Shown: positions 1 to 64,000 of the stretch, in pieces
Position numbering within the stretch: position 1 is the first letter of the stretch
Layout: every line of letters begins with the position of its first letter
From: an uncultured Sutterella sp.
GTDB taxonomy: Bacteria > Pseudomonadota > Gammaproteobacteria > Burkholderiales > Burkholderiaceae_F
DNA: 64,000 nt
Direction: 5' to 3'
NCBI GenBank assembly: GCA_949287305.1
Contig: CASEFX010000008.1
Location: 59,756 to 123,755, forward strand
The notes under the pieces: model-generated
Database searches by the model: none
What the model saw: only the letters and a program-made list of their open reading frames with translations
What the model was told of the DNA's origin: nothing
Translations under genes and position numbers: made by a program

Positions 1-314
1 TGCTCTTTTGCGCGGCGGGGGTGCTGAGCCTCTCGCTCGAAGCCTCCGACGTTCTCACGCTCGCGCTCTTCGGGCTCGTCGGCCTTTTCTTTGCGAAAAC
101 GGGTTGCGAAGGGGCGCCCTTTTTGCTCGGGTTCCTGCTCGGGCCCCTCTTTGAAGAGCACCTGCGGCGCGCGCTTCTTCTCTCGCACGGCGACTTCACG
201 GTCTTTCTCACGTCGCCCGTGAGCGCCGCGGCGCTTGCGGCGACCGTTTTGCTGCTCGCCGCGCTTCTCGGCCCCAACGTGCGGCGTAAGCGCGACGAAG
301 CCTTCGGCGAGTGA
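1..314 (+). CDS. Tripartite tricarboxylate transporter TctA-type permease, C-terminal end (cut by window edge)
   Basis: Only about 104 C-terminal residues are in the window; the gene enters from the left, reading in frame from base 3. The segment has two hydrophobic stretches around a conserved-looking G-x-x-x-G-P-L-x-E-x-x-L-R-x-x-L-L-x-S-x-G-D pattern (here LLGPLFEEHLRRALLLSHGD). This resembles the tail of the large TctA membrane subunit, which with TctB and periplasmic TctC takes up citrate or other tricarboxylates. The family call rests on this tail alone; partner subunits would lie outside the window. The protein ends in a short charged tail (RRKRDEAFGE). Confidence 0.6.
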   Translation, partial: LFCAAGVLSLSLEASDVLTLALFGLVGLFFAKTGCEGAPFLLGFLLGPLFEEHLRRALLLSHGDFTVFLTSPVSAAALAATVLLLAALLGPNVRRKRDEAFGE

Positions 315-324
315 CCGAAGGCTT
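298..324 (+). terminator. Hairpin at the end of the tctA-like gene
   Basis: AAGCCTTCGG and CCGAAGGCTT form a perfect 10-bp stem around a 7-base loop that contains the stop codon. No good T-run follows, so it may act as a 3' mRNA stabiliser or a weak terminator between the convergent tctA-like and SIMPL genes. Confidence 0.45.
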
Positions 325-356
325 CGAAGGGAAAGATCGGATTTTGCCCTGCCGCC

Positions 357-1100
357 TTACTTCTTCGGCAGAATGCGCACTTCCATGCCGACGCGCATCG
401 TAAGCGTGCTCTCGCCCGCCGAAACGGCCGGGGCGGGAACGGCGCTCTTCATCATGACGGCGTCGTTGGCGACGCGGGGCGCCGCGTAGTAGCGGATCGG
501 AGCGCTCGGCGTGTCGCCGATCGTAAGCGAAATCACCTGGCACGCGTCGTCGGTCAATTCAAAGTTCTTCGCGATCACGCCCGCGCGGCGCTTGGCGTCG
601 TTCAGGGCCGCATCGAGCAGTTCCGTTTCGGCCGCCTTCTTGGAGGCTTCCGACACGCGGAAGGTAATGCCGTCGTACTGCATCGTCTCGGCCGCGCCCT
701 TCATGACGTCGCTCACCTTCGTGACGTCGCGCACGGTGACGCGGATCGTCTGCCGGGCGCTCCAGCCGCCGATCATGGAGGTTTCGCCCTCGCGGGCCCG
801 CGTGTAGACGGGCCAGGTCGAAAAGTCCGACGTCTCGACGACGACCGTGTTCTTGTCCCACTTCGCGAGCGCTTCGAGGCCCTTGTTGCCGGCCGTCACC
901 ACTTCCTCGGTCACGGCCTCGGGCGTCGCCGCGCGGCGCTCGACCGTAAAGGTGATGAGGGCTTCGTCGTTCGCCACCGTTTTCGTGGCCTCGCCCGAAA
1001 GCGTCACGACCACGCCCTGCGGCTGCAGCTGCGGAGCGGCGTGAAGCGTAAGCGGCACGGCGAGAGAGAAAAGGAGAATCGGCAGGGCGGTGCGTCGCAT
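357..1100 (-). CDS. Periplasmic SIMPL (DUF541) domain protein
   Basis: 247 residues. The start is placed at 1100 because a clean Sec signal peptide begins there (MRRTALPILLFSLAVPLTLHA, cut near HAAPQ) and AGAAGGA lies just upstream; the frame continues upstream without adding sense. The mature part begins VVVTLSGEATKTVANDEALI, the usual opening of SIMPL/DUF541 proteins (E. coli YggE-like): a beta-rich periplasmic domain with spaced 'sloppy' repeats. The family has been linked to oxidative-stress tolerance but has no defined biochemical activity. It is convergent with the tctA-like gene and stands alone as a transcription unit. Confidence 0.8.
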   Translation of the reverse strand: MRRTALPILLFSLAVPLTLHAAPQLQPQGVVVTLSGEATKTVANDEALITFTVERRAATPEAVTEEVVTAGNKGLEALAKWDKNTVVVETSDFSTWPVYTRAREGETSMIGGWSARQTIRVTVRDVTKVSDVMKGAAETMQYDGITFRVSEASKKAAETELLDAALNDAKRRAGVIAKNFELTDDACQVISLTIGDTPSAPIRYYAAPRVANDAVMMKSAVPAPAVSAGESTLTMRVGMEVRILPKK

Positions 1101-1572
1101 CTTGACATTCCTTCTGACGGTTGAACGAGTGGGAACGCTCACAAACGAGCGCTTCCGTTTTTTCCATCCTAGCCCGTTTTTGCCAAAACAATGTTTTTGG
1201 CGGATCAAGGAATGTTGCCAAATGCATCCCCGCCGCTACAGTCACTAAGGCATTGAGCTAGGAGGAACACCTTAGCTCAATAGCGATGGCGCATAACTTT
1301 GCCAGATATTCCCGCTCTTCCTCCTCCCCGAAGCCATGGCCGAAAACCCGACGGATAGAATGAAATGAAGGGATTGGTCTTCTCAGAACCGACCCGCGGG
1401 TTTCGCAGTGCGAACGCGAAACCCTTTTTTCGTCTCCGCGGCGAGTCGCGACGGAATCGGCGGCGTACGGATTGCTTTCACACTGAAACCCTCGGCAACA
1501 AATGCGCCCTTCCTCCCGCGAGGTCTACCCCTCCCCGGAGTCTTCTGCAAACAACGAAAGAGAATAATTTTT
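1101..1572. other. 472-bp divergent regulatory region with an inverted repeat
   Basis: No gene seen. It lies between the divergently read SIMPL gene and the first symporter and should hold both promoters. The clearest structure is an inverted repeat at 1252-1281: ATTGAGCTA and TAGCTCAAT, nine perfect bases per arm around 12 bases that include GGAGGAAC. No T-run follows, so a protein-binding operator or an RNA structure is more likely than a terminator. The regulator is unknown. Confidence 0.45.
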
Positions 1573-2910
1573 ATGGCTTCGACTTCCTCCGAATGGAGTT
1601 CCCGCTTGGGATTCATCTTGGCTAGCGCCGGTTCCGCCATCGGTCTCGGCGCAATCTGGAAATTTCCCTTCTGGGCCGGCGTCAACGGCGGCGGCGCCTT
1701 CATCATTCCCTACATCCTCTTCACGTTCACGATCGGGGTAGCGCTCGTGATAGCGGAAGTCGCCATCGGACGCCGCGGCCGCGGGTCGGCCCTCACGGCC
1801 ATGAAGCGCCTCGGGGGCCCCTGGTTCGGCTACCTCGGCGCCTTCGCGGTCTTCTCGTCCTTCCTCATCGTCTCTTACTACTCGGTGGTGGGCGGCTGGT
1901 GCGTCTCGTATCTCGTCGACGCCTTCACGGGGAACGCCACGTCGACCGATCCGGAGATGCTCAAGAACCACTTCAATTCGCTCGTCTCCGACGGCACGCG
2001 CAACACCGCCTGGCACTTCGTCTTCCTGTCGCTCACCTGCGGCGTCGTGATCGCGGGCGTGGAACAGGGGATCGAACGCCTCTCGAAGTACCTCATGCCG
2101 ACGCTCTTCATCCTGATGCTCTGCATCATCGTGCGCGGCCTCACGCTCCCGGGCGCCTGGGAAGGCGTCGTCTTCCTCTTTGACTTCTCGTTTGAAAAGC
2201 TCACGGCCGCCTCGATTCTGAACGCCATGGGCTTCACCTTCTTCTCGCTCTCGCTCGGCGCGGGGATTCTGGTGACCTACGGGTCCTACCTCTCGGACAA
2301 AACCTGCATTCCGTCCTCCTCCATGTGGGTGGCCGTGCTCGCCATTCAGGCGGCGCTCCTCGCGGGCCTCATGATCATGCCGGCCGTCTTCGCCTTCGGT
2401 CTCGAACCGAACGCCGGCCCGGGCCTCGTCTTCATCACGGTCCCGATGATCTTCGGCTCGATCCCGTTCGGCGACGTCTTCGCGGCGCTCTTTTACATCT
2501 GCCTTCTCGTCGCGGCCCTGACGAGCTCGGTTTCTCTTCTGGAAGTCGTGACCGCCTTCCTGCAGAACGAATGGCACCTCTCGCGCCGCACGTCCGTGAT
2601 CGGCTGCTGGATCTCGCTCTTCTTCCTCGGCGCCGTCTCGGCCTTCTCGTTCGGCCCCTGGAGCGGCTTCACGATTGCGGGACGCAACTTCTTCGATTTC
2701 CTCGACTTCATCTGCACGAACTTCTTCATGCCCGCGGGCGGCCTCGCCGTCGCGCTCCTCGCCGGTTGGCGCGCCTGGCCCGTCATCCGTGAAGAAATCG
2801 TCGCCGTGCGTCAATACAGCGAAGGCACCGTCAAGCTCATTCACTTCATGCTTTCCTACCTCTCGCCCATCCTGGTGCTCGTAGCCTTCTATCAGGGGAT
2901 CTTCGGCTGA
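1573..2910 (+). CDS. Sodium:neurotransmitter symporter (NSS/SNF) family transporter, paralogue 1
   Basis: 445 residues, the usual size of the 11- to 12-helix bacterial NSS proteins (LeuT fold; e.g. MhsT, Tyt1). The start at 1573 opens MASTSSEWSSRLGFILASAG, aligning with the other three paralogues. Helix 1 carries the family signature GSAIGLGAIWKFPF (about residues 21-34), the unwound region that binds Na+ and the amino-acid substrate. A second signature, LGAGILVTYGSYL, is near residue 235, and MIMPAVFAFG near 270. NSS proteins import amino acids or amines driven by Na+; the substrate cannot be read from sequence. It differs from the other copies in an FWAGVNGG turn where they have YMxGTNGG. 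Confidence 0.9.
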   Translation: MASTSSEWSSRLGFILASAGSAIGLGAIWKFPFWAGVNGGGAFIIPYILFTFTIGVALVIAEVAIGRRGRGSALTAMKRLGGPWFGYLGAFAVFSSFLIVSYYSVVGGWCVSYLVDAFTGNATSTDPEMLKNHFNSLVSDGTRNTAWHFVFLSLTCGVVIAGVEQGIERLSKYLMPTLFILMLCIIVRGLTLPGAWEGVVFLFDFSFEKLTAASILNAMGFTFFSLSLGAGILVTYGSYLSDKTCIPSSSMWVAVLAIQAALLAGLMIMPAVFAFGLEPNAGPGLVFITVPMIFGSIPFGDVFAALFYICLLVAALTSSVSLLEVVTAFLQNEWHLSRRTSVIGCWISLFFLGAVSAFSFGPWSGFTIAGRNFFDFLDFICTNFFMPAGGLAVALLAGWRAWPVIREEIVAVRQYSEGTVKLIHFMLSYLSPILVLVAFYQGIFG

Positions 2911-2936
2911 TTCCCTCGGACAAGGAAAGCCTCGTC

Positions 2937-2972
2937 GGGCGGCGTCCTTCCGAAAGGGAGCGCCGCCCTTTT
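2937..2972 (+). terminator. Rho-independent terminator after symporter 1
   Basis: GGGCGGCG at 2937-2944 pairs with CGCCGCCC at 2961-2968 and is followed directly by TTTT. It separates symporter 1 from symporter 2, so the second gene needs its own promoter (a TAGAAT-like -10 lies near 3035). Confidence 0.8.
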
Positions 2973-3096
2973 CGTTCGCCGAGCCGAAGCGGCGAGTTTT
3001 CCCTAGTCCCCGGCCAATTCCACGTGCGTACGGGGCTAGAATGACCTCTTACCCTTTTATCCGTACCGAAAACACAAGAAAACGGAGAGCCCTCAG

Positions 3097-4431
3097 ATGG
3101 CAGACACTCGAAAAACCTGGTCGAGCCGCATCGGCTTCGTGCTCGCGAGCGCGGGCGCCGCGGTCGGACTCGGCGCGATCTGGAAATTCCCCTACATGGT
3201 GGGCACGAACGGCGGCAGCGCCTTCGTCTTTCCCTACATCATCATGACCTTCACGGTCGGGCTCGTTCTGCTCATCGCAGAGGTCGCCCTCGGGCGCGTG
3301 GGCCGCGGCGGCATCGTCACGGCCTACCGCAATCTCGGCGGCAAGGCCTGGGTGCCCGCGGGGTATCTAGGCGTCCTCACGGGCTTTCTCGTCTTGTGCT
3401 TTTACAGCGCGATCGGCGGCTGGACCCTCTCCTACTTCTGCGACGCGCTCACCGGCACGACCGTCATGCCCGACCAGGCGGCCTTGGGCGAACACTTCGG
3501 GCGCCTCACGGCGGACCCGGTGACGGCCATGGGCTTTCAGTGGCTCTTCCTGCTCCTGAACGGTCTCATTCTGGCGCTCGACGTCACGAAGGGGATCGAG
3601 CGCGTGAGCAAATTCCTCATGCCGCTTCTCTTCGTGCTGATGCTCGTTCTCATCGGACGGGGCCTCACGCTCCCGGGCGCCTGGGAAGGGGTCGAATACC
3701 TCTTTGCCTTCCGTCCCGAAGCCTTCTCCTGGGACGCGATGCTGCAGGCGATGGGCTTCACGTTCTTCTCGCTGTGCGTGGGCTGCGGCTGCATGCTCAC
3801 CTACGGCTCCTACCTCGACGAAAACTCGAATCTGCTCACGGGCTGCTCGTGGATCGCCTTTTTGGGCGTTCTCGCGTCGCTTTTGGGCGGCCTCATGATC
3901 ATGCCCGCGGTCTTCGCCTTCGGGCTTGATCCCACGGCGGGCCCGGGCCTCACCTTCATCACGATGCCCGCGGTCTTCTCGCAGATTCCCTTCGGGCAGT
4001 TCTTCGCGATCCTCTTTTATCTCTGCATCGTGGTCGCCGCCATCACCTCGTCGGTCTCGATGATGGAGATCATGGTCGCCTTCCTCGTCGACGAACACCG
4101 CTTCACGCGTCCCGCCGCGGCGGTGCTCTCGACGGTGCTCCTCGCCGTCGTGGGGGCGCTTCCGGCGCTCTCCTTCGGGGAACTCGCCGACGTGAAGTTC
4201 TTCGGCAAGACCTTCTTCGACCTCTTTGACTTCTTCACGAGCAACATTTCCCTTCCCGTGGGCGGCCTCGTGATTCTCTTCCTCGCGGGCTGGTACGCCT
4301 GGCCGAAGACGCGCTTTGCGATGGCCGGCAACCGGGAGCGCAGCGCCGCCTGGTTTGCGACGCTTCGCTTCCTCCTTCTCGTTCTCTCGCCGCTTCTCGT
4401 TCTCACCGTCCTCGTGACGGGTCTTCTCTGA
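3097..4431 (+). CDS. NSS family sodium-dependent transporter, paralogue 2
   Basis: 444 residues with GGAGA 11 bases ahead of the ATG. Opens MADTRKTWSSRIGFVLASAG, then the helix-1 signature GAAVGLGAIWKFPYMVGTNGG. The substrate/Na+ region around residue 230 reads VGCGCMLTYGSYL, more cysteine-rich than in the neighbours, so its substrate may differ. About 11 hydrophobic helices; inner-membrane Na+ symport of an amino acid is the family role. It is bounded by a terminator on both sides, suggesting independent control from the flanking paralogues. Confidence 0.9.
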   Translation: MADTRKTWSSRIGFVLASAGAAVGLGAIWKFPYMVGTNGGSAFVFPYIIMTFTVGLVLLIAEVALGRVGRGGIVTAYRNLGGKAWVPAGYLGVLTGFLVLCFYSAIGGWTLSYFCDALTGTTVMPDQAALGEHFGRLTADPVTAMGFQWLFLLLNGLILALDVTKGIERVSKFLMPLLFVLMLVLIGRGLTLPGAWEGVEYLFAFRPEAFSWDAMLQAMGFTFFSLCVGCGCMLTYGSYLDENSNLLTGCSWIAFLGVLASLLGGLMIMPAVFAFGLDPTAGPGLTFITMPAVFSQIPFGQFFAILFYLCIVVAAITSSVSMMEIMVAFLVDEHRFTRPAAAVLSTVLLAVVGALPALSFGELADVKFFGKTFFDLFDFFTSNISLPVGGLVILFLAGWYAWPKTRFAMAGNRERSAAWFATLRFLLLVLSPLLVLTVLVTGLL

Positions 4432-4445
4432 CGGAACGCTCAGGA

Positions 4446-4471
4446 CCGTCGGGCTCGCGCCCGACGGCCTT
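4446..4471 (+). terminator. Rho-independent terminator after symporter 2
   Basis: CCGTCGGGC (4446-4454) pairs with GCCCGACGG (4459-4467) around a TCGC loop and is followed by CCTTTCT. Only about 45 bases separate it from the next start codon, leaving little room for a promoter; some readthrough into symporter 3 is therefore likely. Confidence 0.75.
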
Positions 4472-4512
4472 TCTCATTCGCGACGCTTCACTACAAAAAA
4501 GGAAACACCCTC

Positions 4513-5850
4513 ATGTCCGATCGTTCCGTATGGAATTCCCGTCTGGGCTTCATTCTTGCGAGCGCCGGCTCCGCCGTCGGCCTCGGCGCCATCTGGAAGT
4601 TCCCCTACATGGCGGGCACCAACGGCGGCTCCGTCTTTCTGATCCCCTACATCATCTTCTCGCTCACGCTGGGGCTTGCGCTTCTCATCGGGGAAATGTG
4701 CCTCGGGCGCGCCACGCGCGCGGGCGCCGCGACGGCCTTTCGCCGCTGGGGCGGTCGCTCCTGCGGCTGGATCGGCCTCGTCTCGGTCCTCACGGGCTTT
4801 TGCGTTCTCGCCTTCTATTCGGTCGTGGGCGGCTGGTGCGTGCACTACATGATCGAGGCCTTCCTCGGGCGCGGCGTCACGGACGACCCCGCCCTCATGC
4901 GCGAAACCTTCGGGCAGTTCGCCTCCGACCCGGTCGACGCGGTCGTCTCGCACCTGCTCTTTTTGGGCGCCACGGCGGGCATCATTCTCTTCGGCGTCGA
5001 AAAGGGGATCGAGCGCGTGAGCAAGATCCTGATGCCGCTTCTCTTCCTGATGATGCTCGTCCTCATCGTGCGCGGCCTCACCCTTCCGGGCGCCATGGAA
5101 GGGGTGAAGTTCCTCTTTCAACCCAATTTCGAAGCCTTCACGGGCGAAGCGCTTCTGAACGCTCTGGGCTTTTCCTTCTTCTCGCTTTCGGTCGGTTCGG
5201 GCTCGATGATGAACTACGGGTCCTACCTGAGCGACGAAACGAAGATCGGCTCGTCCACCGCCTGGATCGTCTTTCTCGCGATGGCCGCCGCGATTCTGGG
5301 CGGTCTCATGATCATGCCCGCGGTCTTCGCCTTCGGCCTTTCCCCCGACGCGGGTCCGGGCCTCACCTTCGCGACGATGCCCGCCGTCTTTGCGAACCTC
5401 CCCGCGGGACAGCTCTTCGCCGTCGTCTTCTACGTGTGCCTCTTCGTCGCGGCGATCACCTCGTCGATCTCGATCCTGGAAATGAGCGCGCAGTACCTCG
5501 TCGACGAACAGGGCTTCCAGAAAAAGAACGCCATCGGTCTCACGACGGGCATCCTCGCCGTTCTGGGCACCTTGAGCGCCCTCTCGTTCGGCGTCCTCTC
5601 GGACGTAAAGATCTTCGGAAAGACGATCTTCGACCTCTTCGACTACTCGACCTCCAACATCGGGATGCCGATCGGGGTGCTCGGCCTCGCCATCGTCTGC
5701 GGCTGGATCTCCTGGCCGATGACCCGCTCGCAGTTGACGGGCAATCAAAACTGGCCCTCGTGGTTGCTTCAGGGTCTTCGCTTCGTCATGACGATCGTCG
5801 CCCCCGTCGTGATCGTCGTCGTTATGTTGCAGGGACTTGGACTTTTATAA
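4513..5850 (+). CDS. NSS family sodium-dependent transporter, paralogue 3
   Basis: 445 residues; AAAAGGAAA precedes the ATG. Helix 1 has GSAVGLGAIWKFPYMAGTNGG, identical in plan to paralogue 4. The central signature is VGSGSMMNYGSYL, with an asparagine where the others have threonine, a plausible specificity difference. Other shared family blocks are GIERVSKILMPLLF near residue 170 and LMIMPAVFAFGL near 265. Predicted inner-membrane amino-acid:Na+ symporter; substrate unknown. It may be co-transcribed with paralogue 2 by readthrough of a terminator with a short downstream gap. Confidence 0.9.
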   Translation: MSDRSVWNSRLGFILASAGSAVGLGAIWKFPYMAGTNGGSVFLIPYIIFSLTLGLALLIGEMCLGRATRAGAATAFRRWGGRSCGWIGLVSVLTGFCVLAFYSVVGGWCVHYMIEAFLGRGVTDDPALMRETFGQFASDPVDAVVSHLLFLGATAGIILFGVEKGIERVSKILMPLLFLMMLVLIVRGLTLPGAMEGVKFLFQPNFEAFTGEALLNALGFSFFSLSVGSGSMMNYGSYLSDETKIGSSTAWIVFLAMAAAILGGLMIMPAVFAFGLSPDAGPGLTFATMPAVFANLPAGQLFAVVFYVCLFVAAITSSISILEMSAQYLVDEQGFQKKNAIGLTTGILAVLGTLSALSFGVLSDVKIFGKTIFDLFDYSTSNIGMPIGVLGLAIVCGWISWPMTRSQLTGNQNWPSWLLQGLRFVMTIVAPVVIVVVMLQGLGLL

Positions 5851-6056
5851 AGGTTCTAAGAGAAACGCCTTACGAAGACCGCGGCTTTTGCCGATACACT
5901 AAAAAGGCCACTCGGAGAGGCGTTTCCCCATCAACGACCACTTTGAAACGCTTTTTCGGGTAACAGACGTCGGTCTTGAAGCCTTCGCGCCGACTCCGTT
6001 TCGGCGCGATTCCGCACGCCACGTCCCCCGGTTGTCAGGACCGGCATCAGGCGCGA

Positions 6057-6091
6057 AGCGCCGCTTGGCCTACAAAGCCGCGGCGCTTTTT
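6057..6091 (+). terminator. Terminator or attenuator just ahead of symporter 4
   Basis: AGCGCCGC (6057-6064) pairs with GCGGCGCT (6080-6087), followed by TTTT. It ends only about 40 bases before the start codon at 6130 and about 200 bases after the stop of symporter 3. It could end the upstream transcript late, or act as an attenuator in the leader of symporter 4. The rest of 5851-6129 shows no gene. Confidence 0.65.
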
Positions 6092-6129
6092 CATCACCGA
6101 ACATTTTTCAAAAAAAGATAGGATTTTTT

Positions 6130-7476
6130 ATGTCGCAATCAGTAGGCGCATCCGGCTGGGGCTCCCGCCTCGGCTTCATTCTTGCCAGCGCGGGCTCGGC
6201 CGTCGGGTTGGGCGCGATCTGGAAGTTCCCTTACATGGCCGGCACCAACGGCGGGTCGGTCTTTATGCTCCCCTACATCCTCTTCACCTTTACGGTGGGC
6301 GTTGCCCTCCTGATTGCGGAATTTGCGATGGGTCGTGCCGGTCGTCGCGGCCCGGTCGGAAGTCTCAATGACGTCTGCGGCAAACCCTGGGGGATCTTCG
6401 GCGGGATTGGCGTACTGACGGTCTTTCTGATTTTGTCCTTCTATTCCTGCGTCGGCGGCTGGTGCCTCAAGTACATGATCGACGCGATCACCGGCGTCGG
6501 GATCATCAAGGATCCGGCGCTCCTGGGCGACCACTTCGGCGGCTTCGTCTCGGACGGCGCCGTCGCCTACGGCTACCTCCTCGCCTTCCTGCTTCTCACG
6601 ACCGTCGTCGTGCTGCGCGGCATCGAAGCGGGGATCGAAAAGCTCTCGAAGGTCCTCATGCCGTCGCTCTTCATTCTGATGATCATTCTGATCATCCGCG
6701 GCGTGACGCTCCCGGGCGGTTGGGAAGGCGTCGAGTACCTGTTCCTCCCCCGTTGGGAAGACTTCAACGGCACGGCGCTCTTCAATGCCATGGGCTTCTG
6801 CTTCTTCTCGCTCTCGCTGGGCGCGGGCACCATGATCACCTACGGGACCTACCTCAACCCGAAGGCCGACCTTCCGTCGTCCGTGGGCTGGGTCGCCTTC
6901 CTCGGGATCATGAGCTCTATTTTGGGCGGCCTCATGGTGATGCCCTCGGTCTTCGCCTTCAATCTTGACCCGTCCGCGGGTCCGGGCCTCACCTTCGTGA
7001 CGATGCCCGCCGTCTTCGCGCAGATGCCCTTCGGTCAGCTCTTCGCCGTCTTCTTCTACATCTGCCTGATGGTCGCGGCGCTCACGAGCTCGGTCTCGAT
7101 GCTCGAAGCCTGCACGGCCCTTCTCACGCAGACCTTCATGGTGAAGCGCAACACCGCCATCCTCGTGACGACCGTGCTCGCCGCGCTCGTGGGTCTTGCC
7201 GCGACGCTCTCCTTCGGGGCCTGGAGCGACGTTCTCTTCTTCGGAAAGAACATCTTCGACCTCCTCGACTACGTCACCTCGAACGTCGGCATGCCGCTTT
7301 CGACCTTCGGCATCGCGATCGCCGCGGCCTGGGTGGCCTGGAAGACGACCGCCAAGGAACTCCAGTCGGCCCGCACGCTCTCGCCCGCGACCCTTACGAC
7401 GGTCCGCATTCTGATCGGCGTCGTGAGCCCGCTTTTCGTGCTCGTCGTCGCGGCGGGCGGTCTCGGTCTCTTCTGA
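6130..7476 (+). CDS. NSS family sodium-dependent transporter, paralogue 4
   Basis: 448 residues. Start at 6130 (MSQSVGASGWGSRLGFILAS) with an A-rich AAAAAAGATAGGA upstream. Helix-1 signature GSAVGLGAIWKFPYMAGTNGG; central signature LGAGTMITYGTYL; LMVMPSVFAFNL replaces the LMIMPAVFAFGL of the others. This is the last of four tandem family members. The runs of aligned blocks show they arose by old duplications that have since diverged, not by a recent amplification. The role is Na+-coupled uptake of an undetermined amino acid or amine. Confidence 0.9.
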   Translation: MSQSVGASGWGSRLGFILASAGSAVGLGAIWKFPYMAGTNGGSVFMLPYILFTFTVGVALLIAEFAMGRAGRRGPVGSLNDVCGKPWGIFGGIGVLTVFLILSFYSCVGGWCLKYMIDAITGVGIIKDPALLGDHFGGFVSDGAVAYGYLLAFLLLTTVVVLRGIEAGIEKLSKVLMPSLFILMIILIIRGVTLPGGWEGVEYLFLPRWEDFNGTALFNAMGFCFFSLSLGAGTMITYGTYLNPKADLPSSVGWVAFLGIMSSILGGLMVMPSVFAFNLDPSAGPGLTFVTMPAVFAQMPFGQLFAVFFYICLMVAALTSSVSMLEACTALLTQTFMVKRNTAILVTTVLAALVGLAATLSFGAWSDVLFFGKNIFDLLDYVTSNVGMPLSTFGIAIAAAWVAWKTTAKELQSARTLSPATLTTVRILIGVVSPLFVLVVAAGGLGLF

Positions 7477-7499
7477 TCGACGCAACGCTTTCCCTCACG

Positions 7500-7531
7500 C
7501 CGTCCGAAGGTTCGCCTTCGGGCGGCTTTTG
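7500..7531 (+). terminator. Rho-independent terminator after symporter 4
   Basis: CCGTCCGAAGG (7500-7510) pairs with CCTTCGGGCGG (7515-7525) around a TTCG tetraloop and is followed by CTTTTG. It closes the four-symporter block. Confidence 0.8.
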
Positions 7532-7542
7532 TTTGTTCTGAC

Positions 7543-7863
7543 ATGGCAACCAACACCCCAAAGGACCGCGCCCTCGCGGCGCTACGCTACGAATGGCGGG
7601 CCCACCGATCCGTCTGGATCAGCCTCGCCCTCGCCGTGACGCTTCTGGGCGTCCTCTACGGCGCCCTTGCGGGCGAGCCTCTCAGGGGGCTCTCACTGGG
7701 CTTGGGCGCCGCCGCGCTCCTCTACGCCCTTCTTCTCGCCTTTCTCGGCTGGTCGCTTGCCAAAGCCTTCCCGAAGGGCGAAGGCCGCGCGGCCGTGACG
7801 GCGCTCCTTCCCCTTCTGCTTCTATTTTCGGCGCTCGCCATGCTCCTCTTCGCCCTCGCGTAA
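7543..7863 (+). CDS. Small membrane protein of unknown function
   Basis: 106 residues with three hydrophobic segments (about 24-42, 47-69 and 84-104) after a charged N-terminus (MATNTPKDRALAALRYEWRA). I do not recognise a family. No clear ribosome-binding site precedes the ATG. The stop is 31 bases before the flavodoxin/ferredoxin start, so the two may be co-transcribed. Codon use (GC-rich third positions) matches the neighbours, which supports a real gene. Confidence 0.6.
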   Translation: MATNTPKDRALAALRYEWRAHRSVWISLALAVTLLGVLYGALAGEPLRGLSLGLGAAALLYALLLAFLGWSLAKAFPKGEGRAAVTALLPLLLLFSALAMLLFALA

Positions 7864-7894
7864 AATGAGGGAATTCCAAAACCGAGGAAAACCG

Positions 7895-8686
7895 ATGACC
7901 CCCAAGACCCTGCATTTCGGCGCCTTTTCGCCCACAGGCGGCACGCGCCGCGTCATGCGCGCCCTCATCACGGGAACGCCCCGCGAAGGCTTCGCCATCC
8001 GCGACTTTGAATTCACGCTCCCCGAAGAGCGCCGCATGCGCCGCTTCACGGAAGAGGACGCCGTGGTTCTCTGCTCGCCCGTTTACTACGGCCGCATTCC
8101 GACGCCGCTTCAGACGAAGCTTCCCTTCGAAGGAAACGGCGCGCGGGCGCTCGCCGTCGTCTCCTACGGGAACCGCGCCTACGAGGACGCCCTTCGCGAA
8201 TGGCGCGACGTGCTCGAGCGCCACGGCTTCAAGGTCGTGGGCGGGGCCGCCTTCATCGCGCAGCATTCGAACATTCCGACCCTCGCCGCGGGCCGTCCCG
8301 ACGAACGCGACCGCGGGAGCGCGGCCGAATGCATGAAGGCCTTCCTCGCGAAACTCGCCGACGACGACGACACCCGTCCGACGCTCCCCGGAGGCGACGG
8401 TCCCTACCGTCCCTACGGCGCGTTGACGCCCGCTCCGCGCATCGTCGACCCGGGCCGCTGCCACCTCTGCGGCAACTGCGCCGACAACTGCCCGATGGGG
8501 ATCATCGATCCGCTCGACTTCGTCGTGACGGACCCCGAACTCTGCATCGCCTGCCGCGCCTGCATCAAGAGCTGTCCCGACGGGGCGAGAAACTTCCCGC
8601 CCGAAGTCGTCGAAAAGATGGCCCCGCTTCTCGCGCGCATTGAAGAGGCGAACGCCGCACCCAAGAGCCCCGAGTGGTTCTTCTGA
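7895..8686 (+). CDS. EFR1-type flavodoxin/4Fe-4S ferredoxin fusion protein
   Basis: 263 residues. The start at 7895 has GAGG eight bases upstream; an in-frame ATG at 7865 lacks one. The N-terminal half is a flavodoxin-like fold with the phosphate-loop type FSPTGGTRRV (about residues 9-18) and LCSPVYYGRIPTP near 60. The C-terminal third holds two 4Fe-4S motifs: CHLCGNCADNCP and CIACRACIKSCP (C-x2-C-x2-C-x3-C each). Such fusions act as cytoplasmic electron carriers or oxidoreductases in anaerobes. The partner enzyme is not evident from the neighbours. Confidence 0.8.
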   Translation: MTPKTLHFGAFSPTGGTRRVMRALITGTPREGFAIRDFEFTLPEERRMRRFTEEDAVVLCSPVYYGRIPTPLQTKLPFEGNGARALAVVSYGNRAYEDALREWRDVLERHGFKVVGGAAFIAQHSNIPTLAAGRPDERDRGSAAECMKAFLAKLADDDDTRPTLPGGDGPYRPYGALTPAPRIVDPGRCHLCGNCADNCPMGIIDPLDFVVTDPELCIACRACIKSCPDGARNFPPEVVEKMAPLLARIEEANAAPKSPEWFF

Positions 8687-8760
8687 TTCCGGCGGACCTT
8701 TTCCCTTCTTCGAAGCCGAGAACCGATGACCGGCGCTCGGCTTTCTCTTTTCTTCAAAAC

Positions 8761-10122
8761 ATGGAACGAACCTTTCCCATCCTTGACGTCGCCCCGACGG
8801 GCGCGGGCATCGGCTACCCCGACGGCATCCGCACCTTCGTGCCCGGAGCGCTTCCGGGCGACGTCGTCGCCTGCGACTGGACGCCGCCGGAAAAAGGGCG
8901 TCAATCGCAAGTGATCGATCACTTCGAATTCGTCGAACGCGCCGCCAAACGCGCGCCCGAACCCTGTCCGCACCTGTGCGGCACGCCCGCCTGCGGAGGC
9001 TGCCCCCTCGGGACGCTTCTCTACCGCGAGCAGTGCCGCCTCAAGGCAAAGCTCCTTCAAGACGCCTGCCGGGCCGCCGAGCGCGAAGACTGGGCCCGAC
9101 TCGTGACGCCCCCGGAACTCTTCGTGAAGCAGCGCGCCTTTCGCAACAAGGCCTTCTTCACGCCCCTTCGCACGGAAGACGGCATCCGCTTCGGGATGTT
9201 CGCGGCGGGAACGCACGAGAAGGTCGCGGTGGACGCCTGTCCGCAGCTCCCCGCCTGGATGAACGAATGCCAGCGCGCCGCCGCGCGAGTGCTCTCCGAA
9301 GCGCTCGGCGACGCGCCCGACGCGGTCTACGACGAGACGACGCACACGGGCCTTCTTCGCGGTCTTCTCCTTCGCGAAGGAACGAAGGGCCGCATGGCGG
9401 TCTTCGTCGTGAAAGACCTCTCTCCCGAACGCGAGGCGGCGCTCGGAAAACTCTTGGCCGAGGAACTGCGCGGACTGCACCTCACGAGCCTTCTCTGGAG
9501 CCGCTACGAAGCCCGCGGCAACCGCACGACGGGCGAGAGCTTCACCGTAATCAACGGAGCCGACCGCATCGAAACGGAACTCCTCGGCAAGCGCTTCTTC
9601 GTCGGGCCCGACACCTTCCTGCAGGTGAATCCCTCGGAAACCGAAAGGCTCTACAAAAAGGTTCTCGAGCGCGCCGCCGTCGGCCCCGAAGACAAGGTGC
9701 TCGACCTCTACTCGGGCGTCGGCACGATCACGCTCCTTCTCGCGCAGTCGGCCGCGGAGGTGTTCGGCGTCGAGATTTTCGAAGCCTCAGTCGAGGCGGC
9801 CAAGGAAAACGCGGCGGCCAACGGCATGGATAACGTCGGTTTTCTCGCTTCGCCCGTCGGCAAGGCGCTCGACAGCCTGCCTTTCACGCCCGACGTGATC
9901 GTGGCGGACCCCGCCTTCAAGGGGATGGAGGAAGGCGTTCCCGAACGCCTGGCGGCGCTCGGTGCACGACGACTTGTCTACGTCTCCTGCAATCCGAAGA
10001 CCTTCGTGCGCGACGCGCTCCTCTTTGAGCGCGCGGGACTGCGCCTCACGACCCTCGAGACGGTCGACCTTTTTCCCGGCGCACTGCACGTCGAGACGGT
10101 CGGGACCTTCGAGCGGGTCTGA
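8761..10122 (+). CDS. RlmD-like class I SAM-dependent RNA (uracil-5-)-methyltransferase
   Basis: 453 residues from MERTFPILDV; an upstream frame extension to 8674 overlaps the previous gene and lacks sense. Order: TRAM-like N-terminal domain, an Fe-S type cysteine cluster (C69, C73, C78, C81, CPHLCGTPACGGC), a middle domain, then the methyltransferase with SAM loop LDLYSGVGTITLLLAQ near 320. The catalytic cysteine sits in YVSCNPKTFVRD near 415. These are marks of the TrmA/RlmC/RlmD family, which makes 5-methyluridine in 23S rRNA or tRNA. Odd: the normally conserved DPPR-K-G motif reads DPAFKG, so activity or target may differ. RlmD is the closest guess. Confidence 0.75.
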   Translation: MERTFPILDVAPTGAGIGYPDGIRTFVPGALPGDVVACDWTPPEKGRQSQVIDHFEFVERAAKRAPEPCPHLCGTPACGGCPLGTLLYREQCRLKAKLLQDACRAAEREDWARLVTPPELFVKQRAFRNKAFFTPLRTEDGIRFGMFAAGTHEKVAVDACPQLPAWMNECQRAAARVLSEALGDAPDAVYDETTHTGLLRGLLLREGTKGRMAVFVVKDLSPEREAALGKLLAEELRGLHLTSLLWSRYEARGNRTTGESFTVINGADRIETELLGKRFFVGPDTFLQVNPSETERLYKKVLERAAVGPEDKVLDLYSGVGTITLLLAQSAAEVFGVEIFEASVEAAKENAAANGMDNVGFLASPVGKALDSLPFTPDVIVADPAFKGMEEGVPERLAALGARRLVYVSCNPKTFVRDALLFERAGLRLTTLETVDLFPGALHVETVGTFERV

Positions 10123-10140
10123 CACAACGGCCGAAAAGTT

Positions 10141-10172
10141 CAAGGGGCGCGTTCGCGCCCCTTGTCTTTCTG
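10141..10172. terminator. Terminator between convergent genes
   Basis: CAAGGGGCGCG (10141-10151) pairs with CGCGCCCCTTG (10154-10164), an 11-bp perfect stem, then TCTTTCT. It serves the methyltransferase gene and may also stop the opposing helicase transcript. Confidence 0.75.
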
Positions 10173-10176
10173 CGGC

Positions 10177-12306
10177 TCAGCCGCTGTAAAGCCCTTCGCG
10201 GTAGCGGTCGGGCTGCAGGAAAAAGCTCAGGGCCTTTTCCTTTCTTCTCGTGCGGAAGAAGTCGGGAAGGCTCGCGAGCACGATCCTCCCGTAGCCCTTC
10301 TGCGTCACGCGCACGTCGCAGAGAACGAACATGCCGCGGTCCGTTTCGCTTCGGATCAAGCGCCCCGCACCCTGCTTCAGAGCGATCACGGCCGAAGGCA
10401 GCGTCATCGCCGCGAAGGGATGCACGCCCTTCTGGCGAAGCCACTCGCTCTTGGCGGCCGAAATGGGATCGTCGGGCGAAGCAAAGGGAAGCTTGTCGAT
10501 CACGACGAGCGAGAGCGACTCGCCCTGCACGTCCACGCCTTCCCAGAAGCTCATCGAGCCCACGAGAATGCCGTTTCCCGCCTCGCGGAAGGCTTCGATC
10601 AACGCCCCCTTGGGTTTGTCGCCCTGCACGAAGAGCGGATAGCGGTTTCCGTTGGCGTCGAGCCGCGCGCAAAGAAGTTCCGCCGCGTAGTCGACCGCCG
10701 CAAGCGACGTGCAGAGAAGAAAGGTTCGTCCGCCCGCCGCTTCGATAAGGGGCCACACGCACTCGACGACGCGCTCTGTATGCTCTCTCGTGTTGTTCGC
10801 GGGCGCGGGAAGTTCCGGGAGATAGAAGCAGCCCTGCTCCCAATAGTTGAAGGGACTCGGCCACGAGAAGGCGGGCGTTTCTTCGGGCAAACCGAGCTGT
10901 CCGCGGAAGTGCTTGAAATCGCCTCCCGAGGAGAGCGTCGCCGACGTGAAGATCCAGGCGCCGCCCACGCGGTTTTTCATTTCCGAGAAAGCCCCCGCGA
11001 CGCTCAAGGGCGTATTCGTGAATCGCGTCCCCGTAGCGTAGGATTCGAGCCACCGAACCGACGGAACGCCCGGCACGGGCGAGAGGTCGACCGAAGCCGG
11101 AGCTTCCTTGGGCGTCATCGCCTCTTCGCGAAGCTTCAGCACCTCCTCGTCTTCCGTCGGAGGGAAGGGAAAGTCTTCGGGAACCGTCATGAAGGGGCGC
11201 CAGGACTCGGCTTCGAGCAGAATCCTGTCCCAAGTCTTCGCCGCGGCCGCGAGCTCTTCGTCTCGCTCCTTGGCGTTCCCGAGGGCTTTGGAGACCACGC
11301 CCATTTCCTTGAGGAGCCCCAGGAAGGCGGGAACGATGCGCGGGAAAAGCGGCATCGACGCGATCGACTTCTTGTCGCGGGTTTCAAGTCCCGCCGACTC
11401 GAGACTCACGCGAAGCGCCGAAATCGCCGAATTCATTCGGGTGCGAAGCTTGCGCCAGTCCGCGCAGTCCGCCGCCTCGGCGATCCCGCGGTCCTGAATC
11501 CGCTCCATCGCGAGTTCGATTTCTCGCGTCGAAAAACTCGTCGCAAAGAAGTCCGTCGCAATCGAGGGGAGCTGATGCGCTTCGTCCATGACCGTGAGGT
11601 CGACCGACGGGAGCATCCCTTCGGCGCCCTCCTCCATCGTCATGGCCGAGAGATAGAGATGGTGGTTCACCACCACGATCTGCGCGCACTTCGCGCGGTC
11701 GCGTGCGCGGCGCAGGAAGCATTCGTCCGCGAAGGGACAGTCCTTGATCCCGAGACAGCTCTCGACCGTGCTCGTCACCATGGGCCAGAGCGGATCGTTG
11801 TCGGGGACGTCGGGAAGTTCCGCGCGGTCGCCCGTCTGGGAAATCTTCGCGAAGCGCTCGATCTTGCGGAGCTTCTCAAAGGAATCCCGCTCGGGGAGGT
11901 ATTCCTCCCCCTTCGTACGCTCCAAGTGATGGTGGCAGATGTAGTTGGCGCGGCCCTTCAGGAGCGCCGCGTCGAAGGTGATGCCGAGGGTCTTGCGAAG
12001 AATCGGCAGGTCCTTGCGAAAGAGCTGGTCCTGAAGGGGTTTGCCCGCCGTCGAAATGATGACGCGCTTTCCCGCCAGGAGCGCGGGCGTCAGATACGCG
12101 AAGGTCTTCCCCGTGCCCGTCCCGGCTTCGGCGATGAGGGTCCCCTCCTTTTCGATCGCGTCGGCCGCTTCTTCGGCGTAGGCGATCTGCGAGGGGCGTT
12201 CATGAAATTCCCGGCGTCCCTTCGCAAAGGGGCCTTCGGCCGAGAGCGCGATGCGGGTGCGCTCCCGCAGGGGGCGATTGATGTCGAAGATCGGATTCGA
12301 AGCCAT
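10177..12306 (-). CDS. DinG/YoaA-family ATP-dependent DNA helicase
   Basis: 709 residues. Superfamily 2 Fe-S helicase of the XPD/DinG group: the Q-like opening RPSQIAYAEEAADAI (about 38-52) is followed by Walker A AEAGTGTGKTFAYL (about 59-72). The inserted Fe-S cysteines include C125, the pair CLGIKDCPFADEC near 192-204 and C215; then comes the Walker B/DEAH box VMDEAHQL. The C-terminal helicase domain shows GVDVQGESLSLVVIDKLPFA and QGAGRLIR. The family unwinds D-loops, R-loops or damaged 5'-tailed duplexes. The start codon overlaps the upstream gene's stop (TGATG), so translation is coupled to the periplasmic coiled-coil gene. Confidence 0.85.
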   Translation of the reverse strand: MASNPIFDINRPLRERTRIALSAEGPFAKGRREFHERPSQIAYAEEAADAIEKEGTLIAEAGTGTGKTFAYLTPALLAGKRVIISTAGKPLQDQLFRKDLPILRKTLGITFDAALLKGRANYICHHHLERTKGEEYLPERDSFEKLRKIERFAKISQTGDRAELPDVPDNDPLWPMVTSTVESCLGIKDCPFADECFLRRARDRAKCAQIVVVNHHLYLSAMTMEEGAEGMLPSVDLTVMDEAHQLPSIATDFFATSFSTREIELAMERIQDRGIAEAADCADWRKLRTRMNSAISALRVSLESAGLETRDKKSIASMPLFPRIVPAFLGLLKEMGVVSKALGNAKERDEELAAAAKTWDRILLEAESWRPFMTVPEDFPFPPTEDEEVLKLREEAMTPKEAPASVDLSPVPGVPSVRWLESYATGTRFTNTPLSVAGAFSEMKNRVGGAWIFTSATLSSGGDFKHFRGQLGLPEETPAFSWPSPFNYWEQGCFYLPELPAPANNTREHTERVVECVWPLIEAAGGRTFLLCTSLAAVDYAAELLCARLDANGNRYPLFVQGDKPKGALIEAFREAGNGILVGSMSFWEGVDVQGESLSLVVIDKLPFASPDDPISAAKSEWLRQKGVHPFAAMTLPSAVIALKQGAGRLIRSETDRGMFVLCDVRVTQKGYGRIVLASLPDFFRTRRKEKALSFFLQPDRYREGLYSG

Positions 12307-13166
12307 CAGAAATATCCCTCAAGACCCGAATCCTTGTTGCGGCGGCGCTCTTCGAGGCGTTCCTGGGCGGCGCGGCGCTCTTCGATCGTCTTATTGAGTT
12401 CGCGGCTTCGCTCGAGACGCTTTTCACGGCGCTTCTCGGCCATCGCCTCGGCCTTTTCCTGACGGGCCTTGGCACGGGCCTGCTTTTCTTCGTAAGCGGC
12501 GAGATTCGCCTCTTCCTGCGCTTCGCGCGCGGCCGCCTCGGCGCGGCGCGCCTCGACTTCGGCGGCGCGGTCGTTCGAAAGCGTCACGGGTTCGGACGCA
12601 TCGCGGCGGCGGTCGCCGAGACTCATCGGTTCGGAGGGCGAGCGCTCGCTTCGATTGAACTGCACGGGCTCGGAGGGCGCGCGCGGCGTCTTGGGCGCGA
12701 CCTTCATGGGTTTCGACGGCTCCTTCACGGTCGCGGGCGCGATGTCCATGGGCTTCGAGGCCGGACGCGCAACGCGGCGCTCCTTGAGGCGCTCGACGTT
12801 GAGCGCATGACGGTAGTCGTTCACCTTGATCACGATCTGATTGATTTCGCGGCGGCGGTCGTTCGCCTTGTCGCGGCCTTCCTTGATGCAGCTGTTCACG
12901 AAGAAGCGTTCGCTGCAGTAGGCCTCCACGTCCTTCATGGCGCTCTCGAGCCCGCGAAGTTCCGCTCGGGCGGCTTCCGAGACGTCGTCGGCTTCCTTGG
13001 CGTCGCGGAAGGTTTTCGCGTCCTTCCACTTTTCATAGAAGCTTCGGTCTTCCAGAACGGTCTGCGCCTTCTCGTAGGCAATTTCGAGAGGATCCTTGTC
13101 GGACGCCTGCGAAAGCGCGGGCGCGAGAAGACAAATCGCAAGAAGCGGGAGAATCGGACGGATCAT
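12306..13166 (-). CDS. Secreted coiled-coil protein of unknown function
   Basis: 286 residues starting MIRPILPLLAICLLAPALSQAS, a clear Sec signal peptide; the open frame upstream of 13166 is not needed. The mature part has a small helical domain with two cysteines (Y-C-SERFFVNS-C, about residues 79-89). A proline-rich linker then repeats a short S-[KE]-P-M/V motif (SKPMDIAP, SKPMKVAP, SEPVQFN, SEPMSL, SEPVTL). The C-terminal 100 residues are a very charged E/A/R-rich predicted coiled coil. No family recognised with confidence; the FFVNxC pair is familiar from uncharacterised burkholderial periplasmic proteins. It is upstream of and coupled to the helicase gene, which is functionally unexpected. 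Confidence 0.65.
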   Translation of the reverse strand: MIRPILPLLAICLLAPALSQASDKDPLEIAYEKAQTVLEDRSFYEKWKDAKTFRDAKEADDVSEAARAELRGLESAMKDVEAYCSERFFVNSCIKEGRDKANDRRREINQIVIKVNDYRHALNVERLKERRVARPASKPMDIAPATVKEPSKPMKVAPKTPRAPSEPVQFNRSERSPSEPMSLGDRRRDASEPVTLSNDRAAEVEARRAEAAAREAQEEANLAAYEEKQARAKARQEKAEAMAEKRREKRLERSRELNKTIEERRAAQERLEERRRNKDSGLEGYF

Positions 13167-13252
13167 GGGTGGGAAAAGTAGAAAATTCAGCGTGCGGGAG
13201 AGTCTAGCAAACCGCTCCCGCACGCGACAAAAGAAGAGTCGGCGGGAAAGTC

Positions 13253-13912
13253 TCAACCTTGGATTTCTTCGACGACCACCGACATCGGCAGACGGCTCTT
13301 CGGACGGCGCGCGTTCGAGTCGTTCGGATCGCGGTGCCCCAGGGCGACCATCATCACGGTGCGCAGATTCTTTTCGTCAAAGCCGAGAATGCGGTCGGCC
13401 TCGTCGAATTCCGCCCCTTCGATCGCCGTCGTGTCGACGCCGATCAGCGCGGCCGTGTAGAGGAGAAAGCCGAGCGCGATGTAGGCCTGCGCCGTCGTCC
13501 ACGCGCGAAACGCCTCGGGCGTGCCGTTGTTGCGGTCGGTGAAGCGGCGGCGACCCGCGTCGCGGACCGCTTCGGGCATGTCGGCGGGGAAGCGCCCGTC
13601 GGCCGTTTCCTGCTCGAGAACCGCACGGAGATGCTCTTCGGTCGGGGTCTTCGGGACGGCGAAGACAATGAGGTGCGAAGCGTTCTTCACGCGCTCCTGA
13701 TTGAAGTCCATGACGGCGGGCATGAGGCGCGCGCGGGCTTCCGGAGTCTTCGCGACGAAGAACTTCGTGTACTGACCGTTCACCGAGGTGGGCGAGAGGC
13801 GCAGCGCTTCGAGAAGCACCGCGAGGTCCTCGTCAGAGACCGGACGGCTCGCGTCGTAGTGTTTCGTCGTGTAGCGCGTGCGAAGGAGCTGAAGGACGTC
13901 TTCACGGTTCAT
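13253..13912 (-). CDS. Nitroreductase family protein (NfsB-like)
   Basis: 219 residues; start at 13912 (MNREDVLQLLRTRYTTKHYD) with AGGAG at the right distance, in preference to an upstream TTG. It has the FMN-binding nitroreductase pattern: R-x-T-x-K near 17, LRLSPTSVNGQ near 43-53, and GVDTTAIEGAEF plus ALGHRDPNDSNARRPKSR near the C-terminus, all typical of the oxygen-insensitive NAD(P)H nitroreductase/dihydropteridine reductase group. Cytoplasmic flavoenzyme reducing nitroaromatics, quinones or pterins. It is a single gene, divergent from the PIN-domain gene. Confidence 0.85.
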   Translation of the reverse strand: MNREDVLQLLRTRYTTKHYDASRPVSDEDLAVLLEALRLSPTSVNGQYTKFFVAKTPEARARLMPAVMDFNQERVKNASHLIVFAVPKTPTEEHLRAVLEQETADGRFPADMPEAVRDAGRRRFTDRNNGTPEAFRAWTTAQAYIALGFLLYTAALIGVDTTAIEGAEFDEADRILGFDEKNLRTVMMVALGHRDPNDSNARRPKSRLPMSVVVEEIQG

Positions 13913-14004
13913 GATGATGCTTCTCCTCAAGAAAAACGGATGCGTTTCATTTTAACGGCGCCGTGCGCTACACTCGCGTTTTTCCCACTCCCTGTTGCAT
14001 TCCG

Positions 14005-14541
14005 ATGCCTATTTCCGAAACGCTCGCCGAGCGCCTCGTCCAGCTCTCCGGCGCCTCTCTGCCCTCCGATCGTCCGCGCATCGTCATCGACACGAACGTG
14101 CTCCTCGATCTTCTCTTCTGGCACGACGCTTCGGCCGAACCGCTTCGCCGTGCGCTCGAAGAGGAACGTCTTGCCGCGGTCTTTGACGACGAAGCGCTCA
14201 AGGAGGCGGCGGAAGTGTTGGGCCGTCCCAAATTCCTCGCGGGCGACGACGAGGCCGTTTTTGCGTTGCTCGAAGCCTGGAGCCGGAATGCGCAGAGGGT
14301 CTCCGAAGAGGCGGTGGCCGCCTCTGCGAAGACCCTTACGGTGCGTTGCCGCGATCCCCTGGATCAGAAGTTGCTCGTGCTCGCTGCGGCGGCGGGCGCC
14401 TCGTGGCTCGCGACGAAGGACAAGCTTCTCTTCAAGGCGGGAAAGAAGCTTCGGCGCTTCGGCGTCGAACCGATTCGCCCGGCGGACTTCGCTCTCCTTC
14501 TCAGAGAACGCCCGAACGGTGGAGAAGCCCCCAGACCGTGA
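14005..14541 (+). CDS. PIN-domain protein (COG1569-type putative RNase)
   Basis: 178 residues. The start at 14005 (MPISETLAERL) is the first sensible ATG. The PIN fold is seen from RIVIDTNVLLDLLFW (first acidic residue in IDTN) through EEVLGRPKFL to RDPLDQKLLVLAAAAGASWLATKDKLL, giving the acidic quartet of Mg2+-dependent single-strand RNases. COG1569 members are often listed as toxins of toxin-antitoxin systems. No small antitoxin gene precedes it here, so a housekeeping or solitary role is equally possible. Its 3' end overlaps a convergent small membrane gene by 41 bases. Confidence 0.7.
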   Translation: MPISETLAERLVQLSGASLPSDRPRIVIDTNVLLDLLFWHDASAEPLRRALEEERLAAVFDDEALKEAAEVLGRPKFLAGDDEAVFALLEAWSRNAQRVSEEAVAASAKTLTVRCRDPLDQKLLVLAAAAGASWLATKDKLLFKAGKKLRRFGVEPIRPADFALLLRERPNGGEAPRP

Positions 14542-14605
14542 CGCCCACCCAGAGGAGGAAGGCCGCGAAGACGAGAGCGATCCCGATCTGCATGAATCGG
14601 CGCAT
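14501..14605 (-). CDS. 34-residue single-pass membrane peptide
   Basis: Short frame MRRFMQIGIALVFAAF continuing to ...LLHRSGVL, with one hydrophobic helix (about residues 7-27). A strong AGGAGT lies six bases upstream of the ATG, and the start is only three bases after the entericidin stop codon, so it is very likely co-translated with it. It overlaps the 3' end of the PIN gene on the other strand. Function unknown; its position suggests an envelope role linked to the entericidin-like lipoprotein. Confidence 0.6.
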   Translation of the reverse strand: MRRFMQIGIALVFAAFLLWVGVTVWGLLHRSGVL

Positions 14606-14608
14606 CGC

Positions 14609-14779
14609 TTACTCCTGCGCTTCCCGGGCGGTTTCGGAGAGCTTGTCGCCCGCCTTGCCGATCGCCGTGCTCACGTGGTCGGCGCCCTTCTTCAAGTCCT
14701 GACCGAGGCCTTCCATGGTCTGGCAGCCTGCGAGAAGAATGCCGGCGGCCGCGGCCGCCACGATGATCAATTTGCGCAT
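14609..14779 (-). CDS. Entericidin A/B family lipoprotein
   Basis: 56 residues: MRKLIIVAAAAAGILLAGCQ gives a short lipoprotein signal with lipobox LAGC (Cys19), followed by QTMEGLGQDLKKGADHVS and an amphipathic tail, the standard entericidin layout. In enterobacteria entericidins are small envelope lipoproteins linked to stationary-phase lysis and its antidote. A GGA-containing site lies upstream. It sits 38 bases downstream of mdaB in the same direction and directly ahead of the 34-residue membrane peptide. Confidence 0.8.
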   Translation of the reverse strand: MRKLIIVAAAAAGILLAGCQTMEGLGQDLKKGADHVSTAIGKAGDKLSETAREAQE

Positions 14780-14817
14780 GTCCGGTTTTCCTATTGGTTG
14801 GTGTGAATGAAATGGGA

Positions 14818-15390
14818 TCAGCCGAAAAGCGCCGTGAGGTGCGCCTTCCAGCGTTCGAGATCGGCTTCGATCCGCGGGTTCTTCAGGACGTCGTTTGCCA
14901 TGAAGCTCGCAAGCGGCCGCATCCCGAGGAACTGCAGGGTTTTGTGCAGGGGCAGGAAGACGCCGTCGATGCCGCGCCCTTCGAAAAAGTCGCCCGGTTC
15001 GTCAAAGGCTTCCTTCGGTGCATTCCAGGTCGAAGAGAGCAGATAGCGCTTCTCCGTAAGAAGACCGCCTGTACCGTAGTTCTTCGTCGGTTCCGTGCGC
15101 GTACGCCCGTCCCCGCGCGTAAAGCCGCCGGTCGTAAAGACCTCGTCCTCGTAGCGCTTCAACTGCCAGGGCGGGCTCATCCACCAACCCGGCGTCTGAA
15201 TGACGAGCACGTCCGCGGCGCGGATCTTTTCGTGCTCCTCTTCAACCTTCCAGTCGCCGCCCACTTCCGTCACGGCCACTTCGTGTCCGAAGGCCTCGAG
15301 CGTTTCCCTGGCGACCTTCGTGAAGAGATGATTGAGCGCGCCCCCTTGGCCGTGAAAAGCACAGCCGGCGTCGAGAATCAGAAACTTCAT
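14818..15390 (-). CDS. mdaB: NAD(P)H:quinone oxidoreductase, MdaB family
   Basis: 190 residues; start at 15390 (MKFLILDAGCAFHGQGGALN), overlapping the rmuC stop by four bases (ATGA). It has a flavodoxin-like fold with the family's QTPGWWMSPPWQLKRYEDEVF block (about 66-86) and the FFEGRGIDGVFLPLHK segment, both diagnostic of modulator-of-drug-activity B enzymes. These are FAD/FMN quinone reductases protecting against quinone redox cycling. It is cytoplasmic, third gene of the ybaL-rmuC-mdaB operon. Confidence 0.85.
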   Translation of the reverse strand: MKFLILDAGCAFHGQGGALNHLFTKVARETLEAFGHEVAVTEVGGDWKVEEEHEKIRAADVLVIQTPGWWMSPPWQLKRYEDEVFTTGGFTRGDGRTRTEPTKNYGTGGLLTEKRYLLSSTWNAPKEAFDEPGDFFEGRGIDGVFLPLHKTLQFLGMRPLASFMANDVLKNPRIEADLERWKAHLTALFG

Positions 15391-16712
15391 GATTTTTCTT
15401 CTCCCGTCTTTTCCTGTGGAACTCCGATCCATCCCGAGGCATCGTCCTCGGGACGATCGATTTCCGTCATTTTACGGGCCATCACGTTCTGACGGGTCCG
15501 CATCTTTCTGAGGCTTGCCTGCGCCTCGTCGAATTTCTTCGAAACGTGCTCGAACTGTTCGCAAAAGAGTCCGAATTCCGCCTTGACGTCCCCAAGGAGC
15601 CGCCAGATTTCGGCGGAACGCGCCTCGATCGCGAGCGTGACGAACCCCATCTGCAGACTGTTGAGAAGCGCCGCGAGCACCGTCGGTCCCGCGGGCGTGA
15701 TGCGGTAGTCCTTCTGCAGGCGCTCGAACATCCCGTCGGTGCGGAGCACTTCCGCGTAGAGCGACTCGGACGGCAAAAAGAGGACGGCGAATTCCGTCGT
15801 CACGGGCGGGCGCACGTACTTCTCGCGAATCGACTTCGCCTGCGCGAGTACGGCCTTGGCAAGGGCTCTCTGGGCGGCGTCTTCGGCCGCGCGGTCGGAC
15901 GCTTCGCGGGCGGCGAGGAGCCGCTCGAAGTCCTCCATCGGGAATTTCGCGTCGATCGGAAGCCAGCAGGGTTCGCCCTCGACGAGGCCGGGGAGCTTCA
16001 CGGCGAAGTCCACCGCCTCGCGCGAGGCGGGATCAAGCCGCACTTGGGAGGCAAACTGCTCGGGCGCGAGGAGGTCCGAGAGAAGACGCGCGAGCTGCAC
16101 TTCCCCGAAATTTCCTCGGGTCTTCACGTTCGTGAGCACCCCCTGAAGGTCCCGGACGCTCTGCGCCATCTGCCGCATTTCGCCCAGTCCCTTCTGTACG
16201 AGGCCGAGTTTGTCGTCGACCGTGCGAAAACTCTCCGTCAAACGTTCCGAGAGCGTTCGGTCGAGTTTTTCCGCTACCGTCTCGCGGATCTTCTCGAGCT
16301 TTGCCTCGTTGCCGAGCGTGATTTTTTCGAGCGCTTCCGAAAGACGTCCCTCCATCTGCCGGCTCTGCGCGCCCTGCAGGTCGCTCAACTCCCGAAAACG
16401 GGCCTCGAGCTGCGCGAGCGTCGCTCGCACGGCGTCGGTCATGCCGTTCACCGCGACGAGCCCGGACTTCTGGGCTTCTCCCATGTGGTGAAAATACTGC
16501 GTGAGGGTCGCCACCTGACGCTGCTCCAGGGCGCGAACGGTTTCCCGCAGCCGCTCTTCGCGCGCGAGCACGGCGTCCGAGACCTGGTCGGCCGCGATTT
16601 CGGCGTAGCGCCTCACGGAAAAGCTCCGCACAAGGAGAATGGCGAGCAACAGGACGGCAAGGGCGGCGAGGCCCGTCAGGACCCAGAGAAGCGTTTCGGT
16701 CGTCACGATCAA
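15387..16712 (-). CDS. rmuC: DNA recombination protein RmuC
   Basis: About 441 residues. An N-terminal membrane helix (TLLWVLTGLAALAVLLLAILLV) is followed by a long coiled coil (about 45-190), then the RmuC core: TRGNFGEVQLARLLSDLLAPEQF and the conserved PIDAKFPMEDFERLL, and FLPSESLYAEVL. RmuC limits recombination between short inverted repeats; a nuclease-like role is predicted. The start is uncertain: TTG at 16712 or GTG at 16706; neither has a clear ribosome-binding site, so coupling to ybaL (stop 13 bases upstream) is likely. It overlaps mdaB by four bases. Confidence 0.85.
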   Translation of the reverse strand: MIVTTETLLWVLTGLAALAVLLLAILLVRSFSVRRYAEIAADQVSDAVLAREERLRETVRALEQRQVATLTQYFHHMGEAQKSGLVAVNGMTDAVRATLAQLEARFRELSDLQGAQSRQMEGRLSEALEKITLGNEAKLEKIRETVAEKLDRTLSERLTESFRTVDDKLGLVQKGLGEMRQMAQSVRDLQGVLTNVKTRGNFGEVQLARLLSDLLAPEQFASQVRLDPASREAVDFAVKLPGLVEGEPCWLPIDAKFPMEDFERLLAAREASDRAAEDAAQRALAKAVLAQAKSIREKYVRPPVTTEFAVLFLPSESLYAEVLRTDGMFERLQKDYRITPAGPTVLAALLNSLQMGFVTLAIEARSAEIWRLLGDVKAEFGLFCEQFEHVSKKFDEAQASLRKMRTRQNVMARKMTEIDRPEDDASGWIGVPQEKTGEEKS

Positions 16713-16724
16713 GGTTCGGGAAAG

Positions 16725-18551
16725 TTATTCGGCGCGGCCGCGTCGGCGCAGGCCCCGGACGATGCGCGGATAGGCGTTGCGGAAGGTATCGGCGATGCCT
16801 TCTTTGGGATCTTCGTCCTCTTCGAGGCCTTCCGTCTTGGGTTTCTTCGGCTTTTCCGCCGCGTCCGCGGCGGCGGCCGCCAGGCAGAAGCTCGTCGCAA
16901 TCGTGTCGCTGACGACCGTGACGTTCGAAAGGTCCGCAAAGGCCTCTTCGCTGTCGAAGTGTTCGGTGCGGATGACGACGGGAAGGCCCGGATTGAGGTC
17001 CGACGCAAGCTTTGCGATGTGGCGGCTCTTCGCGACGGACTCGCCCGTCACGACGAGGACCGCGGCCGACGTGATGCGCGCCTGCACGAGGAGCATCGGG
17101 TCGGTCGGATCGCCCGTGAGGAACGCGATCGTCTCGCGCGAAAGATCGACGTCGTAGTCGGACTCGCGCTCGGGCGAAATGAGTACCACCGGGAACTTGC
17201 GCTCGATGAGGCTTTCGACCACGCCCGGGACGCGTTCGTCCATTCCGATTACGATCGCTTCGCCGCCGCGGCGAAGGGGCTTCGCGGTCGCGGGTTCTTC
17301 GTCGTGACCGATCGTGGGAATCGCGCGCGAAGCGGCGTGCCGCGCCCAGGACCAGCGGACCACGAAGCGGTTCGTCAGGAGCGGAATCAGGCGGAAGACA
17401 AAGGGGTTGAGCGCGATCGTGAGGATCGACGCCCCTACGATGAGGCTCATCACCTTGCTGTCGGCAAGACCCAGCGCAATCCCTTGTCCCGCGACAATGT
17501 AGGAGAATTCACCGATCTGCGCGAGGGAGGCGGCCACGGTGAAGGCGGTCTTGAGCGGCCAGCGCAGAAGAAGCACGAGGCCGAAGCTCACGCTCGTCGT
17601 GCCGCACAGAATGATCGCGACAATGAGAAGGATTTCGTAGGGGTCCTCCATGAAGATGTGCCAGTCGAGCATCATCCCCACCGAAACGAAAAAGAGGACC
17701 GAAAAGGCGTCCTGCAGCGGCAACGCGTTCGTCGCGGCGCGCTTGGCATAACGGCTCTCGCGCATCACCATGCCGGCCAGAAAGGCTCCCAGAGCATAGC
17801 TCACGTTGAAGAAGACGCCCGCGGCGTACGCGATGCCGAGCGCGAGCGCGAGGACCGCCAGCGTGAAGAGTTCCCGCGAGCCCGTCATGGCGACGCGCTT
17901 CAAAATGAAGGGGATGATGCGGCGGCCGCCGCCCAGCATCAGAAAGGCGAAGAGCGCCACGCCCGCCAGCGTCGAGAGAACGTTCCCCACGATCGCCCGT
18001 CCGTCGACGGGACCGCTCGAGAGCATGACGGACGCAAAAGGCGGCAAAAGCACGAGGATGATGACCGTCACGAGGTCCTGCACAATGAGCCAGCCCATCG
18101 CGACGCGGCCTTCGGGCGCGTTCGTGAGCTTGGCCATCTCGAGGGCCTTCGTCACCACCACGGTCGACGCGCAGGAGAGGGTCAGACCGAAAAGCGTCGC
18201 GCTTCCCGCGCCCCAGTCCCAAAAGCCCCAGGCAAAAAGCGCGCCCAGCAGGATGATGAGGAGCATCTGCAAAAGCGCTCCCGGGAGAGCCACGCCCTTT
18301 ACGGCCAGAAGATCGCGCACCGAGAAGTGCAGGCCCACGCCCACCATCAGGAGCATCACGCCCACTTCGGCGAGCTGCTCCGTCACTGACCGGTCCACCG
18401 GCGGGAGCCACGGGAAAAACTGCACGAAAACGCCCGAAAGCAGATAGCCGACCAGGGCCGGCATCCTGAAGTAGCGTTCGGCCAAATACCCGAAGACGAG
18501 CGCCAAACCGAAGGCGCCGACAAGGCTGGTGACGAGCGGGAGATTCTGCAT
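16725..18551 (-). CDS. ybaL: CPA2 monovalent cation:proton antiporter, YbaL/KefB-like
   Basis: 608 residues. About 12 membrane helices (residues 1-390) with the CPA2 hallmarks GYLLSGVFVQ, ASTVVVTKALE and MGWLIVQDLVTVIILVLLPP. A cytoplasmic Rossmann/TrkA-N-like domain follows from AIVIGMDERVPGVVESLIE (about 415) to VVIRTEHFDSEEAFADL. The glycine loop of this domain is degenerate (GMDERV rather than GxGxxG), as may occur in ybaL-type proteins, so nucleotide gating is uncertain. Predicted K+ or Na+ efflux in exchange for protons. First gene of the ybaL-rmuC-mdaB operon. Confidence 0.8.
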   Translation of the reverse strand: MQNLPLVTSLVGAFGLALVFGYLAERYFRMPALVGYLLSGVFVQFFPWLPPVDRSVTEQLAEVGVMLLMVGVGLHFSVRDLLAVKGVALPGALLQMLLIILLGALFAWGFWDWGAGSATLFGLTLSCASTVVVTKALEMAKLTNAPEGRVAMGWLIVQDLVTVIILVLLPPFASVMLSSGPVDGRAIVGNVLSTLAGVALFAFLMLGGGRRIIPFILKRVAMTGSRELFTLAVLALALGIAYAAGVFFNVSYALGAFLAGMVMRESRYAKRAATNALPLQDAFSVLFFVSVGMMLDWHIFMEDPYEILLIVAIILCGTTSVSFGLVLLLRWPLKTAFTVAASLAQIGEFSYIVAGQGIALGLADSKVMSLIVGASILTIALNPFVFRLIPLLTNRFVVRWSWARHAASRAIPTIGHDEEPATAKPLRRGGEAIVIGMDERVPGVVESLIERKFPVVLISPERESDYDVDLSRETIAFLTGDPTDPMLLVQARITSAAVLVVTGESVAKSRHIAKLASDLNPGLPVVIRTEHFDSEEAFADLSNVTVVSDTIATSFCLAAAAADAAEKPKKPKTEGLEEDEDPKEGIADTFRNAYPRIVRGLRRRGRAE

Positions 18552-18770
18552 GCGAACTCGATGGAGAGAGGCGTCGAAAAAAGGAGGACTATATTACAGC
18601 AGAAATTTTCGACGGCTTGGCCAGCAATGGCGCCGCCGCAGGGAAAGTTGGCCCCCCTTCCTCCTCCTTGGCGTTGTCGCCCGTCCTGAAAGACTTCCCG
18701 CGCAAGACCTCTGCCCTGCGTTACCGACAACCGACAGAGTGTTTCCGTTGGTTACGCGCAAGACGTCGGA

Positions 18771-18810
18771 AAAGAGAAAAGCCCCGGCGGGCGGAAAACC
18801 CGTCGAGGCT
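18771..18810 (-). terminator. Terminator downstream of the BMP lipoprotein gene
   Basis: On the minus strand AGCCTCGACGGG pairs with CCCGCCGGGGCT (plus-strand arms 18799-18810 and 18780-18791) and is followed by TTTTCTCTTTT. The remainder of 18552-18770 holds the ybaL upstream region and no visible gene. Confidence 0.75.
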
Positions 18811-18836
18811 TCGAGTGTACGTCCGAACAAGCGGAA

Positions 18837-19982
18837 TCAGTTCGTCGGAACCTTGCCCGCAACGCCCTGAACGAAATAGTTCATGTTGAGGAGTTCCTGA
18901 TCGGTTGCGACCTTGCCTTCCGGAACGACGGTCTTCCCTTCGTTCGTGACGATCGGGCCCGTGAACGGATGGAATTCACGCTTTTCCATCTTCGCCATCG
19001 TGGCGTTGATGTCGTCCACCACGGCCTTCGGAGCGTTCGGCGTGACGGCTTCGAGCGCGATCATGTGCTCAGGCGCGCCGCCCCAGGTCGGCGTGTTGTT
19101 CCAGGTGCCGTCGAGGACCATCTGGATGCGCTTCGTGTAGTACTCGTCCCAGAGGTGCACGACGCCCGCCAGGAGCATCGTGGGCGCGGCCTTCTTCATG
19201 GCGGAATTGTAGGAGATGACCGGAACCTTCGCTTCTTCGCAGGTGGCGGCGACGGCGGTCGAATTCGTGTGATGCGTGATCACGTCGGCCTTCTGACCGA
19301 TGAGAGACTTCGTCGCGTCGGTTTCCTTGCCCGGATCGTACCAGGAGGAGGTCCACACCACGCGGACTTCAACGTTCGGATTCACCGAACGGGCGCCGAG
19401 CGTGTAGGCGTTGATGCCGCGCAGCACTTCCGGAATCGGGAAGGCGGCGACGTAGCCGAGGATGTTCGTCTTCGTCGTGGCGCCCGCGAGCTTGCCGGCG
19501 AGGTAGCGGCTTTCATAGAAGCGCGCCGTGTAGTTCGTGACGTTCTTGTCGGTCTTGTAGCCCGTGGCGTGCTCAAAGATCACGTCCGGGAATTCCTTGG
19601 CGACCTTCATGAGCGAATTCATGTAGCCGAACGACGTCGCGAAGATGAGCTTGTTGCCCTGCGTGGCGAGGTCGCGGATCACGCGTTCCGCGTCGGCGTT
19701 TTCGGGAATGTTTTCCAGCCAGGTGACCTTGATCTTGTCCCCGAAGTGCTTTTCGACGGCCTGACGGGCCTTGTCGTGTTGGGAGGACCAGCCTTCTTCG
19801 TTGGCCGGGCTCACGTAAACGAAGGCCACCTTGAGGGGGCCCGAAGCGTCCACCTTGGCGGCGGGGGCGGACGAAGCCGCCGGGGCGGGCTGAGCCGTCT
19901 TCGGCTCTTCCTTGCCGCAAGCCGTCAACAGAAGCGCGGTGGCCGAAGCCACGGCGACCTTGATCAAAGTACGCTTTTGCAT
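18837..19982 (-). CDS. BMP-family substrate-binding lipoprotein of a nucleoside-type ABC transporter
   Basis: 381 residues. The start at 19982 (MQKRTLIKVAVASATALLLT) has TTGGAG upstream. Lipoprotein signal with lipobox LTAC (Cys at about 22), then an Ala/Pro linker and a BMP (Med/PnrA-like) domain: KVAFVYVSPANEEGWSSQHD, TSFGYMNSLMKVAKEFPDVIF, and YNSAMKKAAPTMLLAG. BMP proteins bind purine nucleosides or related compounds and feed a RbsC-like permease pair. It lies downstream of the ATPase and two permease genes on the same strand, separated by a terminator, so a higher-level separate transcript is likely. Confidence 0.85.
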   Translation of the reverse strand: MQKRTLIKVAVASATALLLTACGKEEPKTAQPAPAASSAPAAKVDASGPLKVAFVYVSPANEEGWSSQHDKARQAVEKHFGDKIKVTWLENIPENADAERVIRDLATQGNKLIFATSFGYMNSLMKVAKEFPDVIFEHATGYKTDKNVTNYTARFYESRYLAGKLAGATTKTNILGYVAAFPIPEVLRGINAYTLGARSVNPNVEVRVVWTSSWYDPGKETDATKSLIGQKADVITHHTNSTAVAATCEEAKVPVISYNSAMKKAAPTMLLAGVVHLWDEYYTKRIQMVLDGTWNNTPTWGGAPEHMIALEAVTPNAPKAVVDDINATMAKMEKREFHPFTGPIVTNEGKTVVPEGKVATDQELLNMNYFVQGVAGKVPTN

Positions 19983-20095
19983 CAAAGATCTCCAAGGAGA
20001 AAGGTGAAAAATTTTGCCCCGTATTGTAAGGAAGATCCCTTACTCGTAGAAGGGAAAGAAGTCTCTTTTACCTTTACGGGAAGATAGTTTCGACA

Positions 20096-20120
20096 CAAAA
20101 GGGAGCCCGAAGGCTCCCCT
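20096..20120 (-). terminator. Terminator after the permease gene, before the BMP gene
   Basis: On the minus strand GGGGAGCC-TTCG-GGCTCCC is followed by TTTTGTGTC. It separates the ABC core genes from the binding-protein gene. Confidence 0.75.
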
Positions 20121-20138
20121 TTGCGGTTCGTCCGGATC

Positions 20139-21059
20139 TCAGTGGTTCGGTTGGAAGGGTTTTCCGAGCGAGGCCGGGACGTTGAGGCGAATCCACTCGG
20201 GATTGCGCGAGATGAGCACCAAAACGAGAATCGTCGCGAGATAGGGCGTCATCGACATGAACTGCGGCGGCACGTCGATGCCCATCCCCTGAAAGGCGAA
20301 CTGCAGCATCGTGACGCCGCCGAAAAGATAGGCGCCGAAGATGACGCGCGCCGGGCGCCAGGTGGCGAACGTGACGAGCGCGAGCGCAATCCAGCCGCGG
20401 CCCGCCGTCATGCCTTCCACCCAAAGCGGCGTGTAGACGAGCGACAGGTAGGCGCCCGCCAGGCCCGCCATGGAGGCGCCGAAGACGACCGCGTAGAGGC
20501 GGATGCGGCGCACCGGGTAACCGAGCGCATAAGCCGATTCGGGCGACTCGCCCACGGCGCGCAGAATCAGACCGCCGCGCGTCTTGAAGAGGAAGTACCA
20601 GACGAGCGCGAGAAGAATCAGCGCAATGTAGACGAAGGCATGAAGCGAGAAGAACGCGGGCCCGAAGAAGGGAATGTCTTCGAGGAAGGGAATCCCCAGG
20701 GGCGCGCGGGACGGCAACGCCGCCCCCTGCATGGGCTGTCCGATGAAGGCCGAAAGCCCCGTGCCGAAGAGCGCGAGCGCCAGACCCGCCGCGTACTGAT
20801 TCGCGTGAATGCCGATCGTGAAGAAGGCGAAAAGGAGCCCGAGGAGCATGCCGACCGCGAAGCCCGCGGCAAAACCGAGCGCGAAGCTTCCCGTCGAGAG
20901 CGTCACGCCGAAGCCCGTCACCGCGCCCATGAGCATGATCCCCTCGATGCCGAGGTTCAGGACACCCGACTTCTCATGGATGAGAATGCCGACGGCGGCG
21001 ATCAGAAGGGGCGTTCCCGCGTTGAGCGTGGAGGAAATGATCGAAGCCAAGAGTTCCAT
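20139..21059 (-). CDS. ABC transporter permease, nucleoside (NupC/YufQ) type
   Basis: 306 residues, 8-9 hydrophobic helices, of the RbsC/BPD_transp_2 family. It opens MELLASIISSTLNAGTPLLI; the conserved cytoplasmic block RAVGESPESAYALGYPVRRIRL is near residue 180-200, typical of this permease class (the ATPase contact). It pairs with the upstream permease to form the membrane channel for the BMP protein. Its start follows the upstream stop with no gap (TAAATG), indicating coupled translation. Confidence 0.85.
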   Translation of the reverse strand: MELLASIISSTLNAGTPLLIAAVGILIHEKSGVLNLGIEGIMLMGAVTGFGVTLSTGSFALGFAAGFAVGMLLGLLFAFFTIGIHANQYAAGLALALFGTGLSAFIGQPMQGAALPSRAPLGIPFLEDIPFFGPAFFSLHAFVYIALILLALVWYFLFKTRGGLILRAVGESPESAYALGYPVRRIRLYAVVFGASMAGLAGAYLSLVYTPLWVEGMTAGRGWIALALVTFATWRPARVIFGAYLFGGVTMLQFAFQGMGIDVPPQFMSMTPYLATILVLVLISRNPEWIRLNVPASLGKPFQPNH

Positions 21060-22139
21060 TTACTTTGCCTCCTTGAAGCCCACCCAACGGAGGCGGTAGA
21101 GAATCATCGTGTCGCAGGCGAGGATGAAGAAGAGCAAGAGGCCCTGATAGACGCCCGTGATCGAGGCGGGCAGGCCCAGACGGCTCTGCGCGAGTTCACC
21201 CCCGAGGTAAAAGAGCGCCATGATGAAGGCCGCGGGAATGCAGCCGAGCGGCGCAAGGCGTCCGACGAAGGCCACGATGATGGCGGCAAAGCCGTAGCCC
21301 GGGCTGATCGTGGGCGTGAGCTGCCCCAGGGGACCCGTCGCTTCGATGCCGCCCGCAAGACCGGCGAGCGCACCCGAAATCAGCATCGAGGCCCAGATGA
21401 GGTGACCCGGACGGTAGCCCGCATAACGAGCAGCAAGGGGCGCCATGCCGGAAATCTTGAATTGGAAGCCGAGCGCCATCTTGTCCATCAGGATCCAGAT
21501 CCCGAAGGCGGAGATGAGCGCGAGAAGCGCGCCCGCATGAAGGCGCGTGCCTTCGATGAGAACGGGAAGGAGAGCCCCGGAATCAAAAAGCCGCGTCTGC
21601 GGGAAGCCGAAGCCCTGCGGATCGCGCATCGGACCCTGTACGGCCCAGGCAAGCAACAACTGCGCCACGTAGACGAGCATGAGGCTCACGAGAATTTCGT
21701 TGGCGTGGAAGCGGTGACGCAAAAGCGCCGTAAAGCCGCCCCACACGGCGCCGCCGAGAGCGGACGCGAGCATGACGAGGATCACGAAGGCGGGACCGGT
21801 CGTCGAGTCCGCGCACAGCGCCACGGCGCCGCCCGCGATCGCGCCCGCGATCAGCTGCCCTTCGGCGCCGATGTTCCAGACGTTTGCGCGGAAGCACACC
21901 ACGAGCCCCACAGAGCAGAGGAGAAGCGGCGTCATCTTGACGGCGATTTCCGTCCACCCGCGCACGGTCGCAAGCGGTTCGACAAAGAAGGTGCGAAGCG
22001 CCACGATCGGATCCTGTCCGAGAAGCGCAAAAAGCACGGCGCCCGTAAGGACCGTCAGAAGAAGAGCCGTGGCGGGACTCACCCAGCGCAGAGAGCGGGC
22101 GGGCTCGGGCCGCGCCGTCATTTGAATGGGAAAGTTCAT
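21060..22139 (-). CDS. ABC transporter permease, nucleoside (NupB/YufP) type
   Basis: 359 residues with about 10 helices. Conserved elements are NVWNIGAEGQLIAGAI (about 90-105) and LRHRFHANEILVSLMLVYVA, which mark the longer permease of BMP-type transporters. It overlaps the ATPase gene by four bases and abuts the second permease gene, so ATPase-permease-permease is one operon. Substrate probably nucleosides, by family; not provable here. Confidence 0.85.
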   Translation of the reverse strand: MNFPIQMTARPEPARSLRWVSPATALLLTVLTGAVLFALLGQDPIVALRTFFVEPLATVRGWTEIAVKMTPLLLCSVGLVVCFRANVWNIGAEGQLIAGAIAGGAVALCADSTTGPAFVILVMLASALGGAVWGGFTALLRHRFHANEILVSLMLVYVAQLLLAWAVQGPMRDPQGFGFPQTRLFDSGALLPVLIEGTRLHAGALLALISAFGIWILMDKMALGFQFKISGMAPLAARYAGYRPGHLIWASMLISGALAGLAGGIEATGPLGQLTPTISPGYGFAAIIVAFVGRLAPLGCIPAAFIMALFYLGGELAQSRLGLPASITGVYQGLLLFFILACDTMILYRLRWVGFKEAK

Positions 22140-23662
22140 GCCGCCTCCTCGTTGCTGGAATTCTTATGACCCGGGCCGCCCGGCCAGAGACCGGACATCC
22201 ACCGGCCAACCTCTTCGATGTTGAGACTTTCCTTGGGCACGGCGGGCGAGAGATGTCCCCGATACATGACCGCGATGCGGTCGGAAATTTCAAAGAGCTC
22301 GTCGATTTCTTCCGAAACGACGATGATCGCGGCGCCCTCGCTGCGAAGACGCATGAGCGAATTGCGGATGACGGCGGCGGCGCCCACGTCGACGCCCCAG
22401 GTCGGCTGATTGACGAGGAGCACCTTGGGACGCTGAAGGATTTCACGGCCCATGATGAATTTCTGCAGGTTGCCGCCCGAGAGACCGCCCGCGTGCTTTT
22501 CAACCGAGGGGGTCTTCACGTGGAAGCGCTCCACGACCTTTTCGGCGAAGTCGCGCGCCTTCTTGCGAAGGATGAAGCCCTTTTCCACGAAGTCGTCGCC
22601 CGTGAGATAGGTGTTGACGCGAAGGGGAAGATCGGGAACCGCGGCGTGACCGAGACGCTGTTCGGGAACATAGCGCAAGCCCAGGGCACGACGCTCCTTC
22701 GTGTCGAGGTGACCGACGGGCTTTCCGAAGAGTTCGACCGACTTGGAATCGGCACGGTACTCACCGCTCGCCGCAGACATGAAGCGCGCCTGGCCGTTCC
22801 CGGAAATGCCGGCGATCCCGACGATTTCCCCGGCGTGCACGCTCAAGAGAATGTTCTGAATGCCGCACACGCGCTGTGTGCCCGGCGCCGAAAGGTCGAT
22901 CAGGCGGAACACCACGTCGCCCGGCGTACCTTCTGCCGCGCGAACGACCGGAGGTTCCTTGCCGATCATGAGGCGCGCGAGCGAATCTTCCGTTTCTTCC
23001 TTCGGATTGACGGACGCGACGATCTTGCCGGAGCGAAGCACGACGCAACGGTCGGCGAGTTCGCGGATTTCGTCGAGTTTGTGCGAAATGAAGAGAATCG
23101 AAACGCCTTCCGATGCGAGTTTGTGCAGCGTCACAAAGAGCTTTCGCACGGCCTGCGGCGTCAGAACCGAGGTCGGTTCGTCCAGGATCAGGAGCTTCGG
23201 GCGCGTCATCAAAGCGCGAATGATTTCGACGCGCTGACGCTCGCCCATGGAGAGGTCGTGCACCACCGACTCGGGATCCACTTCGAGACCGTAGTTTTCG
23301 CCGAGGCGACGCACTTCCGAGGCGATTTCCTCGAGCGTCATCCCCTTGGCAAGGCCCAGCGCAACGTTTTCCGTCACGGTGAGCGTCTCGAAGAGCGCAA
23401 AGTGCTGATGCACCATCGCGATCCCCAGATCGCGCGCCTCCGCAGGGCTCGACACGGCCAGGGGAACGCCGTCGAAGACGATTTCCCCTTCGTCCGGCGT
23501 CGTCGCGCCGTAGATGATTTTCATGAGCGTGGATTTGCCGGCGCCGTTTTCGCCGAGGACGGCCAAAACTTCACCCGGAGCGATTTCCATGGACACGTGA
23601 TCATTGGCGACGATGCCCGGATACCGCTTGGTAATGTTGCGTAGCTGGAGGCGTGGTGTCAT
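22136..23662 (-). CDS. ABC transporter ATP-binding protein with two ATPase domains (NupA/YufO type)
   Basis: 508 residues from the ATG at 23662 (MTPRLQLRNITKRYPG); alternative GTG 23665 or TTG 23689. The first domain is complete: Walker A GENGAGKST, Q-loop HQHFALFETLTV, signature LSMGERQRVEI, Walker B LLILDEPTSVLTP. The second domain is degenerate as usual in sugar/nucleoside importers: GISGNGQARF in place of Walker A, signature LSGGNLQKFIMGRE, and LLVNQPTWGVD with Asn and Gln at the usual Walker B acids. It energises import by the two downstream permeases. Confidence 0.88.
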   Translation of the reverse strand: MTPRLQLRNITKRYPGIVANDHVSMEIAPGEVLAVLGENGAGKSTLMKIIYGATTPDEGEIVFDGVPLAVSSPAEARDLGIAMVHQHFALFETLTVTENVALGLAKGMTLEEIASEVRRLGENYGLEVDPESVVHDLSMGERQRVEIIRALMTRPKLLILDEPTSVLTPQAVRKLFVTLHKLASEGVSILFISHKLDEIRELADRCVVLRSGKIVASVNPKEETEDSLARLMIGKEPPVVRAAEGTPGDVVFRLIDLSAPGTQRVCGIQNILLSVHAGEIVGIAGISGNGQARFMSAASGEYRADSKSVELFGKPVGHLDTKERRALGLRYVPEQRLGHAAVPDLPLRVNTYLTGDDFVEKGFILRKKARDFAEKVVERFHVKTPSVEKHAGGLSGGNLQKFIMGREILQRPKVLLVNQPTWGVDVGAAAVIRNSLMRLRSEGAAIIVVSEEIDELFEISDRIAVMYRGHLSPAVPKESLNIEEVGRWMSGLWPGGPGHKNSSNEEAA

Positions 23663-23890
23663 CACAACCGAAGAATTTGGGAACGACAAAGAGGCACAGC
23701 AAGCCTTTTCGACTCAAGCTGCGCCACGGAGCGAAATCATCGAGGTCCAGAAGTCGGACCTGATTTTCTCGGTTGCACCGCATTCTAGGGGATTCAGCCC
23801 CCGCCTCGGGGCGGTTTTGTCATGATTTCGTCACGCTTTTTGCTTCACGTGAAGACAAATACCCTCTTTAAACTTTTTGCACGATGACTC

Positions 23891-23918
23891 TTGACAAAAC
23901 CCCTTGCCTCAAGATAAA
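23891..23918 (+). promoter_or_regulatory. Sigma-70-type promoter for the tRNA-Arg/tRNA-Ser pair
   Basis: TTGACA at 23891-23896 and GATAAA at 23913-23918, 16 bases apart, end 17 bases before the tRNA-Arg gene. The -35 is a perfect consensus. Confidence 0.7.
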
Positions 23919-23935
23919 ATTCACTTCTCTTTTGC

Positions 23936-24012
23936 GCGGCTGTAGCTCAGTTGGATAGAGTATCTGGCTACGAACCAGAGGGTCGTGGGTTCGAATCCTG
24001 CCAGCCGCGCCA
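23936..24012 (+). tRNA. tRNA-Arg (anticodon ACG)
   Basis: 77 bases. Acceptor stem GCGGCTG/CAGCCGC, D-arm GCTCAGTTGGATAGAGT, anticodon stem-loop TCTGG-CTACGAA-CCAGA, T-arm with TTCGAAT, and CCA encoded at the 3' end. Identical in sequence to the two copies at 61921 and 62028. Confidence 0.95.
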
Positions 24013-24027
24013 CAATTTACATAGAGC

Positions 24028-24120
24028 GGAGAAGTGGCAGAGAGGTCGAATGCACACCCCTGCTAAGGGTGCAGGTCCACATAAAGGGCCTCGGGGGTTC
24101 GAATCCCCCCTTCTCCGCCA
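24028..24120 (+). tRNA. tRNA-Ser (anticodon GCT)
   Basis: 93 bases, class II tRNA with a long variable arm. Acceptor GGAGAAG/CTTCTCC, anticodon loop CTGCTAA, T-loop TTCGAAT, CCA encoded. It follows tRNA-Arg by 15 bases and is probably co-transcribed. Its 3' end is the left edge of the CRISPR-Cas island. Confidence 0.95.
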
Positions 24121-24128
24121 CCGCATCA

Positions 24129-24166
24129 AGCTCTCTCAGAGTCAATCTGAGGGAGCTTTCTTTTTG
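24129..24166 (+). terminator. Terminator of the tRNA pair
   Basis: AGCTCTCTCAGA (24129-24140) pairs with TCTGAGGGAGCT (24146-24157) and is followed by TTCTTTTTG. It overlaps the 3' end of the convergent cas2. Confidence 0.8.
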
Positions 24167-24429
24167 CGTATCATCTGAAATCCCGTCACCGTCTCGATGG
24201 CCGGGGTCAAGGTCTTTTCCCACAGGACATAGCCCGGACTTTTCACTCGGCTCTCCACGATCAGCATTCCTGATTCCGGCGTACAAGATTCCAACAGTTG
24301 TAAAACCACCTTACGAGCCAAAGCATCCGCGACGCTTGAGACGAAAACATTTGGTTTTGGCTCAATGAACCACAGTTTCATTTTCCCTCGAACCGCATCC
24401 GGCAAATTCTCAGCGATTACAACTAACAT
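24142..24429 (-). CDS. cas2: CRISPR-associated protein Cas2, type I-E
   Basis: 95 residues: MLVVIAENLPDAVRGKMKLW then FIEPKPNVFVSSV, the opening of Cas2e (compare E. coli MLVVVTENVPPRLRG). Cas2 forms the central dimer of the Cas1-Cas2 integrase that inserts new spacers. The gene overlaps cas1 by seven bases, so translation is coupled. It is the last gene of the cas series and runs into the tRNA terminator from the other side. Confidence 0.92.
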   Translation of the reverse strand: MLVVIAENLPDAVRGKMKLWFIEPKPNVFVSSVADALARKVVLQLLESCTPESGMLIVESRVKSPGYVLWEKTLTPAIETVTGFQMIRKKKAPSD

Positions 24430-25271
24430 CCCAAATCCTTAAAAATCGCTTCCAGATCTTGAGACAATTTCGACAGTAGATCAAAATCTACAGCCCTTTT
24501 AGTAAACTCCTCCACCAAACATACGCTTGTTATCTTTTCCATTTTACTTGCCAACATAAAAGCCAGATCAATAGTAAGAAACTCTTTATACAAATCAGAA
24601 AGATCATAAACAAAGGGAAGAGGCGATCCAGAATGAATAAAACCAATTCTAGGATCGTAACCATGTGCAATCACCGAAGATGTAATGACCGCATACAACA
24701 GGGAGTTAGCGTGAGTCAGAAAACGATTCACCTTATCGCTTGCCTCCATCTTTCCGGGAATGTACCGTCTACCGTTCCACGGAACCCCATACTCTTCAGA
24801 TTTACCAGCGTATAAGGCCCTCACTCGAACTCCTTCCATCCCCATCAGTGTCTGCAAAGACTTCCCTTCAAACAACTCATTCGGAAAACGCTCGGAGAAT
24901 AAGCGTTTAGCCACCGTCAATCGAGTTTCTGGATCTGTTGCACATCGAATCTGTTGCAGAAGATTTCGAGTATCTGCCGTTGGCGTCAGTCCTGATGCAT
25001 AGAAGCGCAAACTGTCATCACCAACCCAGCAAATTGTTGTATTGCTCGAACTGATCGCCTTAACCGCTTCATGTGTCACAGTGGTTCCTGGACCAAGAAG
25101 AATTGTAGCGATCGTTGCAACTGGAATTGCATAGATATCACGGTTTGCTCCCACCCATTTCACACTACTGTCATCAACCTCGATTCTTCCATGTTCAAAA
25201 TACAATAACGGATATCGATCTTTATTTTGCGGGAAAAAGTCCCTCGACAATTTGAAGATCACCTTTCTCAA
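24423..25271 (-). CDS. cas1: CRISPR-associated endonuclease/integrase Cas1, type I-E
   Basis: About 282 residues. No ATG fits: the frame opens with TTG codons at 25277 and 25271, and AAAGGAG sits seven bases before the one at 25271, so a TTG start is chosen there. Type I-E marks: KDRYPLLYFEHGRIEVDDSS, ATILLGPGTTVTHEAVKAI, GDDSLRFYASG, and the C-terminal domain HANSLLYAVITSSVIAHGYDPRIGF with the metal-binding Glu/His/Asp region. Cas1 with Cas2 integrates spacers. The start is only about 40 bases from the leader-distal repeat, so expression probably depends on transcription through the array or a promoter inside it. Confidence 0.9.
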   Translation of the reverse strand: MRKVIFKLSRDFFPQNKDRYPLLYFEHGRIEVDDSSVKWVGANRDIYAIPVATIATILLGPGTTVTHEAVKAISSSNTTICWVGDDSLRFYASGLTPTADTRNLLQQIRCATDPETRLTVAKRLFSERFPNELFEGKSLQTLMGMEGVRVRALYAGKSEEYGVPWNGRRYIPGKMEASDKVNRFLTHANSLLYAVITSSVIAHGYDPRIGFIHSGSPLPFVYDLSDLYKEFLTIDLAFMLASKMEKITSVCLVEEFTKRAVDFDLLSKLSQDLEAIFKDLGC

Positions 25272-25311
25272 AAACAATCTCCTTTCATTACGCCATCTTC
25301 AAACAAAATCA

Positions 25312-26623
25312 ACGTACACCCCCGCTTGCGCGAGGAAAAGTTCCGCACCCGCCCGTGCAATAGCAACAGATTGAAACACCCCCGCTTACGCAGGGAAGGC
25401 TTCTCGCTCCACTGAATCCAGCTGCCAGAGTTAGAAACACCCCCGCTTAGGCGGGGAAGACTGGGATTCATGCCCCAGCAGAAGTACCCCTTGGGAAACA
25501 CCCCCGCTTACGCGGGGAAGACTGTGTGTCATTTAAGCCTCGTGGGGCGCGGGTGGAAACACCCCCGCTTACGCGGGGAAGACCAGGCAGAACTACTCTG
25601 TGGATTCTTATATCCAGAAACACCCCCGCTTACGCGGGGAAGACCTCTGAAAGCCCGTCAGGCGGGCGGGCAAAGTGGAAACACCCCCGCTTACGCGGGG
25701 AAGACTCGTCGGGTCCAACCCAAGGGCGGAAGAGAATCGGAAACACCCCCGCTTACGCGGGGAAGACACATGCGGCGAGTTGCGCGTGCTGAGCGTCGAG
25801 GAAACACCCCCGCTTACGCGGGGAAGACCTGCCTCAGCTTGCGCCTTGGCCGCGGAGATTGGAAACACCCCCGCTTACGCGGGGAAGACCCGAGCGCATC
25901 TTTGACGCCCTCGTGAAGGAGGGAAACACCCCCGCTTACGCGGGGAAGACTCGATCACGATCTGCGCGTACGCCGCGGGCGAGGAAACACCCCCGCTTAC
26001 GCGGGGAAGACTCGCAACGAATCGTGTAAAGGTTCTTCGTCACGGAAACACCCCCGCTTACGCGGGGAAGACCCCATCGGCGACTTGACAGTGTCGTGCC
26101 CGTTGGAAACACCCCCGCTTACGCGGGGAAGACATTCCTTGCGCGGGCTTCCGCCACTCTCGAAGGGAAACACCCCCGCTTACGCGGGGAAGACGAGAAG
26201 ATCCCCTCGGAGAAGGCCGACTTGACGGAAACACCCCCGCTTACGCGGGGAAGACCTCGTCACTCAGTGTGGCGGGGCCCCTTTTCTCAGAAACACCCCC
26301 GCTTACGCGGGGAAGACATCTTCCAGGCTTCGCGAGCGTCCCCCGTCAGAGAAACACCCCCGCTTACGCGGGGAAGACGTGCGGATCGTGTGCAAGTAGC
26401 CGTCCGTTTTGGAAACACCCCCGCTTACGCGGGGAAGACTGGATCGGCGAACGTCATATACGAACACGCTCGGAAACACCCCCGCTTACGCGGGGAAGAC
26501 CGCCCGACAAAATCCACGCCTGGAATGCGATCTGGAAACACCCCCGCTTACGCGGGGAAGACATTGAAGGTCGACAAAATGATTAAAATCTTCTGGAAAC
26601 ACCCCCGCTTACGCGGGGAAGAC
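25312..26623 (-). CRISPR. Type I-E CRISPR array, 22 repeats and 21 spacers
   Basis: In crRNA sense (minus strand) the repeat is a 29-mer, GTCTTCCCCGCG-TAAGCGGGGGTGTTTCC, with hairpin arms CCCCGC/GCGGGG and 3' handle GTGTTTCC. Repeat starts on the plus strand: 25312, 25372, 25433, 25494, 25555, 25616, 25677, 25739, 25800, 25861, 25922, 25983, 26044, 26105, 26166, 26227, 26289, 26350, 26411, 26472, 26534, 26595. Spacers are 32 bases, three are 33 and the most leader-distal is 31. The leader side is at 26623 (next to cas5e): the repeats degenerate progressively at the other end (25312, 25372, 25433). The last repeat base in crRNA sense is variable (mostly C, sometimes T, once A), as expected if it derives from the PAM. 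The three leader-distal spacers resemble fdnG. Confidence 0.98.
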
Positions 26624-26682
26624 AGCAACATTTTGTGTAAAAACATTCGTTAAAACACATAATGTGCCGTTAAATACCAATC
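26624..26682 (-). promoter_or_regulatory. Short AT-rich CRISPR leader
   Basis: The 59 bases between the cas5e stop and the first repeat are AT-rich (e.g. CACATTATGTG, TTTTTACACAAAATG in crRNA sense). This is where a leader with promoter and integration signals should be; it is unusually short, so part of the signals may lie inside cas5e or the array may be read from the cas promoter. Confidence 0.55.
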
Positions 26683-27402
26683 TTAGCGTTTTCCACTAAG
26701 ATTCATGACCTTGACGTAACGCCCCACATACTTTTTATGCTCGCCAAACTCTACGGGAACATCGTATAGCAACATGCCCTCCAGATCTTCGGAAGAGGTT
26801 TCCGATACTTTTGTCACTACGGATCGCTTCTCCGAATCATCTATTTCTAAACTTTCCGTCAAAGCCTGAAAGGCCTCTTCGTAAGTTCCGAAAATTCCCT
26901 GGTAGACCAGGCAACTTGGCACACAAGACTTACGTCCCAAATAGATATCCCATTTCGGACACTTCAGACCAGAGACGAATTCTTCACGGAACCTTACGGG
27001 GATCTCCAAGATTACCGCAAAATCAGCATCTTGCAAAAACAACCGATAAGTCATCTTAGAGCCACTTACATTTTGAGCCGATTTTCCTTCGTATGTTTTA
27101 GGAATCAGTAACTTTTCCCAAGGATCGTTTTTATCGTATGCCGAACCGATCATCTGCATGTCGTTGAGGTAACTCTTCTCCGCCTTGCCGGAGAGTTCAA
27201 AGACCGTCATCGGCAAGGCGTTGCAAAGGGCAAGCCGCTCCCTTTGAGGACCGCCAAGACCGCAGGCGCAGAAGATCATGCCCAAAACACCCGATTTGGT
27301 TGGGAAGGGTAACGTCCCTCTTTGCCAGAATCTCGAACGGTCCCCCCAGCTTTGAAGGGGACCCTCAAGACGGAGCAGTAAAAAAGCTCTGTCCGTTGTC
27401 AT
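26683..27402 (-). CDS. cas5e: Type I-E Cascade subunit Cas5e (CasD)
   Basis: 239 residues, opening MTTDRAFLLLRLEGPLQSWG, then PFPTKSGVLGMIFCACGL, the glycine-containing N-terminal RAMP pattern of Cas5e. It binds the 5' handle of crRNA in Cascade. The start overlaps the cas7e stop by four bases (ATGA). Downstream there is no further cas gene but the array leader, an unusual arrangement for I-E loci where cas6e and cas1-cas2 normally follow. Confidence 0.92.
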   Translation of the reverse strand: MTTDRAFLLLRLEGPLQSWGDRSRFWQRGTLPFPTKSGVLGMIFCACGLGGPQRERLALCNALPMTVFELSGKAEKSYLNDMQMIGSAYDKNDPWEKLLIPKTYEGKSAQNVSGSKMTYRLFLQDADFAVILEIPVRFREEFVSGLKCPKWDIYLGRKSCVPSCLVYQGIFGTYEEAFQALTESLEIDDSEKRSVVTKVSETSSEDLEGMLLYDVPVEFGEHKKYVGRYVKVMNLSGKR

Positions 27403-28442
27403 TTCTCAATCGCCTCCATGACCTGATCGATCACTTCGTCAATACTTGTCTCATCGGAAAAGACCACGCGTTTTTTCAGACCGTAGAGTGACCCGGCCTG
27501 TTTTTCCTGAACGGTAAGTTGTTCTTCCAACGCCTTAATACTCGGCGTCAGGTAACCGCTCACCCGACCGCTCACGACGGGCTTGTCAAAGGAGCACTGC
27601 ATTCTCTGTCCGTTTCGCACCAGGACCTGAGCGTAATCCCAGAGGCAGGAGGCCGACATCGTAGCCTGACGAGCTCCGGGGACTGCCAAGTAGAGCGCCT
27701 TGATGAAGGAGGAGACGGCATAGCTCAGATCTTCATCCGATTCAATGCCGAGCGTTTCCTTTAGTTGCTCAACATTGAGCGAAATGTAACGGTAGTACGT
27801 CGCCGAAGTAAATTCCGTCGTACCCATATGACTGGACTTAGATCCAATTTCACAGTCATCCAATGCTGTGAAAAAATCCAGATCCTGAATTACTTCGTGC
27901 GTTGAAAAGGCGTGACTAAAACTTGCTGCGGCTTCGATATTCATAGACGGTGCTTTAGCCACCATCCGGCCGAACAAACCGATATCTAGACCGTCTTGTA
28001 CGGTTGCCAAAGACACCTTCTTAAACATCTTCGGTTCTTTCTTCTGCTTCTTGAGTTTCTCGGCTTCCTTTTGCAAGACTTCTGCATCGCAATTTTTCTT
28101 CTCAATCAGCTGAGCGAGCTCCGTGTACTCAGAATCAGACAAGAAAATCAAAGAATCATCCGAGAGTTGACCGCCAACCACTTGAGCGCAGGCAATCGCT
28201 TTCGATTCCTCGCAGCCTCGCGAAACAAGTTTCTCCGCCAGCGTCTCAACGATTTTCTTCGTACGCAAACCAAGCTTTACACCAAGGTCGTGCATCTGAA
28301 GGCGCACGGCGCGCTTCCAGGCCTGCGAGCTCACGCGGGCACGCGTCACGCCTCCGATCACGCAGGATTTTGGACTGCCCGTGTCATCGCGATTCAGACA
28401 AGAGACGGGGAAGGACTGCAAAATGTGAAATTCAATGATCAT
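27399..28442 (-). CDS. cas7e: Type I-E Cascade backbone subunit Cas7e (CasC)
   Basis: 347 residues. Starts MIIEFHILQSFPVSCLNRDD followed by TGSPKSCVIGGVTRARVSSQAWKRAVR, the standard Cas7e opening that contacts crRNA; SHAFSTHEVIQDLDFFTALDD and GARQATMSASCLWDYAQVLVR further on. Six copies form the crRNA-bound Cascade backbone. A lysine-rich stretch (EKLKKQKKEPKMFKK, about 127-141) lies in the middle. The start is 21 bases after the cas6e stop. Confidence 0.93.
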   Translation of the reverse strand: MIIEFHILQSFPVSCLNRDDTGSPKSCVIGGVTRARVSSQAWKRAVRLQMHDLGVKLGLRTKKIVETLAEKLVSRGCEESKAIACAQVVGGQLSDDSLIFLSDSEYTELAQLIEKKNCDAEVLQKEAEKLKKQKKEPKMFKKVSLATVQDGLDIGLFGRMVAKAPSMNIEAAASFSHAFSTHEVIQDLDFFTALDDCEIGSKSSHMGTTEFTSATYYRYISLNVEQLKETLGIESDEDLSYAVSSFIKALYLAVPGARQATMSASCLWDYAQVLVRNGQRMQCSFDKPVVSGRVSGYLTPSIKALEEQLTVQEKQAGSLYGLKKRVVFSDETSIDEVIDQVMEAIEK

Positions 28443-28463
28443 GGCGTTGAGCCTCTCTGAAAG

Positions 28464-29075
28464 TTATTGCAAAGAAATGGGAATGATCTGCATGAGACCG
28501 TAGCCGAAGGCTTTGCCCCGGCCGAAACCGTTGGCTACGGATTGTTTGAATCGGTTCGCATCGAGCACCCGGACGATGCCGTCCACACGAAGTTCGGCAA
28601 AGGTCACGCGATGTCCCTCCTTCACAAAGCGGGTCGCGCCGTAGCGGCCGATCTGCAAGTGAGTGAAGGCAAACCCCGAACGCTTGGCCTTGTCGTGAAG
28701 CCAGTTTTCCAACTCGCCGCGCGGCACCGCCTGACGACGACCGTCAACACATCGACAGGGATTGACGTCCATCCGAATACGATAGATTTCATGCTCCAAA
28801 AAGGAGTCGGGAAGCTTTTTAACCATCACACAGACGTCGTCGGGTAAGTCCTCCGTCAAAGGAGGACGATTGCCGAGAAGCAACACTTCCCGCCCCGCAA
28901 GATGTTCTCCACGGTCCGCCCACTGCACGCCGCGCGCAAACGGGCCTTTCCCGTCAGTTTCACGACACGGATACAGGTCGAGCACCATGCGGTGAAGCGA
29001 GTAGCGATCCCTAATCCGAAGTCTCGCCATGGCAGTAGGTTTTAGGATGATTTTCCCGGCATACAGTTCACTCAT
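28464..29075 (-). CDS. cas6e: Type I-E crRNA-processing endoribonuclease Cas6e (CasE)
   Basis: 203 residues. YAGKIILKPTAMARLRIRDR, then YSLHRMVLDLYPC near residue 25-37 (the histidine is at the position of the catalytic His of CasE), and the glycine-rich end SVANGFGRGKAFGYGLMQII. Cas6e cuts within each repeat and keeps the 3' hairpin. The gene overlaps cse2 by eight bases and precedes cas7e; in E. coli and most I-E loci casE follows casD, so this position is unusual. Confidence 0.9.
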   Translation of the reverse strand: MSELYAGKIILKPTAMARLRIRDRYSLHRMVLDLYPCRETDGKGPFARGVQWADRGEHLAGREVLLLGNRPPLTEDLPDDVCVMVKKLPDSFLEHEIYRIRMDVNPCRCVDGRRQAVPRGELENWLHDKAKRSGFAFTHLQIGRYGATRFVKEGHRVTFAELRVDGIVRVLDANRFKQSVANGFGRGKAFGYGLMQIIPISLQ

Positions 29076-29643
29076 CTCCCTCTCCCTCTTCTTTTTCGAA
29101 ATCCGGCTTCCGCGCCCTGTCCTGGATAGAACGATAGAAATCCTTCACCCATCGAGCCTTTACCGCATCTCTACAATCGTCACCGAATTGAAACTGAATC
29201 AAATCATCTAAAAGCTTTATGTAGTCCAATTCACCTGGCCTGCGGGTCCGAATAAGACGAAGGTACGGACGCAATACACGACACAGTTCGGAAACGTCGC
29301 GACATACTAGGAGTCGTCGCAAACGTACCGTTGCAGGGTGTTGCTCCAATTTTTGTTCATCCAACAACTTTTCGTTCTTTTCATCACCCCACGCAAGGGG
29401 GAGCAATTTTCCAAAGGAATACGTACCGTTTATTTCCTTTTCCTCAAGGGCTATAGAATTCCCTATTAAGACATACACGGAACGAATATCTTCATATCCT
29501 ATATCACAAAAAGAAACAAGATCCCCCCATATAGCAGTTTCCCGGACACCACTCCCAGCATTTCTCATACGAGAACGAAAACTGGCGTCATCCTTTTTTC
29601 TACGAAAAACATACTCAACAAATGCCTTAGCTCCTTCAGTCAT
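29068..29643 (-). CDS. cse2: Type I-E Cascade small subunit Cse2 (CasB)
   Basis: 191 residues, helical and charged. RRKKDDASFRSRMRNAGSG near residue 14-32 and RLRRLLVCRDVSELCRVLRP near 110-130 match the Cse2 plan (compare the conserved R-R and L-R-R-L-L motifs). Cse2 dimers hold the displaced DNA strand. The start is five bases after the cse1 stop. Base composition is distinctly AT-rich compared with cas3 and the host flanks. The C-terminus is acidic (DFEKEEGEGDE). Confidence 0.85.
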   Translation of the reverse strand: MTEGAKAFVEYVFRRKKDDASFRSRMRNAGSGVRETAIWGDLVSFCDIGYEDIRSVYVLIGNSIALEEKEINGTYSFGKLLPLAWGDEKNEKLLDEQKLEQHPATVRLRRLLVCRDVSELCRVLRPYLRLIRTRRPGELDYIKLLDDLIQFQFGDDCRDAVKARWVKDFYRSIQDRARKPDFEKEEGEGDE

Positions 29644-29647
29644 TCAC

Positions 29648-31162
29648 TCAACCCCTCTCATAAATCCCATAAAACTTCGGTTCATTCTTGCAGTTTGCCA
29701 ATAACTGTCTCGGCGTATTACTAGGGCAACTCCTTCTAAACACATCCAATGCAATTCTACAAATTTCTTCATGAAGATTTCTAGCATCCAATCCTTCACA
29801 CACTCGAATCAACTCAGAAGCCAATTCTCCGCACCGGGACCAAAATCTTTCTCGAACACGTTGAGTTTGCTTACTCAACTTTATCTTCTTAGATTTAAGT
29901 TTCTCGATATCTTGATTAGATGAGTTTTTATCTCTTGAAGCGCTACCACAAGATTGAAAATACCTCTCTGATGCATTTACCAAACGTTCAGCAACCTGTT
30001 TTAAACAATCCATCTCAACTTGATAGCGCACATAAAACAGCGACAAACGAAAATCTCTAGAAAACCTAATTTCAGAATCAACCACATCATCTTTCATACT
30101 CAAAAATTGTTCCTTGCCTTGAGATGAAACCTGCAATCCAAAACACCACAAACCAGTCAAGTTAGATTTTCTCGCATTAGCAAATTTTACATTTAAACAT
30201 TGATAATCAGGAGTTGGAGCACAAAAATTCAAAATTGAATCCAGTTGTCTCCACGGCTGATTCATAGTGTTTGCCGCTAGAGCACCGTAGAGATGTTGCT
30301 TTACACCACTCTCCTTTCTCACGGTTACTGAAAAATCGACATGCCCTGTAGACACATCTGGCATAACAACGCCACTCGTGGAATGAAGAATCTCTCCATC
30401 TAAAAAACAAAACCGAATCATTGGGATAAGATGACCAAAATAAGAGCGGCTCAATCTCCTTGCCACCTCATCATCTTCCATCGGTAAAGCTTCCCAGGGA
30501 GGGATACCTATCTCATCCACATAAGCAACTTCTTCGAGCAATTCTTCCGACATCAAAGAAAGACGCAATGTCTCAAAAAAAGTATCTCCCAACACAAATG
30601 TATGTAAGACCCCCTCCTTGCCAAGAGCTGGGCAAAGCGGCGCCACCGCATTTTTATTAAATCCTTTCCTAAGCACTATCTTAGAATCTATTTTTGTGCG
30701 AAAATAGGACATTATACAATGCATCAAAACAATTTTTGTTTTTCTAGCATCGTCCAAATCCTCCTCCATCACATTCGACTGAAAAACTACAGTTGTATTA
30801 CCAGAGCTTGCACCTGGAACATACGCAGAGATAGGAAGTTGTTTATCTTTCGAAGCTCGGATATCAGGATATTGTAGAAAGGGACGTTCAGGATCATAGA
30901 GATCGAAGAGTTCCCGTTTTTCTTCTAGATAACGGAGGACAGCCGAACAAAGCCCATCGTCATCCAATTTCTCCCATTCCTTTTCCGTTTTTAATCGACA
31001 AGCTGCCTGACAAACCGCAATAAGAAAACGAAACAGACAAAAACGATCAATCGAATTTTCCTGTAACGCAACCGTTCCGCTTTCCTGAAAAATAGACCGT
31101 AAGCTCAGGACACCTCGGTTCGTACGAATCCACGGTTCATCCACCAAATTAAAACTTTTCAT
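29648..31162 (-). CDS. cse1: Type I-E Cascade large subunit Cse1 (CasA/Cas8e)
   Basis: 504 residues from ATG 31162 (MKSFNLVDEPWIRTNRGVLS; a GTG at 31168 is the alternative). FNLVDEPWI is the Cse1 signature; FLQYPD near 113 is also typical. Cse1 recognises the PAM and recruits Cas3. This is the most AT-rich gene of the locus. A lysine-rich segment (ELKSKKIKLSK type, about 420-430) is seen. Only 53 bases separate it from cas3, so one transcript is likely. Confidence 0.92.
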   Translation of the reverse strand: MKSFNLVDEPWIRTNRGVLSLRSIFQESGTVALQENSIDRFCLFRFLIAVCQAACRLKTEKEWEKLDDDGLCSAVLRYLEEKRELFDLYDPERPFLQYPDIRASKDKQLPISAYVPGASSGNTTVVFQSNVMEEDLDDARKTKIVLMHCIMSYFRTKIDSKIVLRKGFNKNAVAPLCPALGKEGVLHTFVLGDTFFETLRLSLMSEELLEEVAYVDEIGIPPWEALPMEDDEVARRLSRSYFGHLIPMIRFCFLDGEILHSTSGVVMPDVSTGHVDFSVTVRKESGVKQHLYGALAANTMNQPWRQLDSILNFCAPTPDYQCLNVKFANARKSNLTGLWCFGLQVSSQGKEQFLSMKDDVVDSEIRFSRDFRLSLFYVRYQVEMDCLKQVAERLVNASERYFQSCGSASRDKNSSNQDIEKLKSKKIKLSKQTQRVRERFWSRCGELASELIRVCEGLDARNLHEEICRIALDVFRRSCPSNTPRQLLANCKNEPKFYGIYERG

Positions 31163-31215
31163 CTCCACTCCAACGTTTCGTTGATCGGTTCAGACCATTG
31201 TTCATCATTCATGCG

Positions 31216-33711
31216 TCACTTCACGTCGCATTCAAACCAAAGTCCGAATTTTTTCGAATACCGGCCGTCCGAGTTGCCCGTGAGAGGATCGATCATGCGT
31301 TCTTCCTCCAGCAAACGCAACGGCATCGACGAAAACCGTCCTGCGCTTTGGAAGAAATGACGCACCTTTTCAGGCCACCCGTCCCAAGACTTGCAGGTGC
31401 AGCCTGAGAAGATCCGCTCGGAACGAAGAATCCGCTCTTCCGCCCAGACGGCCAGTTCTCCAGGATTCTCGGGAATTGGGTCGAGTTCCAATTTTCGGAT
31501 CACCAACACTTCGTGTGTCGGCAACTCGATATATCGCGTCAAAGGTTCCTCTCGTTCGGACTGCCGATTGGTTTCCGCACTCTCGGCCGCTGCAATTTTC
31601 CTTTCGCTGTCCTCTTCCATTTCCGTCTGCAGACGATACATGACGGGATTTTCGGACTCATCCCGCTTTTCGTAGACACGCTCGAGAAGTTCTCTCACCG
31701 ATCCTGGGAAAGGCTGCGCTCTGTCCGTCGGCAAAGAGCGCAACACCTCGTATGTTCTGGCGAGCACATAGGGGTAATAGACGAAACTCGGGAACGGACA
31801 ATCGGGATCGTCGGACGGATCTTTCAGGATCACAGTCTCGGCACGCGTACAGGCAGCAGGGCGGGGTGTATCGGCGTGTCGCCAAAGACGACCGATTCGC
31901 TGGACCAACAGGTCGAACGGAGCAAGGCGACTCACCAGAAAATCCGCGTCCAGATCCAATGACTGTTCGAGCACCTGGGTTCCGACCAGAACCGAACCCG
32001 TTCCTTGGTTGCGGGAACCTTTACCGGCTTTACCGTACGTGCTCGTCCAATACGTTTCGTTTTCCCGACGCTCGACGGGACGGAATTTGGAATGCAGAAG
32101 ACCGAAGGGAAGTCCCATCGACTGAAAACGCCGGGCGACGTCCTGCGCCTTTCTCACGGTGTTCTCGATCCAGAGGACCCGTTCTCCGCTTTGCACTCTG
32201 CGGACCACCTCTTCGAAAATCGGTTCTTCTTGTTCGCTCAGGCGCAACCAAACGGGGTGGTTTTCTTGAGGAGCGACCGTCCACTCGCGGACCGAAATTT
32301 CATCGGTCTTCACCGTGCAACGCAGTGCGGAGCGGTATTGCTTCCAGACGGAAGGATCTTCTTCCAAAAGACCGGCCAACGTTCCGTCGGTGAGCGTCGC
32401 ACTGAGGATGACGACGACCGCCTTCAAGGTCCTCAAATCCTGCAACAGTTTTCTGATGAGTTCCGAGGTATAGGTATCGTAGGAGTGAATTTCATCGAAA
32501 ATCACCACCTTGCCGGCCAGGCCCGCCAAACGCAACGATGAGAACCGAGCGGGAAGAGAAGCAAGTAGCGCCTGGTCTACGGTTCCGACGGAGAAGGGAG
32601 CCAACAGTGCCTGGCGGTTCGGACGGAACCAGTCTTCTCCCGGGGCCGCATCCATTCCCATGCGCAAGGCGCTGGTTCTCGCACCACTGTGCAAAAGCCG
32701 CACAGTCTTTTCCTCTCCGTACAAAGCGGCAACATACTCGCGTACGCGGTCGACCATGCGGTTGCTCGTTAGCTGCGTGGGAAGGGCAAAGTAGAGCCCG
32801 TCCGCGTCGCCTCTCGCGAGGGCCTGCGTCGCCAAGGCCAGTGCCGCTTCCGTCTTGCCGTAACCCGTCGGCGCCTCCAACACGTATATCCCAGGACCTT
32901 TGTAGAGGCTACTTACTTCAGCCTGCAGACGTCTAGGAGCGTATCCGAAAAGATCCGAAAAATCCGTCTTCTTGACTGGAGTGACGTGCTCAAAACCAGC
33001 ATCCTGCAACAACTTCGAGGCGATCTCCCGTTGCTCACCCTGCGGATACGAATTCTCCTTCCGAGAGGCGATCCAGTCGGAGAGAACCAATGCACCGGCC
33101 CACAGCTTGCGGATCACTTTATTCTCACAGATGGAATCCGAGAACTGGAGCCATTGCTCATTTCCTCCCAACTCCTTCAAGATTTCCCTGGTGAGAGCAA
33201 TGCGCCCGTTCTGCCAAAGCGGACCGCCGAGGTAAGCCTCTACGCCTAAGACCTGTGTCAACTCCTTTTCGTGATGACAACCGACCGTTTCATGCGCCAA
33301 CAAATGATTCGCATGAAGCTCAAGCAATACAGCAACACTCACGGCTTCGTGGCGGATTTCCAATTTTTCCTTCATGCGTTCAGACAGCCCCGATTCCAAC
33401 AAACGGAACCACGAAGGATCTACGTCAAACGCGTCAAACCACAGCCGCTTGTCTTCTTCCGACACATGCTTCAAAAGCTTATTAAGGAAAAGGGGATTGG
33501 CTTTCCCGACATCGTGCGCACCAATCAAGCCAACTAAAGTCTCAGGAAGTAACTCGTCTAAAGCATTCCAACGTCGCAAGGTGCGAAATTGACGGAACAC
33601 CTCGCCCGCGAGGAGGCCATGCTGGAGCACACTGACGCCGAGCTCGGTCTTTCCGTCAACGGCGACGGTTTTAGCGGGAAATGTTCCCCATGCGGTCTCT
33701 TCAATCATCAT
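31216..33711 (-). CDS. cas3: CRISPR-associated helicase/nuclease Cas3, type I-E
   Basis: About 831 residues from ATG 33711 (MMIEETAWGTFPAKTV), the position matching the usual Cas3 opening; the frame is open to 33813 with further ATG 33783 and GTG 33813 choices. HD nuclease domain first: LQHGLLAGEVFR and GLIGAHDVGKANPLF. The helicase follows: Walker A EAPTGYGKTEAALALA, DEIH box VVIFDEIHSYD, VILSATLTDG, and motif VI FDLLVQRIGRLWRHAD. Cas3 degrades the target DNA after Cascade binding. It is more GC-rich than cse1 and cse2. It heads the cas series and is divergent from fdnG. Confidence 0.93.
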   Translation of the reverse strand: MMIEETAWGTFPAKTVAVDGKTELGVSVLQHGLLAGEVFRQFRTLRRWNALDELLPETLVGLIGAHDVGKANPLFLNKLLKHVSEEDKRLWFDAFDVDPSWFRLLESGLSERMKEKLEIRHEAVSVAVLLELHANHLLAHETVGCHHEKELTQVLGVEAYLGGPLWQNGRIALTREILKELGGNEQWLQFSDSICENKVIRKLWAGALVLSDWIASRKENSYPQGEQREIASKLLQDAGFEHVTPVKKTDFSDLFGYAPRRLQAEVSSLYKGPGIYVLEAPTGYGKTEAALALATQALARGDADGLYFALPTQLTSNRMVDRVREYVAALYGEEKTVRLLHSGARTSALRMGMDAAPGEDWFRPNRQALLAPFSVGTVDQALLASLPARFSSLRLAGLAGKVVIFDEIHSYDTYTSELIRKLLQDLRTLKAVVVILSATLTDGTLAGLLEEDPSVWKQYRSALRCTVKTDEISVREWTVAPQENHPVWLRLSEQEEPIFEEVVRRVQSGERVLWIENTVRKAQDVARRFQSMGLPFGLLHSKFRPVERRENETYWTSTYGKAGKGSRNQGTGSVLVGTQVLEQSLDLDADFLVSRLAPFDLLVQRIGRLWRHADTPRPAACTRAETVILKDPSDDPDCPFPSFVYYPYVLARTYEVLRSLPTDRAQPFPGSVRELLERVYEKRDESENPVMYRLQTEMEEDSERKIAAAESAETNRQSEREEPLTRYIELPTHEVLVIRKLELDPIPENPGELAVWAEERILRSERIFSGCTCKSWDGWPEKVRHFFQSAGRFSSMPLRLLEEERMIDPLTGNSDGRYSKKFGLWFECDVK

Positions 33712-34547
33712 TTCTCTCTTCAGGCGTCGAATCTGAAACAAAGCTTCTGGCCACTCATAGTAGGTGAAGCGCTTGCTGTACATCGAGAAAGCATACCGTG
33801 ATTTCAACACCACAATTTACTAGACACTGGATCGCTGAAACGACAATTGAATTCAAATCACAATTTCTTCAAAAAATCCCTTGCAACACAATATTTTTAA
33901 GAGAATCAAAATTGTTGCCTCCTATCCACATGAAAGAGCTTCTTGCAAAAAATTTTGTCGCATGACTGTCAACGAGCACCGTCGCCAACCAGAACGCCTC
34001 GCTCGAGACCTGCAGGATCGCCCTCACATAGGAGGCCCTCTCTAACACAAGCCACAGCAACTTCCCTCACTCAAACTCCTTTGTAAGACATAAAAATCTT
34101 TCGTCCTACTTCTTTTTATCAAGCTACACCTCTCGGATGATTCATTCCGTCTCCATCAACTACCATCGCATCAAGGCCATTCTTTTCTTTTGAGAATTAT
34201 TCTCAAACAAAGACTGACTACCTCATCGTTATTCCGTTAACGAATAGCGGATGTTTCGCATCCGGAGAGGCTTTCATGAGAATTTTTGAGATCTTAGTCC
34301 TTTCCCCGATAAGACACTACCTCCTTTGAATCCCCCTCCCCTACGGTTCAGCCTCGTGATCTTTTTCTCCTCCTTTTGAAGACTGGGCAACTAAGAAAAA
34401 AACGAAGAAACTTTGGGCCTACGACGAGGAAACCTCTCTTTTTCCTAAAGAACGGCTGTTCTCGTCACCTTACAACCGGCTCTATGCCGGACCCCTCTTT
34501 CGTCGGAGTCTTCCACCGACGGCAACTTTCCCCAAGGAGGATTTTTC
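33712..34547. other. 836-bp divergent regulatory region between cas3 and fdnG
   Basis: No gene is supported here apart from a possible longer cas3 start (up to 33813). The region is AT-rich and should hold the cas3 and fdn promoters. It contains a Fur-box-like palindrome (34191-34205) and a small hairpin CGGATG-TTTCG-CATCCG (34248-34264) in what would be the fdn leader. No selenocysteine or molybdenum-cofactor element could be recognised by eye. Confidence 0.5.
34191..34205. promoter_or_regulatory. Fur-box-like 7-1-7 palindrome
   Basis: TGAGAATTATTCTCA is a perfect inverted repeat, TGAGAAT-T-ATTCTCA, matching the known Fur heptamer pattern TGAnAATnATTnTCA. It lies about 340 bases upstream of fdnG and about 480 upstream of cas3. 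Iron control of an Fe-S/molybdenum enzyme would make sense, but the distance leaves it open which gene it serves. Confidence 0.5.
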
Positions 34548-37500
34548 ATGGAGCTCTCCCGCAGAGGATTCCTAAAGCGAGGCTTTCTCTTGGGCGGCGG
34601 CGGTCTCGCCTCTTCCCTCTCCGGCGGCGCGTTCGCCGCTCCGAAGGAGAAAAAGGTCTACAAACTTGCAAATATCTCGGAAAGCACTTCGATTTGCTGT
34701 TACTGCTCCGGCGGTTGCGGCACGATCTGCTCGACCCGCGACGGCCAACTGATCAATTTGGAAGGCGACCCCGACCATCCGGTAAACGTCGGCGGTCTCT
34801 GCCCGAAGGGCGCCGCCATGTGGGGTCTGCGCAATGTGGTGACGAAGGACCGCAAGGCCCAACTGCACCCCGACCGCGTGCTTTATCCGCTCGTTCGCCG
34901 CCCCGGCAAGAAGGAGTGGGAGCGTATCTCGTGGGAAGAAGCTCTTGACGGCATCGCGCGCCGCGTCAAGACGACGCGCGACGCCACCTTCGTCGAGAAG
35001 GAAGACAGCGTGACCGTCAACCGTTGCGACGGCATCGCCTCGCTCGGCGCCGCTCAGCTCAACAACGAGGAAGCCTGGCTGACGCAAAAGTTCAACCGGA
35101 CTCTCGGCATCGTCGCGATCGACAACCAGACGCGCGTCTGCCACAGCTCGACCGTCGCCGGTCTCGCTCCGAGCTTCGGACGCGGCTCGATGACCTCGCA
35201 CTGGTGCGACTTCCAGAATGCGGACGTGATCATGTCCATCGGCTCCAATAATGTGGAAAATCACCCTTTGAGCTCCAGATGGGTCGAACGCGCCCAGGAC
35301 CGCGGCGCCACCTGGATCGTGGTCGACCCGCGCTTCACGCGTTCGGCCGCGCAGGCCGACATTTACGGGCGCATTCGTCCGGGGAGCGACCTGGCCTTCT
35401 ACGGCGGTCTCATCAACTACATCCTCTCGAAGAAACTCTATCACCGCGACTACATCGTGGCCTTCACGAACGCCGCCTGTCTTCTTCGCAAGGACTACGA
35501 ATTCGATCCGAACACCGGGCTCTTCTCGGGCTGGGATCCGGAAACGAAAACCTATTCCGATGAAACCTGGGGCTATGACGTCGACCACAAGGAAAAGTGG
35601 GATACGTCCGACGGCTCGTCCTTCGCGTGGGTTCGTGAACCGGGCGTGCCCGAATTCACGACGCCCGACCTCAAGGTCCTGAAGCGCGATGAAACGCTCA
35701 CGGATCCGATGTGCGTCTTGAACGTCATGGCCCGCCACTATGCACGCTACACGCCCGACGTCGTGGCGGAGGTGACCGGCATGGACAAGGACGTCATGCT
35801 CAAGATCTGGGACGTCTACGCCTCCACGGGCCGCCCCGACAAGTCGGGCTCGATCCTCTACGCGCTCGGTCAGACACAGCACTCCTACGGCAGTCAGAAC
35901 TGCCGCGCCATGTGCATCGTGCAGCTTCTTCTAGGCAACATCGGCATCGCGGGCGGCGGCATCAACGCCCTTCGCGGCGAACCGAACGTGCAGGGTTCGA
36001 CCGACGTCGGCGCCTCCTGCCATCAGGCGCCGGGCTATCTCTCCTGGCCCACGGGCAAGAAGCACCCGACCCTTCGCGACTACCTCGAGAAGGAAACGTA
36101 CGCTGCCGGTTACTATGCCAACAAGCCGAAATTTTGGGTCTCTAGCTTGAAGGAATGGTTCGGCGACAACGCGACCGTCGAAAACGACTACTGCTACGAC
36201 CTGCTGCCTAAGATCAGCCCGAAGAAGTCCTACGGCGACTATGCGACGATCACGACCTTCAACGCCATGCGCGACAACCAGACGAAGGGCTACTTCTGCT
36301 GGGGCATGAATCCCGCGCACTCGACGCCCAACGCCAAACACGCCCGCAAGGCGATGGCGAAGCTCGACTGGCTCGTCGTGGCGGACTGGTTCCTCACCGA
36401 AACGGCCACCTTCTGGGAAGCGCCCGACATGAATCCGGAGGAAATCCAGACCGAGGTCTATTTCCTGCCGGCTGCGCTCATCTATGAAAAGACGGGCTCG
36501 ATCAACAATAGCGGCCGCTGGGTCCAGTGGAGAGAAAAGGCAATTGAGCCTCCGGGAGAGTGCAAGTCGGACTTTGAGATCATGGAGCTCCTTTTCGAGC
36601 GCATCCGCGCCCTCTATGAAAAGGAAGGCGGCGCCAACCCCGATCCGATCCTCAAGGCTCAGATGAGCTACAAGATCGACGGCAAGTACGACATCCGTGC
36701 GCTCTGCTGGGCTCTGAACGGCTTCGACGTCAAGACCGGCAAGCTCCTCAAGGGCTACGGCGACCTCAAGGCCGACGGCTCGACCGCCTGCGGCATCTGG
36801 ATCTTCTCGGGCTACTACAACAACGAGGAAGCCAAGCTCGATCCGATGAAGCAGCCGATGACGCGTCGTTCGAAGGAAGACCCGACGGGGCTCGGCCTCT
36901 ATCCGGGTTGGTCGTTCGCATGGCCCGCGAACCGCCGCATTCTCTACAACCGCGCCTCGGCCGACGCTCAAGGGAAGCCCTGGAATCCCAAGCGCGTCCT
37001 CGTCGAATGGGACGGCCAGAAGTGGAAGCAGAACGACGTGGGCGACTTCGTGACCGCGCTTCCGCCCGACACGAACGCCTTCTTTATGACGTGGGAGCAG
37101 CATGCGCGACTCTTCGCGTATTCGATGGGGGACGGTCCCCTGCCCGAACACTTCGAGCCCTGGGAATCGCCCACGAAGAACGTCTTGAACGGCCGCAACA
37201 ACGCCCCGATGACGCTCTACACGGAGGATCCCTCCGTACAGCGCGCGAGCGCCGAAGAGTTCCCGTACGCCGTGACGACCTACTCCGTGGTCGAACACTG
37301 GCAGTCGGGCACGCAGACGCGCAACATCCCGTGGTTGAACGAAATCATGCCGGCGAACTTCATCGAAATTTCCGAGGAGCTCGCGCGTGAAAAAGGCATC
37401 AAGAGCGGCGACTGGGTCCGCGTCTGGAACAAGCGCGGCAGCGTCAAGGTGCAGGCCGTCGTGACGATCCGCATGCAGCCCATGAAGGTGAACGGCAAGC

Positions 37501-37655
37501 TTACGCACGTCGTCGGCATGCCGCACCACTTCTCCTGGGCCACGAAGCTCGCCACGGGCGACAACGTCAACGACCTCACCCCGAACGTGGGCGATCCGAT
37601 GTCGTTCATTCCGGAATACAAGGCCTTCCTTGTCAACCTTGAAAAAGCCGCCTGA
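34548..37655 (+). CDS. fdnG: Formate dehydrogenase (quinone, periplasmic) alpha subunit, Cys variant
   Basis: 1035 residues with AAGGAGG before the ATG. Tat signal: MELSRRGFLKRGFLLGGGGL, exported folded. Fe-S cluster ligands C50, C53, C57, C85 (ICCYCSGGCG ... GGLCPKG). The Mo/W ligand is cysteine at residue 198 (NQTRVCHSSTVAGLAP), codon TGC, where E. coli FdnG has selenocysteine. The bis-MGD fold continues with GSNNVENHPLSSRW, VVDPRFTRSA, KGYFCWGMNPAHS near 580-592, and the C-terminal GDWVRVWNKRGSV. It oxidises formate to CO2 at the periplasmic face and passes electrons to FdnH. First gene of fdnGHI-fdhE-fdhD. Three leader-distal spacers of the nearby CRISPR array match its codons at 34691-34722, 36284-36315 and 36507-36538. 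Confidence 0.93.
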   Translation: MELSRRGFLKRGFLLGGGGLASSLSGGAFAAPKEKKVYKLANISESTSICCYCSGGCGTICSTRDGQLINLEGDPDHPVNVGGLCPKGAAMWGLRNVVTKDRKAQLHPDRVLYPLVRRPGKKEWERISWEEALDGIARRVKTTRDATFVEKEDSVTVNRCDGIASLGAAQLNNEEAWLTQKFNRTLGIVAIDNQTRVCHSSTVAGLAPSFGRGSMTSHWCDFQNADVIMSIGSNNVENHPLSSRWVERAQDRGATWIVVDPRFTRSAAQADIYGRIRPGSDLAFYGGLINYILSKKLYHRDYIVAFTNAACLLRKDYEFDPNTGLFSGWDPETKTYSDETWGYDVDHKEKWDTSDGSSFAWVREPGVPEFTTPDLKVLKRDETLTDPMCVLNVMARHYARYTPDVVAEVTGMDKDVMLKIWDVYASTGRPDKSGSILYALGQTQHSYGSQNCRAMCIVQLLLGNIGIAGGGINALRGEPNVQGSTDVGASCHQAPGYLSWPTGKKHPTLRDYLEKETYAAGYYANKPKFWVSSLKEWFGDNATVENDYCYDLLPKISPKKSYGDYATITTFNAMRDNQTKGYFCWGMNPAHSTPNAKHARKAMAKLDWLVVADWFLTETATFWEAPDMNPEEIQTEVYFLPAALIYEKTGSINNSGRWVQWREKAIEPPGECKSDFEIMELLFERIRALYEKEGGANPDPILKAQMSYKIDGKYDIRALCWALNGFDVKTGKLLKGYGDLKADGSTACGIWIFSGYYNNEEAKLDPMKQPMTRRSKEDPTGLGLYPGWSFAWPANRRILYNRASADAQGKPWNPKRVLVEWDGQKWKQNDVGDFVTALPPDTNAFFMTWEQHARLFAYSMGDGPLPEHFEPWESPTKNVLNGRNNAPMTLYTEDPSVQRASAEEFPYAVTTYSVVEHWQSGTQTRNIPWLNEIMPANFIEISEELAREKGIKSGDWVRVWNKRGSVKVQAVVTIRMQPMKVNGKLTHVVGMPHHFSWATKLATGDNVNDLTPNVGDPMSFIPEYKAFLVNLEKAA

Positions 37656-37673
37656 GGCACAGGAGATATCTAA

Positions 37674-38564
37674 ATGGCTCAAAAAGAAATCGCCATGCTC
37701 TTTGACTCGTCCCGCTGCACGGGCTGCAAGGGATGTCAAGTGGCGTGCAAGCAGTGGAACATGCTGCCCTCGCCCATGGGACTCAACGAAAACGTCTTTC
37801 ACGGGTCGTACCAGAATCCGCCGAACCTGAACGGCGATACGCGCCTCGTGATGACTTTCGACGAAAAGCCCTCGGGCAATAAATATCATCCGGTCGCCTG
37901 GGCGATCGGCCGCCGCTCCTGCTACCACTGCACGGACGCGGGCTGCGTTCAGGCGTGCTCGTCGGGCGCTCTCTACAAGACGGAACAGGGCGTCGTCGCC
38001 TTCGACACCGAAAAGTGCAACGGCTGCACCTTCTGCCAGTCCGCCTGCCCCTTCGACGTGCCTCGCTTCCGTCCGACGGACGGCCGCATCGACAAGTGCA
38101 CGATGTGTCTCGACCGTCTCGAAGAAGGCGAAATCCCGGCCTGCGTCAAGACCTGCCAACCCGAAGCGCTCAAGTTCGGGCCGCGCGAGGAAATGATCGC
38201 GATCGGCAAGCAGCGCGTGGAATTTCTCAAGGCCAAGGGCTTTGAGAAGGCCGAACTCTACGGCGAACACGAAATGGGCGGCTTGCACATTCTGCAGGTT
38301 TGCAAGTACGGGCACGAAGCCTACGGTCTTCCGACCGACCCGAAGCCCGATACGACGCTCGCCGCGATCCAGGCCATGAAGCCCGTCACGGCCGTCGGCA
38401 CGGCCGCCGTGGTCGCGGGCCTCGCCGTAAGCTTCCTCGCCGCCGCGGGTTACCGCCGCAAGAAGGTCTCGATCGAAGAGGCCAAGGCCGGCTGGACCCC
38501 CGAACAGCGCGCCAAGGCCGACCGCGAGGTCGCCGAAGCCCTTCGCCGCGAGTCGGCCGAATAA
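37674..38564 (+). CDS. fdnH: Formate dehydrogenase beta (iron-sulfur) subunit
   Basis: 296 residues with AGGAG upstream. Four 4Fe-4S motifs: CTGCKGCQVACKQW (about 17-30), CYHCTDAGCVQACSSGAL near 83-100, CNGCTFCQSACPFDVP near 115-130, and CTMCLDRLEEGEIPACVKTC near 142-161. A single membrane helix near 240-260 (VGTAAVVAGLAVSFLAAAGY) anchors it, as in FdnH/FdoH. It carries electrons from FdnG to the cytochrome b subunit. The gene follows fdnG by 18 bases. Confidence 0.92.
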   Translation: MAQKEIAMLFDSSRCTGCKGCQVACKQWNMLPSPMGLNENVFHGSYQNPPNLNGDTRLVMTFDEKPSGNKYHPVAWAIGRRSCYHCTDAGCVQACSSGALYKTEQGVVAFDTEKCNGCTFCQSACPFDVPRFRPTDGRIDKCTMCLDRLEEGEIPACVKTCQPEALKFGPREEMIAIGKQRVEFLKAKGFEKAELYGEHEMGGLHILQVCKYGHEAYGLPTDPKPDTTLAAIQAMKPVTAVGTAAVVAGLAVSFLAAAGYRRKKVSIEEAKAGWTPEQRAKADREVAEALRRESAE

Positions 38565-38582
38565 CCGAGGAGGAATTACGAC

Positions 38583-39305
38583 ATGACCCGCTACATTCAA
38601 CGTCATTCGCTGCTCACGCGCGTCACCCACGGCGTGGCCGCCATCGCGTGCATTCTCCTGGCCGTCACGGGACTCTTCGTCTTCGTGCCGAGCCTCGGGG
38701 GCGGCATCATGGGAGGCGACTTCACGCATGCCATGCGCATGCTGCACCGCGTCCTCGCGATTCCGTTCGTCCTCGTGCCGCTCTTTGCGATCCTGAAGAG
38801 CCCCAAGGGCTTCGTTCACCTCATGCGTGACGACGTCTTCGGGAAGTGGGACAAGGACGACTTCGCCTGGGCGATGAAGTTCCCGCTCTACCTCTTCGCA
38901 CCGGGGAAGGTTCACATGCCGCCGCAGCACCACGTGAAGTCGGCGCAGCGTCTCGCCGACGGCGCGCTGATCTTCTTCTGCGTCTTCCTCACCGTCTCCG
39001 GGATGATCCTGTGGCTCAACACGGGGCTTCTCCCCGACGGTAGCTGGAAGGTGACCTTCAGCCCCGAGACGCTCCTCGTCGCGCGTCTCGTGCACGACGT
39101 CTTCTTCTTCCTCACGGTCTTCGTCGGGATCGCCCACATCTATCTCGGTGCGGGGATCTTCCAGCCGTACCGCGGCACCGCCCGCATCATGTTCGGCGAC
39201 GGGAAGGTGAGCGAATCCGATGCCGCCTATCACTGGGGGTATTGGGCCAATGAAGAATTGGCGCTCGGCAAGAACGTCACCGTTGAAAAGGATCCCGTGA
39301 AGTAA
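38583..39305 (+). CDS. fdnI: Formate dehydrogenase gamma subunit (cytochrome b556)
   Basis: 240 residues, four membrane helices, GAGGAGG upstream of the ATG. Haem-ligand histidines are expected in LLTRVTHGVAAIACILLAVT (helix 1), MRMLHRVLAIPFVL (helix 2) and VHDVFFFLTVFVGIAHIYLG (helix 4). It passes electrons from FdnH to the quinone pool in the inner membrane. It starts 18 bases after fdnH. Confidence 0.92.
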   Translation: MTRYIQRHSLLTRVTHGVAAIACILLAVTGLFVFVPSLGGGIMGGDFTHAMRMLHRVLAIPFVLVPLFAILKSPKGFVHLMRDDVFGKWDKDDFAWAMKFPLYLFAPGKVHMPPQHHVKSAQRLADGALIFFCVFLTVSGMILWLNTGLLPDGSWKVTFSPETLLVARLVHDVFFFLTVFVGIAHIYLGAGIFQPYRGTARIMFGDGKVSESDAAYHWGYWANEELALGKNVTVEKDPVK

Positions 39306-39321
39306 ACGGGCTCCAACCGAA

Positions 39322-39383
39322 GCGGTCCGTCCCCACGGGCGGACCGCCCGAAGGAAAGCGCCGTGCGCGACGCTTTCCTTCGG
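39322..39383 (+). other. Two adjacent intercistronic hairpins between fdnI and fdhE
   Basis: GCGGTCCG/CGGACCGC (39322-39329 and 39340-39347) is followed at once by CCGAAGGAAAGCG/CGCTTTCCTTCGG (39348-39360 and 39371-39383). No T-run follows, so they probably stabilise the fdnGHI message or reduce flow into the maturation genes rather than fully terminate. Confidence 0.6.
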
Positions 39384-39407
39384 TAACCCACCGCGAAAGG
39401 AAACACC

Positions 39408-40277
39408 ATGCAGAAACGTACGCTTGAAGCGGCTCTTCAGAACGACTCCGTCGACGACCCGGTCGTGGCCGACCGCCTCGCCTACTTCGGTCCAGCGCTC
39501 CTCAAGGTCTGCGAAGTCGCCCGCCGACTTCCGACGACGGACCTCCCCGATCAGGCGCGCATCGAAGAGGCGCTCGTCCGTCCCGACCGCACGCTCCTCG
39601 CCGACGGTCCCGTCGCGATCGATCCCGCGCTCTTTGAAGAGGTCGTCCGGGAATTCGCCGTCGTGCTCCACGACGCCGCCCACGCCGAAGGCAGTCTTTC
39701 GGACGCGATGAAGGCGGTTGACTGGACGCGCTTTACGACGCCCGACCTCGTCGAGGTCGCCCGCACGCGCCCGTCCGACTACTTCGACCGCGTCGAAGAG
39801 GCAGCGGAAGGAGACGATCTTCTCTCCTACTACATCCTCCCCGTTCTCGGCTTTGCGCTTCGCGCCCATCTCGATCGATTCGCCGCCCAGGCTTCGGCCG
39901 CGATCGACCGGACCGACGACGTGACGGACCACGACCGACCGCTCGCCTGCCCCGTCTGCGGCGGGCTTCCCGACTTCGCGTCGGTTCACGCGACGCCCAA
40001 GAACGGCAACGTCAAGCACCTTCACTGCGGCACCTGCGGCGCGCACTGGAAGTTCGAGCGCATCCGCTGCGCCGCCTGCGGCACGAGCGCCGTGTCGGAC
40101 CTCTCCTACGTGCACGACGAGACCGATCCCGCCCGACGCCTGCACGTCTGCAAGGCCTGCGGCGCGGCGACGCCCACGTTCTTCGCTTCGGGAGACGCCG
40201 AATCCTTCTCGCCCGAGGTCGAGCGCCTTCGCCTCACGGGACTGGAAGCCGCCTACGAAGAAAGCCGCGCTCAGTAA
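39408..40277 (+). CDS. fdhE: Formate dehydrogenase accessory protein FdhE
   Basis: 289 residues; AAAGGAA before the ATG. Rubredoxin-like zinc/iron cysteine pairs in the C-terminal half: CPVCGGLPDF, CGTCGAHWKF, CAACGTSAV, CKACGAATP. FdhE is needed for activity or folding of respiratory formate dehydrogenases and binds the catalytic subunit in the cytoplasm before Tat export. It fits its position directly after the structural genes. Confidence 0.9.
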   Translation: MQKRTLEAALQNDSVDDPVVADRLAYFGPALLKVCEVARRLPTTDLPDQARIEEALVRPDRTLLADGPVAIDPALFEEVVREFAVVLHDAAHAEGSLSDAMKAVDWTRFTTPDLVEVARTRPSDYFDRVEEAAEGDDLLSYYILPVLGFALRAHLDRFAAQASAAIDRTDDVTDHDRPLACPVCGGLPDFASVHATPKNGNVKHLHCGTCGAHWKFERIRCAACGTSAVSDLSYVHDETDPARRLHVCKACGAATPTFFASGDAESFSPEVERLRLTGLEAAYEESRAQ

Positions 40278-40310
40278 AACCGCACGTCACCGAACGTCTT
40301 AGGAGTCATC

Positions 40311-41180
40311 ATGAAGACGACCGTTCAGAACCTCTTTCCCGCCTCCGCCCTTTCACTCGGCACGGGGCTTTCGCCCCTGTCGGAAGGCTTCCGTACGGTG
40401 GAGACACGGTCGCTTTCGCGCCTCGACCGCACCGATCGGGACTGCGTGGCCGAAGAGGTGCCCGTGGCACTCGTCTACAACGGAATTTCCCATGCCGTCA
40501 TGATGACGACCCCCTTCGACCTCGAAGCCTTTGCGGTGGGCTTCACGCTCGCCGAAGGGATCTGCCGGTCGGTCGACGAAATCTTCGACGTCGAGATCCG
40601 CGACGCCTGCCGAGGCAAGGAGGCGGCGATCACGATTTCCTCCGAAGCTTTCTGGAAGCTCAAGGACCGCCGCCGTGCGATGACGGGTCGAACGGGCTGC
40701 GGCCTCTGCGGAACGGAGAACCTCGAATCGGCGATCCGCCCGGCGCCGACCCTTCCCACGACACAGACCTTTGATCTGCGCCACTACGAACAGGGCCTCG
40801 GCTACCTCGAAGACGTCGAGGCGCTCGGAGAATTGACGGGCTGCACGCACGCGGCCGTCTGGGTGAATCCCGACGGAACGCTCGCGGGCGGCGTCGAAGA
40901 CGTGGGCCGTCACGTGGCGCTCGACAAACTCCTGGGGCTTCGGGCGCTCAACGGCTGGAAGGAAGGCGCTCTTTTCGTGAGTTCCCGCGCTTCCTACGAA
41001 ATGGTGCAGAAGGCCGCGATGTGCGGCGTCGAAATTCTTTTCGCCGTGTCGGCCCCGACGGCGCTCGCCGTGGATCTTGCCAAGCGCTCGGGCCTCACGC
41101 TCTCGGCCTTTTGCCGGCCCGGACGCGGGACCGTCTACACCTATCCCGAACGACTCGTGCGAAACGAAACGCCGCGCTGA
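40311..41180 (+). CDS. fdhD: Formate dehydrogenase sulfurtransferase FdhD
   Basis: 289 residues; TTAGGAG precedes the ATG. Key features: [17 protein letters not shown] near 78-94, the sulfur-transfer loop [13 protein letters not shown] (C-x2-C, about 126-138), [14 protein letters not shown] near 205, and [20 protein letters not shown]. FdhD moves sulfur from IscS to the bis-MGD cofactor, which makes formate dehydrogenase active. Last gene of the operon. Confidence 0.92.
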
Positions 41181-41243
41181 GACCTCGGACTCTCGCAAAA
41201 AGCAAAAATCGGGCGGACAAAGGCAACTTTTCCCGCCCGTCGC

Positions 41244-41273
41244 TTGCCGAAGAAAAGAAAAGTTCCCTAGAAT
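41244..41273 (+). promoter_or_regulatory. Candidate promoter of the dicarboxylate/amino-acid symporter
   Basis: TTGCCG (41244-41249) and TAGAAT (41268-41273) are 18 bases apart, about 78 bases upstream of the ATG at 41352. Upstream, CGGGCGG/CCGCCCG arms may form a hairpin ending the fdhD message. Confidence 0.45.
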
Positions 41274-41351
41274 GGAGTCCATATTCCTGAGCAAATCAAT
41301 CGGGAATAGGGACTTTTCTTTTTTCCGAGAACAAATTCGAAGGTGACCCTC

Positions 41352-42593
41352 ATGGCCTCCGCATCCACCACCGCCGGCTCCAACGCGACGCTGCGCATTC
41401 TGATCTTCTACGCCGCGGCGATCGCGCTCGGCGTACTGAACGGCTTCTACGGAACGGACCTCACCATCCGGGCGGGCGACTTCCTCTCGTCCGTCTTCAT
41501 CCGACTCTTCAAGTTCATCAGCATCCCGATCATCGCGGTGTCGCTCATCTCGACCCTCGCGCAATTGGGTGAAAGCCGCGAGTCGGGCCAGATCTTCCGC
41601 CGCACGATCTTCTACACGCTCTTTACGACGATCATCGCCGCGACCGTGGCGGCCGCGCTCTTTCTGCTCTACGCCCCCGCAAACGTGTCGCTTCCCGCCG
41701 CCGCGGGCGAAGTCCCCAAGGTGGTCGAGCACTCCTACTTTGAGTACGTGCAGTCGGTGATCCCCGACAACTTCCTCTCGCCCTTCCTGTCGGCGAACGT
41801 CATTTCGGTCCTGCTCGTCGCGAGCGCCGTGGGTCTCGCCCTCTCGCAGCTCGAGAAGGATTCGCGCCCGAAGGAAGTCCTCACGGCTTTCTTCGCGGGT
41901 GCCCAGCAGATCCTCTTCATCCTCGTTTCCTGGCTCATCAAGATCCTTCCCCTCGGGATCTTCGGCTTCGTCACGGTGCTCTGCCGCGACCTGCAGGCGG
42001 GCGTTTCCCTGGGCGGTCTCGGGACCTACTTCGCCGCGATCATCACGGCGAACCTCCTGCAGATCTTCGTGATCCTGCCGGCGATTCTTCTCGTGAAGGG
42101 GATCTCCCCCGTGAAGACCTTCCGCGCGATGCTCCCTGCCCTGACCGTCGCCTTCTTCTCGAAGTCCTCCGCCGGAACGCTTCCCGTCACGATGCGCTGC
42201 GCCGAAGAGAACCTGCGCGTTCGCAAGAGCGTCTCGGGTTTTGTGCTTCCGATCTGCACGACGATCAACATGAACGCCTGCGCGGCCTTCATCCTCATCA
42301 CCTGCGTCTATCTCATGCAGAACGCCGGGGCCGAGATCACGATCGGCACGCTTGCGAGCTGGATTCTCATCGCGACCGTCGCCGCCGTCGGGAACGCGGG
42401 CGTTCCGATGGGCTGCTTCTTCCTTGCGGCGAGCCTTTTGGCGAGCATGAACGTCCCGATTCTTCTCATGGGCGTCATCCTCCCCTTCTACGCGGTGCTC
42501 GACATGCTGGAAACGGCCGAGAACGTCTGGTCGGACAGCTGTGTGGCCAAGATGGTCGACAAGGACCTCTACGGCGAACCGGGCGAGCCGTAA
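41352..42593 (+). CDS. Dicarboxylate/amino acid:cation symporter (DAACS, GltP/DctA family)
   Basis: 413 residues from ATG 41352 with GAAGGTGA upstream; the frame is open to 41343. The GltPh-type core is clear: reentrant loop 1 as SKSSAGTLPVTM (about 270-281; family SSS/SSAT), helix 7 motif TTINMNACAAF (family NMDG/NMNA), and hairpin 2 VGNAGVPMGCFFLAASLL (family AGVPGG-like). It imports C4-dicarboxylates, glutamate or serine/threonine with Na+ or H+. The NMNA form rather than NMDG leaves the substrate open. Confidence 0.85.
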   Translation: MASASTTAGSNATLRILIFYAAAIALGVLNGFYGTDLTIRAGDFLSSVFIRLFKFISIPIIAVSLISTLAQLGESRESGQIFRRTIFYTLFTTIIAATVAAALFLLYAPANVSLPAAAGEVPKVVEHSYFEYVQSVIPDNFLSPFLSANVISVLLVASAVGLALSQLEKDSRPKEVLTAFFAGAQQILFILVSWLIKILPLGIFGFVTVLCRDLQAGVSLGGLGTYFAAIITANLLQIFVILPAILLVKGISPVKTFRAMLPALTVAFFSKSSAGTLPVTMRCAEENLRVRKSVSGFVLPICTTINMNACAAFILITCVYLMQNAGAEITIGTLASWILIATVAAVGNAGVPMGCFFLAASLLASMNVPILLMGVILPFYAVLDMLETAENVWSDSCVAKMVDKDLYGEPGEP

Positions 42594-42622
42594 TTCCCTG
42601 AACCCTTCCGCTTCCCCCAACG

Positions 42623-42659
42623 AGTCCCTTCGCCTCTTCCACGGCGGAGGGACTTTTTT
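42623..42659 (+). terminator. Terminator of the symporter gene
   Basis: AGTCCCTTCGCC (42623-42634) pairs with GGCGGAGGGACT (42643-42654, one G-T pair) and is followed by a six-T run. Confidence 0.85.
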
Positions 42660-42776
42660 GCGCCGTCTCTACGCCAAACGATCTCGACACAATCCTTCGT
42701 GCGTGGCACACGGAGCCGCTCAACGCAGTGGAAACGTCCTCCCAGATCCAATTGCCGAGGAAGCCGCCGACGAAAG

Positions 42777-43759
42777 TGTTACCGACAAAACCGTATAGTT
42801 GATCAACGCTTGTTATCCATTGAGGCTCTTGCGATATCGAGAGAAAGATCCTTCGTTTAGCGGGAAACTCTTGACGCACACCCATAGGTCGGAGGCGTAA
42901 CGGCCTCCAGGATCCGCCCCCAGCCGCGGATTATGCTGCCAAGGAAAGCGTTACCGACAAAATCGGATAGTTGGTCAACGCTTGTTATCCATTGAGGCTC
43001 TTGCGATATCGAGAGAAAGATCTTCCATTCGGCCGAAAACTCTGGACGCACACCCGCCGGTCGGAGGCGTAACGGCCTCCAGGATCCGCCCCCAACCGCG
43101 GATTATGCTGCCGAGGAAAGTGTTACCGACAAAAGCGGATAGTTTGTCAACGCTTGTTATCCATTGAGGCTCTTGCGATATCGAGAGAAAGATGCTCCGT
43201 TTGGCGGAAAACTCCGGACGCACACCCGCCGGTCGGAGGCGTAACGGTCTCCAGGATCCGCCCCCAACTGCGGATTATGCCGCCGAGGGAAGCGTTACCG
43301 ACAAAAGCGGATAGTTTGGCAACGCTCGTTATCCATTGAGGCTCTTGCGATAACAAGAGAAAGATCCTTCATTTAGCGGGAAACTCTTGACGCACACCCA
43401 TAGGTCGGAGGCGTAACGCCCTCCGAGTCGGGCTCAATCGCGGATGAAGTTGCCGGGAGAGCGTTACCGACAAAAACCGATAGTTGATCAACGCTCGTTA
43501 TCCATTGAGGCTCTTGCGATATCGAGAGAAAGATCCTCCGTTTAGCGGAAAACTCTTGACGCACACCCATAGGTCGGAGGCGTAACGGCCTCCAGGATCC
43601 GCCCCCAACCGCAGATTATGCCGCCGGGGGAAGCGTTACCGACAAAAGCGGATAGTTTGTCAACGCTCGTTATCCATTGACGCTCTGGCGATAACGAGAG
43701 AAAACCGCTCTCATCAGCCGAAAACTCGGGCGTGAAAAATCCCCGGTCGGAGGCGTATC
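42777..43759. repeat. Six tandem copies of a 126-bp element with complementary ends
   Basis: Copies at 42777-42902, 42949-43074, 43121-43246, 43293-43418, 43462-43587 and 43634-43759; spacing 172, 172, 172, 169 and 172 bases. Each begins [CT]GTTACCGAC and ends GTCGGAGGCGTAACG (degenerate in copy 6), so the ends are imperfect inverted repeats. The core TTATCCATTGAGGCTCTTGC is near invariant (copy 6 has two changes). The 43-46 bases between copies are also repeated but vary more, and GGAGGC-GTAACG-GCCTCC can form a hairpin at each right end. A decayed extra partial copy may lie at about 42730-42776. They sit between convergent genes. The 172-base period is not a multiple of three, so the array is not a protein repeat. 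Confidence 0.9.
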
Positions 43760-43811
43760 CGGCCGGGGAAATCGTTACGGCTCCCGTCGCGGGGACGGGA
43801 TGTGCGGGGGA

Positions 43812-45272
43812 TCAGCTTCCCGCGAGCGCTTCGAGGGGCGCTGCGGCTTCGCGCGGGGCCGTGCGTTCGGCACGGTCGGCGCGGTTCTTGCGAACGCGCT
43901 GCGTCAGGTGATAGACGACGAAGCAGAGCACCGTGAACGGAATGCCGCAGTAAAGAGCGATGCGCTGATCCGGATCGAAGCCCATGCCGACCATGACGGC
44001 GACGCAGAGGATCGCCCCCATGACGGGCACGAAGGGGAACCAGGGGCTCTTGTACTTGAGTTCCGAAAGATCACGACCTTCGGCAAGGAACTGCTTGCGG
44101 AAGCGGTAGTGCGCAATCGAAATGCTCAGCCACACGGCGACCGTCGAGAAGCCCACGATCGAGGTGAGGATCACGAAGACCGTGTCGGCCGCCATGACGC
44201 TCGAACCGAGCGCGAGGAGCCCGCCGATCATGCTGAAGGCGAGGGCGTTCACCGGCACGCCGCGCTTGTTGAGCTTCGCGAGGCTCTTGGGCATCATGCC
44301 GTCCTTCCCGAGCGCCCAGACCATGCGGCCCGAGGCGTAGAGACCCGTGTTGGCCGAGGAGAGGATCGCCGTGATGATGACGAAATTGAAGACGTCCGCC
44401 GCGTACGGAATGCCGAGGTTTTCAAAGACCGTGATGAAGGGGCTCTTCGAAACCGTCACTTCTTCGGGCGCGACAAGGGTCGCGACGATGAGAACCGTCC
44501 CCACGAAGAAGACGACGAGGCGCAGAAGCGAAGCGCGCACGGCGATCGGAATCACGCGTTCGGGCGCGTCCGTTTCGCCTGCGGCGACGCCGATGAGCTC
44601 GGTCCCCGAATAGGCAAAGCAGACAGTCACCATCGTGAAGAGGAGCGGCGCAAAGCCGTTGGGGAGAAGGTCGCCGTCCCCCATGAGGTGCGTGAGGCCG
44701 GGAGAGCCCGATTCGCCGAACGGAATCACGTCGAAGAAGGCGCAGGCGCCGAGCACGATGAAGATCTGAATCGTCACGACCTTCACGATCGAGAGCGCGA
44801 ATTCGCTCTCCGCGAAGAACTTCGTGTCGATGACGTTCAGGAGGTAGATGATCGTGCCGAAGACGACGCACCACACCCATACCGGCACCTGCGGGAACCA
44901 GTACTGCATGGCAAAGCCCACGGCCGTGAAGGCCGTACCGAGGGTGACCGTCCAGTTGAGCCAATAGAGCCACGCCACGGCAAAGCCCGAGGCGGGCGAG
45001 ATGTACTTGCTCGCGTAGAGATGGAAGGAACCGGGTTCGGGATGCGCCACGGAGAGCTCTCCGAGGCTCAGCATGATCAGATACACCATGAAGGCGCCGA
45101 TCAGATACGCGACGATCGTGCCGAAGGCACCCACGTTCGCGATGACGTGACCCGTTCCAAAAAAGAGTCCGCTGCCGATTACGCCGCCGAGACTCAACAT
45201 GATCAAGTGGCGCAACCGCATCGAGCGCTGAAATTGGGACTCGTTGTTCGCCGTAACATTTTGGGAATTCAT
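43812..45272 (-). CDS. Amino acid permease, APC superfamily (AAT family)
   Basis: 486 residues from ATG 45272 (MNSQNVTANNESQFQRSMRL), about 12 helices. AAT-family marks: RLRHLIMLSLGGVIGSGLFFGTG (helix 1, residues about 19-41), the conserved GELSVAHPEPGSFHLYA block near 72-88, and SGTELIGVAAGETDAPERVIP near 230-250. Lys-, Arg- or S-methylmethionine/branched permeases share this pattern; the substrate cannot be told. Proton symport is expected. It stands alone with a long 5' leader. Confidence 0.88.
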   Translation of the reverse strand: MNSQNVTANNESQFQRSMRLRHLIMLSLGGVIGSGLFFGTGHVIANVGAFGTIVAYLIGAFMVYLIMLSLGELSVAHPEPGSFHLYASKYISPASGFAVAWLYWLNWTVTLGTAFTAVGFAMQYWFPQVPVWVWCVVFGTIIYLLNVIDTKFFAESEFALSIVKVVTIQIFIVLGACAFFDVIPFGESGSPGLTHLMGDGDLLPNGFAPLLFTMVTVCFAYSGTELIGVAAGETDAPERVIPIAVRASLLRLVVFFVGTVLIVATLVAPEEVTVSKSPFITVFENLGIPYAADVFNFVIITAILSSANTGLYASGRMVWALGKDGMMPKSLAKLNKRGVPVNALAFSMIGGLLALGSSVMAADTVFVILTSIVGFSTVAVWLSISIAHYRFRKQFLAEGRDLSELKYKSPWFPFVPVMGAILCVAVMVGMGFDPDQRIALYCGIPFTVLCFVVYHLTQRVRKNRADRAERTAPREAAAPLEALAGS

Positions 45273-45684
45273 TGACTTCGCCTTTCCCAAAAGTGCTGCG
45301 TTTGCGTTCTAGCGCCGAGGGTACAGGCTGTTTACCCAAGGACTCAGGATCTTGTCTTCGACGAGTGATCTCGCTTCGAAGCTAGTCCGACAATCGCAAC
45401 TTGTTTGTGGAAGACGGCCGTCGTCCAAACGGTCCGCCTTGCGTTTTTTTTGTCGTAGCGGTTGTCTCCGCTCGTACGGTGGTCGAGGGACGCGTCCGCC
45501 CTTCGACACGCGAATCATAGGGTGAAAATTTTTCGAGGGCAAGCCGAAACAGACAAAAATTCACCCCTCGGGCAAAATTTTTCCGAGTCTCTCACCGTCT
45601 TCAGACCGCATTCTCTTGCGGCGCAGTCGATCATCAGAATTTTCCAGACGAAATTTTTCGTACCTTTTTCCCCACATGTACGAG
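45273..45684. other. Long upstream region of the permease gene
   Basis: No gene seen in about 410 bases. On the permease (minus) strand the leader has a hairpin of CTTCGAAGCGAG with CTCGTCGAAG (plus 45356-45381), a GACGGCCGTC palindrome near 45416, an eight-A run near 45444-45451, and a GTCGAAGGG/TCCCTCGAC pairing (plus 45483-45507). The far end (45530-45680) is AT-rich and could hold the promoter. I could not match it to a known riboswitch. Confidence 0.35.
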
Positions 45685-45717
45685 AAAAACCCCGGCCGAA
45701 TCGCTTCGGTCGGGGCT
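45685..45717 (-). terminator. Terminator after ftsB
   Basis: On the minus strand CCCCGACCGAA pairs with TTCGGCCGGGG (plus arms 45690-45700 and 45705-45715), followed by TTTTTC. It ends the pyrG-kdsA-eno-ftsB series. Confidence 0.85.
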
Positions 45718-45727
45718 TGAGATCGCA

Positions 45728-46156
45728 TCAGTCGCGGCGATTTCTCGCCTTGGGGGCGCGCAGGCGCTCGGGAACCCGGTAGAGGTCCGAGCGCTTGGGC
45801 TCGAACGTGGGCTTGGCGCCGCTCTCGAGTTTGGGCGACGGATAGAGGTCCACGATCGAGAGATCGCCCTTGGCGTTGGGTCCCCCTTCGTAGCGAAAGA
45901 GGACCTCGTTGGGGCGGATCATGTAGAGGTGGCGCCTCGCCTGCTCCTCAATCGCCTCCTCGCGGTTTTCGAGCGAAAACACTTCGGCGGCGAGCTCTTC
46001 GTTGCGAAGACGAAGGGACTCATTCACCCGGTTTTGCTCGGCGAGCGCCGTCTCGAGCATCGCAAGCCGCGCGTGGCTGCCCTCCTCACCGAAGAGCTGC
46101 CAGGTGACGATCGCGAGGCCCGAGGCGAAAAACGCGAGGAAGAACCAGGAGCGCAT
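45728..46156 (-). CDS. ftsB: Cell division protein FtsB
   Basis: 142 residues. Short cytoplasmic start, one membrane helix (WFFLAFFASGLAIVTWQLF), then a periplasmic coiled coil (ARLAMLETALAEQNRVNESL through LENREEAIEEQARRHLYMIRPNEVLFRY). The ending RxxLxMIxPxExxF is the FtsB signature. It forms a divisome complex with FtsL and FtsQ. It is longer than E. coli FtsB (103 residues) by a basic tail after about 100. It follows eno by six bases, the classic eno-ftsB pairing. Confidence 0.9.
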   Translation of the reverse strand: MRSWFFLAFFASGLAIVTWQLFGEEGSHARLAMLETALAEQNRVNESLRLRNEELAAEVFSLENREEAIEEQARRHLYMIRPNEVLFRYEGGPNAKGDLSIVDLYPSPKLESGAKPTFEPKRSDLYRVPERLRAPKARNRRD

Positions 46157-46162
46157 GCGCTA

Positions 46163-47485
<1,323 letters not shown>

Positions 47486-47497
47486 TCAAGCCGCACG

Positions 47498-48364
47498 TCA
47501 GCGCGCGGCGTTGCAAATGGTGTTTTCAAGGAAGGGACGGGCCTTGACGACGCGGTCGATTTCGACGAGCGTCGAAAGGAGCGTCTTCATTTCGGAGAGC
47601 GGCACGAGGTTGGGGCCGTCCGACTTCGCGGTGGAGGGTGTCGGATGCGTTTCCATGAAGAAACCCGCCACGCCCACGGCCGCCGCCGCACGGGCGAGGA
47701 CCGGAACGAACTGGCGCTGGCCGCCCGAACTGACGCCGTTGCCGCCGGGAAGCTGCACGGCGTGGGTCGCGTCCATCACGACGGGAACGTTCGCTTCGCG
47801 CATGATGGCGAGGCTTCGCATGTCGGCGACGAGATTGCCGTAGCCGAAGCTCGCACCGCGTTCGCAGGCCATGAAGCGGTCTTCCGAAAGGCCGGCTTCG
47901 CGCGCGGCGGCGCGGGCCTTTTCGATGACGTTCTTCATGTCGCCCGGAGCGAGGAACTGCCCCTTCTTGATGTTGACGGGACGGCCCGAGACGGCGCAGG
48001 CGCGGATGAAGTCCGTCTGACGGCAAAGGAAGGCGGGCGTCTGCAGGACGTCGACCGACTTTGCGACGACGGGAACTTCTTCGGCCGTGTGCACGTCCGT
48101 GAGGACGGGCACGCCGATCTTTTCACGGACGCTCTCGAGGATGCGCAGGCCCTCTTCCATGCCGAGGCCGCGGAAGGACGCGCCCGACGTGCGGTTGGCC
48201 TTGTCGTAGCTCGCCTTGAAGATGTAGGGAATGCCGAGTTCGTCGGTCACTTCCTTGAGGGTGCCCGCGATGTCGAGGGCCATCTGCTCGCCTTCGAGCA
48301 CGCAGGGACCGGCAATCAAAAAGAAGGGGCGGTCGAGACCGACTTCAAATCCGCAGAGTTGCAC
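47498..48364 (-). CDS. kdsA: 3-deoxy-D-manno-octulosonate 8-phosphate synthase
   Basis: 288 residues. [20 protein letters not shown] at the start, [20 protein letters not shown] near 49-68, [48 protein letters not shown] and [13 protein letters not shown]: all typical KdsA blocks. Condenses PEP and arabinose 5-phosphate to Kdo8P for lipopolysaccharide. The start is GTG at 48364 with AAGGATG upstream; no in-frame ATG is available. Between pyrG and eno, as commonly in proteobacteria. Confidence 0.96.
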
Positions 48365-48461
48365 GATGGGTCATCCTTCCAAAAAAAAATTTCGATACCG
48401 AATTGTAGGAAAACCGCCCGCAGAAAGCTTCTGCAGGCGGCCTTGGGTTCGCAACGAAAAA

Positions 48462-50147
<1,686 letters not shown>

Positions 50148-50270
50148 TTATACGAGCAAAGCCCTTCGGAGCAAAGACCTTCGGGGCGCTCGGAAATCCG
50201 TTCGTCGGGCCGAAGCGCCGGAGCGTCTTGAGAACGCCGCGCCTTCGTCCCGGGGAAAAGTACAAAACGA

Positions 50271-50303
50271 AAAAGCCCGGAACGCAAAAATGCGGACCGG
50301 GCC
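50271..50303 (-). terminator. Terminator of the cation efflux gene
   Basis: On the minus strand GCCCGG and CCGGGC arms (plus 50297-50302 and 50275-50280), with an inner CCGCA/TGCG-type pairing, are followed by TTTTTCG. The rest of 50106-50368 should carry the pyrG promoter; no gene is visible. Confidence 0.65.
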
Positions 50304-50368
50304 GTTTGGTCGGGATGTCATTCTATCAGGGTTTGCGCCGAAGAAAAGCGGGAAACCGAAGAATTTTT

Positions 50369-51403
50369 TCAGATCTTCCCCGTGAGATCGAGTTCGGGCG
50401 CGGGCACTTCGCGGGGGTCGCCCGAGAAGTCCTCTTCGCAGAGCCCCTGCGCGCAGACGGCGCAGTCCGCGTCGTTTCCGCTGAAGGCCCATTCGGGCTG
50501 CACCGTCACGTGGTCGATCCCGAATTCGCGCGAGAGCCCCGTGCGAAGCGCATCGAGGATCTTGGGCCAGCACTCGTGCGATTCGATTCCGACGTGACAC
50601 TGGATGGCCCCGTGCCCGGGACTCATCGTCCAGACGTGGAGGTCGTGCACGTGCACGACGCCCGGAATCGTTTCGACGAAGCGTCCCACGGCTTCGTAGT
50701 CGACGCCCTCGGGGACGCCGTCCAACAGAACCCGCACCGAATCGCGCAGGATTTCGTAGGTGGCGTGCAAAAGGAGACAGCCGACGATCATCGAGAGAAT
50801 CGGGTCGACAATCGAGGGCCCCCCGAGCGCGATGATGAGGCCCGCCGCGATAGCGGCGACCGATCCGAGCAGGTCGCCCATGACGTGCAGGAGCGCCGCG
50901 CGGGTGTTGACGTTTTTCTTGTCGCGCGAAAGCGACCAGGCGACGCCGAGATTGACGAGAAGGCCCGCGAAGGCGATCCCCATCACGGACCAGCCGCCCA
51001 CGGCCTCGGGTTCGGCGATGCGGCCCGCGGCCTCGTAAAAGAGCCAGCCCACGACGACGAGCATCACGAGACCGTTGATGAAGGCGGCGAGCACCTCGAC
51101 GCGGCCATGTCCGAAGGAGTGGTTGTCGTCCGCCCCGTGACGCGCCACCATGTTCGCGAGAAGCGCAAAGAGCAGACTCGCCGAGTCAGTCACCATGTGC
51201 CCGGCGTCGCCGATCAGAGCGAGCGAATTGGCCCAGAGACCGCCCACGAGTTCCAGAAAGGAGAACCCGAGCGTGAGCGCCACGGCAAACCCGAGAACGC
51301 TCGTCTTCACCTTGTCGGCGACGTGAACGTAGGCGCTGTCGCCCCTTCCGTGGCTTGCGAAGCGGTCGTGCTCATGAGGAGCGGGAGTGGAGGTTTCTGC
51401 CAT
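50369..51403 (-). CDS. Cation diffusion facilitator family efflux protein (ZitB/CzcD-like)
   Basis: 344 residues, six helices. A His-rich N-terminus (APHEHDRFASHG) is followed by the CDF signature SLALIGDAGHMVTDSASLLFALLA (metal site H-x3-D, HMVTD), NHSFGHGRVEVLAAFINGL, and HVMGDLLGSVAAIAAGLII (second HxxxD). The cytoplasmic domain holds VHVHDLHVWTMSPGHGAIQCHV. It exports Zn2+ (or Co/Cd) by proton exchange. A Cys-containing tail (DADCAVCAQGLCEEDF) beyond the usual end may add a metal site. Confidence 0.9.
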   Translation of the reverse strand: MAETSTPAPHEHDRFASHGRGDSAYVHVADKVKTSVLGFAVALTLGFSFLELVGGLWANSLALIGDAGHMVTDSASLLFALLANMVARHGADDNHSFGHGRVEVLAAFINGLVMLVVVGWLFYEAAGRIAEPEAVGGWSVMGIAFAGLLVNLGVAWSLSRDKKNVNTRAALLHVMGDLLGSVAAIAAGLIIALGGPSIVDPILSMIVGCLLLHATYEILRDSVRVLLDGVPEGVDYEAVGRFVETIPGVVHVHDLHVWTMSPGHGAIQCHVGIESHECWPKILDALRTGLSREFGIDHVTVQPEWAFSGNDADCAVCAQGLCEEDFSGDPREVPAPELDLTGKI

Positions 51404-51470
51404 GACGGTCTCTCGAAGGGAAAAAAAATTCGAACCCTACATTTTACGGATCCGGCCGCGAAAAAACAAA

Positions 51471-51505
51471 GAAAAAGAGGGACCGCAACACTTGCGAATC
51501 CCTCT
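51471..51505 (-). terminator. Terminator of argG
   Basis: On the minus strand AGAGGGA...TCCCTCT with an inner CGCAA-GTG-TTGCG stem is followed by TTTTTC. Confidence 0.8.
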
Positions 51506-51533
51506 CATTTCTAAGCGTGAAAAAGAACGCTTC

Positions 51534-53250
<1,717 letters not shown>

Positions 53251-54297
53251 ATGAAGATTTCCAAGACGCTCGTCGCCGCCGCCGTCACCGCCATCTCGGG
53301 CGTGGCCTGCGCCGCTTCGCTTCCGAACGTCGCCGTGCTCGCCACGGGCGGTACGATCGCCGGCGCCGGCGCTTCCGCCACGGGTTCGGCCTACACGGCC
53401 GGCAAGGTCTCGGTGAATCACCTCGTCGCCGCCGTTCCGCAGCTCGCCGAAATCGCCAACGTGACCCCGGTTCAGGTCGCCCAGATCGGTTCGCAGGACA
53501 TGTCCGACGAAGTCTGGCTCAAGCTCGCCAAGACGATCAACCAGGACTGCGGCAAGTATGACGGCTTCGTCATCACGCACGGCACCGACACGATGGAAGA
53601 AACGGCCTACTTCCTGCAACTCACGAAGAAGTGCTCGAAGCCGGTCGTCATGGTGGGCGCCATGCTTCCCTCGACGGGTCTCTCCGCCGACGGTCCGCGC
53701 AACCTCTACAACGCCGTTCTGACGGCCGCCACGAAGGAATCGGCTGAATACGGCGTCGTCGTCGCGATGAACAACACCATCGTCGGCGCCCGCGACGTCA
53801 TCAAGACCAACACCGTCCAGCCCGAAACCTTCCAGGGCGGCAACTACGGCCGTCTCGGCACGATCTTCAACGGCAAGGTCCGCTATGAAGTGAAGCCCCT
53901 GCGCGTCGACCACAAGACGCCGTTTGACGTGACGAACCTCACGAGCCTGCCGAAGGTCGGCATCGTCTACAACCACGCGGGCGTCGAAGGCGTTCAGGCC
54001 GAAGCGCTCGTCAAGGCCGGCTACAAGGGCATCGTGAGCGCCGGCGTGGGCAACGGCAACATCCACAAGTCCATCTTCCCGATCCTTGAAAAGGCCGCCA
54101 AGGACGGCATCGCCGTGGTTCGTTCGAGCCGCGTCCCGACGGGCGCCACGACGAAGGACGCCGAAATCGACGACAAGAAGTACGGCTGGGTTTCGTCGGG
54201 TGACCTCAACCCGCAGAAGGCCCGCGTGCTCCTGCAGCTCGCCCTCACGAAGACGACCGACTGGAAGGAAATTCAGAAGTACTTCGATCAGTTCTGA
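53251..54297 (+). CDS. ansB: Periplasmic L-asparaginase, type II
   Basis: 348 residues from the second ATG at 53251, which is the right distance from GAGGAG; an ATG at 53245 is too close to it. Signal peptide MKISKTLVAAAVTAISGVAC, cut near CAA. Catalytic threonines: ATGGTIAGAGAS (about 29-40) and FVITHGTDTMEETAYFL near 105-121, with the GAMLPSTGLSADGPRNLYNA block. High-affinity hydrolysis of asparagine to aspartate and ammonia in the periplasm. In anaerobes this feeds fumarate respiration, which fits the nearby dicarboxylate symporter and formate dehydrogenase. Confidence 0.95.
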   Translation: MKISKTLVAAAVTAISGVACAASLPNVAVLATGGTIAGAGASATGSAYTAGKVSVNHLVAAVPQLAEIANVTPVQVAQIGSQDMSDEVWLKLAKTINQDCGKYDGFVITHGTDTMEETAYFLQLTKKCSKPVVMVGAMLPSTGLSADGPRNLYNAVLTAATKESAEYGVVVAMNNTIVGARDVIKTNTVQPETFQGGNYGRLGTIFNGKVRYEVKPLRVDHKTPFDVTNLTSLPKVGIVYNHAGVEGVQAEALVKAGYKGIVSAGVGNGNIHKSIFPILEKAAKDGIAVVRSSRVPTGATTKDAEIDDKKYGWVSSGDLNPQKARVLLQLALTKTTDWKEIQKYFDQF

Positions 54298-54367
54298 TCG
54301 TCTGAAAGAATCGGGGAGCCTTCGCTCCCCGACGCAAGGTTTCCTCCTTGATTTTGGAAGCCCCGAC

Positions 54368-54396
54368 GGCCCCGCGGCCTTCGGGGCCTTCTTTTG
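54368..54396 (+). terminator. Terminator of the asparaginase gene
   Basis: GGCCCC (54368-54373) and GGGGCC (54383-54388) with inner pairing are followed by TTCTTTT. An earlier hairpin CGGGGAGC/GCTCCCCG at about 54312-54331 lacks a T-run. Confidence 0.6.
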
Positions 54397-54438
54397 CCCG
54401 TGCGAAGTTTCTCTCCTTCGCACGGACGGAAACGGCCG

Positions 54439-57204
54439 TCAGGCGGTCTTGCCGGAAGCGGGCTTTTCGGCCTCTTCCGAAGCCTTGTCGACAACCGCAT
54501 CCGAGGACTTTTCAGCCTTCTCCGGCTTCTCGGGCCTGTCCGGCAACGCCTTCTCTTCGCCCTTCTCTTCTTCGGGCTCTTCCCAGTACGGCAAAGTGAG
54601 CGTGAAGGCGGCGCCGCCGAAGCGCGAGGGCATCGCGAAGATTTCCGCGTCGTGGGCGCGCGCGATCGTGCGGCAGACCGAGAGTCCGAGGCCGATCCCC
54701 GCGCCCGAGGCGGCCTGACCGCGACGGAAGGGGTCGAAGAGGCGCTGAGGATTTCCTTCGGGAAGGCCCGGCCCGTTGTCCGAGACCGTCACGGCCACGC
54801 GGTCGCCGCGAAGCTTTGCGCCCAAGATGATGCGGGAACCCTCGGGACAGTACTTCACGGCGTTGTCGAGCAGATTCACGATCACGCGGCGAAGAAGCTC
54901 TTCGTCGCCGTCGAGCGGCGGGAGGTTTTCCTCGAGGTTCCACTCGATCTTGTAGCCTTCGAGTTCGGCTCCCATCTCTGCGATCGCCGACTCAAATAGC
55001 GCGCGAACGCCCACGGGCGCGCGGTGGAGCTCGAAGTCGGAAGACTGAAGCTTCGCCATGTCCTGCAGGTTGATGGCGAGGTGCTCCATGCGGCTTGCGC
55101 CGTCAAAGAGCTTTTCGGCGTCGGCCACAAGGTCCGCGGGCGCGCCCGAGCGCTCGACCTTTTCCAAAAAGCCTTCGCTCGCCTTCTTGAGAAGCGTGAT
55201 CGGCGTGCGAAGGTCGTTCGAGAGCGACTGAATGAGGCCGTGGCGCAGACGTTCGGATTCCATCGAGACGAGCGTCTGGCGCGCTTCCGACGCAAAACCG
55301 ATGCGAAGGAGCGCCTGAGCGCCCAGACCGGCAAGGGTGCCGATCAGACGCCGCTGCGTAAGGTCGAGCGACTCCCCTTCGCGCGGCGCCAAAACGAGGA
55401 CGGCGAGGACTTTGCCCCCCGCCATCATCGGGAGGTACCAATAGGGAGAGGACGCGAGCGTGTGCGTGCCGGAACCCGCGGGCTGACGATGGTCGAAGCA
55501 CCAGCGAATAATGCCGGGGTCGACGTTTTTCAAGACCATCTCGAGGCGCTCGAGCCGCAGGGTTTCATCGTCGTCCTCGGTTTCGGGGACCCAGAATTCG
55601 GCTTCGACCTCGAGGTGATGACGAAGCGTGCCCGACACCACCTTGTAGGCGTCCTCTTCCACGAGAACCTGCGAGAGTTCTCGCGAAGCGTCAAAGAGCA
55701 TGCGCGTCTGGTGTTCGCGCTCGTTGGCGGCCTTGGCCATGTCTTCGCGGTGGGCGACGAGCTGCCCCGCGACAAGCCCCACGACGAGCATCACCGCAAA
55801 GGTGACGACGTACTGCGCGTCGGTGACGGCGAAGGACCAGCGGGGTTCGATCGCCGTCAGGTTGAAGATGATGACCGAGAAGACCGCGGCGATCGCCGCG
55901 GAGACGCTTCCGAAGCGCACCCCGCAAAAGAGCACGCAGAGAAGGTAGACCATCGCCTGGTTCGTGGGCTCCATCACGTCCCAGAAGGGCGTGAGAACGA
56001 GCGCGCCCGCAAGGACGGTGAGCACCGCCTGCCAGACGCCGGGGCGCCCGAAGTCGAATTCGGCGAACCAGCGCTTCCAGCCCGAGCGGGACTTCTTCAC
56101 TTCCTCCGCGTCGGCGAGAACGAGAACGTTGAGTTCGGGCGCCGCGCGCTGCAGATCCCGGCGGCGGTGACTCACCGAGCGCTCGCTCGTCCCCACGATC
56201 GCGACGAGCGACAGATTGTGTTCGCGCGCATAGCGCGCGACCGTCTCGCCGTAGCGGCCGGCGAGGACGTCGCTTCGTCCGCCCAATTCCTCGACGTAGT
56301 CGAAGAACTTCGTCACCGCCTCGCTGTCGGAGCGCTCGTTTCCCATGCCGTCCATCCAGACGACGTGCCAGGGGGAGGAGAGCGCCCGGGCCATGCGGGC
56401 GACCTCGCGCACCGACTCTTCCGAGACGGACTCGAGAACGAGGAGCAGTCCGTAGTGGGTGTCTTCGACGCTGCTTCGCGTCGAGCGCAGGCGCTCGGAG
56501 CGGATCTGCGTTTCCATGCGGCTTGCCATGGCGCGAAGCGCGAGTTCGCGAAGCGCAATGAGGTTGCTCTTTTTGAAGTAGGCGTCCTTGGCGCGCTCAA
56601 CCACCTTCGGGAGGTAAATCTTCCCCGCCGCGAGGCGCGCGAGGAGGTCGTCCGGAGGCAAGTCGATCAAGCGCACTTCGGAGGCGCGGTCGAACATGCG
56701 GTCGGGCACCGTTTCCGTGACGCTCACGCCCGTGACGCGGGCGACGACGCCGTTGAGGCTCTCCAAGTGCTGAATGTTGAGGGCCGTCCAGACGTCGATG
56801 CCCATGTCGAGAATTTCTTCGATGTCCTGCCAGCGCTTCGCGTGGCGCGACCCCGGGGGATTGCTGTGGGGCATTTCGTCGATCACGACGACCGACGGAC
56901 GGCGGCGCAGGATTTCGTCGATGTCGAGCGTGTCGACGGAAATCCCGTTGTATTCGATGCGCTTTCTCGGGAGAATCTCAAGTCCCCGCGTGAGCGCCTC
57001 GGTGTCCTTGCGCTTATGGGTGTCGACCCAGCCGATGAGGACGTCGAGCCCCGCGTTTTTCCGCTGATGGGCTTCGGCGAGCATCGCGTAGGTCTTCCCC
57101 ACCCCCGGCGCCATGCCGAGGAAGATGCGCAGTTTGCCGAGCGTTTTTTCCCGCGTCTGCGCGAGCATCGCCTCCGGATCGGGGCGCAGGTCTTCCTGGG
57201 TCAT
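54439..57204 (-). CDS. kdpD: KdpD-type osmosensitive K+ sensor, H-box histidine replaced by Asn
   Basis: 921 residues. N-terminal KdpD domain with Walker A GMAPGVGKTYAMLAEAHQ (about 34-51) and DEMPHSNPPGSRHAKRW; a USP-like domain near 250-370; four membrane helices near 390-500; GAF-like region; then dimerisation and ATPase domains. The H-box reads IQSLSNDLRTPITLL: the normal SHDLRTP histidine is Asn663 (codon AAC, plus 55216-55218). The ATPase domain is intact: VIVNLLDNAVKYCPEGS, VSDNGPGLPEG, GIGLGLSVCRTIA. It ends in a repetitive KPEK/E-rich tail. So ATP binding is likely but autophosphorylation at the usual site is not. It overlaps kdpC by four bases, and no kdpE follows. Confidence 0.9.
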   Translation of the reverse strand: MTQEDLRPDPEAMLAQTREKTLGKLRIFLGMAPGVGKTYAMLAEAHQRKNAGLDVLIGWVDTHKRKDTEALTRGLEILPRKRIEYNGISVDTLDIDEILRRRPSVVVIDEMPHSNPPGSRHAKRWQDIEEILDMGIDVWTALNIQHLESLNGVVARVTGVSVTETVPDRMFDRASEVRLIDLPPDDLLARLAAGKIYLPKVVERAKDAYFKKSNLIALRELALRAMASRMETQIRSERLRSTRSSVEDTHYGLLLVLESVSEESVREVARMARALSSPWHVVWMDGMGNERSDSEAVTKFFDYVEELGGRSDVLAGRYGETVARYAREHNLSLVAIVGTSERSVSHRRRDLQRAAPELNVLVLADAEEVKKSRSGWKRWFAEFDFGRPGVWQAVLTVLAGALVLTPFWDVMEPTNQAMVYLLCVLFCGVRFGSVSAAIAAVFSVIIFNLTAIEPRWSFAVTDAQYVVTFAVMLVVGLVAGQLVAHREDMAKAANEREHQTRMLFDASRELSQVLVEEDAYKVVSGTLRHHLEVEAEFWVPETEDDDETLRLERLEMVLKNVDPGIIRWCFDHRQPAGSGTHTLASSPYWYLPMMAGGKVLAVLVLAPREGESLDLTQRRLIGTLAGLGAQALLRIGFASEARQTLVSMESERLRHGLIQSLSNDLRTPITLLKKASEGFLEKVERSGAPADLVADAEKLFDGASRMEHLAINLQDMAKLQSSDFELHRAPVGVRALFESAIAEMGAELEGYKIEWNLEENLPPLDGDEELLRRVIVNLLDNAVKYCPEGSRIILGAKLRGDRVAVTVSDNGPGLPEGNPQRLFDPFRRGQAASGAGIGLGLSVCRTIARAHDAEIFAMPSRFGGAAFTLTLPYWEEPEEEKGEEKALPDRPEKPEKAEKSSDAVVDKASEEAEKPASGKTA

Positions 57205-57821
57205 GACGGCGTCTCCTGTCGGTTATGCGTTTCGGGTTTGCTGAGGGTCTTCCCCTCCTTCTTCATTTCGGCGAGGACCGCGGCGTTGAGATCGGCGACG
57301 TTGACGAGCCGCTCGAAGCCGAAGCGGATCATCTCGCGCCGCATCACGCCGTGGACTATGGCGTCGAGCCGCTTGGGGGAGAGCCCCGTCTGGCGGGCGA
57401 CGTAGGGAATCTGATAGATGGCCGCGCGCATGGGAAGATCGGGGTCCTGCCCCGAGGCCGACGCCGTGACGAGCGCGACGGGGACGGGCTCGTTTCCGCC
57501 CACCCGTTCGCGCCAGAGCGCCGCGCGCTTTTGCACGTCCTCTGCAAAGGCGGGGTTCGTGAGCGCGAGGTTCGACCCCGTCGAAGCGCCTTTTCGCGCT
57601 TCGGGCGCGGGACGTCCTTCAAAGAGCCCCGTATCGCGCCAGTCGTAGCCGACGTTCGTATTTTCCGCGGCGAGTTCGGGCGTTGCGAAGTCGTCGGCGC
57701 TTCTGGCGCCCGGCAGCACCGTCGCCAAACCCGTTACGAGGGCCGGATAGAGTACGCCGCAGACGAGAACGGCAAAGAGAAGCGCGCCCAGAGCCCGAAG
57801 AAGACGAATGAGAAAATCCAC
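57201..57821 (-). CDS. kdpC: K+-transporting ATPase KdpC subunit
   Basis: 206 residues. One N-terminal helix (ALGALLFAVLVCGVLYPALVTGLA), then the family blocks GASTGSNLALTNPA near 79-92, VALVTASASGQDPDLPMRAAIYQ and VARQTGLSPKRLDAIV. KdpC stabilises nucleotide binding in the KdpFABC complex at the periplasmic side. It overlaps kdpD by four bases and is ten bases after kdpB. Confidence 0.94.
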   Translation of the reverse strand: MDFLIRLLRALGALLFAVLVCGVLYPALVTGLATVLPGARSADDFATPELAAENTNVGYDWRDTGLFEGRPAPEARKGASTGSNLALTNPAFAEDVQKRAALWRERVGGNEPVPVALVTASASGQDPDLPMRAAIYQIPYVARQTGLSPKRLDAIVHGVMRREMIRFGFERLVNVADLNAAVLAEMKKEGKTLSKPETHNRQETPS

Positions 57822-57831
57822 GGCGCCTCCC

Positions 57832-59916
57832 TCAGAAAAAGCCCGTCAGGCGGAGAAGTTGATCGATGAGCGCGATCCCGACGATGGGCGCGGCGATGCC
57901 GCTCAGTCCCCAGACGAGAAGGTTTCGCGTCAGGAGTTCCGACGCGCCCACGGCGCGGGGTTCGACGCCCTTCAGGGCGAACGGCATGAGAAGCGGAATC
58001 ACGAGCGCGTTGAAGATCACGGCCGAAAGGAGCGCCGACTCGGGCGAGGCGAGCCCCAGAATGTTCCAGCTCGCCAGAACCGGGTCGGTCGTGCTCAGAA
58101 CCGCGGGCACGACCACCACGTACTTCGCGAGGTCGTTCATGAGCGAGAAGGTCGTCAGCGCCCCGCGGGTGATCATCATTTCCTTGCCCGTGCGGATCAC
58201 CTCCATGAGTTTTGTCGGATTCGAATCGAGATCGACCATGTTCGCGGCTTCTTTCGCCGCCTGCGTGCCGCCGTGCATGGCGAGCGCCACGTCGGCCTGC
58301 GCGAGGGCGGGAGCGTCGTTGGCGCCGTCCCCGGTCATGGCGACCAAGTGTCCAGCCTTCTGGAAGGCCCGGATGGCGGCGAGCTTCGACTCGGGCGTCG
58401 ACTCTGCGATGAAGTCGTCGACCCCGGCTTCGGAAGCGATCGCGGCGGCGGTCAGACGGTTGTCGCCCGTGATCATCACGGTCTGCACGCCCATGCGGCG
58501 CAGTTTCGCGAAGCGCCCCGCGATGTCGGGTTTCACGACGTCCTTGAGTTCGATGATCCCCAGGACCTTTTCATCGACCGCGATGACGAGCGGCGTCGAG
58601 CCGCGCGAAGCGATGGCGTCGACCTGCCCCTGAAGCGAATACGGAAAGTACCCCGAAAGGCGCGCGACGCGCGCCTTGATCGCTTCGGGAGAACCCTTTC
58701 GGAGTTGCCGCCCGTCCTCGAGATTGATCCCCGACATGCGGGTCTGCGCACTGAAGGGCACGAAGACCCCCTCTTCGGGCGGCTCGAGCGCGTCGGGGTC
58801 GAGTCCGAGTTCACGCGCGGCAAGTTCGAGAACCGATCGTCCTTCGGGCGTGTCGTCGGCATAGGACGTGAGAAGACAGGCTTCGAGGAGCGTTCGTCGG
58901 CTCACGCCCGAGACGGTGTAGAGCCGCGTCGCGCGCCGGTTCCCGAAGGTGATCGTTCCCGTCTTGTCGAGAAGAAGAATGTCGACGTCGCCCGCCGCCT
59001 CGACGGCGCGCCCCGAGCGCGCCAGAACGTTCGCGGCGAGAAGACGCGTCATCCCGGCGATCCCGATCGGGCTCAGAAGACCGCCGATCGTCGAGGGAAT
59101 GAAGTTGATGAAAAGCGCCGTGAGGAAGGTAAAGCTCAGGGGCGCTCCCACGCCCGAGCGAGACACCGTAAAGAGCGACACGGGCAGAAGCGAAGCCGTG
59201 AGCAGGAGATATACGACGGTGAGCGCGATGAGAAGAACCGAAAGCGAGGTTTCGTTGGGCGTCGGTTTGCGCTCGGCACCCTCCACCATGCGGATCATGC
59301 GCTCGACAAAGCCTCCGCCGCTCGCGATGCTCGGACGCACGACGAGCCAATCGGAGAGAACCGTCGTGCCGCTCGTGACGTTGGCGAAGTCTCCCCCGGA
59401 TTCACGGATGACCGGCGCGGACTCGCCCGTAACGGCCGATTCGTCGACGGACGCGACCCCCGCGACCACTTCGCCGTCGCAGGGAACGACGTCGCCCGGA
59501 AGGACGAGAACGAGGTCGTTTCCGAGAAGCGTCATCGAGTCGACGACCTGATGCGGCATGTCGGGACCGAACTTGTCGGAGGCGTTGACGATGCGCGCGG
59601 GCGTGCTCTTTCGCAGATTCCTCAGGGAAGCCGCCTGCGAGTGCGCCCGACCTTCGGCCAAAGCCTCGGCGAAGTTGGCAAAGAGCAGCGTAAACCAGAG
59701 CCACCCGGATACCGCAAAAGCGAGCCCCGCGGGTTCGGAAGAAAGCCCCAGAAGACTCGCGACGCCCACGCAAAAGGTAAAAAGAGCGCCGAGCCAAACG
59801 AGGAACATCACCGGATTGGCCCACTGCACCTTGGGGTCGAGCTTCACGAAACTTTGCCGCAAGGCGTCCTTGACGAGCTGTTCATAGAGCCTTGCGGTGA
59901 AACGGGGAAACTTCAT
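57832..59916 (-). CDS. kdpB: K+-transporting P-type ATPase KdpB subunit
   Basis: 694 residues. P-type ATPase signatures: phosphorylated Asp in DILLLDKTGTITFGNR near 310-325, the TGES loop ESAVTGESAPVIRESGGDF, MITGDNRLTAAAIASEAGVDDF, and the hinge VAMTGDGANDAPALAQADVALAM. Seven or so helices. It supplies ATP-driven K+ transport. Twelve bases after kdpA. Confidence 0.96.
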   Translation of the reverse strand: MKFPRFTARLYEQLVKDALRQSFVKLDPKVQWANPVMFLVWLGALFTFCVGVASLLGLSSEPAGLAFAVSGWLWFTLLFANFAEALAEGRAHSQAASLRNLRKSTPARIVNASDKFGPDMPHQVVDSMTLLGNDLVLVLPGDVVPCDGEVVAGVASVDESAVTGESAPVIRESGGDFANVTSGTTVLSDWLVVRPSIASGGGFVERMIRMVEGAERKPTPNETSLSVLLIALTVVYLLLTASLLPVSLFTVSRSGVGAPLSFTFLTALFINFIPSTIGGLLSPIGIAGMTRLLAANVLARSGRAVEAAGDVDILLLDKTGTITFGNRRATRLYTVSGVSRRTLLEACLLTSYADDTPEGRSVLELAARELGLDPDALEPPEEGVFVPFSAQTRMSGINLEDGRQLRKGSPEAIKARVARLSGYFPYSLQGQVDAIASRGSTPLVIAVDEKVLGIIELKDVVKPDIAGRFAKLRRMGVQTVMITGDNRLTAAAIASEAGVDDFIAESTPESKLAAIRAFQKAGHLVAMTGDGANDAPALAQADVALAMHGGTQAAKEAANMVDLDSNPTKLMEVIRTGKEMMITRGALTTFSLMNDLAKYVVVVPAVLSTTDPVLASWNILGLASPESALLSAVIFNALVIPLLMPFALKGVEPRAVGASELLTRNLLVWGLSGIAAPIVGIALIDQLLRLTGFF

Positions 59917-59927
59917 CGCCGGCTCCT

Positions 59928-61613
59928 TTAGAGAACGAAGTACTCGAGCTGCTCGGCCGCGGATCCGAGCGCCATGAGAGGAAGATAGGTGAGCGCCCCG
60001 AAAAGCAGGATCACAAAGGCCAGGAAGACCGCAAAGAGCGGTCCGTTCGTCACGAGCGCCCCCTTCGTGTGCGGGGAGCGCCGCTCCAACCCCACGTCGC
60101 CCGCGAGCGCCAACAGGAAACCGAGCAGCCCGACGCGCCCCGCGATCATGGCGAGTCCCAACCCGATTTCAAAGAAGGGCGAGCTCGTGTCGAGCCCTCC
60201 CATGGCCGAGCCGTTGTTGCTTGCGACCGACGCCCAGGCGTAGAGGATTTCCGTGTAGCCGTGCGCGCCGGGGTTCGCCACCGCCTCCTGCGCGATCGGC
60301 GACAAAAGCGTCACGATGAGGCCCGTCAACGCGACGACCGGAATGACGAGCATCGCCGAAGCGGCGAGTTTGATGGTGGAGACGCCGATGCGTTTTCCGA
60401 GATATTCCGGCGCGCGCCCGATCATGAGGCCCGCCACGAAGACGGCGAGGACGATGTAGACGGAAACCGAACAAAAGCCCGCGCCCGACGACTCGAAGAC
60501 GCCGCCCGTGAGCATGAGAAGAATGAGCACCATCCCCGCGCCCGGCGCGAGCGTGTCGAGAAGATTGTTGACGGCCCCCGTGCCGCTTGCGATCGACGTC
60601 ACCGTAAAGAGCGCCGTATGCGCGAGACCAAAGCGCGAGTCCTTGCCCTCCGTCATGAAGCCGCGCGCGTCGATCCCGTACTGGGCGAGGAAGTCCCCGG
60701 CCGAAATTTCATCGTGCACGAAGGAAAACAGCGCAAGCGCAAAAAGGAGCCACATCGCCCAGCGCAGGCTTCGGCCTTCCTTGGGGTCCCCCGTGAGCTT
60801 GCCGAACGTGTGCGTGAGCGCAACGGGAATGAGGAGCATGCCGACCGAGGCGGCGAAGTTGACGCCCGCGGACGGATTGGCGACGGGATGCGCGGAATTC
60901 GCCCCGAAAAGCCCCGCGCCGATCGTGCCGATCGTCTTGACGGCTTCGCTCGAAGCGACGGGACCGATCAACTGCGTCACTTCCCTTCCCGCGGCGCTCA
61001 CGACTTCCACGGGACCGAGCCAGGCCTGCGGAACGCCCATGACGAGGAGGAAGACCGCGTAGAGGGTGCAGAGCGGAAAGAGCACCCAGATGAGAATGCG
61101 AAGAATGTCCACCCAGAAGTTTCCGAGTACGTTCGTCGCCGAGAGCGCGAAGCCGCGCATGACGACGAAGGCGACCGCAATGCCGCTCGCCGTGGAGACG
61201 AACTCCGCGACGCCGATCCCGATCGCCTGCGAAAGAAGCGAAAGCGTGGTCTCGGGCGCATAGGCCTGCCAGGCCGTACCGGACACGAAGGAGGCCGCCG
61301 TATGCAGCGCCGTCACGAGGGGAACGCCCGCAAGTCCCGCGGGATTCCCGGGGAGATGCCCCTGCGCGAGCAGGACCGCCGTGAGAAAGACGAAGGCGAG
61401 AACGTGAAAAAGGAGAACCGAGAGCGCATAGTCGCGCCAGCCCTCCTGCGCGTCGGGCTTAAGCCCGAAGGCCTTGAGGAGCCACCGATCGGCGGTCGCG
61501 ACGCAGGCAGGGGCGCGCCCCTGCGCGAGGGGCAGCAGCCAAAGTCCCAGGAGCCTCGCCAGAAGAGCGAGCGTCAGGAGAAAGAGGAGGAAGAGTTCGA
61601 GCGTGTCGAGCAT
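59928..61613 (-). CDS. kdpA: K+-transporting ATPase KdpA subunit
   Basis: 561 residues, ten helices of the superfamily of K+ transporters fold. Selectivity-loop regions: TAASFVSGTAWQAYAPETTL near 107-126, GTIGAGLFGANSAHPVANPS near 230-249, and ASVASNNGSAMGGLDTSSPF near 465-485. Binds and channels K+ to KdpB. Starts about 20 bases downstream of kdpF. Confidence 0.95.
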   Translation of the reverse strand: MLDTLELFLLFLLTLALLARLLGLWLLPLAQGRAPACVATADRWLLKAFGLKPDAQEGWRDYALSVLLFHVLAFVFLTAVLLAQGHLPGNPAGLAGVPLVTALHTAASFVSGTAWQAYAPETTLSLLSQAIGIGVAEFVSTASGIAVAFVVMRGFALSATNVLGNFWVDILRILIWVLFPLCTLYAVFLLVMGVPQAWLGPVEVVSAAGREVTQLIGPVASSEAVKTIGTIGAGLFGANSAHPVANPSAGVNFAASVGMLLIPVALTHTFGKLTGDPKEGRSLRWAMWLLFALALFSFVHDEISAGDFLAQYGIDARGFMTEGKDSRFGLAHTALFTVTSIASGTGAVNNLLDTLAPGAGMVLILLMLTGGVFESSGAGFCSVSVYIVLAVFVAGLMIGRAPEYLGKRIGVSTIKLAASAMLVIPVVALTGLIVTLLSPIAQEAVANPGAHGYTEILYAWASVASNNGSAMGGLDTSSPFFEIGLGLAMIAGRVGLLGFLLALAGDVGLERRSPHTKGALVTNGPLFAVFLAFVILLFGALTYLPLMALGSAAEQLEYFVL

Positions 61614-61633
61614 AGAGCGTCACCGTAGAGGCC

Positions 61634-61711
61634 TCAGGCACGCCACAGTTCATAGAGCAGACGAAGGAGCAAAACGAGCACCGCCGCAAAAAAGAAAAGC
61701 GTATCGATCAC
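61634..61711 (-). CDS. kdpF: KdpF-like 25-residue membrane peptide
   Basis: Frame GTG-ATC-GAT... translating to MIDTLFFFAAVLVLLLRLLY and ending ELWRA: one hydrophobic helix, the size and place of KdpF (29 residues in E. coli), the lipid-like stabiliser of KdpFABC. GGGGAG lies nine bases before the GTG. Sequence similarity between KdpF peptides is low, so position and form are the main evidence. Confidence 0.7.
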   Translation of the reverse strand: MIDTLFFFAAVLVLLLRLLYELWRA

Positions 61712-61870
61712 TCGAAACGACTCCCCGTGGAAAACACAAACCGAATGGGGCGCCCGGACGGCTCCCCCGAAATTCCCAACATGTTAGCCCATCGGGAGGA
61801 TCTCGGGGCGTTCACCCCGCCGCCGGGGCACCGAATCGAAAGAAAAACAAAAATTTCTTTTCACGAGCCC
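61712..61870. promoter_or_regulatory. kdp upstream region
   Basis: About 160 bases between kdpF and the tRNA promoter. On the kdp strand a GC-rich segment CCCCGGCGGCGGGG followed by GGGGTGAACGCCCC can fold. No known riboswitch or KdpE site is recognisable by eye. Confidence 0.3.
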
Positions 61871-61899
61871 TTGACAAACTTTGCGAACTTCGGTATAGT
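61871..61899 (+). promoter_or_regulatory. Consensus promoter of the tRNA-Arg pair
   Basis: TTGACA (61871-61876), 17-base spacer, TATAGT (61894-61899), 21 bases before the first tRNA-Arg. Confidence 0.8.
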
Positions 61900-61920
61900 T
61901 CACGTCCTGCACTTCAGAAC

Positions 61921-61997
61921 GCGGCTGTAGCTCAGTTGGATAGAGTATCTGGCTACGAACCAGAGGGTCGTGGGTTCGAATCCTGCCAGCCGCGCCA
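61921..61997 (+). tRNA. tRNA-Arg (ACG), second copy in the window
   Basis: 77 bases, identical to the gene at 23936: acceptor GCGGCTG/CAGCCGC, anticodon loop CTACGAA, encoded CCA. Confidence 0.95.
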
Positions 61998-62027
61998 TTT
62001 GATCTGCAGAACAATTTGTGAAAATGC

Positions 62028-62104
62028 GCGGCTGTAGCTCAGTTGGATAGAGTATCTGGCTACGAACCAGAGGGTCGTGGGTTCGAATCCTGCCAGCCGC
62101 GCCA
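62028..62104 (+). tRNA. tRNA-Arg (ACG), third copy in the window
   Basis: 77 bases, identical to the copies at 23936 and 61921; 30 bases after the latter and on the same transcript. Confidence 0.95.
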
Positions 62105-62121
62105 CTTTTCCACAGGAAGGA

Positions 62122-62154
62122 AGCTCGTCTCGAAAGAGATCGGGCTTTTTTTGT
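62122..62154 (+). terminator. Terminator of the tRNA-Arg pair
   Basis: AGCTCGTCTC-GAAA-GAGATCGGGCT stem with one bulge, followed by T7. Confidence 0.75.
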
Positions 62155-62202
62155 TGCCTGTGAAATTCTTTCCTTTCTCTTCTCCCCCTTCTTCTTGCGA
62201 AG

Positions 62203-62486
62203 TTATCCACAGATTTCGCTGAGGATTTTTCCCGAAATTTTCAATTTGCACATTTTTGCATCAATTCGGGTTTTCCTTGGTGCGAGAGGGCTTTTGACGA
62301 ACGCCGAGGCTAAGATGTTTATCTTACCCACAAATTCTGTGGATAAATCGGCGGACAACCTGCCCTCCCCGCCTGTGGGCAACTTTGCCCCTCCGCTTCA
62401 AACCCCTTCTCGGAGGGCGGGTTGCCGACAGCAAAAAGCCGCGCTTCGGTTATCCACCGAGGGCGCGGCCCGTGTGTTTGTCCACA
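62203..62486. other. Cluster of DnaA boxes (origin-like or DnaA-titration region)
   Basis: Two perfect consensus boxes, TTATCCACA at 62203-62211 and its complement TGTGGATAA at 62338-62346. Near-consensus boxes: TTACCCACA 62324-62332, TGTGGGCAA 62374-62382, TTATCCACC 62450-62458, TTGTCCACA 62478-62486; TTTTCCACA at 62106-62114 lies just outside. An AT-rich stretch rich in T/A runs (about 62222-62270) lies beside the first perfect box and could be an unwinding element. There is no gene in 62105-62490. dnaA itself is not in the window. Confidence 0.6.
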
Positions 62487-62490
62487 GCGG

Positions 62491-62982
62491 TCACTTTCGG
62501 ACGAGCTTGTGAAAGCGAACGGCGAAGTCCCGCTTTTCGTCGGGCGAAAGTTCCGAGAGGAGTTCGTCCGACCACTCCGACCGATCGAAGGTCGGAAAGC
62601 TCGTGTCCCCTTCAAAGCCCTTGTCCATTTCCGTGATCCAGAGAACGTCGGCTTCGGGAAGGGTCTGACGGTAGAGTTCGCCCCCGCCGATCACCATGAG
62701 GCGGGGCGCGTCGGCGAGAAGCGCCTTCGCGGCCGCCCAGTCGTGAACGACTTCGACGCCCTCGTGCCGCCAGTCGACGCTTCGGGTGAGCACCACGTTG
62801 CGGCGCCCCGGCAGGGGCCGACCGATCGACTCGAAGGTTTTGCGGCCCATGACGACGGGCAAGCCCATCGTCACGGTTTTGAAGTGACGGAAGTCTTCCG
62901 GCACGTGCCAGAGCATTTTGTTCTCGTCGCCGATCACGCCGTTTCGCGCGACGGCCACGATGAGTTCCACGGACTGCGTCAT
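62491..62982 (-). CDS. folA: Dihydrofolate reductase
   Basis: 163 residues from ATG 62982 ([20 protein letters not shown]). [20 protein letters not shown] (substrate Asp/Glu in PED, residue about 29), [24 protein letters not shown], and [20 protein letters not shown] with the GGG NADPH loop. Reduces dihydrofolate. It overlaps thyA by four bases (ATGA): the thymidylate synthase product is its substrate. Confidence 0.95.
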
Positions 62983-63779
62983 ACCGAAACGACTCCCTTG
63001 ATGTGGGGGTGCGGATCGTAGCCGACGATTTCGAAGTCCTCGTAGCGATAGTCGAAGATCGATTCGGGACGGCGGTGAATGACGAGCTTCGGATAGGGGC
63101 GCGGCTCGCGCGAGAGCTGGAGTTCCACCTGCTCGAAGTGGTTCTTGTAGATGTGGCAGTCCCCGCCCGTCCAGACGAAGTCGCCCACCTCGAGGTCGCA
63201 CTGCTGCGCGACCATGTGCGTAAGCAACGAATAGGAGGCGATGTTGAAGGGAACGCCGAGGAAGATGTCGCAGCTACGCTGATAGAGCTGGCACGAGAGA
63301 CGCCCGCCCGCCACGTAGAACTGCATGAGAAGGTGGCAGGGAGGAAGCGCCATCTTCGGCACTTCGGCCACGTTCCAGGCCGAGACGATCAGGCGGCGCG
63401 AGTCGGGATTGCGCTTGATTTCGTCGATGAGGTTTGCGATCTGATCGACGGTCTCGCCGTCGGCGCCGCGCCAGCTGCGCCACTGCACGCCGTAGACGGG
63501 ACCGAGGTTGCCGTTTTCATCGGCCCACTCGTCCCAGATGCGAACGCCGTTTTCCTTGAGATAGGCGATGTTGGAGTCGCCCTTCAGGAACCAGAGAAGT
63601 TCGTGAATGATCGAACGAAGATGAAGCTTCTTCGTCGTGACGAGCGGAAAACCTTCCGCAAGATTGAAGCGCATTTGGTAGCCGAACACGGAACGGGTAC
63701 CCGTACCCGTGCGGTCGGCCTTGTCGACCCCGTGCTCGTATACGTAGCGCATCAGGGTCTCGTACTGATTGGAGACCAT
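62979..63779 (-). CDS. thyA: Thymidylate synthase
   Basis: 266 residues from ATG 63779 ([20 protein letters not shown]), with AGGAAAT upstream. Folate/dUMP site [37 protein letters not shown], catalytic Cys in [13 protein letters not shown] (about residue 148), and [19 protein letters not shown]. Methylates dUMP to dTMP. First gene of thyA-folA. Confidence 0.97.
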
Positions 63780-63813
63780 GGAAGGATTTCCTGAGAAAAA
63801 GTAAAGACTGAAC

Positions 63814-63819
63814 ATTGTA
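63814..63819 (-). promoter_or_regulatory. Candidate -10 of thyA
   Basis: TACAAT on the minus strand, about 35 bases upstream of the start codon. The -35 is weak (CGTTTT region). Confidence 0.4.
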
Positions 63820-63854
63820 GCCTACGGCCGACCAAAAACGAATGGCTCGTGTTT

Positions 63855-64000
63855 TCCCCGATCGGGTAGGGGGTTCCCTCACGAGTTCCCCCTCCCACAC
63901 CGCAACCCGCCAGTGACACGGGCTTCCGGACGTGCCGTTCGGCATCCGGCGGTTTCTAAATTGATGGAGTGTCTTGTCACTGTCACCCCTGCTTTCGTCC
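63855..64000 (-). mobile_element. Probable 3' tail of a group II intron (domains V and VI), cut by window edge
   Basis: Read on the minus strand, CCGGATGCC-GAAC-GGCACGTCCGG (plus 63926-63949) has the group II domain V pattern: GCCGnATGC on one side and GCACGTnCGG with its bulge on the other. It is followed by a domain-VI-like stem GGGGGAACTC...GGGAACCCCC (plus about 63866-63892) and an ending CCCTACCCGAT. The body, including any reverse transcriptase, would lie beyond 64000. The assignment is by pattern only. Confidence 0.45.

Follow-up and report, generated by a model that had tools for sequence, protein, structure and literature searches.

Spacers that match chromosomal genes of other species have been established in archaea (PMC3285040, Brodt et al. 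2011; Turgeman-Grott et al. 2019, as summarised in PMC12814878), judging by the portions of these reports available to us. According to the available text of two further reports, Pelobacter carbinolicus carries a type I-E self-targeting spacer on hisS (PMC2923632), and the guides known as CreA derive from small CRISPRs with worn repeats (PMC8501985). A formate dehydrogenase has been described that adjoins a CRISPR locus and, in the text available, is not targeted by it (PMC4522967). In the accessible parts of the literature on formate dehydrogenase in connection with CRISPR spacers or self-targeting, and on Sutterella CRISPR arrays, no fdnG spacers were found.

Here, we analysed a 64,000-nucleotide stretch of the genome of an uncultured Sutterella sp. 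(the window). It carries an apparently complete type I-E system, with cas3, cas8e, cse2, cas7e, cas5e, cas6e, cas1e and cas2e accompanied by an array for which repeats of ca. 29 nt and spacers of 32 nt were taken as the type I-E standard. A separate Cas3 HD model scored below its curated cut-off while the other cas family models scored above theirs. The array sits between cas5 and cas1 (24166-26683), placing cas1-cas2 downstream of it, and a sister species shows the same layout. The features of the system are as follows.

24166..24429, minus strand: cas2e, approximate start (TIGR01873)
24423..25277, minus strand: cas1e (TIGR03638)
25313..26623, minus strand: type I-E CRISPR array, whole, 22 repeats and 21 spacers; the crRNA sense is the minus strand
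25313..25340, minus strand: terminal repeat R0, 7 substitutions, 3 of them in a handle preceding no spacer; hairpin kept
25341..25372, minus strand: spacer S0, leader-distal, encoding ICCYCTGGCG; 25372 is the PAM-derived base and 25340 is perhaps spacer too
25373..25400, minus strand: repeat R1, 2 substitutions; hairpin kept
25401..25433, minus strand: spacer S1 including the PAM-derived base, encoding NSGSWIQWSEK
25434..25461, minus strand: repeat R2, 1 substitution, in the loop; hairpin kept
25462..25494, minus strand: spacer S2 including the PAM-derived base, encoding KGYFCWGMNP
26683..33813, minus strand: cas5e, cas7e, cas6e, cse2, cas8e and cas3, family models above cut-off

S0, S1 and S2, the three spacers farthest from the leader and probably the oldest, correspond to segments of a gene for a formate dehydrogenase alpha subunit (fdnG), as had been claimed in the original prediction, and their matches in the window all lie inside the resident fdnG open reading frame. 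This gene starts 735 bases past cas3, about 8 kb from the array.

34548..37655, plus strand: resident fdnG, formate dehydrogenase-N alpha subunit (TIGR01553; 1035 aa)
34689..34723, plus strand: S0 site and PAM place, with TCG in place of AAY
36281..36315, plus strand: S2 site, with GAC; seed mismatches 1 and 7
36504..36538, plus strand: S1 site, PAM AAC present; seed mismatches 3, 4 and 5

As in the archaeal cases, so far as the available text describes them, these spacers are nearer to non-mobile chromosomal genes of relatives than to their own genome. Unlike those cases, the carrier is a bacterium with a type I-E system, three consecutive spacers lie on one gene and there is no perfect donor; the resident allele lacks the PAM at one site, and the differences of one spacer consist of unread wobble positions plus one. 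The hisS spacer of Pelobacter likewise lies on a housekeeping gene but, as far as that report goes, matches its own gene, whereas Sutterella fdnG lacks the PAM or the seed match at all three sites. Degenerate repeats around the guides are shared with CreA, which in the text available represses a toxin gene, whereas S0 to S2 belong to an ordinary array and have their targets within a coding sequence. New with respect to the known cases are thus the run of three spacers on one gene, the PAM-less resident allele at one site and a six-base pattern of differences in S0. With this locus, spacers against other species' chromosomal genes would be represented in a bacterium and on a respiratory gene.

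The best ungapped matches of the three spacers in the window outside the array were 23/32 at 34691(+) for S0, 23/33 at 36506(+) for S1 and 30/33 at 36283(+) for S2, each on the sense strand of fdnG, so that the common orientation noted earlier stands and the earlier hand counts (23/32, 23/32 and 29/32) were within one base. Counting base 25340 as spacer, S0 matches the resident gene at 24/33. When 39 distinct fdnG genes (51 extracted, identical ones merged) were compared, best scores rose to 28/33, 28/33 and 31/33 for S0, S1 and S2, whereas the other 18 spacers of the array reached 20 to 22 and dinucleotide shuffles (300 per spacer) at most 24. This bears out the view that chance is very unlikely. 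Against the resident gene, the observed value was reached by 0, 1 and 0 of 2,000 dinucleotide shuffles for S0, S1 and S2, respectively. Further, 11 array stretches in 8 genomes supplied 197 spacers for comparison with the set of sequences gathered, and of these only S0, S1 and S2 had an fdnG match of at least 25 bases among their best places.

The decay of the flanking repeats that had been described earlier is real in terms of substitutions, of which R0 to R2 carry 10, but did not extend to structure. All three repeats still fold into the 7-bp hairpin (-11.0, -11.8 and -12.7 kcal/mol for R0, R1 and R2 compared with -14.0 for the consensus), both stem changes yielding U-G pairs. Handle changes among the three are confined to R0, and the 5' handles before S0, S1 and S2 are intact. 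Judging by these features, this old part of the array, though worn, should be serviceable.

Differences between the spacers and the resident gene are concentrated at codon position 3 (16 of 22, with 5 at position 1 and 1 at position 2; binomial P = 0.0002). As decay within the array alone would ignore codons, most of the divergence presumably arose in a working gene, and the spacers probably come from an fdnG that was functional and had diverged. For each spacer the best match in another species exceeds that in the resident gene (S0 28 vs 24, S1 28 vs 23, S2 31 vs 30 of 33), and the spacers resemble the chromosomal gene of other species more than their own genome, for which 6 of 29 own-genome candidates were scored. 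The proposal of a homologous fdnG as the source, as opposed to the resident allele in its present form, holds in that S0 and S1 have better matches in many relatives than in the resident gene. A viral or plasmid source was not found. No fdnG relative and no site pattern was detected in IMG/VR, and fdnG matches in plasmid and phage records stayed at or below ca. 44% protein identity among the matches listed (20 of 1,083 plasmid, 20 of 29 phage). Searching with the array itself gave no place covering S0 to S2 in phages (6 records), and among plasmids the matches listed (20 of 33 records) look like repeat or array matches.

We sought fdnG in 101 genomes (90 with a match) and in a genome collection (26 loci). 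A single homologue matching all three spacers at 32/32, which had been put forward as a test, was not found among the fdnG genes compared, and no donor species could be named by a perfect or near-perfect match: the best sums over the three spacers were 82/98, in Duodenibacillus (L010/L038), and 81, in the sister species. In 67 genomes from the family, a search for a GSWIQWSEK-like pattern returned the array itself and one version with a single mismatch to Arg, and a search for ICCYCTGGCG in 399 genomes of the order (13 from the family) returned the array itself. Compared with relatives, S0 encodes Thr for Ser and S1 encodes Ser for Arg twice. The Thr occurs in none of the aligned Sutterellaceae fdnG genes, and all three residues are absent among the database matches listed (120 of 7,030; representatives of 90% clusters), which makes some change of the spacers after capture possible.

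When the 99 bases of the spacers were placed on an fdnG tree (1,000 resamplings only), the likelihood was best at the stem of the resident and sister genes, and the three branches of this clade had a summed weight of ca. 0.5. The Duodenibacillus stem was 2.2 log units behind, yet held the largest single weight (0.175), and the spacer branch was long (0.17). The placement is ambiguous. Taken with the scores, it points to an unsampled relative from the resident, sister or Duodenibacillus part of the family as the donor, an ancestral resident allele being the less likely choice.

As to the mode of uptake, several spacers (three consecutive ones) target one gene on one strand, the sense strand, and this would fit one episode with priming. 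Our main reading, to which we assign a probability of about 0.6, is that S0 to S2, with their homology to parts of fdnG, go back to a single early event in which DNA of a relative entered the cell and was captured as spacers. A fragment of the relative's chromosome or a mobile element would have brought in fdn DNA with a working but diverged Sutterellaceae fdnG; S0 would have been captured first, and it would have primed the acquisition of S1 and S2, again from that strand. The array would still yield processed guides and would defend the cell against fdn DNA arriving from relatives; the resident gene would be spared, lacking the PAM at the S0 site and carrying seed mismatches at the other two.

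The PAM was derived from phage targets. Two contigs with phage genes (endolysin, terminase, major head) in the window's genome hold protospacers of six distinct spacers from this array and that of the sister species. The three best (33, 32 and 29 of 33) are preceded by CAC, CAC and AAC and the three weaker ones (28, 27 and 26 of 33) by TAG, AGC and AAC; two further weak matches elsewhere have GGG and CCC. This evidence is thin and suggests a PAM of NAY. On one of these contigs (L127, G000:C31; phage head and terminase), spacers S16 and S11 of the array match 26/33 at 3135-3167 and 29/33 at 8144-8176, both with AAC, and sister spacers match up to 32/33. Among fdnG genes, NAY is found at the S0 site in 35/38, at the S1 site in 19/39 and at the S2 site in 31/39, compared with an fdnG background of 11%. 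The PAM coincides with an Asn codon at the S0 and S1 sites.

At the S0 PAM place, the resident gene and that of the sister species have TCG (Ser) for Asn, the sole other exception being a distant gene. Asn is present in 120/120 database relatives among the matches listed, and P0001, 95% identical to the resident FdnG protein, keeps it. The three seed mismatches of the resident S1 site are the most among Sutterellaceae genes, and at the S2 site the resident has two and the sister one. No site in the resident gene thus combines PAM and seed: the S0 site is without a PAM, and the seed is mismatched three times at S1 and twice at S2. In E. coli, according to the available part of a preprint (PMC12871591), direct interference is for the most part blocked once the seed holds two mismatches, and the most harmful mismatches are those to C or G at positions 1, 2 and 4.

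The strongest alternative to uptake from a relative is that the spacers were taken from the ancestor's own fdnG, only ca. 8 kb away, and that the resident gene escaped later through changes in PAM and seed. We consider this unlikely, if still worth weighing. In its favour, fdnG adjoins cas3 only in the window's genome and the sister species among the 26 named loci checked, the best tree placement is the resident-plus-sister stem, and the resident gene is altered in PAM or seed at all three sites. At the other 25 named fdnG loci, several of which have little flanking DNA, not one of five cas proteins was found. By the ratio of observed to expected PAM-plus-seed deviations, the resident ranks first (9 vs 5.2) and the sister second (8 vs 5.0) of 27 genes, but neither enrichment is significant (P 0.10 and 0.16); PAM places alone gave P 0.09 for the resident and 0.005 for the sister. 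Protospacer changes derived in the resident are likewise not significantly enriched (6 vs 3.0, P 0.11; conservation-matched P 0.21). The long spacer branch and the better fit of S0 and S1 to relatives also speak against it.

The sister species (L031) provides a further comparison. Its fdnG is 97% identical, it shares the cas-fdnG arrangement, and a 27-repeat array lies in the same place. None of the 21 x 26 spacer pairs of the two arrays is shared, the best pair having 19 bases alike. As its array has none of these spacers, the sister represents a PAM-less fdnG allele without the guide. It nevertheless has as many changes in the protospacers (7 vs 2.5, P 0.06), which speaks against escape as the only cause. 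Within the sister array, the terminal spacer occurs twice (490-522 and 673-705), a sign of rearrangement at the old end, and another spacer (1894-1927) resembles the 5' half of tRNA-Gln genes, with ca. 90% identity to three copies in its own genome.

S0 would still have targets among relatives. In Cascade, every sixth guide base is flipped out, according to the available text of PMC5904413, and with an in-frame PAM codon the five flipped-out bases fall on wobble positions. Compared with the family majority, S0 differs at 5/5 unread wobble positions and 0/5 read ones (Fisher P = 0.004), and S0 and S1 together at 7/9 unread and 1/9 read ones (P = 0.008). The pattern was noticed in the mismatches first and tested after, making these P values post hoc. 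It is present in part in S1 and absent in S2. As controls, 1,624 guides were taken at all in-frame AAY codons in 27 fdnG genes, and a single one had an S0-like pattern (also post hoc). In 14/25 other Sutterellaceae fdnG genes, S0 would meet a PAM, match the seed perfectly and have no more than one read mismatch (position 16), since its other mismatches sit on bases unread by Cascade. Under published type I-E rules S0 is predicted to recognise those 14 genes and would thus still lead Cascade to many relatives' fdnG. Much of this reach belongs to the site, since it is one of four in fdnG where control guides reach at least 10 genes. S1 and S2 stay within one read mismatch in no fdnG gene tabulated.

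These observations suggest a rule for any type I-E system, in that an in-frame PAM codon (here Asn, AAY) puts the five bases ignored by Cascade on wobble positions; such a guide would be blind to half its wobble sites and could follow a coding target across species. A single PAM codon would offer a simple self/non-self switch. A more far-reaching possibility is that S0 has been kept by selection as a family-wide guide against fdnG and is linked to the PAM-less fdnG 8 kb off beside cas3, the two forming an allele-exclusion module. The drift of S0 almost wholly on unread bases and the hairpins retained by its repeats would be in line with this, and we regard it as improbable. If this were so, transfer of the locus into a relative would lead to cutting of the Asn-PAM fdnG resident there, with repair from the protected allele being favoured, and the locus would be a naturally occurring CRISPR element of the poison-antidote or homing type, acting on a gene of core metabolism.

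Partly matching crRNAs might also bind the resident fdnG without cutting and tune its expression. Binding of this kind has been described for partial matches in the available portions of PMC6990116 and PMC5904413, and S2 matches the resident gene at 30/33. However, the sites lie at nt 144 (S0), 1,736 (S2) and 1,959 (S1) of the open reading frame, inside the coding sequence and none at a promoter, where a CreA-like guide would have its partial match, and the PAM is missing for S0 and the seed imperfect for S1 (three mismatches) and S2 (two), all of which makes a regulatory role very improbable. Chance resemblance, or a different gene family with the same short motifs, can claim only that no perfect match was found and is practically negligible, given the far lower fdnG scores of the other 18 spacers and the shuffles, the codon-position pattern of the differences and the position of all three spacers on one gene and one strand.

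Further observations concern fdnG itself and copies of the repeat outside the array. The resident gene (34548-37655) has no in-frame TGA, while several distant homologues of the order have one internal TGA, presumably encoding selenocysteine. In the window's genome, the contig L125 (G000:C35) carries two solitary units resembling the host repeat (ca. 3400-3420 and 3486-3510, the second 27/28), which closely follow a phage endolysin gene and precede chromosomal genes (cstA). A spacer of the sister species has a 33/33 protospacer on this contig (1306-1338). The two units are candidates for a prophage RNA anti-CRISPR (compare PMC10651486, in the part available). Another solitary repeat-like unit lies near an autotransporter-type (ESPR) gene (L077 3056-3090; G000:C26:163055-163089). 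A human-gut phage record (MT835524.1; L134 3001-3037) carries a solitary copy of the array's repeat, ca. 98% identical over the matched pieces, and the repeat core is present in 10 IMG/VR contigs (L135-L144).
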